This document shows positions 1-64,000 of a stretch of DNA of 64,000 bases, piece after piece (the first letter of the stretch is position 1; each line of letters begins with the position of its first letter). This DNA is from Citrus sinensis. Taxonomy: Eukaryota; Streptophyta; Magnoliopsida; Sapindales; Rutaceae. The notes below the pieces were generated by a model. It was not told the origin of the DNA. It worked only from the letters and a program-made list of their open reading frames with translations, and did not search any database. The position numbers were made by a program, and so were the translations under genes. The stretch covers positions 7,546,001-7,610,000 of the forward strand of contig NC_068562.1 in assembly GCF_022201045.2 (NCBI RefSeq). Direction: 5' to 3'.

Positions 1-67
1 CTGTCGCCAGATTCACCCCGACTCGCAGTTCACTGAAACTCTTGAGCAAGTTCATAAAATAACTCAT
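1..67 (-). CDS. Possible 5' end of a gene leaving the window (unidentified)
   Basis: Read on the minus strand, an ATG at 67-65 opens a frame of about 22 codons that stays open to the window edge (begins MSYFMNLLKS). The DNA just upstream (about 68-300 on the plus strand) is less AT-rich than the intergenic DNA beyond it and could be a 5'UTR and promoter. The frame is too short to identify a family, and no domain can be seen. It could equally be chance coding potential. Confidence 0.25.
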   Translation of the reverse strand, partial: MSYFMNLLKSFSELRVGVNLAT

Positions 68-480
68 ACCACTATGTGATGCCGATTAGTGTTGGATCCG
101 GATAGATTATTATCGGATTTCACTTTTATCGTTGCCTTTTGCCGTCGCCGTTGGTTGATGATTCAAGAGTTGAAAACTGCCTTTGGTTTGATGAAATGGG
201 AGAAAGAAAGTTGCTTTTGGTTTGTAAAAAAGGTTAATTTAGGAAGAAAAGCGTGTGTTTGGCTAATGTTAATAGAAAAAAATTGAGAGGGTTAATTGTG
301 AAAATAACAAAAATTTTATGGTTATTTTTGTAAATTTTCCGATCTCACTTCTCCAGCATTTGCTGGGTTTTGAATAATTAAGCTCTAGTCTCTTTTGTCT
401 TTTCTTTATATTTATATAATTGTACGTTGTTCTCGTATTATGCGATGCAACACTAACAACATGAAGGAGAAGTCTATCTT
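68..480. other. Intergenic, possible promoter of the edge gene
   Basis: No gene recognised. The first 200 bases are mixed in composition and then turn AT-rich. A short open frame on the plus strand (about 65 codons) has no recognisable protein features and is probably chance. Confidence 0.3.
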
Positions 481-482
481 AC

Positions 483-602
483 AGATTCTGTAACATACAT
501 CCCCCACTCCATGCACTCCACGTGTCCCACCATGTGAAATCAAAGCAAGCAAATGGCACCACTGGGGGCTGGTTAACCTGGTCTGTATGTTACAGAATCT
601 GT
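483..602. mobile_element. Short inverted-repeat element (MITE-like), about 120 bp
   Basis: The sequence ACAGATTCTGTAACATACA at 481-499 is matched exactly in inverse orientation at 584-602. The inner 85 bp are comparatively GC-rich. The size and perfect ends suggest a non-autonomous DNA transposon or other foldback. The terminal 11 bases are themselves nearly palindromic, so the exact boundary and any target-site duplication cannot be fixed by eye. Confidence 0.55.
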
Positions 603-961
603 ACCGTAGCTAGCTCCCAACATGAAACATAAAAAAACTTATAATGTAAGAAATTACAAGTCTCGCCTGAAACTTATAGTGCAAGAAATTACAAATTTGT
701 GATCTTCTCCTTCTTGCAAAGCTTTGATTTGATCCTTCTAGATGTTTCAAAGTGGTTTCTAAGTCATGAAGAAAGAGTGTAAGCTTTACCTCTAAGGAAA
801 AAAAAAGGTAAAGGTATTATATTTTATTGTTGCTTGATTAGTTGCTTATCAATTTATCACTCTTCGCCTTAAGGTCATCACTTTCATATATAAATTAATT
901 ATATACTACAATAGCTTAACGCACATCCAAAATATCTCTTATGAGATTGTCTATCAAAATA

Positions 962-1163
962 GAGTGATTATATAACCACAAACTTTTATATAAACTTATT
1001 TTGTATAAATTGATATGACATTAATTTATTGTTTGAATGAAAATATAAAATAATAGAAATAAATCATGTATGCCAAGAGATATTTAATTTAACCAATGAA
1101 TTAACGCCACATCAGTTTATATAAAATAAGTTTATATAAGAGTTTGTGACTATATAATCACTC
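962..1163. mobile_element. MULE-like MITE, copy 1 (202 bp)
   Basis: The ends form long inverted repeats of about 75 bp starting GAGTGATTATATA. The element is flanked by a near-perfect 9-bp target-site duplication, ATCAAAATA at 953-961 and ATCAAAATG at 1164-1172. Long terminal repeats with 9-bp duplications are typical of Mutator-like elements. No coding capacity. Copy 2 of the same family lies 62 bp downstream. Confidence 0.75.
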
Positions 1164-1225
1164 ATCAAAATGAGTACATGATCAGATTTATTATTATGTA
1201 AAGAAGGAGCTATCGCAAAAGAAAA

Positions 1226-1429
1226 GAGTAATAATACAATCATAAATTCTTGTATAAAATTTATTTTTGTACAAACTAATGTGGCATGATAAAATTGGTT
1301 GAATTAAATATTTTTTGACCTAAATGATCTATTTTTATTATTTTGTATTTTCATTCAACCAATAAATTAATGCTAAATCAATTTGTACAAAATAAATTTA
1401 TACAAAAATTTATAATTATATCATCACTC
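1226..1429. mobile_element. MULE-like MITE, copy 2 (204 bp)
   Basis: This is a second member of the family at 962-1163, with matching length, termini (GAGT...CACTC) and internal motifs. It is flanked by an exact 9-bp duplication, AAAAGAAAA at 1217-1225 and 1430-1438. Its arms are more diverged from each other than those of copy 1. No coding capacity. Confidence 0.75.
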
Positions 1430-1438
1430 AAAAGAAAA

Positions 1439-2078
1439 TTATTGGGGCTATTTGATTGATTCAAAAGAGATCACGTAGAGAGTGTTATCATTATTAACGA
1501 GGTGGACCGACCAAATGGATTGATCGCATATCTAGGTTGATGCAGTCCCAAAATAATCTTTTATGTTTTTGCAAATCACATAATGTCGTTATCATATTTA
1601 TTTTTAAAGCATTTTTTTCTAATGATGTTATTATAATCGGATGCATTTCTGCAAATGCCAAACGGTCTTAGAATTTAATCCTACTACGAGGGTTTATTGA
1701 ATGATCAAAACGACATCATACATCATAATCATCAAGCAACAGAAAACAATATGGTAATTTACAAAATATTCAGCATCCGAAAACTGTATGCATATGGCGA
1801 GACCCGTGAAGTATAACCTTTAATCCTACGTATTCTTTGAAAGCAAAATCGATTTCCAGAGCAAGCAAAACGGTGTTAATGAGTCCCTGTTGAAAAGCCA
1901 AAACGTACCATTATCCAGTAGCTGCAATGACAATGCGTGCCGCCATTGCAGCCTAATCGGACAGGGCAAGCATGGAGTTCCTAGGATTCCGGGTTCAAAA
2001 ACAATGCCGGAAAGACTCGAACCTTTTCCTATGATGATATATGCTATCTCATAATTTTCATTTTGACAATCACTTTTC
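1439..2078. other. Intergenic / 3' flank of the lipase gene
   Basis: No gene recognised. The right part (about 1750-2078) is probably the 3'UTR and polyadenylation region of the minus-strand lipase gene. An open frame that runs antisense into the lipase coding end has no protein features. Confidence 0.4.
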
Positions 2079-5000
2079 CTATAACACAACCCCTTCAGTG
2101 TGTTCACGACAATTATAGTCATCAGAAGCTTGTTCCTTCTCAAGATTTTTTATTAGCCTTTCTATCTGTCTTCTATAAACTGGCATAAAATGATCGCTTA
2201 CCATGGTCTGCGACAGCCGTAGCTTACTATACAGTGATCTTGGGGTTAGGAAAACCTGAACCTTGTCCTCTGCTGGGGGCTGACTACTGTCAGAGTTGCT
2301 TGAGGTAGGGGAATCACTTTCACTACTTTCAGAATCACTGTCCAGGTGAAGGGTGACGATATGCATGATCTTTCCCGGAGGGAAAAACCTATGTGCTTCC
2401 TTTATTTCAGATGCAGAACTATCTGGCTGGGCATCACCTACCTCAGCTATGGCTGCTGCTTCTTCTTCCCTTATTTCCTTCGTCACATCACCACCCTCAC
2501 CTTCAGTTCTCTCATAAAGCTCGTGTTCAAGTTGTTGCCATAACTCAACCTCAGTCACACGGTCTTCACGTGAACTATGGCCCATGTGGTCCTCACTATC
2601 ATCGAGATCAACAACATCATCTGAGTGAGGGTGCACTTCATCAGAACATGACTCAATTTCTGTGGTCCATTCCATTCCTAAAGAAGATGATACAGGAAGC
2701 TGCATGTCTTCAATTATAGCTGTGGTTTTCTTTGGGGATGAAATAAGAGGTTCACAAGTTTCTGTTTTGCAGGAAGATTCGGAGGAAAGTCCCTCATCTT
2801 TAGAACTTGAACGACGATGACGGGGTCCCATGCATGACCACGAGGACAAATGAAGTGCAGGACTCCATGCTGCCTGAGCCATGCTCTGGGCTCTTCTCAT
2901 CACAACCTGTGGGCAATCAAATGGCTCAATAAAACCAAAGCATAATCGACCATAATCATCAGCAAACATTAGATCTGCACTTCAAACCAATTTATGTACA
3001 AGCTAAAGCAATCAGCCTTTTTCTTTTTAAACGAAGGATTAAGTTAAATTAATGCCTTGAGATGTGCTTAAATTTCTCTGCTTACCGGGGGAATGGAAAA
3101 ACAGTGCCGAGTTTATGATAAGCCAACAGTTTGAAGAAAAAAATAACAGATTTAAGACTATTGTTGTCAAAAATTTTAATCAGTCTCCCAAGTCTCAGCA
3201 GGTGATATTTTGCAAGCTTAATGGAAAAGACATCAACAGAATTAGAGAAAGGTGGAAACTAGATAATGCACACAGTTTACCATACAGCAGAAATGACTCT
3301 TACCTGTGTACCATTTGAAACAGGGCGCAAAATAGCCCCAGCACCAGCAACTTTCGCTCTAGCACTGGCAATGGATGGAAGATGAGAACCCAATGCTGAA
3401 GCAGAACGATAGACCGTACTTAGAATTCTGGTACGCTCAATCTGATTCCTCAGATCATTCAACCAAGCAGATGCTGTCACCTGAAATAAGTCCCTTTTGT
3501 GTGAGAGACACAAAAATATAGTTTGAAAGCAGATGGTACAGCAAGAATGACCAGTGTGTCAACAAATGTCAATGATGCCAAGCATTCTTTGTTATTTGGA
3601 TGTGTCAAAAAACTGAGACCTATCATACCAATATCCAAGTTCTTGTTAATGAAACAACATTCTGTTTCTTGCAAGGACACAAATCATGATCAATTTAGAA
3701 TCCACCGGAAGAATAGCATATCAGGATTTCTTAGAGAAGAAGTGAAATATACAAGCAAGCAAGGAGACCATAAAGGTATGGGGCATCAACTCTGAGTCTA
3801 TTTTATTTTTTTATATGAGACTCAAAAATGTATAAATGGAAATCAACTTCTACTCTATTTTATTAGAAATTCACCTTCGGACTGCAATTGATATTAACCA
3901 AAATAAAAAAATGAAGGTAAAGGAAAATGAGGAAAAAGTTTCAATAAGATTAAATGACACCAAATGACTTCATACTCGTAAGAGAAAATGTATAACAGAA
4001 ATTTATCAAGGGATCTTTAGTCTTCACCCTTTGTTATTTAAGGCAGTAATAATATCCTAAACTGCAGTCAGGAACATAACCTCAGCACGCAAATCATCCA
4101 CTGAAGCTGCAGAAAAAGTTGGCACTAAATCAGCTCCATTTATGACAGATGTAATGAAATCATTCCCCGACTCTGCCAGTTCCCAGGTCATACAAGCACC
4201 TGCGTCAGATAGATACAGTCAGCTCCACAGATATGAGCAACAAAAAAACAAACTCAACAACCAAACCCAATTAGAAAAGACAAACAAACTTGAGAACTAA
4301 AACCACACGGAGAGGGTCACTTCATACTGACTTGGCATGACCAAATTCTTAGGAAAAGATTTAACATGAAAACAGTCAGGCTTTCCTAAAAGAAGACAAA
4401 CCTGGAGCAAATGTAACACAGGTAGCTGTTGACAATTCCTTCCGCTCCCTCAATACATATGTTAAAAGCGCTGCAGTCCCTCCACCCAATGAGTGCCCAA
4501 CAATCTGTTAAATCCAAAAAAGTTTACTCAAAATTTATTCAGCTTAATAACAATGATAGACAGCCGATGATATCAAACTTAAAATTAAGAGATGTCAAAG
4601 TGCTATTGATGGCTATTTCTGTTGCTTCTAAGATTATGATAAGGTTCCAATAAATAAAAGCCTATTTCAAATTAGTAGCAATCAATTAAAAAGTCTTGCA
4701 ACCTAGTAGTAGCATAATTGGCACAAAAATACAAGCTAGAATAAAAGACAGCATGAAAGACCTAGAAACTTAAAGCAGAAAATTTGAAAAAATAGACAGG
4801 ACAAGTTTGGATTGGAAAAAAAAAAGGCTGGAAGGGAGTTCGGATACACATGAGTTAATAGGGAAATATTCATACAAGTAGCAGCAAGAGAACGTACTTA
4901 CATAGACCCAATATGTACTACATTTGGAGAACAACATGTGAAACTTAAATAATCATTTATTTAACATCATGAGGACAGTAAATTATGTAATGCAACTAAA

Positions 5001-6526
5001 GGATACACAGAGGAAAATTTTTCAAGTTACATGTTTACCTTAAGTTTATAACCAGGATATTTGTCAAGTGCTTCAATAAGACAAGGAGTGGAAAGCTTAG
5101 CAATCCACCTAGCAGCTGCAACCATCCCACAATGTGCATAACCTAAAACTAAATTGCTGACTCCTCCCTCACACACAACAGTGTGATGGAAAGGTACCAC
5201 TGCCCCAGTAGCAGCTGTCAGAGTATCCTTTATGCTATGTGTTCCACGAATCAATAAGAGAAAACACTCAGTTTTGTGATCGATTAAAATTGTAAAAGCT
5301 GGCTTCAATATCTGCAAATATTAAAATGATACAACCAGCTCTAATTAGAGTTATTAACAAATAAATAAACATACAGATGTGACATTCAAGTTAAAAACTA
5401 ACATACTCCTGCTTTAGGTTCCTGTAGAAGGACATGTTCTTTGGCATAGCCAGTCTCCTCCAAAAATAAAGGGAATGTTTTTTTTGAAAAATGCCAACAC
5501 AGGGTCAACAAATTTAACATATCTCTAAATTCAGCAATAATCCCAGGTCCTTGAAGCCGTACACTGTCTTTCCCACCAAAAATGCTGTCAACATGTAAAT
5601 TCCCCTGAAGATCATAGTTATATGGTCAGAATCATGCCTAAAAAAAGAATAAACCTTATTCACAACAAGTCATCACTCTACTCATTAACATATGCCACTT
5701 CTTGTAAACATAACATGAAGTTATCTGGTGATTGGAGGCAAAGGCATTGTGTTCCTATTTTAAATTGATATTTCATTTGGGCATATCTGTGACTCACAAA
5801 ACGCATTAACTCCCTTAAAAAAAAGAGAGAGAGAGAGAGAAGAAAAATATAGATAGCCATTTCCTAAAAGTAATAGCAATATACCCCACGGGAAAATACT
5901 TAAAAGGAAGCAAATAATTTTAAACAACATAACAGTAAAGGCACAGCTACAGTACTCAATCCTCGCTATCCCACTAAGACTTACACCACACCAGCTAAGG
6001 CGATGAAATAGACACTTATGCAGTCTACCCATGCAGCACCTTCTTTTTAAATAGCTTCTAAGAGAATGCAAACCAACAATTGTATTGCAGTTTCTCCACC
6101 ATTACGAGCAAATATGAATATAGTTATTTTATCCACAAAACCATTTCATTCCTCCAATCAGCCTAACAACCACACATCATTCCATACGTATCATATTCTT
6201 CAAATATCAAGAATGCTTACCTGCCTCTTCAATAGAAAATTGATCCCAAATGCCAAATCTCCAATGGGCCACTTTCCTAGGGTCTCAGAATAAGTAAATC
6301 TGAGAGTCTCAGATAATGTAGATATCGTTTCTAGCCATGTAGCTGGCGCTTGAATTAGTCTATGAGAAACACGGTCAATTCCTAAAGGAGTATGACTGGT
6401 TGAAACACCACCGTTTGCATCATCGTCATCATCACTTCTTGACGAACTTGACATCAATTTACGATTCAATGTGTAGTACAAAAGAGCAGCTGCCCCAGCT
6501 GCAGTAGCCATTGTTGCAGTGGCCAT
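2079..6526 (-). CDS. Class 3 lipase, sn1-specific diacylglycerol lipase type
   Basis: Predicted to hydrolyse acylglycerols. Seven exons on the minus strand: 6526-6221, 5604-5407, 5311-5039, 4504-4402, 4199-4081, 3480-3304 and 2906-2079, all with GT-AG junctions, giving 667 residues. The N-terminus (MATATMATAAGAAALLYY) is a short hydrophobic, probably membrane-anchoring segment. The following exon resembles the plant mono-/diacylglycerol lipase N-terminal domain. The catalytic serine lies in GHSLG (Ser264), preceded by IV and followed by GG as in lipase_3 proteins. The next exon carries an aspartate in NGADLVP, a good candidate for the second catalytic residue. The last exon (about 276 residues) is acidic and serine-rich and probably disordered. 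From memory the closest Arabidopsis relative is At3g14075, which sits beside LSM1B. Substrate and location are inferred from the family only. Confidence 0.9.
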
Positions 6527-7990
6527 GAATTTATCCCTAATTAGAAAATATTTAAAAAAAACAATAGAGTTAAGGACAGAATGATTCTCTGACTCCCTAA
6601 TCTACCAAAGATGCATTTTAACAACATTAAAAATGAAAATTTGATTATTAATTCGTTCAATCTTCAAAGAATTGTAAAGCTTAAAAAATCCAAATTTTGG
6701 TATCAACGATGCAAGGGTTTAATATTTGCTCTTACAAACAATATTAAAACATGAACTTTGTATTGGCAGCTGAGGAAATCGAAAATTTACATTTTAAAAA
6801 ACCATTAATTCGCTTTTCCTGGACTTTCTCGGCACCCACACAAAACAATCATTCCAAAGGCAATAAACTTTGACCTAAAAAATGATAAAAATTAAAAACT
6901 TATAAACGCCCGGACCCAAATAAAAAGTAATTAAACGAAGTGAATCAAATGAATAGAAAATCGTAACCTAAATAACATCGAAAAATATAAACCCTAAAGA
7001 ATGGCTAAAGCATTGTCGAAAATAATCATCCAAACCTGAAGAGTAACACAGCTCGATTGTTTACTGAAACTTCGTAAATTAAACGTAGTTTTTAAGGAAT
7101 CAGATTAACTTGTGCACGTACTCTTTAAACAAATTCTATTTCGTTTCTACACTTTTTTTTTTCAATTTTTTTAAACAAATAAGAAAGGAAACTGCAAAGA
7201 TTAAGTTCTTCGTTATATGTAACGAAAACGTAATAATTAATTAAAATTATCTAATATTTCCTCCGTGGAATTGCAGGCGCCACGCGGCAAAAACTTATTG
7301 GACCGGTGATTGTGCAAACTCGTGAAAGTATTTGACAGCACTGACTTGGACTAACAAAGTTTTCTACTCTCGACGCGTTGAGAATGGACGCGCCGCGGTT
7401 CTTTTTTTGTTGGAACGGTTCTCCGCGGTTCTTTTAATCCACAAGGTTCTTTTTGTTTTGCTCCTGTCTCGAAGACTAGAACAAATACAATTAATTATGC
7501 AATTTATTATTTTAGTTTTAATTTTTTTAAAAAAAATTAAATTCATTAAGAAGAATCCACCAACACGCCCTCCAAATTGAAAAAATTAAATTCATTAAGA
7601 AGAATCCACCAACACGCCCTCCAAATTGTAAATTTAATGAAATGGATCCATGTTTGAAATTTCATGTAAGAAATGGCCATCTCTACATAAGGCAGGAAAT
7701 TACTAAAATTGCCATTCATCATAATAATAACAATGGCCATGAAAGGCACTTGTCAATAGTCGTTATCAAGCCAATGTAGTAGTAAAAGTCAACAGCTACC
7801 ACTAGCACAAAGCACTTCCCCTGGTTGGCACAGCATAGTCACATAACTTGTTTTTCAACGTTTTGTTTTCTGCTTTGGAGGGCAATGGCTGTGTATTACC
7901 GAATGCACTTAAAATTATAAATTCAAGATACAGGGAAAAGCATTTTTGTTTTTTGGTTTCAGCATTTATGATGGGGCGTGAAACCACCTC
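6527..7990. promoter_or_regulatory. Promoter/5'UTR region of the lipase gene and spacer to PAA
   Basis: Both flanking genes are on the minus strand, so this spacer holds the lipase 5' region (about 6527-7300) and the PAA 3' region (about 7640-7990). The centre (7265-7450) is relatively GC-rich with CG-containing words, consistent with a promoter core. A 49-bp exact tandem duplication lies at 7531-7628. No other gene is visible. Confidence 0.4.
7531..7628. repeat. Exact 49-bp tandem duplication
   Basis: Positions 7531-7579 are repeated without a mismatch at 7580-7628. The unit contains AAGAATCCACCAACACGCCC. The lack of divergence suggests a recent slippage or replication event. It creates no coding frame of interest. 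Confidence 0.9.
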
Positions 7991-10900
7991 CTAATCTCGT
8001 TCACTTATAGCAGTCAAGTGCTCATCGATCTCCTCGATGGACAAAACTCTGAATTCTGGATTCTCCTTGCTCACCACGCCAACCTGTAAAAGATTAAGCA
8101 AGCATGAAATGATCACGGATTACAGTAAACTTGGTAAACCATTATCAAGACCTCATAATATTTTTAATCTTATCTGCTATCTTACTGCATGAACAACTAA
8201 ATAGACGAGACTTGAATAATGTTCTAGAAAGTGATGCCGCCACGGCGTATAATTGGGTTTTAAAAAAAAAAAACCAACAATTGGCAGCACCTTGACTCCA
8301 TCGTATTTAAACAATGCTAACTGAGTCACTGAGCACCTCCGTATCATGTTAGATTTATAGCAAGCAACTAAAGTAAAAGAAAGGGAATTTTCAATACCTC
8401 AATCTCACTCGCCTTAAAATCCTCTTGCAGGACTGATTGCAGGGTGGAAATTGCAGTCTATATGCAAAAGAGGAATAAGAATATCAGACTCTAGAAACCG
8501 AATCATTTATAACAAACAAACATGCCAGTGCCCACAATGTAAAACAATCATGAACAGAGACTCATAGCCCATGAAGAACATGGTCTAAAAGCAAATTAAG
8601 TCTAATCATCAAGAGATAGCATGTTTTACCAAGTTTATAAATCATTTGAAGTGGGTATGTCCCCAGGGCCCATCAGCCTGCTTGCTTTTATAAGCAAGAA
8701 AGTCATGTTTACATCAACTAGATGATTGATTGTAAAAGAACTAAATTAACAATTCATAACCCCAGTATCGTTTGTACAGAATTGGTCACCCGAAGAGAAT
8801 ACAAAAAAACAAGCATATAAGAAGATGCCCTAGAAGCAAGACCTCATCAATTAGTGATAAAAACACATTATCCTTACAAAAAGAAAGCAATATCTACCTG
8901 CACAGTTTCTTGAAAGGTAAACGCAGGATCATTCTTCATCTTCTTCTCCAAGAAATTAATTGCCTCTTGCTCCTTCAATCCAGCACTTGTTGCCTAAACC
9001 ATCTCACAAATCAATTCATTATAACAGTTTTATGCAAATAGTAAACTTTGGAAAACTAAGAAAACTTGAATCCCATGCAATATGTATACAATAATAGCAT
9101 TATAAATCCATATTGCACTAAGAAAACAAAAGGTGTCATAAATGGAATTTTTATTGAAAAAACCACCTACCTTGTGGCCAAAGAAATGGCCAGCAGGGTC
9201 ACACTTAAAGAGGCGAGGTCCACATTCTTCGTCAATACTCAAAACCATAGCAACTTCAAAAGCAAGCATAAGAGAACAGTGCAAGGATGACATCAGTAAC
9301 GAGGGCAAAAAAGAAATTAATGGTTTAAAAAGGGAGAAAAAAAATTAAACACCAATACTACTGGACATAATTGCATGATCATGTATTATTAGCATCTTTC
9401 ACAACTCTGAAGGAATAGCAATTTCTATTAGAAACAGACCTACACCAAGTGGTCTCATATAAGCATGTTGAGTATATACTTGTGATTTGTCTGCAATCCT
9501 GTACATGAAAGGAAATTAACATAACTGTTTTTCAGATAGTAGTACTGCAACATTTAACCAAAACTTAAGCAGTAAAGTGACAAAAAATGAGTAAGGAAAA
9601 AGGCAATGTTCGGTCAACAATTTGCAGAAAATATCGAATACTAAACAAGCAAACTAGAATTCAACTTAAAAGGATATGAAAACTTACCATTTGGCTAACA
9701 CATCCACAGGCATTTCATATCCATATTTGAAGCGAAACTCAGCGGCTTCATATCTTGCCTGCTGAACCAATGTCCTTGCATCAGCTGGCAAATGACATAA
9801 CAAAGACATCTAAGCTCCACATCTTTTTGTGAAACTCTATACAGAAGCACAGTTTTTATATTTAACCAAAAAGAATGATGGAAATGGGAACCCTGGACCA
9901 AAGACAATGAGGACTAAAAAAATACTGTGGAGAAAAAATAATAATAAATAAATGAACCCTTTTGTGTGATTGTTTAGACATTAAACTAACCTAGATTTTT
10001 TTTTAAATTATTAAAATAACCAGGATTGTCTAACCATCTCTTGACACGAATCTTTGTTTCTAAAAATAATTACTTGATTTCTCTTACATGAAAACACATT
10101 GAGCATGCTCAAGATACAGGTAATATAGCCCTCATATGATTATAGGACTCTCATATCCATTGTCGTGAAAGATGCTCGCATCTTATCTTATCATTACTTC
10201 TGTCATTTACTGAATGCAATGCTATCATTAGAACTTTTATCACAGCTAAAGTCGGACGAATACCATAAAAAAGGATTTAGTCAGACAGCTAACCCAACCA
10301 AATTTGTCTTAAACTCTCTGAGTCTTATCTAGAAGTTTTTGGCCACATATTTTTCATATAACTTTCATATCGTCAAGCTAAATAGCACAAAAAAGAAACC
10401 TGTCATTCCAGTTGCCAGCAATCCAAGGTACTTTGTGATTGGGAAAAGATGTGTGACACTTGTATGATCCAAAAGCTTGTCCTGCATTAATTTTAAAAAT
10501 ACAAAACTCGTAACTGTTTCAACCAGTGAGCAAAACAAGGATCAATTACAATGTCAATAATACTCACCGGGACCTTCTTCTGAGTCACAACACAGACTGA
10601 ATCCTTTCCTCGAACACCGATAGAGGTAACCCCAGCAGCCTTAACAGCTTTGAAAGCATACTCTATTAAAATCATTCAAAACATCATTATATTATGGTCA
10701 ATGCATGACTAGTCCAGCATGTCAGAACGAATCTTGAAAGACTACATCATAGACCTAGCACTCCATCCATTAGCTGGGAAATGTGCATAATACATAAAGT
10801 GGCGTGACCAGCTAATCTGCGTTAGCTGCTTCTATCAAGTAGTTATCATCAGGAAGTCTGACTGATACACTTGGCAGAAGACATGACTAATTACAACTGA

Positions 10901-12444
10901 TGTGGTACAATGAATACAGATAATAAGATTCTATTTTCCTCTCTTCTCACCAATTCTCAACACCCAACAACAGGTCAACTTAAATCCCAAAACAGTTTCT
11001 AAAGACCAAAATTCATACTTTCACTATAACAATATGCAAACAGCTACAGAAACTTAAATCATGAAAATGAGTCCTAAAGCTTTCAACATTGATTGCTATT
11101 GAAATTGCATATATGGATGATTACTACAGAGTTGAAGTATCTTTTTCTCATATTTGTGTATCATAATAAATTTATCAATAGCCATGTCAAGCGTTTCATT
11201 TGTCACAAATGTAACTATGTATCTGAACCCCCATATAAGGTAGCATTGTTATGCCTCCTTTTGAGTCTCTTTTAATTCTCTGTGTCTTCACGATAAACCC
11301 CAGACAAAAAGTTGGGGAACCAGAATAACTTCAAATTGCTTTCTATGTTGAATTGGAAGCTTGCTCCCAAATTTAAAAATGATCTACAACGATAGACAGG
11401 AAAACACCATTGATTTAAAAGGAAGAATGCTGTGGGTGGAATCTTTTTTGGTTTCGAAAAAGATTGGACCATAAATAAGCACCAACTCCAAAATTGGAGG
11501 CCCCAAAGACAGATTTTTGCCTAATGGAACTGTGAAGTGTGGATTCTTTCATGGTTATTCACAAGCAAGGAGTAAAGGCTATACGAGGTTGGTCATGGCT
11601 TATTCAAGATAAAAAGGATGGCCATATATGAACATAAAGCTAATGAGGGCTAGACTAGACCTGAAATGTGGAACTGTAACAGAAATGAAGCCTCCTATTT
11701 TGACGACTTGCAGAAAAAATAAGTTTTGGTTCATGAATTTGATCGAAAAAAGGAATGAAGAAAGTGCTTTTCTTTGTGCTTAGCTTCGAGTACGAGCCTC
11801 ATTGCTGCCGCCATCAGCAGTTGAAGGACCAGAACTCTGGCCAGATTGTTGCATCCTTGAATGAGGAATCAGAAACTAGATGATATCGCATACCCAGAAC
11901 TTCGACTCCGGTGAATATCTAATGATTTCCATGATAAAATGAGAACCAAAAACTTATTTATCTTTCTTTCTTAATTTTCTCAGAAACCAAGAACAGGTAC
12001 TGAGGTAGACTACATTGTTGAACACAACTGAGGTTAAAAGTACTTAAATCATCAACTTCAAATTATAAAGTCTTTAACTTCTGATTCCTCACACTTATTG
12101 AAACTAAAATCAACCAATAGCACATAAAAAGAACTACAATTCAACCAAATAATCCAAAAGATTCACTTTCGATACATATAAACACAACTGAGCTTGGTAT
12201 TACTTGAATCAACAAACTGGGTTCTAAAGCTTCAAACTTTTGATTCCTCAAACAATAGCAGATTAAATCACACAATCAGAACCCTGTTCCTCCAAAAGAT
12301 GAAAATTTTATAGATAATATGGCAAGATATTGATTAAATCAGAGGAGATTGAAGATATATGAACGTACCGACTTGAAAGAGACGACCCTCAGGCGAAAAA
12401 ATTGTAATATGGCGATCGTATCCTCCTCCACTTCCTCTACTCAT
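7991..12444 (-). CDS. PAA1: 20S proteasome subunit alpha type-6 (PAA)
   Basis: Structural alpha-ring subunit of the 20S proteasome core, in cytosol and nucleus. Alpha subunits gate substrate entry and are not catalytic. Nine exons on the minus strand: 12444-12369, 10662-10568, 10481-10400, 9784-9688, 9498-9440, 9253-9171, 8993-8898, 8457-8398 and 8083-7991, summing to 246 residues, the usual plant PAA length. The protein starts [20 protein letters not shown] and continues RLFQVEYAFKAV, the proteasome alpha signature (residues about 9-31). The body contains [27 protein letters not shown] and the HAYMRPLGV region. The end ([17 protein letters not shown]) is family-typical. Intron 1 is long (about 1.7 kb). 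I cannot tell PAA1 from PAA2 orthology, so the symbol denotes the subunit. No anomaly is seen. Confidence 0.97.
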
Positions 12445-15400
12445 TGTTGATTATACGCTACTGTGATTCCTCTCTTTCAATTTTCTTCTTCACGCAGTTC
12501 TACTCGTCGGATCAATCCGCACTTCGTACAGTAATTTTTATATGAAACACGACCAAACGGAAAACAAAATCTGGGGGGATCCCTGGAATTTGCCACTGGG
12601 TATTGGGCTAAAATGTGGTAAGTGCTATGGACCCAAGAATAAGTACTAAATGAGCCCGCAAGCAACCAGCCCAAGTTCATAAGCATCGCGGGAGGGGAAA
12701 GTCTTACTCTTTACAAGGGACGACGAGCGCATGAATCATGATGTCACTAATTTTTTAACACGTAGGCGTATGAGTTGAAACGTGCCACGAACAAAATGGG
12801 AGAGACAGATATTTAAAAAACGTGGCATAATTTGATTGGAAAAACACATAAAGACTTTTTCTTATCTTAAAGGGTCTTAATTTTCAGCAACACAATTATG
12901 GATTGCTTGTTGTGACGACAGATCTCATTATTAAAGTTTAATCATCAAGTTGCTTGATGACTTATCATAACAATGTTTGTGAACACTTGGCTTTTATCAA
13001 CATGTTTGGTAATTGGTATCATCAATTAAGTTATAGTAACCTTAATCCCCGTTCATACTAACATAACATGACAAAAACTATCTATCAACACAATCACAAG
13101 TATATATTATGATATATACTTAAGTGGTTAATAACATTGAAAATATTTAATATATATATATATATGCTAAATTTTGGCTGAAATATGGCCCGTCTTTGCC
13201 GACAAAATAGTTTCGTCTTAGCCAAGATTCAAGGACCAATTTGGTAAAATAAACAATTGCATTTTCAGCAAATTTCTCACTCTTTCGCGTTTAGCACAAT
13301 TACAAATAGCTTCTGCAATGAGACGACACCTAATTGGCGAATTGTTTAGTGGCTCATCATCAAGCTGTTTGACGTCTCATCATACATTATTTATGAACAT
13401 TTATTTATCAACGTGTTTGGTGGTGTCTCTTCATTTTGACTCGACATAATTATAGACTGCTCCTGTGTTATTCATTTGTGTATCATAAGGGTATGATCTG
13501 GTGAGTGTCATCACTCACTTTCTAGCGAGCGATGCACCACATGACAGCTTTTCATTGGAAAAGGTACGAGCCATTACACATCTATCCTAATGAGAAGCTG
13601 TCACCTGATCTTTTCTCTACAATAACATGCTAGCATTATTAAATTATTATTTTTTTCAAGTTTTATTCCTTTCTCAGCAAAATTTATGACTTCGATGTCC
13701 TTTATTTTTGTCTAAATTCCAAGGTAAGAATATTATTTGCCAATTATGGTAAGCTAATCTAAATTTACTTGCTGGCTTTACTTGGGATTCCTTTCATCAT
13801 TTGCTTATATTTCCTAAAGTTCAGCATATTCTTTGATCAATACTTAATTTATCATTCTCTAAAAGGATTATAATTGTGATTAATCCCAATTTTCATTTAT
13901 TCATGTATAAAGTATAAAACAATATATGTTGCAAGTGCTTTACAATGTTAAAAAGTACTTTTTAGGCATCTCATATCTCACAATGGATGCATGTAGGAGC
14001 ATTCTCAACACTCCCACATGATTAAATTACTTTTATGTATGTTTTACAACATATTATTAAATAATAAAAAAAGTCCATCTAAACTTTAAAAAAAAAAGTA
14101 CTTTTTTTTAAAATTACTTATTTAGTGTCCTTAAAAAATAAAATTAAGTACAATTATTTTTATTATGAGATTGCTTAATCTGCGTGCGAATATTATTTAT
14201 ATTAAGATCCGTATATTTTTTAACAAATTCAAATATAAATCCGGATATAAAAATATTATGCGAATATGAATTTAAATAAACCAACATCTAAATTTTTAGA
14301 TCCAAAATTTTCCATCCCTAGTAAGCAGTGTTACAACATGAAAAAAAAAATAGTGTCCAAAGTGTTCGTGTCCAAGAAAAGGACAGGTTGGACACAATTT
14401 TGGGCATTATTTTCGAGCAAAACAGCTTTTCGCTACAATAATTGATGGAAGATTTGTGGACCAAACTTAATTGAATGCTATCATTGTTAACATTTCTTCG
14501 TAGAAACAGAAGAAACACTTGTCAAATGTGGAACAAAAACACATTAGGAACCATGCCCTCCAAGTTAGCGGTAACCCTCAACGAGAGAACAAAAAGTCTA
14601 GCCCGAGCAACGTTAATGTTCGGATGTGACGGGTGACAGGCTGCACAATTTCTATCGATGGTAAAATCCTCTACGAGTTTAGAGTCTTATAGAGCCCCAT
14701 CTTAAATGAAAAAAATTTTAAATAATTTTTAAAAAATAAGATAGGAAATAGAGAAAAAATAATTTTTAAATTCTTAATAGTGTGGGATTTGATTTTGTAC
14801 TCCCCACCTCACCCTCACCCCAACCTCAATTCTCATTATATATAAATATATTTTTAATTCTTGTTTAATAATTTTTATTTTATCAATTATAATGTCAATT
14901 AATTTTTTTTAATTTTTATGCAATATAAACAAGATATGAATTAAAAAAATCTTATAATATTTTTCAACTCTGAAATATTATTATATTTTCTTTTCTCTTT
15001 TAAGGTGATACGCTCTTTAAATATTTTTCACTTTTAATATCATTTTAAGATATTGTATCAAACCTTTAGATTTTTTTAAAAGAATTTAAATACTTTAAAA
15101 TATGATGATGATTTTATTTTAAATTTCTAATTTTTAACTTATTAAAATAATATATTTATACATATTATAAAATAGATAAATAAAAAATAGGGTGGAAATG
15201 AGGAAATCATTCTCCACATGGGGATTCTCCATCTCCACCCCACTAAATTTATTGAGAAATAAAATAAAAAATAGAGACAAAAATTTTTAACGGAATAAAA
15301 AATAAAATAAGCCTTCCCACCCCCACCCCACCTCAGTGCCACCCCTATCCATGTACGCGGTCGACAAAAGCACCATCAAAGAATCCCAAGTTAGACCAAC

Positions 15401-16951
15401 CCTAGATATTGCCGTGGGTCCATGCCGAAGGTTCTAGTCAGGGTCTGGCCAGTCTGGCCACTCGCTCGTTCGGAAGGTTTGGTGATCATCCAGGGCACCG
15501 CTAATGGTGGTCCTGAGTGCATCGTAGATTTATTTCTACAATTATTTGATTCTCATTATTAATGACTTAACAGCGTGGCAGACAGTGATTGGGTGGTCTA
15601 CTGTCTATAATTGCGCTGGTTTAAATCACTTCACTTAATTGGTGGGGTCAAATTGCTTTAATGGGGTGACGCTCAAGTGTGTGTGTGTGTGTAAATATAT
15701 ATATATATATATATGTATATGCTCCCATCGCATTACCATGGCAACGCATCTAAAATATAGTTTATTTATTTCTTTAAAAGATAATCTCGAATTTTTTTAA
15801 ATATAGTTTTGATTATATATAATCAAAAACCAAGGTCAAGTCAAATTTTGGCTGATGCAAAAACATGATTGCGGCAAACAATCCGCATGCGATCCAGATT
15901 CATATTGACGTGGCGGTATTTTGTGGACGGACTCAGAAAGAGTGCTTCTTCTGTGCAGTCATTTCTCTTCTGCTGCGTGTCAATCTTTTATTGGCTGTCG
16001 GATCTTTAACAGCTGATTTTCCACTGCGCTCTTTGTCTTCACTCCGACACTGCTTTTCAATTATTAATTAATATTACCAGTAAAGCTATTTCCCTCGTAC
16101 AGTCATTAGTTGGGTCGGTGTCGGTTAGAAAGCCCTTTAAGCTCCTTAAAATAAATCAAATTTGTGTGTGTGTGTGTAAAACGAATTGATTTGATTTCTT
16201 TTATTTTTTAAAAGCTTAATCATTTTTCCTTTTCAATAAGACATCTATTAATATCACTTAAGACTAATATACACACTGAAAAATATAAACTAGAAAGATC
16301 AGACCACTGTTTGGTCTTATAATATGACTATTAAAATATTTTATCCAAACATTTAAAATTCTGCATAATAAGAAATAATCAAAGCTAATGGCTCAAACAT
16401 CGTAATTGCGAATAATGTCATACTCTTTTTAAATTATTATATTATAGTTTAGGGTCTATCAAAAATATAAATTCGTAGTATTATACCACAGCCGAGATTT
16501 GTAGAATTATTAATGGCTAACCGAGATCCTTGTCAAGTCGGGTTGTTAGTTAGATAACGAAACTTTTACAATTATTTAACACTCAAAAAAATAAAAAATA
16601 AAACTTATTTTTCATTAATCAATTTCTTTTATGTGTATGAGAAAGTTAATTATTAACGTCGTCACCGGCCAACGACTCTCCCGGTCCCTTACATATTTTA
16701 ATTTTATTATTCGTAATTATGTCTGTTTAGTCATTTTGTCTTCTCTTTATGAGTTTTTTTTTTTTCTCAACAAAAGCTTGACACAATATAGTTATTAATT
16801 GAGAATTACATACATGTATTATGTGTTTATTTACATGTTTAAGTGTGGTTCATCTTCTTCTTTCCACGTTGAACTTCATTTGAAACGCTGACCCAGCTAA
16901 TCTAACTTCATCGGAAAGCTATTCCAGCAGCCGGAAGCTTTATCCGTCAAG
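12445..16951. other. 4.5-kb intergenic stretch with divergent promoters
   Basis: The PAA and VIT/VWA genes diverge here, so both promoters lie in this stretch (PAA near 12.45-12.8 kb, VIT/VWA near 16.5-16.95 kb). Between them is AT-rich DNA without a recognisable gene. Two diverged direct repeats of about 150 bp appear at about 12.88-13.03 and 13.27-13.43 kb, sharing words such as CATCAAG, TGAACA and ATCAACRTGTTTGGT. A (GT)n(AT)n microsatellite lies at about 15680-15715. C-rich blocks near 14.80-14.83 and 15.32-15.35 kb resemble decayed transposon edges. Confidence 0.4.
15680..15715. repeat. Compound microsatellite (GT)n then (AT)n
   Basis: A run of GT dinucleotides passes through a short A-rich joint into a run of AT dinucleotides. 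It is non-coding and likely length-variable. Confidence 0.8.
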
Positions 16952-19900
16952 ATGGCAAGTGAGTTCGAGAGCTGTGTAAACTATGGACTGAATCTTTCGA
17001 AGAGGATATACTATGGAAAAGAACCGGGTTCAGGACGAGCGGTGATGCCTCCGGGGATGACGAGGCAGCCGGAGAGTTACTTGCCGGAGGCGGTGATGGT
17101 GTATGCGGTGGTGGGTGAGCCGCAGATTGTGGACAACCCTGACGTGCCGAGTTACCAGCCGTACGTGCATGGCAAATGCCAGCCGCCAGCGTTGATTCCC
17201 CTGCATATGCATGGAGTTGAAATGGAAGTTGATTGCTGTTTAGACACCGCCTTTGTGGCCTTCAATGGATCATGGCGTGTTCATTGTATCATGGCTGGCC
17301 GGCAGTGTGATTGCACGATTGCAGTTCCTCTTGGAGAGCGGGTAATTAATTAATTATGATTGATGAATTTTTCTATTTAATTTCTTTAAGTTTACTTTCG
17401 GGAAATGTTAAAAACGAAAAATGATTTGGCTAACAGGGTTCACTTCTAGGTGTTGAGGTTGAGATTGATGGGAGATCATATCAGAGCAAGTTGATTTCAT
17501 TAGATGATGCAGAATATAAAGAAAATGTAGGCAAAAGTAAAGGCGATGGTCGCTATTTGAAAGGCCAAATATATACTTTGAGAATCCCACAGGTAGTTGC
17601 TCATATAGCAGTAGCATTTTAGTTTTTGTATTAATAAAAGGTGTTACTAATGCTAATGTTCGGATTTGATCAGGTTGATGGAGGTTCCACTCTATCAATT
17701 AAGGTCAATTGGTCTCAGAAATTGACATATGAAGAGGGTCAATTCTGCCTCAGTGTACCTTTCACCTTTCCAGCATATGTTATTCCACTAGGGAGGAAGA
17801 TTCCTAAGAGTGAAAAGATAATTTTGAATGTTAACTCCGGTGTTAGTGAACAAATTGTTGGCAAATGTTCTAGCCATCCTTTAAAGGTATGGTCATTTTT
17901 GTTAACTCATAATTTCAAATGAGCTTCATTCTGCATTGGGTTTCATAAGATTATTGTGAATTTCCAGGAGTTAAGTTGCGAGGTAGGAAAATTAAGTTTC
18001 TCATATGAAGCAGAGGTGAAAAGATGGTCCAATTCTGACTTCAAATTTTCTTATACTGTAAGTCCTTTGACTAATAATTGTTCCATTTCAACGGAGATTT
18101 ATATCGTAACCCATGATCATCAATGTAAAGATATCAATTTTGGTCCAGATATGGAGGGACAATCAAGTAATCCTGTTTGAGTTCTGTGTTTACATACAGG
18201 TTGCTTCAACTGATTTATTTGGTGGTGTTCTTTTGCAATCTCCAAGTTTGCATGATTTTGATCAAAGACAAATATTCTGCCTCTATCTCTTCCCTGGAAA
18301 GAGCCAGAGTAGGAAGGTTTGTTCTGATTCCTGCATATGACTTCTTATAGGAGTAGATTCTTGTTCATGGTGCAATATCTCTAAAAATGTTCCTTTTTAA
18401 GTTTGATGTTTCTGATGAAGAATGTAGAAACTAGTCTTTGATAAATGCATTTTAAATTTATCAATTATTATTATTATTATTTTTTGATAGAGTTAACTCA
18501 TTAATTTGTTGCATCTGATAGGTTTTCAGGAAGGATGTCGTATTTCTAGTCGATGTAAGTGGAAGCATGCAAGGGGTTCTCCTTGAGCAGACCAAAAATG
18601 CACTATCTGCATCTCTTTCTAAGCTCAATCCACAGGATTCCTTTAACATTATTGCTTTCAATGGGGAGACTCACTTATTCTCATCATCAATGAAGCTGGC
18701 TTCTCAGGGAACAATCACAAATGCTACTCAGTGGCTCAGTAGTTTAGTTGCTGGAGGTGGAACAAACATTTTGCTTCCCCTTAAACAGGTTTGTGGATTT
18801 AGCAGAACAGAATCACTAATGTAGTTACTGTTGCACTATTGACATTATCCATTTTACTTCTCTTATTTCTGAAATATATAATACTTCTTTTTTTTTTTTC
18901 CGTCTGGAATGCTGAAGATTTCACCTGTTGATCTGTTTAGGCAATAAAGTTGTTGTCTGACACTAGTGAATCAATTCCCCTCATTTTCCTCATTACGGAT
19001 GGCACTGTGGGAGATGAAAGAGGGATTTGCAATGAAATTAAGAGCTATCTCACAAATACAAGATCAATTTCTCCTCGCATATGCACTTTTGGCGTCGGTA
19101 AGGTTTTGGTGTTGAAATTTCTCTTTCTGGTTTTTTTAAGAATCCTTTATCATTTTAATGTTGATCAGCAAAGTCAGAACTATTGTGGTTCAAGAGACAC
19201 ACCTATCTGAACATGTCTAAATCTGATTATGTACTGCAATCTTGAATTGCTGAAACTACTAAAACTAGTTCCATTCATTTACTGTGTGGAAAATTGGAAA
19301 TAATTCTCAGGTTTATATTGCAATCACTACTTCTTGCAAATACTAGCACAGATTGGGAGGGGTTACTATGATAGTGCCTATGATCCAGGTAAGTTCCCTT
19401 TTATTTTTTTTGGGGGAGGGGTGGGGGGTAGGCTCGTCCCTCATTTCCTCCTGGTCCAAGATGATGCTTCATTTGTAAACAAATTCTGATAACATCTGCT
19501 ATTTAACAGCAGCTGACCTACTCTCTCACATTTTAACACCTGTGTTTGCTTTAATTTGGCTAGGTTCTGTTGACTATCGAATACGAAGATTCTTCACAGC
19601 TGCTTCATCTGTGTTTTTAACAAATATGACCTTGGAGACTAGCAAACATCTCAATTCACTTGAGGTATACTAGTCTTGAGAGAAAAGATTTTCCACATTC
19701 ATCTACATCAAAAATGAATTAGCTGTACCTTAGGACAAATTATTGTGTAGTCATTCACTCAATACATTGGATTTGTCTGGCTTGATCTCTCTGCTTCCAT
19801 CTCTGACAAGTTGTACTCTCTACGTTCCTTGCAGCTATTTCCGTCTCATATTCCAGACTTCTGTTTGGAATGTCCATTGATTGTATCAGGCAGATACAGT

Positions 19901-21201
19901 GGAAACTTTGGCGACTCTGTTCAAGTTAGTGGCACAATGGCAGATACGAGCAATTTCATCATAGAATTGAAAGCACAGAATGCCAAAGATATACCGCTTG
20001 ATAGAGTAATGTCCCAAAATTTGCTATTGCTTGTAATTTAGACGATGTACATTTTCTTTCTCTGATTAATATGCTCCTCGGCAGCTTCTTGCTAGGAGAC
20101 AAATAGAAATACTCACTGCTCAAGCATGGTTCTCAGAAAGTAAAGAGCTTGAAGAGAAGGTATGCAATTTAAGCCCTAGTTAAACGTGATAACTGAACAT
20201 AGGCAAACCAGTTAGACTGCTTTAACTGCGTTACTGCCTTCTAAATGCTAAATAATGCTAGTGTTGAAAGGTAACATTCTATTTTTATTATAACTTCTAA
20301 AACCATTGACGATTTTGTGTAGGTTGCAAAAATGAGCATACAAACTGGGGTTCCATCTGAGTACACATGCATGATTTTATTTCCAAGTGGCAGTAAAACA
20401 TCTGAGCCAGTCTTTTTAAAGGAGGTATGCATGATTTCTGCTATGATTTTGTGAAAATGTTGCAAGTTACATTTTTTGTTAATTATGGCCATGATATCAC
20501 TGGCTTCAGTTTAGATTCATGTCAGTGACTGGCTGATAATGCACCCTCTTATATTCCTACTCTCAAGTTCATGTCTTAGGTTTTTCTTTTTTTTCATTTA
20601 TGATATATTGCATATCGTAATTGACAGACCTTGAAGGACTGCTCATTCACATTTTGGCTCATGCAATATTTCCTCATATATACTATATGTTGAGATTGTT
20701 TTCTTCTCTTATCTTTTAAATGTAAAGAGTTTGTGCAAAATCTTCAGATTAAAATTGGAATTCAAAGATAAATCTCTCCGTTTCTCCTAAGTACTTGTGA
20801 TGACTCTTAATTGACGGTGGTACTATTTATTCACCTTTTTCTTTAAAATTCATCAAAACCAGTTATTGAACAAAGTTGACCTGCTAAAGAGGGTGGACTC
20901 AACAAGCCAAAAGAACATTCTCCTTGGAAGTCTAGGTGTAGGGTTTGGGAACTTAAAAGCAACAGCTGAGAATGTTCCTCCAGGAACCGAGGAAACAAAG
21001 TCATCAGATGCCACAGAAATGTTGGTAAATGCTGCTTCCATCTGCTGCGGTAGGCTGCTCGATCGCATCTGCTGCAGGTGCTTCATTCAGACTTGTTCAT
21101 CTATGAACAACCAGTGCTCAATTGTGCTAGCACAAATTTGCACTGCCCTTGCTTGCTTTGAGTGCTTCAATTGCTGTTTTGAGCTTTGTGAATGCTTGTA
21201 A
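16952..21201 (+). CDS. VIT/VWA-domain protein, inter-alpha-trypsin inhibitor heavy chain-like
   Basis: Thirteen exons: 16952-17341, 17437-17592, 17674-17886, 17968-18057, 18200-18316, 18522-18788, 18941-19097, 19311-19388, 19564-19664, 19835-20005, 20085-20159, 20323-20424 and 20863-21201, giving 751 residues. No signal peptide is visible, unlike animal heavy chains. Residues about 60-260 match the vault/inter-alpha-trypsin (VIT) region. Exon 6 opens the von Willebrand factor A domain with VVFLVDVSGSM, so the metal-binding DxSxS motif is intact (Asp333, Ser335, Ser337). A later FLITDGTVGDE segment matches another VWA metal-site strand. The last 60 residues are cysteine-rich (14 Cys). From memory, relatives are At1g72500 and At1g19110, whose function is unknown. 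A protein-interaction role is inferred from the VWA fold only. Confidence 0.93.
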
Positions 21202-22716
21202 TCTAAGCAAAGAGCTAACTAAAGTTTGTACAATCCTGTATGTATATGTTGTGTTCAAATAAATAATGTTGTTGGTAGAACTGCCATTGCGGGATCCATT
21301 GCTTTGTGCCGACAAATCGTGTATCAACAAACAACGTGTCATCTGATATATAAAGTCCTAGAACGACAAATTGTCTACAAGTGTTGAGAATAAAACGACA
21401 AGCGTACAATTTTTTTCTCCAGAGTAAAGGTTGTGCGAGACGTCCTCTAATTTATTAATGTACAGACGTCATGTCACCATTTTCAGTTGGCGCCAAAACC
21501 AACTACCTCTAAATCCTTCTTCTTCAATTAAAATTTTACGCACACAGACATGAGTAAAGTGTCCAACTTTAATGCCCAAGCATGGAGACGCTGCAACATG
21601 AAGCATCTGAAGCCCATTCATAATTTGGTCTCATTATTTTCGTTCTTGCAGCTGCTTTCATCTATGTAATAGTCTTACAACAATATGAACTAGTACCTGA
21701 GAAGAGTATGTCCAACTATCAGTCACATCCCTAGTTTGGTAGTTGAAGTTACAGTTATCTCATTAATGTTATTTAATGGACTTCACTTTCCTTGATTGTT
21801 TTTCCTATAAGGTCACACAGACGACTTGCGGCATGCAATCAGCAAACTTAGGGATTCCGGTACTTTCAACTTCACGATTGTATTCGAGGCTGAGCTCCAT
21901 CATCCTTGTGCATTCATTGCACATGTTATGACTAAGGCTTAGCTGGTGCGTTTGGCGGTTCCCAATGCACGGTTACTTGGTAACCTCTAGTTTGATCCGG
22001 GAAACCACAGAAAATGAATCTCCCAAGGAAAGATACAGATTTGGTCCAGAGAAAGAAACTTACGATATTGTATCTGCTCATGTTTATTTTGGCTTATTGA
22101 TACTTCCGATATGCTGGTTTCAGCAATTTTCATTCTTTACATTTCTTCCTAGATGCTTGGCCTGTAGAAGATACTACTACTTATGAAGTGATTTTTATAC
22201 CATGGCAAGTTTTTGGATATATTAGGATTTATATCCTTCTTGTTTCTTGCTCAGTTATTTTGGCTTTTCCTCTCAGTCCATACTGGTAGAGATATACATT
22301 CATGTTGGAGCTATGGACAGGTATTTTTTGTTCGATGAAAAAGTTGTTCTACATTCCAATATGAAGATGACGACGACGACTTGTCATTTCTGAGCAAAAT
22401 ATTCTAACAACGACAAGTATGTCTTTTTTTCCCAAACCAAAATCCATAAGTCGTTCGCACATAATAAAACACTACGACATGACGCGAATCACTTGTCTCA
22501 CCATTTAAAGTTTGACATAAATACGATTAGCCCATAGACCTGTGAAATTGACACTTAAGCCCAAATAGGTTTTCAATATTATACATATTACCCCCTAATC
22601 AGTAGTCTCTACTCTCTCGTCAGTGCTGACGGGATAGTTCCTCAAAATTTGGTTTTCATATTTATTTATTTCTTCATTGCTTCTGTATTAAGGTTTCAAC
22701 AGTGGGAACTTTTGAA
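21202..22716. other. Spacer with possible gene relict, then NDPK promoter
   Basis: The VIT/VWA 3'UTR occupies roughly the first 200 bases. About 21550-22200 has higher coding-like composition but no intact long frame (see separate entry). About 22400-22716 should hold the promoter and 5'UTR of the NDPK gene. Confidence 0.35.
21551..22190 (+). pseudogene. Unidentified coding-like relict
   Basis: Several short plus-strand stretches read like protein but are not joined by a convincing gene model. One is a hydrophobic stretch near 21640 (AAFIYVIVLQQYELVPEKS), which looks like a membrane anchor. Another near 21815 reads DLRHAISKLRDSGTFNFTIV. A third near 22010 reads [17 protein letters not shown] in another frame. 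I do not recognise the family. It could be a decayed single-pass membrane protein gene, an unrecognised multi-exon gene, or chance. Confidence 0.2.
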
Positions 22717-24933
22717 ATGATTCTTCGTGTTGTTGGGCTCTTCATTTTGGCCTGCATCTCTTCTCCCTGCAGGTAATTTCTTAAGTTTTGTTGGTTGGTG
22801 AGAATATGCAGGAAAATAAGAGAGAAACTGCTCAAAATTTGACATTTTAGTGGTTTTATCGTCTGGGTACCTGAGAATAATGCGTGAGATTAGGGACTTA
22901 AGTGTGCTTTTGTCTTTCAGTTTATATTTTGATGTAATTTGTGATGTTTGGAAGTGAAATTGATGGATCATATTTGATTGGCACGATTAGTTTTACTAGT
23001 TGGAACTGTATAAATAGTGATTAACTTTTCTAAATTACTCAATTATATGGGTGCATGTAATGTATGATCACAATGTTTACCATGAACACAGATTTGGATT
23101 TGATAACCAGACTCTTTATCTATTTGGGGATTTGATATTCAATTCTAGGAAGCAGTTTTTTGTAGTTTAGTAATCAGTGGTCTCAAGTGTTTCGATCAAT
23201 GTAGGTCTTTGAGCAATGGAAGTGTGGAAAAGGAGAAAACATTGGCTATGATAAAGCCTGATGGATTGTCTGGTAACTACACTGATGAAATCAAAAAGGT
23301 GATTCTGGAGTCTGGTTTCAGTATTTTGAGGGAAAGAGTGGTTCGACTTGATGAGGATGGGGCGAAAACCTTTTACGCTGAGCACTCTTCAAGGAGCTTT
23401 TTTTCTAGTCTTATCAAGTACATGACGAGGTATCTTTGGCTCGGTTGTAGTTATTATGCCTAATGGTTTCCTATATGTACAAGTTTGGATTATATTGGAT
23501 AAGAGATTTTTTGAAAATGGCCTTGGATTTTTCTTGCAAATTCCAAATTACTTATATTTTTCATCTATTAATCTGAACACGTGTACCCTGGTTTTCCTTG
23601 CGTGAGAACAAATGACTTGATGAGTTAATGTTCTGAATGAACTTGTTGCTACTTTTTCCATAAAATATTTGCTGTCACAGTTCATCATTGTATGCAATGT
23701 ATCTAGTGCTTCTCTGTCTCTCTGTCTCTCTCTCTCTCTTTTGACTTTGTTTTATCAGTGGTCCAGTTTTAGCTATGGTTTTGGAGAAGGAAAATGCCAT
23801 TACTGATTGGCGTGCTTTGATTGGACCAACTGATGCAAAAAAGGCTAAAATTTCTCATCCACACAGGTTATATGTGCTCCCATTTGGATAAATTTGTACT
23901 TGGTTATTATATAAACAGTTTGTGAGATTGACTTACCTTTGTCACTGTAGTTTTCTTTTTTTGCTGGTGATTTCTTTTCCATTTTCCCTTGAATACTTCC
24001 AGCATTAGGGCGATGTGCGGCCTGGATTCAGAAAAGAATTGTGTTCATGGTTCTGACTCTCCTGAATCAGCCCAAAGAGAGATGTCATTTTTCTTTCAAG
24101 AGATGTCTTCAGGTTAAACCCTATTCTCTTTTCAGTTGATATCGCAAATTAAATATATGCAAAATTTGTTCAGTCCAATAATTTACAAAAGAAACGATGA
24201 TTGTGGTACCTTTATTGTGTGACCTTTAGCCTAGCTATACAAATAAAGGTGGCACCATCATTGATGAGGTCTAGATATATGCTTGCAGAATTTAACCCTT
24301 AACCCATGTGCATTAACCATAACTTTTCTCACGAATATCTTCTTAAAAGAATAGGAAGAATTATAAGCAAATAAACTCTCTTTTAGTTGAAGATTTCTAG
24401 GATGCTTCTGTTATTGTTCTATTCTGGTTGGACTGAAATAGTTGTAAAATTCCAATTTATGTTTAATCAGTGATCTAAATGGTAGCGGAACAACATTAGG
24501 TCCTGAGATTTACCATAATTATTTGCAGAGAAGAAACACAATGCATAATGTTTTGATACAAACATTAGTAGCTACAATATTGTAATTTTCTTGGAGCTTT
24601 TTTATTTTTGAAAATTTTCCAGCTGTAATGGTGGTAGGACATGAAACCTATTTTGCAGAAATGTCTTTGGATTAAAAGGGAATTTTTAGCCTCTTAATTA
24701 GAGATTCAATTCAACATGAACTTGTTATAAAGTGGGGAACCAAAACAGAAACCATGGCTGCTACTTCCAAAGTTATATGTCAGCAAAACTATTTTCTTTT
24801 CTCCTCCACCCCCACCCCCCCACCCCCCACAAAATCCATTGCAATGCCTGTCAGTAGGTTGAAATTATCATACTAACATATTTTGTTGTGTTGCCTTTGG
24901 ACAGATGAGGTTACAAGACACGATGAACTGTAG
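22717..24933 (+). CDS. NDPK5: Nucleoside diphosphate kinase with N-terminal signal peptide (NDPK5-like)
   Basis: Family members transfer the gamma-phosphate between nucleoside tri- and diphosphates through a phosphohistidine. Five exons: 22717-22772, 23205-23429, 23759-23866, 24003-24112 and 24905-24933, giving 175 residues. Exon 1 encodes MILRVVGLFILACISSPC, a clear signal peptide, and splices in frame to RSLSNGSVEKEKTLAMIKPDG, the start of the NDK domain. The catalytic loop reads NCVHGSDS, with His145 as the phosphate acceptor and the flanking GSDS intact. The domain carries insertions and substitutions compared with cytosolic NDPK1 (for example KPDGLSGNY rather than KPDGVQRG), placing it in the divergent group with Arabidopsis NDPK5 (At1g17410, from memory). 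A start at the in-frame internal AUG of exon 2 would drop the targeting signal. The secretory location is inferred from the peptide alone. Confidence 0.9.
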
Positions 24934-27468
24934 TTGTTAAGCACTTGAGAAGCTATATGGTTTCTACAATTTCTTTCAACAGTTTCTCTCACAACTCTAT
25001 AATGGACAAAATTGCAAGATTGATTCAGTTATAGCACTCGTACAGCACCTGACCGGTTTTACGCATTTAACATATCTCCATTATCTTTGATTTGTCTGTC
25101 TTCAAAAAATCAATTTTGGTTGTTCACACACACTATTCTTGGTCAAAGGAAATTACCTGTAAGCTCTACTTTGAGCCTGATATATTTCTCATATATGATG
25201 CTACCTTATGTGTCAATACAAGTCAATAGAGATATAGCAAATGGTTTTATTTCCACCAATTCTGTCTTGAATGACATTCAACAGCATCAGCTTTCTCATC
25301 TTGGAAGACCCAGATGCTGCTATTGCCTATATGCAACTTGCAGCGTTTATTACAAGATACAGTACTGAGAGTTTAGATCATGATCTTCATGGGAGTTAGT
25401 GAGCTGCTTATGACCGTTTGATTGGGTTATGTCAGGTTAGCAAAATTGATATTCTGAAAAGAGTTGTTTAATGTTAAGATTATGTTTTACTTACCTGGAT
25501 TATAGTTATTTGACACTCCATAAATTCATGCATTTGCTCATGTATGTAGCTATTTTTTGCATACACAATGTAGTGTTTTTGCATCTATACACAGCTTTCA
25601 ATGCATGTCCCTAGATTTCAATTCAAAGCTTTACAAGTTGTTAGAATATCAATTTTGGGGATGTAGCATTCCTTTTTATTAACTTATTTAAGGGTTTAGA
25701 ACTTCTCTAAGCATTACCCAAAAGGGAGATGAAACAAATGGATGATACATTTTTGGCAACTTTGTATAGCAAGTAATATGGTATAGATAAATGTATCGTT
25801 AAATTATAATTGTTTGCGCTAGCTTTTTTACAAGCTTCATAGTCATAGCTCCACATTTTCATACTACATTTATAAACTCAACTTCAATGCATTATTTTAT
25901 TTTGATGCTGAATTCTATAAGGTTTTGAAATCAAAGTGGCAGACCGAAGAAACGCATCAAATTTCTCCTAGATGTTGCCATTTATGCTTTGGGTAGCAAA
26001 ATCTTTTAATCAAAGAAAATTGTTGAGGCAAAGAATTAATGTTGGGCGTCATGACGTTTGGTATCATTAGCTGTAAACGACTCGTCATTTTGATAAAAAT
26101 GGCTTGCAAGTTCCATCGAAACTCATAATAAATACGATCTGTCGTCTGTATATGTTTAAGCTCAATGCAGGTGAGCACGACTGTTTAACAAGGGTCAAAA
26201 GGTGATTACGGAAATTTGGTGCCCTGATTATATGTCGAGGCATGTGACAATTTGGATTTTTATCAATTAGTTCACAGACGGTTAGTGGTGCAAATCAAAA
26301 GCATGAACCTTACAACAATTTCGGAGGAATTAAAGAATCTATACACAATATACTGGCCATTTTTTAAGAGTGGCCAACCAATTTTGTAAATCTAATCTAT
26401 TTAAAAATTCACATTATCTTTTAAAAACTGAAAATAAAGAAAAAATTTAAACAATTAATCAATTAGGTCTATTTCTTAATTTCTTTACATTGGTCTCTTG
26501 GTTCAGATCAAGATCTTCTCCTAATCTGAATTTTTTTTGAGCAAAATTTACGTGTTGATTGGTGATTAATAAATTTAAAATATAAAAAAGTTAAATTCTA
26601 TTATTGTACTATTACTACATGACATATAGCATAAGATATTTAAAAGCTCGGAAATGCTGAAAGAATCCTAATCCCTCTTGGCCATTGTTAATCCCTTATG
26701 TTGTTTTAACATAATTTTAATTTGACTATTTGACCTTTATAACATAAAGTAAACCAAATTATTCAAAACATGTTCTTGTGCCCTAAGTTTAGATAATTAA
26801 TGAGGATTTAATTGATTGATTATTCAAATTTTTTATTTGAAATTATTAACAATAATTTTAATTTTTTATAATTATTTTTTCAAAGAGGTGGGTTTACATA
26901 ATTTCAAGGGTAGAAATATTGCCATCCTTTTTGTAATAATAGTAGTTGTCAACATCACCAATTGTATAGTGCAAGATTATATAAGTGAATCGATCTTATA
27001 ATACTCATGAATAGTGTTGAAGCTATAAACTAATCAAATTAAAAATTTACATAATTTTAGGCTGTTTTCAATTATTAAAAACTTGAATGATTTGTGTGAT
27101 TACTTAAATGAAAACCAACAAATTTTTTTTTAATTGGCCTAACACTAAAGTCATAAATTGTCACGTGCAAATTACTTGTTTATAAACTGATTGTGTAGAT
27201 TTTGTTTTGTTAATTTTAATATCAAATGAATTTATACAAAAGTTTAAATCTCTAACATTATATTCAAACTCAAAACTTAAAATGTAGATCAAGTAATCTT
27301 TCACTTGCTGTGTGGAGCGTGGACTCGGCAGCTCATACAACTCGAGTCCTTAAATATACTTTTTGGAGAGAGTATTATGAAGGAACAGAAAAAAAAAAAA
27401 AAAAAAAAAAGCTTCCATTAACAATATCTCGAGTCGATGATTAACGAGGGCCCACGATGATAATAAAG

Positions 27469-27472
<4 letters not shown>

Positions 27473-27546
<74 letters not shown>

Positions 27547-27560
27547 GTTATTATTATTAA
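27473..27560. repeat. (ATT)n trinucleotide microsatellite
   Basis: About 29 consecutive ATT units with one interruption near the end, preceded 60 bp upstream by a poly(A) run at 27389-27410. It is likely polymorphic. Confidence 0.95.
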
Positions 27561-27654
27561 TTACCAAATTGAAATCATAAAATTATAGGAAAAGATACTT
27601 GCATGTACACATGGAAAAATCGAATAAAAGAAAAATGACTTTACCCAAAAGCTT

Positions 27655-27940
27655 AAGGCCTTATTTAGAATTAAAGTTAGATAAATGTAACTTAAAAAGT
27701 ATAGCACTAAAGTATTTGATAAATAATATTTGTTGTATATTGAAAGTTATGTTAATATGATTTTTATTTATATAATAAAAAACCTATTATATTTTTAATA
27801 ATTTTGTTAAAATTATTATTTAAAAATTATATTTACTAAATTATATTAACTTTTATTTCATAATTATAATTTTTTTTTTTTTGCAACGATTGTAACTTAA
27901 AAGTTAAAACATCTCAATTCAAATAGAACCTAAAACGAAA
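27655..27940. mobile_element. Decayed hAT-like MITE (candidate)
   Basis: The left edge reads AAGGCCTTATTTAGAATTAA, and the right edge, read inversely, is similar (AGGTTCTATTTGAATTGAG), with about 240 bp of AT-rich DNA between. The GGCCTTRTTTRGAATTRA-type end is common in plant hAT-related MITEs. No clear target-site duplication is seen, so boundaries are approximate. Confidence 0.35.
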
Positions 27941-28901
27941 AGGTAAAAATTCAACAACAACATTACGTACAAGTAACTCTTAATTACTAACACACGTAAT
28001 TAATTAATTTGTTGCATGAAGTGTACTAAACACTTGCTTAATTTTAATGCAAAACAACGTCCTTTAATAATCAATTACTAGTCAAACTAATTAAAGAAGA
28101 TACAATAAAAGTCGAGCTAAGAGTAACAGTTAGCCCAAAAACCATGATAGCCCCCACCTTCGTCCACGTCACGCAAATGCTTAGTTTAAGGGTCTTGGGC
28201 TCTTGGCCAGAGTGAAACGCGTTCCAAATATAGTAAGCCATGCAATATTAAGCTTCATTCACAAACCCTAGACATCTAGTAGATGCGATCACCCACATGC
28301 CTTTTTCTTTTCTTTTCATCTTGGTGGGTGTGAATTTGTGTATTCTCGACTCCCCTTTTTATTACATTTCATTTCTCTTCACATGCATCTCGAGATTTTT
28401 TTTTTAATAAATAAATTGTTAAAAAAATTTATCATGTACATTGCTATGACGAACTTTGTGACGTTGTTCGATAGAAGATATTTCTAATTATTTGGTATTT
28501 AATATGTAAGATATAATCGGGTAATTTTCTTCTTTTTTTGCTTTAATAACGAGAGATTCGATCCTTATTTTTGAAGATAAATAATCACTCGTATATCGGA
28601 AGTTTCAGTTGAGAACATATGATTATTTTGATTCTGCTTTTCATATATGTAAACGAAATTCGGGTTGATTCGGCTTAACGATAATATTCAACTATTGAAT
28701 TTTATGTCAAAATAAATTACTAGATTGAGATTATGCAATTTTCTTTGATAGTAAGAAACAATAATTATTCCATTTTTAGTGTGATAATTAATTTTTAGTG
28801 TTTTGTTCAAATAAAATTCAAATATTTAAGATTGTAGACTTTACAAGTCTATCATTTGATCATCCGGGAACAGGGAAATTGTTGGTTAATTTTCGTACTC
28901 T

Positions 28902-28923
28902 ATACACACACACACACACACAC
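28902..28923. repeat. (CA)n microsatellite
   Basis: About eleven CA units in non-coding DNA. Confidence 0.9.
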
Positions 28924-29640
28924 AAGAATCAAAGAACATTTTAGTTCATTATTCACTAATAGTACTGTTATTGACGTGCATGCATGCTTAATCACACAAA
29001 TTAAGCAACGTAAAACTTTAGAAACCACATAATAAAATAACGCGTTCGAAATTCTCATATAATTGAAGCCTCCAACAGTATGCATGCATGGAGTGTTGGC
29101 AGCTCACTCACACGTTGGTTCAATGTGGTCCAATAACCCAAACCCATTTTTAATCTTCATCTTTTGTAATTCATAATCTTCTCATATATATATATATAAA
29201 GATAATTTTGATTATATAGGAAGCTGATCCTGTTTAAGAAATAGAGAGGAGAGGGAGATCTAGAAATTAGCAAGACAAATATAACCTTTGGAGCTTATTA
29301 TTAAGATGAATATTAAACAACTTCGATCTCGTGATTATCGGTTTGGTGATTAATTTATGCATCATATATAGAAGAGCTGAGAAGTCAACCCGACCCCTTT
29401 GGGACACGTGTTGGACCGACAAGAGATGATGGGATCTATTTTTGTCTCGACACGTTGCCAACTGCCATGATCTAAGATGGACTAGAGGACCAATACATTT
29501 CTTGCAATGTTCCAATTTACTTTTGCAGTACACTTCTATACCTTCAATTGAAATCTTATTGTATCGATGCACGTTATCATAATTAATCATTATCACAATT
29601 TAACTCAAATTTAATCACTGCAAAACTGTTGAATATACTT

Positions 29641-29967
29641 TTTTTTTTAATACTGGTTACATACCAGATTACTGAATTGCATAGATTTTACAAATATTTA
29701 CAACTGTTATCACAATAGTACACTGATATTTACAATCAAATATACATAACTAGGACTTATATATGATTACATTAAATTCTATGAAATCTATGCTCAGATA
29801 AATTATTCTTACAGACGAACGAGGAATGCCCCCACTTCACTTACATTTCGCAAGAAAGAAGAAGTTATAAATGTTTTAGCCCCCACAATATTTTTGTGGG
29901 GGATTGAACCGCTGCCCTCACAAGCGTGAGGGCAGCAGCGCACCACTTGGACCAAGGCCGAAGTGGC
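29641..29967 (-). mobile_element. tRNA-derived SINE, apparently full length (about 327 bp)
   Basis: Read on the minus strand the element starts at 29967 with a tRNA-like head. Box A is TGGTCCAAGTGG (29954-29943) and box B is GGTTCAATCCC (29910-29900), an RNA polymerase III internal promoter. It ends in a short A tail (the T run at 29641-29648 on the plus strand). It is bounded by a 17-bp target-site duplication with one mismatch, AACTGTTGAATATACTT at 29624-29640 and AACTGTTTAATATACTT at 29968-29984. Two perfect hairpins lie in the head: 10 bp at 29912-29935 and 9 bp at 29880-29902. No protein is encoded, as expected. Confidence 0.85.
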
Positions 29968-31430
29968 AACTGTTTAATATACTTGATGAAAGAAGACGAT
30001 AGCATCAAAATACTCAGCACGAGGGATTTGCAGCTAGCTTACTGAATTTCGTGTTTCTGCAGCCAAGAGAGATTTGTTTTGACCATATGTATATTCCAAC
30101 AACAGTTAATTTAATTTCTCTGGTCGTCAGTTCTTTGATATCCAAGATACATATATATTTTCTTAGCTTCCCAGTACTTTATTTCTTGGTGCTTATGAAT
30201 TAAAGACAGTTGGCAATCTCTTGGAATGAGATCCCAGATCTTCCCCATCAAATAAAAAAATAACCAAGGAAATTTGTCCAAATACAAGAATTTTGACATA
30301 GTTTTTGTTAGGAAGGTATTCTGATATAAGCTCATGAGACTAGTTTCTTAGACTAAATAAATTTATAAACTAATATTTTAATATGAGTTAGGCACATTAA
30401 CTTCTTGACTCGCAGTCGTTATTGATAATTAATCACTAAAATTGTGGGATTTATTGTTCCGATTTTTCTTACACATGTTAGATGTGCTTGGAAAGAGTTG
30501 CTCTTTAATTTAATTTGGATCTTAAAAGAACAGTGGTGCCAGGCCTACCGCCTACAATTTGGGGGCAGGTGATGAAGCTGATTAGGTCGGTGAAAAATAA
30601 GATATATTCTTCTTCCATATCTCTCCTCCTGTACTCCAATACATACATTATGACCCCATCCATCCAACTAATTCATTTCTTTAATTTGCCACTCCATGCT
30701 GCCTAGTCTTATTTTTGCGGCTTTTGTGTTTGTATTGTTCTTGATGCTTTCTCTGTCTCTTAAAATAACATTAAAAAAAAAAGAAAAAAAGGGGTAATAT
30801 AATATATGCTCCAAATAGAGTTTTGCACAAATAACAAATAATACGCAACACGTACTATTCCTTTTAAGCCTAATGGTAATCAAATTAATCCTTCTCGTGA
30901 TCACCCATATGAACGAAGATTTGAGCTTCAAACATCCTTTTTTTTTTTAAAATCTAAATGATTTTACTAATTGATCTAGTTAGCACCAATAGCAACCCAT
31001 ACATGCCTTACCTAATGCGTAATTGAAGCAAATCCTATAGTACAAGATATGAACCTAGATAGTGAAAACAACCGAGCAAGTTATGATGTATTAAGGAATT
31101 AGCAGGAAATTAAAAAGCTACGTTGCACAAGGAGATATTATATAACAAGTGGAGACCAAGCTGTCTTTGGAGCAATATGTGTCACCTCTGTAACCATTCG
31201 ATATGATATAGCATATGTATAGAGATTGATTTTATTAGCTAATTTTGTCTTGAATTCAGCATTTAGATTCAAAGATCTAACAGTGTCACGAGGCCAATGT
31301 ATGTTCCAGAAAATCAACCCCGGAGAATTCTCACACCCCATGTGTTTATTTTATGGACATTATAAAATTATAAAAAGAATGTCTTTTTGTTTAGTGGGAT
31401 TTGGGATGGATGTATTACTTGTAGAAAAGA

Positions 31431-31515
31431 GAAGAATAAAGGTTGAATGTATATATGTACATACACAAAGAAGAATAAAGGTTGAATGTATGAATGTACA
31501 TACACAAAGAAGAAT
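31431..31515. repeat. 39-bp tandem repeat in the LAZY promoter
   Basis: Two nearly identical copies and the start of a third, each containing AGAATAAAGGTTGAATGTAT followed by a TGTACATACACA-type block. The palindromic TGTACA word recurs in each copy. It lies about 0.3 kb upstream of the LAZY start codon. Confidence 0.85.
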
Positions 31516-31824
31516 ATAAGTAGTGCTGAAATTAGCTAGCGTTTATGCTTAAGGCCGTGTTTGGGAACTTGAACCAGCTTTCTCTCTGGAGAAAAATCTT
31601 AAGAATACGGCCATAAAATTCATCAATGCTGACTGATATCCATTTCTTTGTTTTATAACTTCGAAGCTTCACTTTTCATTGGCTATATTAAGCTCTTGCT
31701 TTTTATCACCTTGGCTTTTCCAAGCACTTTCCCACCACCCTTTGGTATTTATCATCAAAAAGCTCCTTTCGATTTGAGACCCAAAAAAGAAGCCAAGAAT
31801 CTCATTCTTTCGCTCTATCTCAAA

Positions 31825-33259
31825 ATGAAGGTGAGTGTTTATGATTGTGTGTTAGTGAGTGAGAGAGATCAATCGTTAATTTGCATGCATTATATATCTA
31901 TCCTTTTAATTTGTGAGAGTTTTTGATTAATAATTTGTTTGATATGGCAGCTCTTTGGGTGGATGCAAAATAAGCTCAGTAGCAAACAAGAGAGCAACAA
32001 AAAACCAAATGCAGCTCCAGCTTCCTGTAAGCATTCTCTCTTATCTCTTCTGTCAAAACAATTTTAATTATTTATTTGCCAAATGCAGTACTTTGGTATG
32101 GTGGGTTCTTTTGATCTTTTCATTTTGTTTCATGATAATGAAGTGAAGCATGTACTTCTTTTTTGATTACTCATATGTGCATATATTTTGTGTGTCAACT
32201 TGTGTTTTAGATCGTAATAAGAAACAAGAGCCACGCGAAGAATTCAATGACTGGCCTCGTGGATTGCTAGCAATTGGAACATTTGGTAACAATCCTGAAA
32301 TAAACAATAATAAAGGCAACAATGATTCAGAGATCCAAAATATTCAAGATGACCAGGAAGAAGCATCTTCATCGATAGATTTACAGGATTTCACTCCCGA
32401 AGAAATTGGGAAATTTGAGAAAGAATTGACTAAACTCCTGAGGAGGAAACCGAATTTGGATAAAGAAAAAAAAGTCGCAAGCCTTCCGTTGGATAGATTC
32501 CTTAATTGCCCTTCAAGCTTGGAAGTTGACAGGAGAATCAGCAATGCAATTTGCAATGAAATATCAGATGATCATCATAATAAAGATCATGATAATCAAG
32601 ACATTAAAGATGAAGATATTGATCGAACGATTAGTGTTATACTTGGTAGATGCAAAGACATTCGAGCTGATAGTAGCAAGAAAGCCATTGGGAAAAAATC
32701 CATTTCTTTTCTTCTCAAGAAAATGTTTGTTTGTAGAAGTGGATTTGCACCTCAGCCAAGTTTGAGAGATTCGCTTCAAGAATCGAGAATGGAAAGAGTA
32801 AGTAAACAGTCATCTAAACTTTTAATTTTTATTTTTCTATCTAAATGAGCAGGATTCCAACTCCGAAGCCTCTGTATCAACCCAAGAGAATTTACCAATT
32901 AATATCCGACTTTTGTGAAACATGTATAACTAATGCACATATCTTGCAGTTCCTGAGGATAATGCTGCACAAGAAAATGAACCCACAGAATGCATCAAGA
33001 GCACCATCAATGAAGAAATATTTAGAGGACACTAAGCAAGCGTCTAATAATAAGAATGGAACTGAAGATGACAGGGAAAAATTACAGGGGAAAAATAAAG
33101 AAGGATGTAAGTGGGTGAAGACAGATTCAGAATGTAAGTTCACTGTTTTAGCGATTTTCATTAAATAAATTTTAATAGCATATGTGGTTGGTTTCACTAA
33201 TCTGATAACTAATTTTATGAAATTATTCTACGATTGCAGATATTGTTCTGGAGATATAA
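31825..33259 (+). CDS. LZY3: LAZY/DRO1-type IGT protein (gravitropic set-point control)
   Basis: Members of this family act in statocyte signalling upstream of polar auxin flow and set root or shoot growth angle. Five coding exons: 31825-31830, 31951-32026, 32211-32797, 32950-33133 and 33240-33259, giving 290 residues. Family hallmarks are all present: the N-terminal [10 protein letters not shown] block (domain I), the IGT motif GLLAIGT at residues 45-51 within [17 protein letters not shown], a helical [16 protein letters not shown] segment, a LLKKMF segment, and the C-terminal domain V EYIVLEI (284-290). The first coding exon is only six bases (Met-Lys), a gene structure I recall for this family. 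A start downstream would lose domain I. From memory the relatives are DRO1/LZY3 (At1g72490), LZY4 and LZY2; the subfamily is inferred from gene order, not from a tree. Confidence 0.92.
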
Positions 33260-34896
33260 AATCTGCCCCTTTTATCTCTTCCCACATCATTTCACTTAAA
33301 AAAAGGGTAATTGTTAATCATACTTTCTGATATATTTTTGTCATTTAATTAATTTCAGTAACTTACACAATAATATAATGTTGTTGTCTTTGCAGGTACA
33401 TTGCTGGGATTATGATGTAAATTAATCTGCTAGTGAAGTTCTATTCTGTCCACGGTGCTTTTTTTTTTTTTTTTTTTTTTCATGGTTGTATCTGTGAATG
33501 ACACACAGTGCACCTCATGTTCTGAAATGTCGCCAAATTATTATATTGCTGGACATTAATTGTCTCGAGATAATCTCTCTCTCTCTCTCTCTTTTTAAGG
33601 GAAAAAAAATCCTGTCGTTTAATTTGTATACTTTTTTGCTAAGCTACAGTCCCTGTAAGAATAGTTTCAGGTTAATAAAAGTTTATACACTTGCTGATTG
33701 GACTTAATCAAAATTGTGAAGATGTTTTGCTAGTGATGCTATGCGTAAGCATTATTATCAGGGGCTGAAATCAATGATGATTGACGTTAAAAAAATTAAA
33801 AAAATCGATAGATAATGATAATCATGTTCAATAATCTATCTAATCTTGTTCAATAATCAATCTACACGCACAATTTATATCCAACACTTAGCAAGCAAGC
33901 AATGACACCCAAAATAGGTTGATTGAGCTGCTGACATGATTTATTATTTATTAAGCCAGCTTGTTTATATTAATTTAACTGATTAAAAAAAATATTATTT
34001 AACATGTATCTTAATTATTGCTCTTAATAATAAATTTTTTTGAGGATAAAACTGTAGTGCAACTGTGGTACCGTGTCACAGTTACACCCAATCGTTAGAT
34101 TCTCACTTATTCAAATGGACCCTACTCATTTGAGTGGATCTAACAACTAATACAACTATGACACGATACCACAATTGTACCCTCTTTTGATCACATCATA
34201 ATCCAATTCCTTAATAAAGCTCAAAATACTTGCTAAAAAAGAATCCCGCCAAATCCCCACTTTACCCCTAAATGATTTTCCCGCACCGTCTCTCGCTTGC
34301 CCTCGCATCACCCAGTCGTCTCAATTTTCAATCCCTCCCTTGTTTCCTCTCTCTTCCGGTTCCGATTGGATCTAAGTTTTATATTTTTTTTTTCGCTTTT
34401 TGCTCCTTCAATCCGGAAGAGGCCAAAAAATTTAATTTATTTGTTTTAAAAGAATCAGATTCTAGGGTTTTGTGTTCCTTCAATTTGGAAAATTTCTCGA
34501 CGAAGTAGGCTTCCTTTGAGAATTTAGCTATCAACGTTTGTTATAATTTGGAATTCTTGTTTTGGGTTCGATCAAGTTGTAGCAAATTCGAAGATTTCCA
34601 GTTAAAGTTATTATTTTTTACGTTGTCAAATAATTGGGGTTCCGATCTTTTTCTAATATAAAGTGGTAATTTTTCGGGTCTGTGCTAATTATCATTTGAG
34701 TTCTTATATTGGGGCCGCCTTTAAAAAAAAAATTGGGAAGTTTTTTTGATTGATTATAGAAAGGAGTAAGTGTAGTGGTGGTGGGAAAAAAGAGAGAATT
34801 TTGAGCAGCCAATGCAATTTTTGATTTGGTGCTTTGGAAGATTTTCGGTTGTTTTTGAGATACCGAAAATAAAGTTAGAGCTCATAAAAGAAATCA
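33260..34896. promoter_or_regulatory. LAZY 3' flank, foldback element, LSM1 promoter/5'UTR
   Basis: The LAZY 3'UTR runs through about 33.7 kb and includes a 22-base T run (33459-33480) and a short CT microsatellite (about 33575-33592). A foldback element lies at about 34041-34190. The stretch 34230-34896 is the LSM1 promoter and leader, rich in CT-containing words, with a telo-box-like TAGGGTTT at 34463-34470 of the kind common in promoters of plant RNA-processing and translation genes. Confidence 0.4.
34041..34190. mobile_element. Foldback MITE-like element, about 150 bp
   Basis: Two arms of about 60 bp are inverse and roughly 80% alike. The left arm contains CAACTGTGGTACCGTGTCA, and the right arm read inversely contains CAATTGTGGTATCGTGTCA; each arm ends in TCAAATG at the centre. 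The boundaries and target-site duplication are unclear. Confidence 0.55.
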
Positions 34897-36652
34897 ATGT
34901 CTTGGGCAGGGCCAGATGATGTCTACCTCTCTACTTCTCTTGCCAGTTATTTAGACAGTAAGCTCTCATATTCTCTTATGCGTGTTCAAATAAATTTGAA
35001 TTGCTCTCAAGGTCTCAACTTCGAGTGATTATACATGTCCGTTATGCAATTGGGTTATGGAATTATTGGTTTTTATGTATAGTATAGCATGTATCTTTGT
35101 TTCAATCGTGTTGTTTATGTTCTTCCCATCACCTTTATATGGACATATGTTTGTGTGTGCTTATAGATTGCTTGTGCTTGAAAATTCTGGGTTTTGATCT
35201 ATAATCCTTTACAAACATTCCATAATTTGGTGTTGAACTTTTCAATTTATGGATGTACGAGTTAGGAGGGAAAGGAAGCAAAGTACAGTACTTTTTCCCA
35301 GTTTCAAATTTCTGTGCTTATTCTGTAATATGTGATAGCGCATTGATGTTAATAGTTTTTTACTGTGTAAACAGTTTAATCACCATTCCTTCCAAAGTTA
35401 TCAGTACATAAATGTGTTAAACTGTGTATTGTGTTTATTTTGTTGGTCATTGCTAGTTGTGTAGCTCTTGTATCTAGCCATACTCTCCGATTGTGGGTTG
35501 GAGCACTTTGTTTTCTTTCTTACACTTGTTATTCTGCAGAGAAATTGCTTGTACTGCTTCGCGATGGGCGAAAGCTTATGGGGACACTTTGTTCCTTTGA
35601 TCAATTTGGTACAGTTTTTCTCTTTCCTTGCACTAATACATTTCATTTTTTTAGGATTTCACAAACTAATGTTCCCTCAGAGTTTTTGACATTTTTATCT
35701 TTGTTCTATTCAGCCAATGCTGTCCTTGAGGGTGCATGTGAGAGAGTTATTGTTGGTGACCTTTATTGTGACATTCCTTTAGGCCTGTATGTAATTCGTG
35801 GGGAGAATGTTGTTTTAATTGGTGAGCTGGTATGACTTTTTGTTGGTTTGCCCAGTCACTATGAATATTTTCTTGGATACGCACTCCCTTGTAACCTCTT
35901 AAGATTTGAATGTGTCTTTTTAGGACTTGGAGAGGGATGAGCTTCCTCCACATCTGACCCATGTTTCAGTTGCTGAAATTAAAAGAGTAAGTGCCCTTTT
36001 TTTTTCATTATTATTTCTTTCATTGCATAAGCGGTGTTGTCTATTGACCATGAGATATGAGATAATGGGTCGGTCAATAACCATTCAATTCTTCTTGCTT
36101 CACATAATTAACATATTTTGATAATTTTAAATGACAGTTCGATTGATTGCATTTTTTAACAGCCAATTGTATGACATTTGACATAGACATGAGTTTGTGA
36201 CACGGTGACTCCACAGGATTATGCAGTGGGATGTGTCTCTATGCAGTGTGATTTTGTGAATTCACACTGATGTTTGCATTAATGAAAACCAAACCCTTTA
36301 AATACTCTGGTGTGAATGGATTTGAACCCCAAATCTCTTTTACCATCCTTAGGGATCTTACTAATAAAACCCACTACTATAAGAGTCATACACAACAAAT
36401 ACTTGTATACATATTCGTTAATCTTTGTTTTTAATGTGTTTGCTCGCAGAAGAGCAGTAGTTATAAGCACTTTACATAATATAATCCAGAAAAGACAAAG
36501 AGATGGCATGTACTCTGAACTTTATTGTCTTGACATGGACTTACTATTAACTACCGGCATTGTAACTTCTTCAGGCTCAGAAAGCAGAGAGGGAGGCATC
36601 AGATCTTAAAGGTTCAATGCGGAAAAGAATGGAGTTTCTGGATCTGGACTAG
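34897..36652 (+). CDS. LSM1: Sm-like protein LSM1
   Basis: Subunit specific to the cytoplasmic LSM1-7 ring, which binds the 3' end of oligoadenylated mRNAs and promotes decapping in P-bodies. Five exons: 34897-34957, 35540-35608, 35714-35829, 35924-35986 and 36575-36652, giving 128 residues, the usual plant LSM1 length. The Sm1 motif spans KLLVLLRDGRKLMGTLCSFDQFAN (residues about 21-44), and the Sm2 motif includes GLYVIRGENVVLIG. The C-terminal extension (EIKRAQKAEREASDLKGSM) distinguishes LSM1 from LSM8. The start MSWAGPDD is family-typical. Arabidopsis LSM1A (At1g19120) and LSM1B (At3g14080) are, from memory, beside ITIH/LAZY and lipase genes respectively, matching this neighbourhood. Confidence 0.96.
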
Positions 36653-39401
36653 CATGCATCGTGCACCCAATGTTTCGCAAAATATTAAGCGGTTGGTGGT
36701 GCAGGAGAATTGATTAGCATTCGATGCTCCCTGGCAAATCTTTGTAATATTATTAGTCAAGAATGCTTGTACTATGTATGATTTGCAATTTGCAGTTGGT
36801 ACTGGTTTCATCGCTTTATACTCTCAAGATTAGGTACGCTTAATCCACTTTTTTTTTTTTCTGAATTCAGAGAATTTTATGCAGTGAAGGCAGTGAAAAC
36901 ATTCACAGATGACATCAATTCCAAGCTAATACAATCTTACAAACATTTGCTTTTTCATAATCGAATCATCCGAAAACTTAATAACAAACGTCTTTTGATC
37001 AAGTCAAGTGCGTAAGATTACGTGAAGAATTATTTCGAATCATTCTGAGAACTTTGGGCCTTGGGCCCTGGCCTCTAATATACCATCAACCATAAGCGGC
37101 CCCATTAGCCTTCCCTGTTTCCCCATTTCGCCCAATTATCTTAGGCTGCGTTTACTTGCCAGAGTGGGAGTGAGGAGTGTGTATTTCTCCCACTCCAGTG
37201 TTTACTTCATCAATTTAGAGAATGATTGGAAATCACACTCTGTGGATCCCACTCATTTTTAGAATGAGGAGTGGGAGTGAGACTCCCATGGGGATCCACT
37301 CCCATCTCTCTCATTTCTACCATTTTTCTTATTTAATTTAATAAAATAAAATAAATAATATTATATTTATTTTAATAATATTATTATATTTAACTAAATA
37401 ATAATTTGCATTGATTCTAAGTTAAAATTACTTAAAAATAATATTATTATAGTAATAGAGAATTAATAAATATTACTATATGCTATCTTCATTTGAAAAT
37501 ATAATATTATTATATTTATTTATTAATATTAATAATTAATAATAATAAATAGTTTATTCTAAGAAAATATTAATTTTGTGCTAAATAATATTATATTATT
37601 ATTTTATATAATAATATTTAAATTTAATATAATTATATTAAATAAAATAATTTTTCATTTTATATTTACCCTTCTTTTTTACCCTCCTTTTATTAAATTT
37701 ACTATAATTAAATTTAATAAATATTTAAATAATATTATATTTATTTAAATAATATTATTATATTTACCTAAATAATAATTTGGTTTGATTCTAAGTTTAA
37801 ATTACTTAAAAATAATATTATTATATTAATAGAGAATTAATAAGATTACTATATACCATCTTTATTTGAAAATATAATATTATTATATTTATTTAAAAAT
37901 AATAGTAATATATTTATTTAATATTAATAATTAATACTAATAAATAGTTTATTATAAGAAAATATTAATTTCGTACTATGTTAATAGTAAAACTGTTTCA
38001 TTTATATTGCCCTTATCAATAATTTTTAATTTATTTAATTAAAATTAAAATTAATAAAAAATTATGATGTACATAATTAAGAATATTAATCATTATTATA
38101 AATTTACAAATATAATAAAATAAATATTTATTCATTAAATATATATTTTTATTAAGTTTGTAATTAAAAACTATAATTCTTTAAATAAAGATAAAATTAT
38201 AATTTGAAACTATTTACTCCCAATCTAAGATAAAATAAATACATAAATTAAATTATGATCTTCATTCCATACTTCTATTTCAATATAAATAAATAACATA
38301 CTCCCACTCATACTCTACACTCTCAATCTTAAGATTCTCGCTTCTCAAAATTTTGGCTCCAATCCAAAATATAAAGGATACGTTAATTGTTTGTTACATC
38401 TACGCGCGTCCCTTACTGTTGTTGTTACAGCTGTTAGTTTTCTCTTTCTGCGAACGCGCCCACACCGTGGCCCACGCCACGAACGGACGTATTTCTCGTG
38501 CCGTTAATATTAAATTAAACGAAATTATCAAATAGTACCTATAATTTAAAAAAATAGTAAATAAGTTCATAAACTTACCCATTCATCTCAAATCCATACC
38601 TGTGCCATAGTCTATTATCTAGTTCTATTAACAAATAATAATGAGTTGCATGCTTTTAATTTTATGCCTCTAGGAACAATAATTGAAACTAGCAAATAAC
38701 TTTATGTCATTCGCTATTTTAAATCATTTTTCCTGAATTTCTAGCCCAGTTTGTTAAGGCTGATAAAATTATGGTCATAATAAATCTAGTAGTGGACAAA
38801 TGTCATTTCCTTATTTTTTATTTTTGAAATCTTGATTCATTTTTTGGAACCTCGCTTCAAATTGAAAGTGATCTTCAATTCTCAAACCTAAACAATTCAG
38901 TTGTCACTCCTACTAAAATGATATTATCATACTTATATTATTTATTTCTAGTGGAGGGATTAATAAATTAAAAATTATCAATGATATTTTTTAGTATACT
39001 CTATTAATCGTGAATGTAACGTATATACATAATAAAATGAGCTCAAATGATAATAAAAATAAATATTAGTATTTAACAGGAGAGATCTTGAGAATTTTCA
39101 TCACATCCAAACCTTTTTTTTTCCTAAAAAAAAGGAAAAAAAGAGAGACAAGAAGTAGAAACATGGATCTATTTGTTGGCTTGGCAAATTAAAAGGTAAA
39201 TTTTGAAAATTAACCAATATACAAGCTTCTTCGCTCACACACACACTCTCTCTCGCTCTCTGACCAAAACACTCAAACCCAAGATCTCATTCGCACCTGT
39301 CTCCTCCTCTCACAGTTTGTTCACATCAGCTGCTGAGCAGAGCGGATCCAGCAAAACAGACGCGTACCCACAGTCATAAACTCTCTCAGTTGGTGACCAC
39401 A
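36653..39401. other. Spacer with AT-rich duplicated element, then 7TM promoter
   Basis: The LSM1 3'UTR occupies roughly the first 200 bases. A very AT-rich block with direct repeats lies at 37145-38345. 38.35-38.5 kb is a short CG-containing island without a supported gene. About 39.1-39.4 kb is the 7TM promoter and leader, including a CA/CT microsatellite near 39235-39262. Confidence 0.4.
37145..38345. mobile_element. AT-rich non-autonomous DNA element (candidate) with 374-bp-spaced direct repeats
   Basis: The block starts with GGCTGCGTTTACTTGCCAGA, the type of end seen in plant hAT-related elements, followed by GC-richer CTCCCACTCC words. Similar CTCCCACTC words recur at the right edge near 38300. 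The interior is more than 85% AT. Two long direct repeats (about 37354-37585 and 37728-37980) are offset by 374 bp and differ at scattered bases. No clean target-site duplication is seen. Confidence 0.4.
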
Positions 39402-42400
39402 ATGCCTGTGAAGATGAATCAATCAGTGGTTCTGTTGTTGTTGTTTTTGGGCTTAATGTTGGTGTGCGTAAGTGAAGCTTCAGTGCACGAGTATAAAGGA
39501 GATAAATTTGTCAGCAAAGGGAATGCTTTTGTTGTGCATGCCGGCAGTGAAGGGATTTACTCTTCTTTCTCTGATGCTCATGTCAATGAAACCGCTGCTA
39601 ACAACGGAGATTCTTACATTCGGTAAGTTAAGTTTCAGACTCTTTTTCATATGAATCTTGATTTCTGAGTATATTTAATGGGGCTTTAAGTGGAAGAAAT
39701 TGTGATTTTGTTGTTGATTTTTTTTTTTTTGGGTGGGTTTATTGATGGTCATTTGGTTATGAGCTGAAAGTTTTGATAAGACTGGGGAATTGCAAAAGGA
39801 GGAAATATTTGACTGCTTAGAGAGTAAATCATTGAATTTCATTGAATTTTTGTTCAAATTGATTGTCGTCTAGTTTTGATGTAAGCATCTGTTATGACAA
39901 TAATGTCATTTAAATGCACATAGAGACACTTGTTAGCTCTTTCTTTTTTTAATTCAAGTGTATAAATATGAGTTAGGGAACTAGATGTGCATTTTCTTTA
40001 CACCTCTAATAAACATAATTGAAAATCCCTTTTGCATTGATGAAGTCTGAATGCTATATCTTACTTAGTCAAAATTAGTGGAATGTGAGTTAATTTTTTA
40101 TAATCTTAGCAGCACAACTATATAATGTAAGCTATGAGTACTGCATCTGACTTCTGGTTCAAAGCTGTTGATTGGCTTTGGAATTGCTATCTCATTGTTT
40201 TATGTGTTTAACTTTTTCATCTTTTGTTATTTATTCAGTAGTTAACACTGAACATGATTTGATCTTCTTGACTCTCTTCTTATGTGGTAATATCAAACCA
40301 GTTTCGAGAAGATCACATTTCGAAGATCCATCGACAATTCCAATTTCAGTTCAGGGTTGATCCAAGCCCTTGTTTTTGAGGTTGAGGATAGAGAGACAAT
40401 TGGGGGTTCAGCCTATGGAGGTCAAAGAGCTGTCTGTTGCACAGCAGATCTCTCAAAGTTGGGTGTTTGTACACAAGGAGAAGTCATCCACCGGCCTTCC
40501 ACAAAGGATCCGAGCTGGCCTCAGGTGTTTGGCATCAAATTTGAAGTAGATGAGGTAGAGGCAACATTGCCGTCAAATTCAATACAAATCACTAAAACAG
40601 GGATGTATAACTTGTACTTCATTCACTGTGATTTGAATCTGAAAGACTTGGTTGTAGAGGGCAAAAGTATTTGGAAAAATCCTACTGGCTATTTGCCTGG
40701 TAGAATGGCACCACTGATGAATTTCTATGGGTTTATGTCCCTTGCTTTTGTGATACTCGGGTTATTCTGGTTCTCACAGTATGCAAGATTTTGGAGAGAA
40801 GTTCTTCATCTGCATAACTGCATAACATTGGTGATAACACTAGGAATGTTTGAGATGGCTCTTTGGTATTTTGAGTATGCTGAATTCAATGAGACTGGAG
40901 TCAGGCCAATGGGAATCACTGCATGGGCAGTCACCTTTGGTACTGTTAAACGTACAGTTGCACGTGTTATCATCCTAATGGTTGCCATGGGCTATGGTGT
41001 TGTAAGACCCACCTTAGGTGGTCTTACGTCAAAGGTGATCATGCTTGGAGGGACCTTCTTTTTGGCATCTGAAGTGCTAGAATTGGTAGAGAATGTTGGT
41101 GCGGTCAGCGATCTTTCAGGAAAGGCCAGATTATTTCTGGTTCTTCCTGTGGCCATCTTGGATGCTTTCTTCATTTTGTGGATTTTTACCTCGCTCTCTT
41201 CAACATTAAATAAACTCCAGGTACTAGCTGCATTCTCCAGGATGTGTACTTCAGCTACCTCATTCATTTTGTTGTTGTTTTGAAGGATAAAGTTAGGTGT
41301 TTTACTTAACTGCTGATATGACGTGACAGGCTAGGAGGATGATGACTAAGCTGGATATTTACCGGAAGTTCACAAATGCTTTGGCAGTAGCTGTTATTGT
41401 GTCTGTTGGTTGGATATGCTATGAGGTAATATGGATCAAATACTGATTATGTTACTGCAAACTTCAAGGCTAATTTATCTCCTATGTCATTTCGCTTTTT
41501 TATCAGTAGGCTGCTAAGTTTAACTAAAAATTCCAGTAAAGACATGAACCATGCACAACCATTTGGTTATGAGCAAATGAAAGCAAGAGAAGTAGCTAAA
41601 TTTTGTATAATTATTAGCTTTTCAAGTTTTGGCAAAAATAGCTATAAAGAATGTAAAGTAGACCAATTTAGATCTATCTTATTCTTGCCTCCTCTGTAAT
41701 TCACATCGAGTTGTTACTTCATACAAATTTTATACTTTCTAATTGCAGCTCTATTTCAAGTCAAATGATATTTACAATGAGAAGTGGCAGAATGCTTGGA
41801 TCATCCCTGCTTTTTGGCAAATCCTGTCATTCTCTCTCTTATGTGTTATCTGTGCTCTTTGGGCACCTTCTCAGAACTCAATGCGGTATGAGGCCAGACT
41901 ACCCCAATTCTTTGTTTCCTCTATTCTCCTTTTCCATTTACCATTTTATACAGTTGCATCAATTTTTTATATTTTTTCTGGAGTTTCTTCTGAAATGCAC
42001 TCTTCTATGCATCCTGTAATAACTGAAATAAGGCTAGCCCTGCTAGCTCACATAAGAAATCACGGTGCAGAAAAAGATAATATCTAGCTACCGGTGGAAT
42101 GATGAATGCATTCAGTTGTATATTAGACTGAAGTGTGAGGTAGCTGGGTGTTTGATGGTGAGGTGACAAATAGGATTGGAAGCCTTGTTGGTTATTTTCA
42201 GTACAAAATCAAGATGCCAAAAGGAGCACTAAGTCTTTTGATGTCGCTCATATGAACTGTAATTGCTCTTGAAATATATAGTCAGAGGGTTCATGCTTCA
42301 CGCTTCACAGAATGTGCTTCTAATTTTCTGAACTTATTGAGCTCTTAATTATCAGTGTTCAATATTTTGACTCTTCAACAGGTATGCTTATTCTGAAGAC

Positions 42401-42556
42401 GTAAATGAAGAGTTTGACAAGGATGAAACTTCGTTGACACTCATAAAACCATCCCCAATGGCTTCAAAGGATGTAAGAAGCGTGCCCGAACCTAGACCAG
42501 TGCAAAGCAACAATGGAGCGTTAAATGGTGATCTGGAAGAAGATAAAAGAGAGTAA
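39402..42556 (+). CDS. GOST / lung seven-transmembrane receptor family protein
   Basis: Five exons: 39402-39622, 40302-41220, 41330-41425, 41749-41885 and 42382-42556, giving 515 residues. The start MPVKMNQSVVLLLLFLG is a signal peptide, with likely cleavage after VSEA near residue 25. A lumenal/extracellular domain follows (about 26-210) with paired cysteines (AVCCTA, GVCTQ, IHCDL). Seven hydrophobic segments follow from GFMSLAFVILGLFWFSQ (about 212-232) to the LCVICALWAP segment, ending in a hydrophilic tail of about 65 residues. The WYFEYAEFNETG and KRTVARVI regions are typical of the Lung_7-TM_R (GOST) family, linked to Golgi/endosomal trafficking and listed among candidate plant GPCR-like proteins. 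Signalling activity is unproven. From memory the Arabidopsis relative is At1g72480. Confidence 0.93.
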
Positions 42557-44590
42557 AGTAAATTGCAGCCATGGTTTTTAATGCAGCTTGAATCATTTGA
42601 TTCTCTGAACTTTTTGGCCTTGAAATTGTAGTAAACCCACCGCCTGTCTTCAGAATCTGCACTTAGAATTGAAACCCAGGGTAGAGATCATGAGAAGCTA
42701 AAGTCCACTCGTCTTTCTTTTCTTCACCCCCTTTATAAAGTCAATTTGTTTGTACTTCAATTTAATTTTCACCTGTAGCTGTTACTTTTTTTTTTCCTCT
42801 TTTTGGGAACAAACAATTGTTTTCTTTTTTTAATACAAATATAGATTGTTACTTGCTGTTGTCTTCTTTCTCTACAGAAAGGGTCTTTGGATGTGATGAA
42901 AAGCAAAGATCTTTGGATAAAATGTCACTGGATAATTACTTTTAGCCCCAACTGAACCTGTGAGTTAATTAATTTTTCTTCAAATACACCATTCTCATTT
43001 CACTTCATTGGATTGACAAGGTGCTGGAAATATGACCAAAAGTTTGATGAAAGTTATCCACCATTCAATATTGTTCATGGTTAAGAGAGTGATCAAAGCA
43101 TTTAATATGGAACTTGCGGCATCCACATGTTTTTCATCCAGCAGTACTGTAAGCAGTGATTCTAGAAATTCAATGCTGTTGGTCAATAAGCAAAAGGAAA
43201 ATCAATTGGTCTTATGCTTTTTGACTCTTTTTGCATTTCACATAGACAACCAACAAAAGAAAGTAGACTGAAAAATCATTTGGCTCTCCAGACTCCAGCT
43301 ATTTCATTAACCAAAATCGTAGAGTTTTATGGACTGTTCCCCCAATTGGGATTACCACTCAAGCAAGTTGGCTAGGCTTAAAGGTTGCGTCTTTTGCCTA
43401 AAAACCAATCAAGGCAGGCTGGTAATCCCATCAACAACATGTATTTCCCATCAGCAATATGCATTCATTCATTCAAGAAATGGCCAAAAAGATAGAAAGG
43501 TAAAGCCCCCCAAACATCTCGTCACAACACAACAGGGAATTGATCCAATAATGATATGAATGCAATTGACGATTTTAGAAACTTGAAAATCTACTCAAGA
43601 TTAAGTACTAGGTAGAATCCCTGCTGGTGAAATATCTGTCCGTCCAAATAAATGGGTGTCTGCTCTGAGCATAAATCTGTTAGCAGAATCAATCAAGAAT
43701 ACACATAACTACTCACATTAGAATTGAACTACATAAGAGTATACAGCATTTTCCAACTGCATACTCTTAATTGGACCATAGAGTTGGTTATCCTAATTTT
43801 TAAGTTTCATCAGGATCTAACTATTAAGTTTCATCAGGATTATCCATATTCTTGATTCTGTAAGCTGACAGAGGATACTCGGAAACCAAATCCTGTTTTG
43901 AATTGCCTACTTTTCTTTGAATCTTGCGACAATATATACATTCACAAACATCATATCTCGATGAAGAAACTGCTGCAGATCTTTAAGAGAAAGAAATCTG
44001 AAAGAAAAATTTGTATTCAAATAAATTTTTATATTGTGTTAAAACTCTTAGAAAGCAGACATCATACTCGCTTAACCCATCATCAGGTTATTTCATAAAA
44101 ACCCTTTCAAAAGGAGAAAAAAAAAGAAGTTATTTCATTACAACATCTATGCTTATGCTTTGTCCATATCAAAGCTAAATAATAAATTCCATTTTCCATA
44201 TACACTTGATCAAAGCAATAAACATAACTAGTCAAAAGATATATGGGTATTTCAAAGAAAAGAAATACTGTTCCTGATATCATAGATAGTATGTAAAATA
44301 TAGAGTACACACTTCCAAATTCAACAAATAACCATATGAACAAATGGAACAAAAATCTAAAATATGGTAACAAAAACAATCATAGTGCTCACAATGCAGA
44401 AGAATTTGGGCGGAGGCACCTGGCTATCTGGAGATCTACAACTTATTCATGGAAATTAAGCCAATGATGCTTGAAGCAGTTGGAGAGCACATGGTACCCA
44501 GATTAACCAGCACTGCATTGCCCAAACACCCCATAAAAAATTTAAAGAATGTGTCCTAGTTTCTAATTTGGCAAAACTTACTTCATACTT
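42557..44590. other. Convergent 3' flanks of 7TM and EXO70 genes
   Basis: The two genes converge here, so both 3'UTRs lie in this stretch. No RNA or protein gene is recognised between about 42.9 and 44.4 kb; frames are short and featureless. A 19-base word (TAAGTTTCATCAGGATYTA type) is repeated in tandem at about 43801-43840. Confidence 0.4.
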
Positions 44591-46483
44591 TCACTGAGAT
44601 CTCCTCCTCAGGTGCTGGGATACAGGGTACCCCTCGAAGAAATCCAAGACTGAGGTCTCCAAATCCTCAACCGAGTACTTGATGTAATTCTCTGGATGTT
44701 TTGAACTCTCTATATGGCTCCTGAACCTCCCAAGAAATGACCTGTAAGCTGGAATCAACTTCTCTGATATGGATATCCTTAGCTCCTCCCTAAGCTGAGA
44801 ATCTGGTATCAACCATGTCGCTTGAGTCCTATGAACCTCCTCAAACATTGCATTGAAGGACTTAAATCTCTCTCTCAAAGCACTTTTTGACACCCCAGAA
44901 GAAAAACCCCCACTTACATGCAATCCCTCATCTCTCAAGCAATACAACACCTTCACCCAAGTTGCTCTCTGGTAATTAGTCGCAGCCTGCCTAAATTTCC
45001 CAGTCATTTTCCTCAAATAATCATCACCAATCATTTCTCTCAATTCTGGTGAACTTTTCACTTTTTGAACAATATAGTGAACATTGTTCATCATAAACAA
45101 ATGTACTAAAGATGCATCTTTGTAGTGCTTGGACTTTCCATCCAAATTGAATTGCAAAATTACAATTACCCATATCAAATGAAGGGCTAATGGTGTCTTC
45201 CCTTCTAATTCAGCAAAATCCATATCTGGAGTTGATGGATCACCCGAATATCTAGACCCAGTTGATGGTTTTGACATTATAAGCTCAATCAATGTCTGTT
45301 TGTAATCAGAAATCAAACTGATATAATTCATCACATACCTAGTCAATGGATGAATTGTCCCTCCAGGCACTGGAACCTTTGATGGCTCCTTCAAAACAGC
45401 ATTCTCAAACTCAGATAAGATCCCTCTTGCAGCTTCAGCCAATCTTGATAGAATCTCTGCAGCCTGTACTCGAATCAAGTCAGACGATTTCGAATCAAAA
45501 ACAATCTCAATATCAGGCATCAATTCCACCAAGGCATCATGTAAATCCAGAATCTTAAACAGCTTCTCAGGTGATCTCCTGCTAATACTAATTGCCTCAG
45601 CAAAATTAAACAACTGAATAGCTGGCCCTTTAACAGTCTCCATAAAACAAGCATCATCAATAGCCGTACCAACCCCATCAAAGATTTGCTCACACAATCT
45701 CTTCTCACTTGCAAACAAGATCCTCACACAAACTTTCGCAGCTCTAATCCATCTCCTAATCTTAGTCTCAAGTGCATCCCACTCAAGCCTTTGAATATCC
45801 CCAATACTCAACTTCTCAACACCAAGTCTCTTAAAACTTGAATCAATTGCTGACTTCCTCACGCTTCCATAAACCTGAGTACACTCCCTCAAATACCCAG
45901 CAGCAATCATCCTCTCAGCTATATTCTTAAGATCCTCAATGGTCTCTTCGGGTATCAACTCGATCTCTCGAATACAACTAGTTGACCTATAACTAGAACT
46001 AACACTAGTGTTGGATTCACTATGTTTCAAAACATCATAAGTGGTACTACTAGTTGTTGAGTCAAGATGGTCTTTTTCTTGCTCTTGTCCCAGCTGCTGA
46101 CGGTCCTCATCATCATCATCAAAGTGATCACCGCCACTTTCAGTTCTTGAGCAAGAAGATGAACTGGGATCGGTTGCAAGCGAGTCAACATCAAAAGCAT
46201 GAATGTGAGCCAGCAGAATGTTCCTGAACTCATCCTCAAGCCTCGCCATGGCGATCTGGATAGCAAAGTTGACTTTTGACTGGCCGTCACCAGAGATGCT
46301 TGTGGACGAAATTGAGCGTTGGATTTCATCAACTGCTTGCAAATATCGATCCACTTCACATCGATCACCTTCGAAGATCATCTTCTCTCTTGCTTCCTCT
46401 GATGCTGTTGAGTCCCAACGAAGTATTATCTTCTCTGCTGATTCAAAGCTCCCTTCAAGAACATAATTTTCCGGTGGCTCCAT
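44591..46483 (-). CDS. EXO70D1: Exocyst subunit EXO70, D-type
   Basis: EXO70 proteins bind phosphoinositides and tether vesicles at target membranes as part of the octameric exocyst; plant D-type members are also reported as autophagy receptors. This is a single uninterrupted frame of 630 residues, fitting the intronless EXO70 subfamilies. The N-terminus (AEKIILRWDSTASEEAREKM then YLQAVDEIQRS) and the long C-terminal Exo70 helical-bundle domain (about residues 240-615) with LIWVIVILQFNL, LFMMNNVHYIVQKVKSS and PAYRSFLGRF are diagnostic. The region after SDSLATDP (about 105-165) is acidic and serine-rich, probably a disordered linker. The assignment to subfamily D rests on the MEPPE start and on gene order (At1g72470 between PRK8 and the 7TM gene, from memory), not on a tree. 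Confidence 0.94.
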   Translation of the reverse strand: MEPPENYVLEGSFESAEKIILRWDSTASEEAREKMIFEGDRCEVDRYLQAVDEIQRSISSTSISGDGQSKVNFAIQIAMARLEDEFRNILLAHIHAFDVDSLATDPSSSSCSRTESGGDHFDDDDEDRQQLGQEQEKDHLDSTTSSTTYDVLKHSESNTSVSSSYRSTSCIREIELIPEETIEDLKNIAERMIAAGYLRECTQVYGSVRKSAIDSSFKRLGVEKLSIGDIQRLEWDALETKIRRWIRAAKVCVRILFASEKRLCEQIFDGVGTAIDDACFMETVKGPAIQLFNFAEAISISRRSPEKLFKILDLHDALVELMPDIEIVFDSKSSDLIRVQAAEILSRLAEAARGILSEFENAVLKEPSKVPVPGGTIHPLTRYVMNYISLISDYKQTLIELIMSKPSTGSRYSGDPSTPDMDFAELEGKTPLALHLIWVIVILQFNLDGKSKHYKDASLVHLFMMNNVHYIVQKVKSSPELREMIGDDYLRKMTGKFRQAATNYQRATWVKVLYCLRDEGLHVSGGFSSGVSKSALRERFKSFNAMFEEVHRTQATWLIPDSQLREELRISISEKLIPAYRSFLGRFRSHIESSKHPENYIKYSVEDLETSVLDFFEGYPVSQHLRRRSQ

Positions 46484-49180
46484 GGCTTTAAATTAAAAAA
46501 AGAAAAGAAAAGAACACAACCAAAAAGGTGATCTTTCTAATTCCTTAGAAGCTGTTGCCTGTTGATGTGAAGAGGGGGGGGGGGGGGAATCCTTTTCAGC
46601 TGGTTTAGAGTAAAGGGTAATATTGGATCAACACAGAAAGGCTAAAGAATGAAGAAAATCCAGAAAAGGTGGTGGGATCTTTGATGAAGAAAGAAGAAAT
46701 TTTTAGAGTGAGATACTTTGATGATTGATTTAATTCACTAATTTTTAATTTCTGTTTTTTTTTTTTTTGGATTTTATTCTTTTGATAAGGTGTCTCCGGC
46801 TTTTGGTCTCTAGTCTAGTAAGGCAGCTGTGGTCTGTGGAAATAATTTTGTCAGTAAGCGGAAATTTTGACAAAGGATTTGAGATTGCAGTTAAAACTTG
46901 AAAACTGCTTCATGTGGGAAAGAAGAGAGGAAGGGGACGAAAATGCAACATTTTTGACTTGTATAGAAACTCTCTCAATTATCTCATTACGTGACAGTGG
47001 GGTAATCTTTTGTGGTATATTCTGGTAAAATTTCGGCAGAAGCTGCAACAAAGCTTCTGGTGTAAAAGATTTGTCCCCTTTTTTTCCCGTTGCTTCTTTG
47101 AATTTTCTGGTTTTTAATCTCCCCCAATTATTGGAGTACATAGATTTCAGCGATAGCCCAAATTTTCTTGGCCCATACTAACTGGCATCAATAATGCGCT
47201 ATAGTTACTAACTTACTATAATTGGCCCAGGCAAGCCCTTAGCTGGTCCTGTTTATGCTGATTGAATTTTGAGTGATAAACTGATTAGTATTTGGTAAAT
47301 TGGTAGGTTTAGCTTCATCAAGATTATGGTTGGGATTAGCCGATTAGGGACGGACATTTTCGGTTCCCTTCAGAATTTCCTAGACCGACCGTGATTACTT
47401 TTTGGAAGACTCGAACTGGTTCTAAACCAATTGGTTCAGAATTTTTTTGAAATGATTCTGAATTGAACCAATGTGATGCGGTTAATTTTTTGTGCACGAA
47501 TTAAAAAAAGGATTTTTTTTAAATAAATATTTTGAAGTAGATTTGGAGGATTATACGTTGGGTTTAGCTTGAAAAGCAAACAAAAGGAGCAGATGGCTAG
47601 ATGGGGTCAGATGAAAGTTTAAGGGAAATGATAATATATCAAGAAAATGAATATAAAGAAAGAGACAAATGCATTGCTTTTTATGCATTTTAACATAAAT
47701 AATTGACTAAGATTCTTTTTATGCAAACTAAATACAGCCAAGCAACAGCTTAACGTGCTTTTTTGATTAGCGAATAATTAGCATATATTCCAGTTTACCT
47801 CTGCTGCCTCGGGCCGCATACAAAAACAAAATTAAATTGTTAGAATGAGTAATTGATCCATTAATGAAGTCAACTAATCTTCTGCTAAATCAGGGTGACA
47901 TGCACGTGCATGCATGCTAGGGAGAATAATCATGCATTATCATATTGATTAAGTTTTGAAAATGATTGAGGGGTTTCAATAATTAAAGCTGTAAATCAAA
48001 CGAAAAATTTTGAGGTTGTACAGTGCAGAATTCCTTTCTTTTATGGGTTTTGAGATTTTCGGGGATCTTCGAGTGGTGATTTACGATTAATTTACTACAA
48101 TCCAGTAAAAAAAAAAATATAAATTATTTTTAAATTACGAGTTGCACGAGTGGTGCAAGTGTGATTTAGGAAGAGAAAATCTGATGAATTTTGGCCTTTC
48201 TTCATGTTGTGTTTTTGGTCCTATAAATGTTGCATGGTTGTCAAATTGATGAATCGATGCCTTTTATTTGCATAATCAATAATTAAACTCGTAATGTAGC
48301 ACTATTTAATCTTATTAACATAACACGACATGACACATTAGAGATTAGTTTCAATACTTAAGAAGGTAACTTTAATTTAAACATTTGAAAGGAATTTCGA
48401 TGTGCACACGTACAATTAAAACGTTTTTACGTGGGGCTCAAGGTCCTGGTTCAATGTGAAAGTATCGGATTCTGGGAGAATTTTAAAATGGAACATAAAT
48501 TATTTGAAAAAAGTCTGCAGTTTTGTATTTTAGGGGACTTGCATGTCAATGGTGGTTCATTGTTGTACGCCAGATTAGAATATGATCAAATTTAAGCCAT
48601 TTATATATTCATTCAATGAAACCTCCAGCTGTAGTGAGCTATGAACGTACATACATGTTGACCTAACATAACGTTTTAAATCTGTCGATGAGTTGGAACT
48701 TGCAAGTTTCAAAATCTGAGAGCTTTCTTTAATTCTCATTTGCCTCCCCAATTAACTGAGATTTAAATATTGTCTCCCTTTAACTTCGAATATGCATAAA
48801 TTCCCACACTCGCAAAATCTTTTTTCAGCTTACCAGCTGTTTAATTGCTGGTTATTTTCTTTTTTTTGGGAAGCATCTTCACTACAGAAACCATTTGCAA
48901 CGCATTCTTAAAAAGAGTAATTAATATTGCCACCCTATTTGAAGTTTGAAAAAGAAAATCAATCCGCTACGACAACATTTTATACATATTTGTTCTCTGA
49001 ATTCATCTCCCTGACCTTGCCTCGTGCAAAACTTGTAACATACATAGCCTCAATGCAACTTCAAACCCACGTAGTTTCTTCCGAATCAGCCCATGTCATT
49101 AGTTAGGTTAGGATAACGGAGAAATTAAATGTAAAAAAAACCCCAAAAAAAAAAAAAATCATCGCCATCATCATCTTAAT
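46484..49180. promoter_or_regulatory. EXO70 promoter and spacer to the PRK gene
   Basis: The EXO70 leader is at about 46484-46700 and includes a run of about 16 G at 46573-46588 that is unusual in this AT-rich window. No other gene is recognised. 47.3-47.5 kb has a patch rich in GGTTC/AACCG words that looks like a decayed repeat. 48.95-49.18 kb is the 3'UTR of the receptor kinase. Confidence 0.35.
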
Positions 49181-51297
49181 TTAACGCCCTGATATCCTGT
49201 TATCGAAGTTGTCTAATACCGATTCATGGCTTTTCCCGGATTCCTGATTCTCTGCACAGCCATGATCAAGTGTTGGCAAAATATTTTGCGATGTTCTAGC
49301 GTCCATGTTTCCATCTGATTGTTGTATCTCTACTATGCGTCTAACGGCTTCTCTCATTTCTAATCGCTGCTCAGGATCACTTTGAGTGCAGGCTCTGCCA
49401 ATTTCGAGTAGTTGTTCCATCTCACCCGGTGAATTTGTTGAGCTTGCAATCTCAGGATCAAGCAAATCTGTCACTCTTCCTTCCGAAAAAGCTGATGCTA
49501 CCCATTCAACTACATCGATCCCACCATTACCGTTGGTTAGATATTGGGAAGGAAATTTTCCTGTCAGGATTTCAAGAATGATTATTCCTAGACAGTATAC
49601 GTCGCATTTCGGTGTCACCTTCCCGGATTGAATAGCTTCGGGGGCCTTATAGGCAAATAATGCTTGTGCAAGATTGGCACTGTTAATCATTGTATAGAAT
49701 CCAAATTCTGAGATCAATGGCTCATTCTCAGGACTAATAAAGATGTTGCTTGATTTGAGATTGCCATGAGGCAAGTCTAGGTGGGCCAGTTCTGTATGCA
49801 GATAGCCTATCCCTCTGGCAATTCCTTGAACAATCTTTAACCTGGCAGGCCAGGTGAGCTCATCGTGTGATGGCCCTCGATCACCTACAGAAATCAAAAC
49901 ATTTCAGTCGTTAATGAAAACAACTTAAAATTTTGATGAAACTTAACAAGCAAGGGAACTTTCTTACCATGCAATAGATAGAGCAAGCTGCCTCCGGGAA
50001 TGTATTCGTAAACCAATAGTTTCTCATCTGCCCTGTAATGATACGCCAATGGTGCTAAAACATTACTGTGCCTTAGCCTTCCGAGCCTTCTAACCTCCGT
50101 ATCAAACGCATCTCTTGCCATTGCACTGGACTCCTTCATTCTCTTTACCACTACTGTTACCCCATCAGCCATCATAGCCTTATACGAAGATCCCAGTCCC
50201 CCGTTTCCAAGCACTTCTGCTGCTGCCTTCATCAAGTCAGGCAACCCAAAAACACCCTTTTGGCCATTCACCAGAACTAGTTCCCCAACCCCACTGTTCT
50301 TTCCATGATGAGACGACCCCCTCCGGCTTGAACTAGCCTTTCTGCTCACATCAACATCCCTACTTTTGTTTGGCACCGAAACCCGGACTTCCACTGCCTG
50401 AACACTCTCCTTCTCTAGCACTTTAAACGCCTTCCTCTTTCGCCTAATTCTTATTATAACCACAATTGCAATTGAAACTAGCATCACGCTTAGTGCTACT
50501 CCTGCAGCGATAACCTTTTTGGAGTCATCAACGTTTTCAGCAGCAGGATGAGGAGGAGGAGGAGGATGAATGTTTTTGTTTGCTGCTGATGCCTTCGCAT
50601 TGCGGCATTCAACGCCCAAATTCTTTCCACAAAGCCCTGCATTTCCTGAAAAAGAACTCGCATTGAATCTCAATAAGCTGGCCGGGATTTCCCCTTCCAA
50701 TTTATTGCTTGACAAGTTTAATCGCACCAACGTAGGTTGATCAAAAGATGGAATTGTCCCATTAAACTGATTGCTCTCGAGATGTAACTCGGTGAGATGA
50801 GGCAATTTAAACAGTGATGGAGGCAATCGCCCTCTAAACTTGTTGTTCGAAAACCAAAGCTTCCTAAGCGCACCCATTTCATCGAAATAACCCGGTGGAA
50901 TCTCACCGGAGAATTGATTCTTGTCCAAGTAGATAGCCCTCAAACCACCTAAACGACTGAATTCGGGTGTCTTACCCGAAAAAGAATTATTAGCAACACT
51001 AAATGTACGCAAACCGGTGAGTTCTGTCAATGCATCAACATCAATCTTTCCTGATAATCCCAAGCTATTGATATATAAACCCGTGACAATGCCTTCGGAG
51101 CACACTACTCCGCTCCATTCTTCTTCCCCTCCTCTGCAAGGCGCCGTGCTTGGCATCCAAGAATCAAGTGCTTTTGCATTTGTAAATGAACTCTTGAGCT
51201 TTAATAAAGCCTCGGACTCTGACATGGAAAACGTTACCGGAAATGTGATAGAAAAGAAAAAGATTGGCCGGAGAAGCCAAAGCCATGTCACGGCCAT
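49181..51297 (-). CDS. LRR receptor-like kinase, pollen receptor-like (PRK) type, probable pseudokinase
   Basis: Plasma-membrane receptor of LRR class III. Two exons on the minus strand, 51297-49968 and 49884-49181, giving 677 residues. Order: signal peptide (about 1-24), LRR N-cap with ALLKLKSSF and a C...EEWSGVVC segment, five to six LRRs (about 75-205), a GNAGLCG cap, a Pro-rich spacer, a transmembrane helix (VIAAGVALSVMLVSIAIVVI), a basic juxtamembrane stretch, and a kinase domain (about 355-620). The glycine loop (GNGGLGSSY) and the beta-3 lysine (VVVKRM) are present. However, the catalytic loop reads PHGNLKSSN where active kinases have HRDLKxxN, and the DFG position reads EFG, so the catalytic Asp is missing and the metal-binding Asp is Glu. 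PRK-family members often look like this. From memory the relative is PRK8 (At1g72460). The ligand is unknown. Confidence 0.92.
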
Positions 51298-52294
51298 TAG
51301 CTAAGCCGGATTCTTGAGGCCTAAAGGCAATTTTAGACAAATGTAATTATTACTGAATATTATTTGTGGGAATTTGTTGCAATGCTAAATTTTAGGTTGG
51401 TTTTTCTTTTCTTTTCTTTTCTTTTTTTTTAAAAAAAAAATTATATGTAATGATCTGTTAGAGCTTATTTTGTTGTTCATGTGCGTGTATTATTGTTATT
51501 ATTTTCTTTTGGTGAGTGCAAGAGAGCCTTAAAATTAGAGAGTGATGGTTATATTTTGCTTTGAAATGGTCAGCATCGAGAAACCGTTAAAACAGTTAAT
51601 TTTTCTTTTACTATTATGCCCTTGCGGGAGAGTTGAGGGTGTTTGTGCTGTGGGGGAGCAATAAATGGAATGTCAGGGGCATTTCTAGTCTAGTGAAAAT
51701 TATTGTCTGGGTATGGCGGTGCCGGAAGGGGTTCAGTACAGCGGAGGGGAGTGGTTATTGTGTTCCATGTTCCTAGTCTGGCACAGCAAAGATCGAAATC
51801 TCAACCGTCTGATTCTAACCGTTTTATTTTTGTTTAAAAAAAATTAAGAAAACTATATTTATTTATTTATTTGATAAATAAAGTAAGTTCATCTCGATGC
51901 ATATATTTTGTCATTGACTTCTCTAGTGTCTGATTTAATATCCCAAGAAAATTAAGGTCATCTTGGAAAATAAAAACTTCAGTTTTTAAAGTTTTCTCTT
52001 GATTTTTCATTTCTTGAAAAATATTTTAAGATATAATCAGGATCACACATCCCATAACAGATTGTTGCTTTTGTTTTGATTTGTTCTTAACTTCGTTAGA
52101 AAATTGTTGATTTTTGTAACGAAATTTTTTAACAAATATTTGGAGCTTTTTATTATGTTAATTTATAAAAAATAATGCAATAATTAAGTAATCTAATATT
52201 AAGCTACCATGCGATCTTTAATTAGTTTGTTGGAATTTGATCTACTCCCACTTTGCTGAAATTTTTACAATTCCATGTATCTTGATGGGTCATT

Positions 52295-53632
52295 TTATGA
52301 CGCTTTGATTAAAATCACGGCATCAATACCGTATTTAGATATGAATTATGTAAATAAAATATAAAATATGTAAATTTAACATAAAACTCATAAATCAACA
52401 CTAAGTGTAAAATAAAACATAAATTAAGTGAAATCAATATAAGACTTGTAAATGAAAGATGAAATAAGTAAATTAACATAAGAGTTGTAAATTGATGTAT
52501 TAATGATAAACAAAACAAAACTTACAAATATTATATAAAACTTGTAAATCAATAATAAGTGTCAAGTAAAACATAAATTAAGTAAACAAAACAGAAGACT
52601 TATGAATGGAAAATAGAATAAGTAAATTAATTAAGGAATTGTAAATTAGTGTATTATTAGTCAACAAAACAAAAACTTATAAATGTAATATAAAACTTGT
52701 AAAACAACATTAAGCGTAAAATAAAACATAAATTATGTTAAGGAAACATGTAAATAGAGGGTAAAACAAATAAATTAACATAGGAGTAGTAAATTGGTAT
52801 ATTATTGGTAAATAAAATAAAAACTACAAGTGTAACAATAAACTTGTAAACGACAAATAATAAAAGTAAATTCATATAAGAATTTACAAATGTAAAATGA
52901 GAACTCATTATAATAATAATCACCGCATATATTTGCTGACTTTGTTTCTAGATTGAATAATGATAGTTTCGGGTTTATGTAATATATGTGGTGATATATG
53001 TGAAATTTTATTAAGATAAAACTTATTTTCAAAATCAGATTTTGAAAAACTATACTTGTTATGTTTTTCAAAGCTATATGCGAGTTTAGGTGATATTGCA
53101 TCCTTCATAAGGTATATATAAAACAAAAAATTAGATCCAATTTTATTGATATATCATATATGTCTAGAAATATAAGAATACTTTTTATTTTGTTTTGACT
53201 TGACAACATCAACAAAAATAGTTTTGCTTAATTAATCTATGTAGAGAACAATACTATGATAGAAGCTGGGAAAAAAACTTGTGAATGTCCTAAAATGAAT
53301 ATAGAATTTATAGTTAAATCAGTTCAATAAAATTTATTTTAATTATTTTTTAACACAATTTTTTGTTTGTATTTGATGAGTGCCTTTTTTTTGTTTAATT
53401 AAATCAAATGAATAAAATATTTTTTGTTTAATTAAAGTTTAATATTAATTTATAAGTTTTATGATATTTTATATGTGTTTGTCTTTTTACAATTTTAAAG
53501 TACTAATTTACTATTCTTATATTAATTTACTTATTTTATCTTTCATTTACTAATATTATGTGTAATTTATATAATTTATATTTATCTTATCATTGATACT
53601 GTAATTTTAATCACAGTATCATATAAGTTTCT
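52295..53632. mobile_element. Non-autonomous DNA transposon relic with subterminal repeats
   Basis: The left end contains GATTAAAATCACGGCATCAA, and the right end contains the inverse theme (CAGTATCAATG...ATTTTAATCACAGTATCA region, 53590-53632). Inside each end the short word TGTAAAT or AGTAAAT recurs every 20-40 bases, in forward sense on the left and in inverse sense on the right, as expected of transposase-binding subterminal repeats. No transposase frame is visible. Boundaries are approximate. Confidence 0.5.
52340..52890. repeat. Tandem array, about 154-bp unit, at least three copies
   Basis: The word AAAACATAAATTA recurs at about 52414, 52568 and 52723, giving periods of 154 and 155 bases. 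Surrounding words (CTTGTAAATCAA, AAGTAAATTAA, GTGTATTA) recur at matching offsets, with scattered differences and a degenerate partial fourth copy. Confidence 0.75.
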
Positions 53633-54467
53633 GTAACGGGATATTTTTCTTTGCTGTGCTAGATTAGGAACATGAATAACCCAAAATAAATAAACCAATT
53701 CAACCCTAACCAAATTGCACTTTTGTTTGGATGGTTTTATAAAACTGGGTTAGGATCTTATGGCCCGTCATGAATTTGGGTTGGGTTAACTCACAAAATC
53801 CAACTCAACCCATTCCAAAATATATAATATGAGTAGTGCTATTAACACTATTTCATTATCCTCATAACACCCCCTTCCTTGCGTAATTATATTTAAGGAA
53901 CAGTCAAATTATTTTAATTAAACTCAATTTCTATCTTCTTAAAAAATAATAATAATCTCAATTACTGTTCCTCTCCCTCCAAATCCTTATAACAAACTCA
54001 CGCATCCGATTGCAAAATATATAGCTTTGACAAAAATTTGGATTAATAGATTTTTATTAGAAAGTATGAAAAAACTAAAATATCTTAATATAAAACAAGA
54101 TTTACTGTTTTGATATTTTAACCTTTTTGTGTCTTTTATTAAAAACTTTTAATCTTTTTTTGGTAAGTAACATTGTTGACTGTTAGTTTTTTCTGCAAAT
54201 TATTTTGACACATCAAAATGTCATTTTATTTTCTATTTTTTATACTCGTGACTCTTCATCTACCCAATTATTCTATTAAAGTAGTTTTTAGTTCTTTTTC
54301 TTTCCTTACAAATTTCATATTTTAGTATTAAAACAAGAATAATTACATAAGTACAATAGCTATGTTGGAGATGCTCCACTGTGGAACACTATTTTATAAT
54401 CACACGATCAAGATGATAAATAATTAAAAGAAAAAAAATGTTATAACTTTTATCATATATTTATGAA

Positions 54468-55440
54468 TGAATGTTCTATGGTCAGGGCTGGTTCAACCAT
54501 ATCTATGGGCTTAGGCAAATGATCTTAATTAGTTCTTAAAATTTGAGGCAAAAAGATATATTAGTTATATTACAAAATTTATTTATTTAAAATCAATTCT
54601 TCCAACATTTTGAAATGTAAAATTATTAAATAAAATTCTATTCTACTATTACTAATCTATGAACTTTTAATTGAATTATAACGTTTTCACTTACTTTTTC
54701 TTCACTCAAATTACATCTTTTTGCTACTCCTTTTTTAGTCTAAACTAATTTTTCTATTCTTCTAATTTTTAAAGTTTTTTGATACATTTTTATTTTAAAA
54801 TTGATAAAATAGGCGCGCAAAAAAAAGATAAACAAAAGAATATATTAAAAAGAAATAAGAACAAATAAATAATACAACTAAAGAACAATAAAAAGATAAA
54901 ATCTGGAAATAAATTATAAATTAACTTTATCTTTAATTGTTTGAGGGTTTGAGCAATTATCAATAACCATGGAGAATAGAGAAAACTATTAGATTTTTCT
55001 TTTTGTCCAACGCCAAGTAGAGGAAGTAAGTTCTCTCTCTCTCTCTCTCTAAAGCACCAAGAGCATACTATGTCTTGGTTGATGGAGGAAAAAATTTAAC
55101 GGATAGGTAACACAATGTGGGGCTTTTATGGAGGTTTAAAATGAATATAAATTTTTTAAATTATAACAAATTAATTCTAATAAAAAAATAGAGATTTTGT
55201 AGGATTGAAACTATTAATTTAATAGTTTTGTAAGAATAAAAAATGTTAAGCATTATATTAAATAGTTTATTTATGAAAATATAATTACAAAATAATAATA
55301 ACTTTGAAATTCACATTCCCCTTTTATATGTAAAATAGTAGTTTAATATGAATGTAAGACCTTTATATATAACGGGTTTATTAGGCAACCGCCTAAGTTG
55401 ACTAGCGTCAAATTGCTCCTATTTATGGTAGAACATCTCC
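54468..55440. mobile_element. Candidate DNA transposon relic, about 1 kb
   Basis: The left edge reads ATGTTCTATGGTCAGGGCTG, and the right edge read inversely gives ATGTTCTACCATAAATAGG. Both edges also carry a TTAGGCAA/TTAGGCGG-type word just inside. These matches suggest diverged terminal inverted repeats. The interior is AT-rich with no long frame. Family and exact limits are uncertain. Confidence 0.3.
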
Positions 55441-55486
55441 ACCGTAGAACACTTATACGGATTAACATATGTAGATAAAACTAATA

Positions 55487-55517
<31 letters not shown>

Positions 55518-57493
55518 CGGACTGTTGATGGAAAAAAAAGGTTGGTGATGAAAAAGTGACATGTGATGGTTTTGTTTTTTTTAGCGTTAGAATCTCATCG
55601 GCATCAGTAATTCATGTAGTCGTGTTAAATCTAAAATTAACTAAAACATGTGCTTGAGAATTTATATTCTCTGTGGTAATCTAAAAGTTGCTTAAAATGT
55701 ACATGAAATTCATATTAAGTTAGTTCCAAGGACTTGGAGCTTTTTTCCAATTTTCAACGTTATTCTGTAAGTTTAACCCTATATTTTCAACGGCAAATCT
55801 AATCCAATTTCAACGTTACACTTGATGTAATTAATTCAATTTAATAAATTTCTTCTACTTTCAGTTTTATTAGAAATTGTCGGCAGTTGCCCTTCAAGTG
55901 ACCTTTATCATATCCATAAAGAAGTTTTCAAAAGTGAATCGATGTTGTGGTCAAAAAAGAAAAAAGAAAAAAAAGAGTGAATCAATGTTAAATGTTGAAA
56001 ATTCCAAATGCCACATGGTGAAAAATCAAAAGTAAACTGTAGAGGAAGACTACACAAAAAAAAGCCATTAATTGCCTTTTTTTGTTTTTTGGAACACGTT
56101 ATAAATCGACAAATCAACAATAGAGACAGCTACTAGAAACAAGGAAATTTATGAACAAGACCGAGTCTCTGCTTAGGAATTTTCTCGGCAAATACGTTCG
56201 TAGCCAGTGCGTGATGCCTCATTAATGCGCAACAATAGTCAACAAAAACTCGCAACACGAGGTAATTGCCATGTTTTGGGGAGGCAAAATTTTCAATTCA
56301 ATAATAATAATAATAATATATCACAGAATCAATAACCTAAAACCATTACTTACAATAATTTTTTATTAATATTATACTAGAGACGTTACGAGTCATCACA
56401 AAAAAAAAATTGTCACTCTCATGTAGATAAATTAGGCACCTTAATTCTATTTCTTTGATACGAAGCTTAAACGACGCCAACGCAAAGATTTAGGCAATTT
56501 TTTTTTTTAAAAAAAAAAAATCGCATCACTATCTTGACCAGCTGGTGCCCAAAATCAGCTTAATCAATTAATGCAATCAATAATGGTGCTACCCTAAATT
56601 TAATAATACACATGTGACGAGGGTTCTTTCATTTGACATTTTCGTGAAGGCTTGATTTATTCTCTTTGAATCAAACTCATCAAGTCCTCTCCCACAAGGC
56701 TACCCATAAATATATATAACACAAAAATGGGTGCCCACGTTTTATATAAATGGTCGTTTTCTCATCCGCCTGCAAGAAACAAGTAATTTGCACAAGAGTC
56801 GGTAAATTAATTTATATATAATAAGTTTAGTTGAAAGCGCACGTAATAAAGTTTTCCTGGTCAAAAAATATCGATAGTTTTTTAAATTTTATTAAGTCTA
56901 ATATTTTAAGGCTAGAAATGCTTTGCATCAGAACCATTTAGTTATTAATTTGACCCCATATGAAATTGTAGTCTTATTAGTTATTACCAACCCAAAAACT
57001 ATTTTTTAAATGCCCACATATTTGATAATTCATAGGTATGTTAAGACTCCATGGTAAAATATTTAAATTGAACTCCATTAATAGTCTATGTAAAAGAAAA
57101 TGGCGTAGTCAGACAAAATTAAGGCTTGTTATTCAAAATATAATCATGTGGTCTCGTCGGTTCTTGGATTTTTGCTCCAATCTAATATTAGGCCAGAAAC
57201 TTAAGACTCCCAATAATGAATTTTCACATGGTTTTTATGGGAACAAAAATTGGACAATGTCAAGAATTTTCTACAATCTTAGTCAATATCATTGTTAACT
57301 TTAATAATTTGACCCATTTTCGTGATGATTTTGGTGGGAGAGCACCAGCGTGGTCTTTTATTTGGTATTTATCTACATCTGAATTGACAATATAGTCTTA
57401 ACAAGAAGCAAATCATCAATTCAATTGAATCTATAAGCAATTCTCTGTGACTCGGTCCAGATGTCTCCCGAGCAAATAGCCGCGAGATCCTGC

Positions 57494-57556
57494 CACGTGT
57501 TGACTCCTGCAATGATCAGATCGCCACTGATGCCGGTCGAAATTGTTTAACACGTG
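57494..57556. promoter_or_regulatory. Two G-boxes (CACGTG) upstream of the first JAZ gene
   Basis: CACGTG occurs at 57494-57499 and 57551-57556, about 1.3 kb upstream of the first JAZ start codon, inside a GC-richer patch. G-boxes are the binding site of MYC2-type bHLH factors, which activate JAZ genes in a feedback loop. Whether these sites serve the JAZ gene is inference. Confidence 0.4.
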
Positions 57557-58812
57557 CTCTTTGGGTTTCGGAAGTCAGGCGAACAACGCGACGCGACGGA
57601 GATGTTTCTTTTCTGATTTTAAATTTGTACGCAAGTGGGTCCCGCCCGTGTGTCGGCTCGTAATGAAGGCGGTGACGGTGAGAGAACAGGGAGCTAGACG
57701 CACCCACGTTATTATTCGGCCTTTTACCTAACCAACATTACGGCGACGGAGCTCTTAACTCCGTTACTAGTGCCCAAATTACCGAAGTACCCACGCCTGA
57801 TTCTCGTTGTGACTGACTGTTTCACCTTCAAAATTAGGGTAAACAATTTCAAATAAGAGCATGCTACATCCTTTGAGATATGACTTATCCATTTAAAATG
57901 AAAAGTTACTCGTTCTTCTTCAAGATTAATGAAAAGTTTAAAATTTGCGATACTTAAAATGATATCAATTGAGAATAATTTATACTCTCACGGTATGGAG
58001 GAAATCACGAGAACTTATATTTTCTACTTATGTTTGAGTCCTCTAATATATTAGTAAACTTGATTTTCAAAGCTTAGATACGGATTTAAACTTTTGTTAA
58101 ATTTTTACATTAGAATTGCGCTATCGTAATTTTTCCTCAAAGAAAAAGTGGACAGAGTCTAAATTAATTTTTTAATATCTTATTTTTCATACGATTCGAA
58201 TTTAGATAACTAGTAATTAATTTTTTTTTAAAAAAACTATTGAGTTAGACTCCTAAGAATGTGCCGTCACATAATTAATTAAAAAAATTACGTCTATTTC
58301 TAATTATAAATACAAAACATATTTATAATAATATGTATATATATAATACACGAAAAACAGAATCTCTCCCAAATCAAAGACTTGGTCCACAGCGAAAGCG
58401 CACAGTATAAGAAATGAGAATTTCAAAGAAAAGCACTCGCCTTCTCTCCCGCATTGACTGCTCCACTCCATCCAACTTTTCTTTGCCTTGCACCGTTGCG
58501 TCTCTTCTCTTGTTCTAAATACAAACAATAAAAACGTGATTTAAATAATTATTTTAAAAAAACGCTTACTAAAAAGCAACAAACAAAAAGACAACGAATA
58601 GGCAGTCGAGTTGGATAGAACATGCTTTGAAAATAACCCACCACCCTTTATATTCTCCCCTCTCTCTCTCTCTCTCTCCCAAGACCACCACAGATTCATC
58701 TCCATACGTATGAAGGCAGAATCAGATTTTTCTTGTGCACTCAAAATTAATCAACAGAAACTTTCTCTGTCTTCTCAGTTCTTACACAGGGCAGAACAAG
58801 CAACAGGCCATC

Positions 58813-59545
58813 ATGTCGAGCTCAGGCCAAAAACCCAGCGTTGCTCAGACTTGCAATCTTTTGAGTCAGTACTTTAAGGAAAATGGAAGATTTGCAAATA
58901 AAGGTACGAGCTTGTTAATTTAATTTGTCTTTCTTTTTCATGTGGGCTTTTTTGGGTTCCTCAAAGATTCCTTCTTGCAAAAACTTTTGCTGATATAAAT
59001 ATATATTTTTTCTTTTTGATGATAATTCAGGTGTGCAAACACTGAACTTGCTGCCGAACCTGGAAAATTCTGCGGAGATTTCAAGAGTACTGAATGTGAA
59101 AGCCAGTGATTTCTTCGCAAATATGCCAACTTTTGCTTCCAACAATTCCGTAAATGAAGCCAGAACGGAGCATGGAAGCTCTCAAATGACGATAATCTAT
59201 GCCGGGAAAGTGTTCGTCTTCAACGACATTTCTGCGGAGAAGGCAAAAGAAATCATGGCCTTAGCCACAAAAGCATCGAGCTCTAATGCTGTTGTTAACC
59301 CGGAATTGAACAACAACTCTCAGACGGTGCCAATAGCAAGAAGAGCTTCACTTCACCGTTTCTTTGAGAAAAGAAAAGACAGGGCTATAGCAAGAGCTCC
59401 GTACCAAGTGAATTGTCCTTATTCATCAGTGGCTCCTGCTGCTGCCGCTGCTCCTCCTCCTCCAAAGCCAAAAGATCAAAGCAAGTACTCATGGCTGCAC
59501 CTTGAAGGCCAATCGTCATCAAAACAGCTTGATCTCAACTTGTAG
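58813..59545 (+). CDS. JAZ: JAZ repressor, JAZ5/6-like, copy A (degron-bearing, no Jas intron)
   Basis: Nuclear co-repressor of jasmonate signalling: it binds MYC factors through Jas, and COI1 with JA-Ile triggers its degradation. Two exons, 58813-58903 and 59031-59545, giving 201 residues. The conserved N-terminal block is AQTCNLLSQYFKENGRF. The ZIM domain starts SQMTIIYAGKVFVF (TIFY core at 84-89, with Ile in place of Phe). The Jas motif runs VPIARRASLHRFFEKRKDR then AIARAPYQV (about 130-157), so the PIARR degron is kept. The protein ends LDLNL (197-201), an EAR motif that can recruit TOPLESS directly. No intron interrupts Jas, unlike copy B. The C-terminal EAR and ARAPYQV place it with Arabidopsis JAZ5/JAZ6. 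The start was chosen because the MSSSGQK start is shared with copy B. Confidence 0.95.
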
Positions 59546-60526
59546 TGTGATGGGTTCGCCATCTTATTCAACTACTGCCATATATAGGCTTTATTAACTG
59601 AAATTTCGACCATATTAATTCTTCTTAGGTCTATTGTGCCTTTGATTATTCATACAGATTTTTGCTGCTATTGTTATTAATATTTTCAAGTAGTTAAGCC
59701 ATCATGAATGTTTTCTGTAAGTTTCATTCGACTACAGATACTACCTTCGCAAGTAGCCGGAGAATAAAGTAACTCTCTTCAATCAGAATTGAAGTTGAAG
59801 AGATTGAAGAGAGAGAGATTCTTGTTGAGTGTTTATGAATTGAAGGGATAGTGGTGTTTGAGAACTTTCATCAACTTGAAGTTCTCCCAGCAATCTCTTT
59901 CAATCAACTTACAACAAGATCCAAAATAAATAATGAATCAAGATTTTTTTTTTATTTTTTTATTTGTCAAGAATGTGTGGATACCGGACTACTAATAATA
60001 AATTGGACTCGGACATCGACTTAGGAAACCGCGTGGGCTCGTAGTATTGTTGTGTATTTGATTGATTTGAAAATTCGTGTTCACAATAACCAAAACATGT
60101 GATGTGTGAAGTGTGAAGTGGTGAACCAACGAAAGGTCTTTGAAGCTTCTGAATTTCAACTCTTTTTAACTTTTTTTATTTAAGATTATTATTACTAAAT
60201 GAAATATTATATCACAGAAAAGAATCCCACAGTCCATAATAACATTTTCTGACAGAAAAAAAAAAAGAGAAAAAAATCCTGTGTTTAATGGTCGGCATAC
60301 TTTAATTTGAAGGCTTACCAATTCCCAGTTCTTCATGTGTGGTGTGGTGAGTAATGTTAATTAGTACAGATCATTTTGAGCTAATCATATTTGCTGATAT
60401 TAAATCATCAAATTCGCAGTTATGCATGGTGCATCCATTCCTCGTTTGGTTCCTTAGCCATGGCCTCCGCCCTCCAGGCCAAAATCTGAAAATTTTGAAA
60501 ATTTACGAGTTAGCAGGGAAAATATG

Positions 60527-61140
60527 GGTAATTTTTAAAAACCTCCCGTGAAATTTGGACTTGTTGCAAGTAGATGGCGAGAATCTGTTTATTTGTAAAA
60601 AACCCCCTACCGTCAGTTAACTTTAACATTGACCGTTAGTTGACTGTGCAAAGACAATATTACCCTCAACAACAATTTGTAGACGGAAATAACTAAAAAA
60701 AAAATTAAAATTATTGGCGCGAAAAGCACAAACCCTATTTTTTTGACAATTTTATCCTTGTCAATTCCAAAAATTTACAATATCATAGGTAAAGATTATA
60801 ACTATTTCATTTTCAAGTTTTTAATTTTATCTTTTTTGTAGAAACTTTAAGAAAATATCAATAATTTAAAGAGGATTTTTAAAATTTTTAATTTTATCTT
60901 TCTTGTAGGAACTTTAAGAAAATATCAATAATTTAAAGAGGGTAAAATAGCCAATAATTTTAATTTTTTTTTAGTTATTTCCGTCTACAAATTATTGTTA
61001 AGGGTAATATTGTCTTTGCACAGTCAACTAACGGTCAATGTTAAAATTAACTGACGGTAGAAAATTTTTTATAAATAAATTAATTCTCGCCATCTGCTTG
61101 CAACAAGCCCAAACTTCAGGAAGGTTTTTAAAAATTATCC
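60527..61140. mobile_element. MULE-like element with about 190-bp terminal inverted repeats
   Basis: The arms 60527-60720 and about 60946-61140 are inverse copies at roughly 85-90% identity. Shared words in inverse orientation include GACTGTGCAAAGACAATATT, TTGTAGACGGAAATAACTAA and TTGTTGCAAG. The centre has a 60-bp tandem duplication (about 60830-60945). The flanks GAAAATATG (60518-60526) and GAAAAAATAT (61141-61150) could be a diverged 9-10 bp target-site duplication. Long arms with such a duplication suggest a Mutator-like MITE. No transposase is encoded. Confidence 0.7.
60830..60945. repeat. Tandem duplication of about 60 bp inside the MULE-like element
   Basis: The words TTTAATTTTATCTTT, then AACTTTAAGAAAATATCAAT and AATTTAAAGAGG, occur twice in the same order, with two or three base differences. 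Confidence 0.85.
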
Positions 61141-62251
61141 GAAAAAATATCTGATGGGTTTGGGTCCCACCACATGTTTGTGGCTCAGGGGTCATGGCCT
61201 CCAGCCCAAAATCCAAAAATTTAAATTATATGAAGTATGTGGGGTTTGGGCGATAAAAATCTTGCCTTTTTGGGGTTCTGAACTACGTGTAGATTTTATT
61301 TTTTTTTGCTATTTTCTAAATTTTTACTTAATGACAACTTGATTTCTTCTCCACCATGTGAGTGGGTTCAAACTTAAAATCATTTATAACACCTTATCAA
61401 ATTTTATCAGTAAGCTAATTGAAAACTTGCATATGGAGTGTTTGCTTGAAAGTAAGAGAAAAGATCACCAAAAGTTTTAATATTTATCTCATTAAACAAT
61501 TAGAACCCTTCATTTAAAAAAAAAAATTGAACTTCCTAGATCATTACCATATTCTTCAATGTATAATTTTGGACGAAAAATCCTTTCCATATATATATAT
61601 ATATATATCCACTCATGTGATAAAATCAAATAAATTATTTTAATATTCACAGTAATTAAATATGTCAACAAATTAAGAAGTAACATGTGTCTCCAACTTC
61701 AAATTTGCAAAGGAAGCAACCAAGGAGCAAACATTACATTTATATAATCCAAAATTCTTTTAGATATTTGATGACACTGAAACATTCAAAGTAGGAAGAG
61801 CCAATCACACGATTCACAACTCACAAGTCACAACCATCTCCCTCCCTCAGTCCTAACCTTTCAAATTTCAATGTCCCAAAAAATAATAATAATTCTTCTA
61901 ATCTTCTCTCTCCACCAACCTTGACTTCTCCATCGCCCACCTTAAAATTAAAAAGCAATTAATTTTTCTTTACTTTGGCCAGTTGCCCGCCCTCTGGCGC
62001 CAAATAAAGTTATAGAAACAATTAAAACGTGCTTGAAACTAATATTTTAAAACATTTATTTGTGGATAAAAAGAAAGCAACCAAGCAAAGACAACTCATA
62101 CCCAGACAAGTTGAAGGAACGTACTTTCTAAGGCCACCACCACACCATTCATTATACATATAAAGCAAAGAGTATGTTTTCTTCTTCACCAAAAGTTGAT
62201 CCACAGAAAGTTTATTTGTCTTCTCAATTCTTATTCCAAAAGGCTACAAGC

Positions 62252-63132
62252 ATGTCAAGTTCGGGCCAGAAATCATCGAGCGTTGCTCAAACATGCAACC
62301 TTTTGAGCCAGTACTTCAAGGAAAATGGAAGATTTGCTTCAAAACCTGCAGCTAATCAAGGTACAAGTTTTTTTTTTTTATTGCATTCACATGGGGGTTT
62401 GAGTTGTTTTTGGTTGAGCTTGCATGGAGATTCAGAGATGAAATCTGAGCAAATTTTGTTTTTTTATGATTTATTTTTCAGGTAATGAATCGGATTCAAG
62501 GCAGCAAGCAACAACAATGAATTTGTTGCCAAACCTGGAAAATTCTGCTGAGATTTCAAAACAAGATGTAAAAGCCAATGATTTCTTTGCAAACATCCCA
62601 AGTTTGGCCGCCTCCAATGTGATGAATGAAGCCATATCGGGGCAAGGAACCTCTCAAATGACGATATTCTACGCTGGAAAAGTGTTTGTTTTCAGCGACT
62701 TCCCTGCAGAAAAGGCAAAGGAAATCATGGCCTTAGCCACCAAAGCAGCAAGCTCTAATGTTATTCCAGACTTGAATATGGCTTCCACTTTTCGCAACAA
62801 CAACAATGATGCAACCCCACTTCAGTTCCCAAGTGCCTCTCTTCAACGTTTCTTTGATAAAAGAAAAGAAAGGTAACAAGTTGTTATCAATCTGTTTTCT
62901 ATTTCCCCTTTTCGGGTAAAACTTCCTTCTTGTTTATGAAATGAGTAATTTTTTTAATATATATTAATGCTTGCATGGCCTTGTAATTTCCAGGGCTGCA
63001 GCAAGAGCACCATACCAAGTAAAGAATCCTTCTTCAATGGCGGCTGCGCCTGCAAAACCAGAAGATCAAGGCAAGTATCCAGGCCTGGAGCTTGAAGGTC
63101 AATCTTCAAAACAGCTTGATCTGAACTTATAG
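62252..63132 (+). CDS. JAZ: JAZ repressor, JAZ5/6-like, copy B (degron-altered, Jas intron kept)
   Basis: Tandem paralogue of copy A. Three exons, 62252-62360, 62482-62872 and 62994-63132, giving 212 residues. The N-terminal block AQTCNLLSQYFKENGRF is identical to copy A. The ZIM domain carries the canonical TIFYAG core (97-102). The Jas region reads PLQFPSASLQRFFDKRKER (149-167) and then, across the intron at 62873-62993, AAARAPYQV. The SL.RFF.KRK part that binds MYC is preserved, but PIARR, the loop that seals JA-Ile into COI1, is replaced by QFPS. The EAR motif LDLNL is retained at the end. The Jas intron falls after KRKER, as in many JAZ genes; retaining it would end the protein early. 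An in-frame upstream ATG at 62174 exists, but the MSSSGQK start is shared with copy A and preferred. Reduced hormone-dependent turnover is inferred. Confidence 0.94.
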
Positions 63133-64000
63133 TGGAACTGTTCGCCATCCTATTGAACTTATAGATCCATAGGCTTTATACTTGAAATTGAAATCCTTTG
63201 TCATGATGTACTTGTTAGATCTTTTCTACTTTTGATTCATACAGATTTTGTAACTACTACTACTAATTTACTATTAATTTTCAAGGAGCATATAGACATC
63301 ATGTTCTTTTTGATGCAGTTTTGTGAATTATGTTTGTTATTTCCACCAAATTGAGGTTCCTAAAGCAACCTCTTTCAATCTCGTTGTATCATTAACAAGA
63401 TGGAAGATCAATGTCAAGATCGTCCAAAGCGTATCAATGGTGTGATTTAATTACTTATTATTATTTTGAGAATTTGTTATGCGTGCATAAAAATAATATG
63501 GACTGGGGGCATCTGCTCAAAAACCGTGTGGGCTCGGGTTGTTATGTACGTATTTGATTTGAAAAACATTTTACAATAAGCAAATATAAAAGGGTAAAGT
63601 CGTTGAACCTTCCGAAATTGAACTCAATTTTTATTAAAAAAGCTTTATATTAAATATTCTCTCGGCAAGAGCATAACTTATATAAGCTCCATTTACTAAA
63701 AAAAAAAAAAAAAAAAAAACCAATCTTGTTCAATGGTTTTGAGACTTTAATTTGTTTGCTTGCCAATTTTCAGTTCTTCACGTATTGTAACAATCTCATC
63801 TGTCATAAGAAAATACAGGAAGTGATGTTTGTTTAGTATGTAACATTTTGAACTAATGATATTCACTGATATGAAATCAAATATGAAGTCAATGCTTCCA
63901 TTTCTTTTGTTCGGTTACCCAATTTGTTAGTCTATCTCTGATTAGCCAAACAATTCTAATTTTTGAGCCATAAAACAGGATTTTCAAAATCTAAAGCTAC
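63133..64000. other. 3' flank of JAZ copy B
   Basis: 3'UTR and the duplicated flank of the tandem unit run to about 63.89 kb. A run of about 20 A lies at 63699-63719. No further gene is visible before the window edge. Confidence 0.5.

Follow-up and report, generated by a model that had tools for sequence, protein, structure and literature searches.

The 64,000-nucleotide stretch of Citrus sinensis DNA analysed here (the window) contains an old tandem duplicate of one JAZ gene, in which copy A keeps the canonical jasmonate degron and copy B, the gene that Hu et al. 2025 (PMC12528651) describe as CsJAZ2, carries a rewritten loop without either degron arginine. We propose that copy B is a JAZ of the JAZ1/2/5/6 group with a slow or different hormone response rather than none, an explanation that, taken as a whole, we rate at slightly better than even. 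Both degron arginines are treated as essential for assembly of the jasmonate co-receptor. A naturally occurring JAZ without either of them, whose JA-Ile-dependent binding to COI1 has nevertheless been reported, offers a ready test of which contacts matter, with copy A, whose loop is normal, as its natural control in tandem. The odd protein of copy B and its COI1 binding are already known, having been published in 2025 (PMC12528651). The main text of that paper has no mention of introns, duplication or splicing and uses “tandem” solely for mass spectrometry; in the text searched there is nothing on loss of R206, degradation of CsJAZ2, an intronless Jas partner, the broken copy on C5 or a Cys in COI1 at the position of Tyr472 of Arabidopsis COI1 (AtCOI1).

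Table 1. Features of the tandem JAZ locus (positions within the window).
Feature	Position	Strand	Basis or detail
Copy A, intact JAZ gene (two exons, canonical degron)	58813..59545	+	GT-AG sites, open frame, Pfam
Copy A degron loop V-P-I-A-R-R	59327..59344	+	Aligns to JAZ1 degron peptides 3ogl/3ogm, 4yz6
Possible N-terminal extension of copy B	62174..62251	+	In-frame ATG at 62174, 26 aa (238 aa in total); open frame; CsJAZ2 numbering in PMC12528651
Copy B, intact three-exon JAZ gene (CsJAZ2)	62252..63132	+	GT-AG sites, open frame, Pfam, residue numbering
Copy B loop P-L-Q-F-P-S, replacing the degron loop	62817..62834	+	JAZ peptides 3ogk, 5t0q align only from ASLQRF onward
Copy B Jas intron	62873..62993	+	Phase 2, splits Arg codon AG/G
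Upstream duplication unit (promoter-proximal part, gene, 3' flank)	58519..60407	+	Eight pieces match 62012-63879, same strand, 70-86%
Downstream duplication unit	62012..63879	+	Same-strand match to 58519..60407
Inverted repeat between the two units	60533..61134	.	Arms 177 nt, 88% complementary

Copy A consists of exons 58813-58903 and 59031-59545, separated by a 127-nt GT-AG intron (58904-59030), and encodes 201 aa. Its sequence QTVPIARRASLHRFFEKRKDRAIARAPYQV runs unbroken within a single exon, so that, as the first-pass annotation had stated, VPIARR is present, the Jas intron is absent and isoforms retaining that intron cannot be made. Pfam matches tify (PF06200) at 1.5e-15 and Jas (PF09425) at 6.4e-13, the latter over model positions 1-26 of 26, and R,R stand at degron positions 5 and 6, as in the canonical LPIAR(R/K). 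The Jas motif of copy A, SLHRFFEKRKDRAIARAPY, fits the definition SLX2FX2KRX2RX5PY (PMC3439424). Since Arabidopsis JAZ1, JAZ7 and JAZ8 are reported to have no Jas intron (PMC7450174), the intronless Jas of copy A is not unusual. With Arabidopsis JAZ1 it shares the canonical degron and the absent Jas intron (PMC7450174), but it differs in its LDLNL end and in having a tandem partner with a variant degron. A retrocopy origin is ruled out, as intron 1 is retained and the match to the unit of copy B reaches beyond the gene on both sides. Copy A would be an ordinary jasmonate-degradable repressor that has lost its Jas intron, and is presumably one of the remaining CsJAZs for which binding with JA-Ile was reported.

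Copy B consists of exons 62252-62360, 62482-62872 and 62994-63132 and encodes 212 aa; its introns (62361-62481 and 62873-62993) are 121 nt each, and both are GT-AG. The upstream in-frame ATG is apparently the start used for CsJAZ2. Copy B reads ATPLQFPSASLQRFFDKRKER, then the Jas intron, then AAARAPYQV. Jas-intron JAZ genes are described as carrying that intron in phase 2, within the Arg codon that follows KRKx (PMC10298640); copy B has this feature and copy A does not. Retention of the intron is predicted to read AGG TAA, giving a 167-aa form that ends in KRKER and lacks APY and LDLNL. In copy B, Pfam matches tify at 1.3e-17 and Jas at 3e-8 over model positions 6-26 of 26; the matches to both models are above cut-off in both copies, so that TIFY and Jas, the two JAZ family domains, are present in each. 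The Jas motif of copy B, SLQRFFDKRKERAAARAPY, fits the same definition, and both copies terminate in LDLNL. The gene model thus agrees with the annotation in that copy B keeps the Jas intron, the Jas helix motif and an EAR-type end, with QFPS in place of PIARR.

Rather than a one-base error, copy B shows a loop that has been rewritten while its frame stays open. Specifically, P and S occupy degron positions 5 and 6, where the canonical degron has basic residues, and since the Jas match begins at model position 6, the missing model positions correspond to the loop. An alternative frame or acceptor restoring PIARR, a check that the annotation had named, was rejected: across the six frames of 61900-63300 nothing matches [LVIM]Pxx[RK][RK], IAR[RK] or [AQ]R[RK]xS[LV], so no splice choice was seen that would restore it. 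Nor does a sequencing error account for the site, as the independently described CsJAZ2 carries the same proline (PMC12528651). Alignment of the loop itself is ambiguous, MAFFT giving copy B one extra residue between Pro and Ala at the protein level and no gap at the DNA level. Of the six aligned codons before ASLHRF, one encodes the same residue in both copies, and 9 of 187 such windows are equally low or lower, so the loop is not outstanding by divergence alone.

In a Nei-Gojobori script applied to one alignment (192 codons, gapped codons dropped), the two copies differ by a dS of about 0.64 (bootstrap 95% 0.45-0.91) with an omega of about 0.30 (0.19-0.46). Copy B is under purifying selection and selectively maintained, and at this omega it is ruled out as a pseudogene. 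By segment, omega is 0.06 for TIFY, 0.23 for the Jas helix and 0.93 for the linker plus loop (23 codons), the highest of the five segments compared.

The pair is placed in the JAZ1/2/5/6 group and is probably of JAZ5/6 type, a type marked by an LxLxL (EAR) motif combined with a JAZ1-like N-terminus; the N-termini of both copies align to JAZ1 8t2i. The EAR of JAZ5/6 may lie at the C-terminus. AtJAZ5/6 are reported to carry an EAR (PMC6829463), and one source places it in the N-terminal domain (PMC7450174). The degron of copy B was lost independently of the JAZ7/8 type, for a separate JAZ8-like gene exists in the genome, with an N-terminal LxLxL (MRRNYNLELRL) and no Jas intron. A broken, B-like third copy on C5 has the rewritten loop and retains the last arginine codon. 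Transcripts of orange JAZ1, JAS1, JAZ6 and JAZ8 have been measured (PMC12112142).

Residue numbering identifies copy B as CsJAZ2: P153 plus the 26 aa from the upstream ATG equals the printed P179, and the JAZ8-like gene has the printed M99 (PMC12528651). According to that paper, this proline stands at the R205 position, and two of seven citrus JAZs, CsJAZ2 and the JAZ8-like one, lack R205. In its pull-downs (10 µM JA-Ile), JA-Ile, unlike JA, allowed CsJAZ2 to bind CsCOI1; binding by the JAZ8-like CsJAZ7 was weak and solely with coronatine, its JA-Ile-dependent COI1 binding not being reported there (PMC12528651).

This result contrasts with what the arginines alone would predict. R205A/R206A stabilises Arabidopsis JAZ1 in protoplasts (PMC6953042) and a double mutant of the Arg-Lys pair in strawberry JAZ1 formed no complex (PMC7347570), so copy B would be expected to bind COI1 poorly or not at all. 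Strawberry FaJAZ1, with its IPMQRK degron, resembles copy B in having a non-canonical loop, one that supports COI1 binding, but it keeps the basic pair R-K where copy B has P-S. In the COI1 crystal 3ogk, the JAZ1 peptide begins at both arginines and is labelled “incomplete degron”, which means that a JAZ can dock even when LPIA is missing; that peptide keeps both arginines, whereas copy B has neither. In tomato, residues just past the short degron are reported also to set affinity (PMC8245654).

In the explanation that we favour, the loop that seals COI1 has been replaced in copy B, with TIFY, the Jas helix, X5PY and the C-terminal LxLxL kept. Copy B most likely still docks on COI1 in a JA-Ile-dependent manner, led by its Jas helix, and its loop contacts would be altered and probably weaker. 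With lower COI1 affinity and slower turnover, it would disappear later or less completely than copy A, prolonging repression, and we infer that it binds MYC and TOPLESS. If copy B is indeed cleared more slowly than copy A, this fruit crop would carry a fast and a slow repressor built into one locus.

The first-pass annotation had predicted a repressor that is either constitutively stabilised or weakly responsive, its lost degron paralleling JAZ7/8; a weak response may apply. Copy B shares with Arabidopsis JAZ8 and CsJAZ7 the absence of LPIARR, an LxLxL motif and the JAZ architecture; they differ as genes, in the N-terminal position of LxLxL and, for the citrus JAZ8-like gene, in lacking a Jas intron. 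The lost loop with both degron arginines gone, the stabilised JAZ1 double mutant (PMC6953042) and the statement that JAZ8, without a degron, escapes degradation all speak for constitutive stabilisation. However, JA-Ile-dependent COI1 binding by copy B, which the annotation itself had named as evidence against its prediction, is in kind what the pull-down reports (PMC12528651). Constitutive stabilisation is thus unsupported at the binding step, where the functional parallel to JAZ7/8 also fails given the weak, coronatine-only binding of CsJAZ7, and we regard this reading as unlikely.

Distinctly unlikely is that copy B is turned over like copy A, citrus COI1 having adapted to read the rewritten loop as an alternative degron with full function. 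The JA-Ile-dependent pull-down and the CsJAZ2 Jas domain, called well conserved in citrus (PMC12528651), are consistent with it, as is a Cys in citrus COI1 at AtCOI1 Tyr472, since the equivalent strawberry residue, Y469, appears in a list of JAZ-binding positions as one conserved across strawberry, apple, grape, tomato and Arabidopsis (PMC7347570). This lead is weak: Y469 was equated with Tyr472 by an offset under which R494 of the strawberry list falls on Gly in AtCOI1, and citrus COI1 differs at three further positions (442, 443 and 499) of the 47, hand-chosen, that were compared. The omega of the linker plus loop argues against this reading, as does the fact that citrus COI1 shows no change at any of the six positions given as JA-Ile-binding in strawberry COI1. 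That citrus has evolved a second way to read jasmonate without the arginines, the CsJAZ2 loop and the COI1 Cys together restoring JA-Ile-dependent binding, strikes us as improbable; the broken C5 copy, with its last arginine codon, would then hint at an intermediate stage. An artefact (pseudogene, mis-splicing or sequencing error) has the broken C5 copy in its favour but is scarcely credible against the open frame, canonical splice sites, lack of degron patterns in other frames and omega of 0.30, and against a printed CsJAZ2 with the same proline, the CsJAZ coding sequences having been cloned from sweet orange (PMC12528651).

The span originally annotated, 58813-63132, runs from the ATG of copy A to the stop of copy B. 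The two copies lie in direct tandem units whose match extends past the coding parts on both sides, with ungapped pieces matching at up to 92%. A tblastn search (E up to 1) of the window plus 10 kb on each side found no tandem copies beyond A and B; it also gave a weak match (E 0.098) in one 10-kb flank, judged to be chance. No Rfam family matched anywhere in the window at gathering thresholds. A Pfam search identified a GOST 7TM protein, an Exo70 and an LRR kinase as neighbours; these we take to flank AtJAZ6 in Arabidopsis as well, an assumption for which a literature search gave no confirmation. The inverted repeat between the two units appears to be MITE-like.

Copies A and B lie head-to-tail in the window, and both carry TIFY and Jas domains that score above the Pfam cut-offs. 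Copy A covers the Jas model completely (1-26), and copy B matches it from model position 6. The alignment of copy A with degron-spanning short JAZ peptides of known structure runs through the loop, and that of copy B with the 3ogk and 5t0q peptides starts only at ASLQRF. A degron restored in another frame was sought with three patterns, which gave no match in the six frames of 61900-63300. Copy B is a genuine, well-preserved degron variant adjoining a normal copy, as the first-pass annotation rightly inferred from the sequence; its observation of the JAZ pair is correct, and its span matches the gene models exactly.

Features of the JAZ pair, its surroundings and related loci (window positions unless a locus is named)
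Feature	Position	Strand	Details
Copy A, JAZ gene	exons 58813-58903, 59031-59545	+	201 aa; GT-AG intron
Copy B, JAZ gene	exons 62252-62360, 62482-62872, 62994-63132	+	212 aa; two GT-AG introns
Copy A degron loop	59327-59344	+	within VPIARRASLHRF
Copy B loop PLQFPS	62817-62834	+	within TPLQFPSASLQRF
Inverted repeat, probably MITE-like	60533-61134	.	between units; arms 177 nt, 88%
GOST 7TM gene	40291-41280	+	beside JAZ pair
Exo70 gene	44594-46492	-	beside JAZ pair
LRR receptor-like kinase gene	49184-51300	-	beside JAZ pair
Broken B-related copy	L028 (G000:C5:31158695), 1279-1823		frameshifts, stops, missing pieces
Citrus COI1 gene	L043 (G000:C4:754000-762500)	-	

Of the 14 TIFY-like proteins reported for sweet orange, seven are JAZ proteins, and R205 of AtJAZ1 is replaced by P179 in CsJAZ2 and by M99 in CsJAZ7 (PMC12528651). 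The proline of copy B is residue 153, or 179 when counted from an in-frame ATG at 62174, and a JAZ8-like gene of the same genome has methionine at residue 99. Across the scanned genome (299.7 Mb, 11 contigs; window at G000:C7:7546001-7610000), the Jas profile has 16 matches, seven of which were assigned to JAZ proper (copies A and B, C9:29697503, C4:28570470, C9:30199196, C2:24120951 and C2:31840290), with R205 absent from two of the seven. The remaining nine appear to be eight PPD-, ZML- or other CCT-type genes and one broken copy; TIFY profile matches number 13, one below the count in PMC12528651. Taken together, the P179 and M99 numbering and the seven JAZ genes, two lacking R205, identify copy B as CsJAZ2, which is already in print as a protein. 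Introns, duplication and splicing go unmentioned in the main text of PMC12528651, which uses 'tandem' for mass spectrometry only. We recognised no other paper on the citrus pair among the matches listed for open-licence PMC papers; PMC12112142 measures transcripts of four orange JAZ-type genes, which may include A or B.

The first-pass annotation had predicted copy B to be constitutively stabilised or weakly hormone-responsive beside a degradable copy A, and had set strong JA-Ile-dependent COI1 binding against this prediction. Binding as such, rather than strong binding, is what is reported: CsJAZ1-6 bind CsCOI1 in the presence of JA-Ile but not of JA, CsJAZ7 binds weakly and solely with coronatine, and CsJAZ2 is singled out by the authors as binding despite its proline (PMC12528651). 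They describe the CsJAZ2 Jas domain as well conserved among citrus and as having diverged in related genera. Copy B is, then, not simply hormone-blind. This binding is surprising because copy B lacks the arginines at both the R205 and R206 positions, which mutants and models make important: R205A/R206A stabilised JAZ1 in protoplasts (PMC6953042), changing both basic residues abolished the strawberry JAZ1 complex (PMC7347570), and Arg206 has a modelled contact to inositol phosphate (PMC6058352). One way out would be helix-led docking of copy B on COI1, for which the JAZ1 'incomplete degron' of the 3ogk complex is a weak precedent, because its peptide retains the arginines. Another, proposed by the authors of PMC12528651, would be adaptation of COI1. 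Citrus COI1 and AtCOI1 share 413 identical residues across an alignment of 577 columns, gaps included, and agree at 43 of 47 selected positions, including R85, R348, Y386, R409, Y444 and R496; they differ at 442, 443, 499 and 472, the last being Tyr in AtCOI1 and Cys in citrus. By offset, AtCOI1 Tyr472 would correspond to strawberry COI1 Y469, a residue listed as JAZ-binding and as conserved in five species (PMC7347570), and its change to Cys may be taken as a lead towards COI1 adaptation, not a demonstration.

Matching pieces of the two units (58519-60407 and 62012-63879) include non-coding parts, and this match outside the coding parts therefore indicates direct tandem duplication. Over the 192 codons compared between A and B, dS comes to 0.64 (bootstrap interval 0.45-0.91), with an omega of 0.30 (0.19-0.46). 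By segment, omega is lowest in TIFY (0.06), followed by the Jas helix (0.23), the N-terminal part (0.24) and the C-terminal part (0.50), and highest in the linker plus loop (0.93; 23 codons). Judged from these rates, both copies look maintained, and the loop region seems to have been relaxed or altered; the loop is not outstanding by divergence alone, 9 of 187 six-codon windows being as low or lower.

Over 396 three-way shared columns, the broken C5 copy is identical to B in 326 and to A in 280, with A and B identical in 300. B's additional codons ahead of the loop, like its Jas intron, are also present in the C5 copy. Its loop is closer in likeness to B's than to A's, and its R206-position codon is AGG (Arg), versus AGT (Ser) in copy B. 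Because the C5 copy has a B-like loop yet keeps this Arg codon, parsimony, applied to one codon of a decaying gene, suggests that the loop was rewritten first and that the last arginine was lost later in B.

The Jas intron of copy B is in phase 2 and splits an Arg codon after KRKE, a position known for JAZ genes (PMC10298640). Its retention is predicted to give AGG TAA, an immediate stop that would leave a 167-aa form lacking both APY and LDLNL. Signs of an intron at the same place occur in a C9 JAZ1-type gene, whose frame stops directly after KRKDR with RIVARAPYQVN about 0.3 kb further on, in the C4 gene, JAZ10-like by its likeness to 5t0q and judged by its frame, which stops directly after KRKER, and in the broken C5 copy, which has an intron-like stretch there; together they suggest that the Jas intron is ancestral and that copy A has lost it. 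The intronless Jas of copy A is not exceptional, because Arabidopsis JAZ1, JAZ7 and JAZ8 also lack this intron (PMC7450174). The C2 JAZ8-like gene is likewise without it.

Both copies end in LDLNL. The EAR motif of JAZ5/6 may occupy a C-terminal place, but PMC7450174 puts it within their N-terminal domain. The LxLxL end and a JAZ1-like N-terminus of the two copies would fit the JAZ5/6 part of the JAZ1/2/5/6 clade. The GOST 7TM, Exo70 and LRR kinase neighbours are presumably shared with the Arabidopsis JAZ6 locus, a gene order for which our literature search gave no confirmation. JAZ1, 2, 5 and 6 are grouped together, with EAR motifs in JAZ5 and JAZ6 (PMC6829463). The grape counterparts of AtJAZ1/JAZ5 lie in duplicated blocks and not in a tandem cluster, the sole JAZ tandem cluster of grape corresponding to AtJAZ7 (PMC3439424).

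The centre of the inverted repeat holds a 65-nt direct repeat (60810-60941). Just beyond the window, a JAZ-like tblastn match on the opposite strand (687-749 of the flank L030; E 0.098) is probably due to chance. Within 1500 nt upstream, copy B has no CACGTG G-box and copy A has two, at 57494 and 57551 (motif occurrence only); AACGTG stands at a corresponding place upstream of both copies (58533 and 62026).
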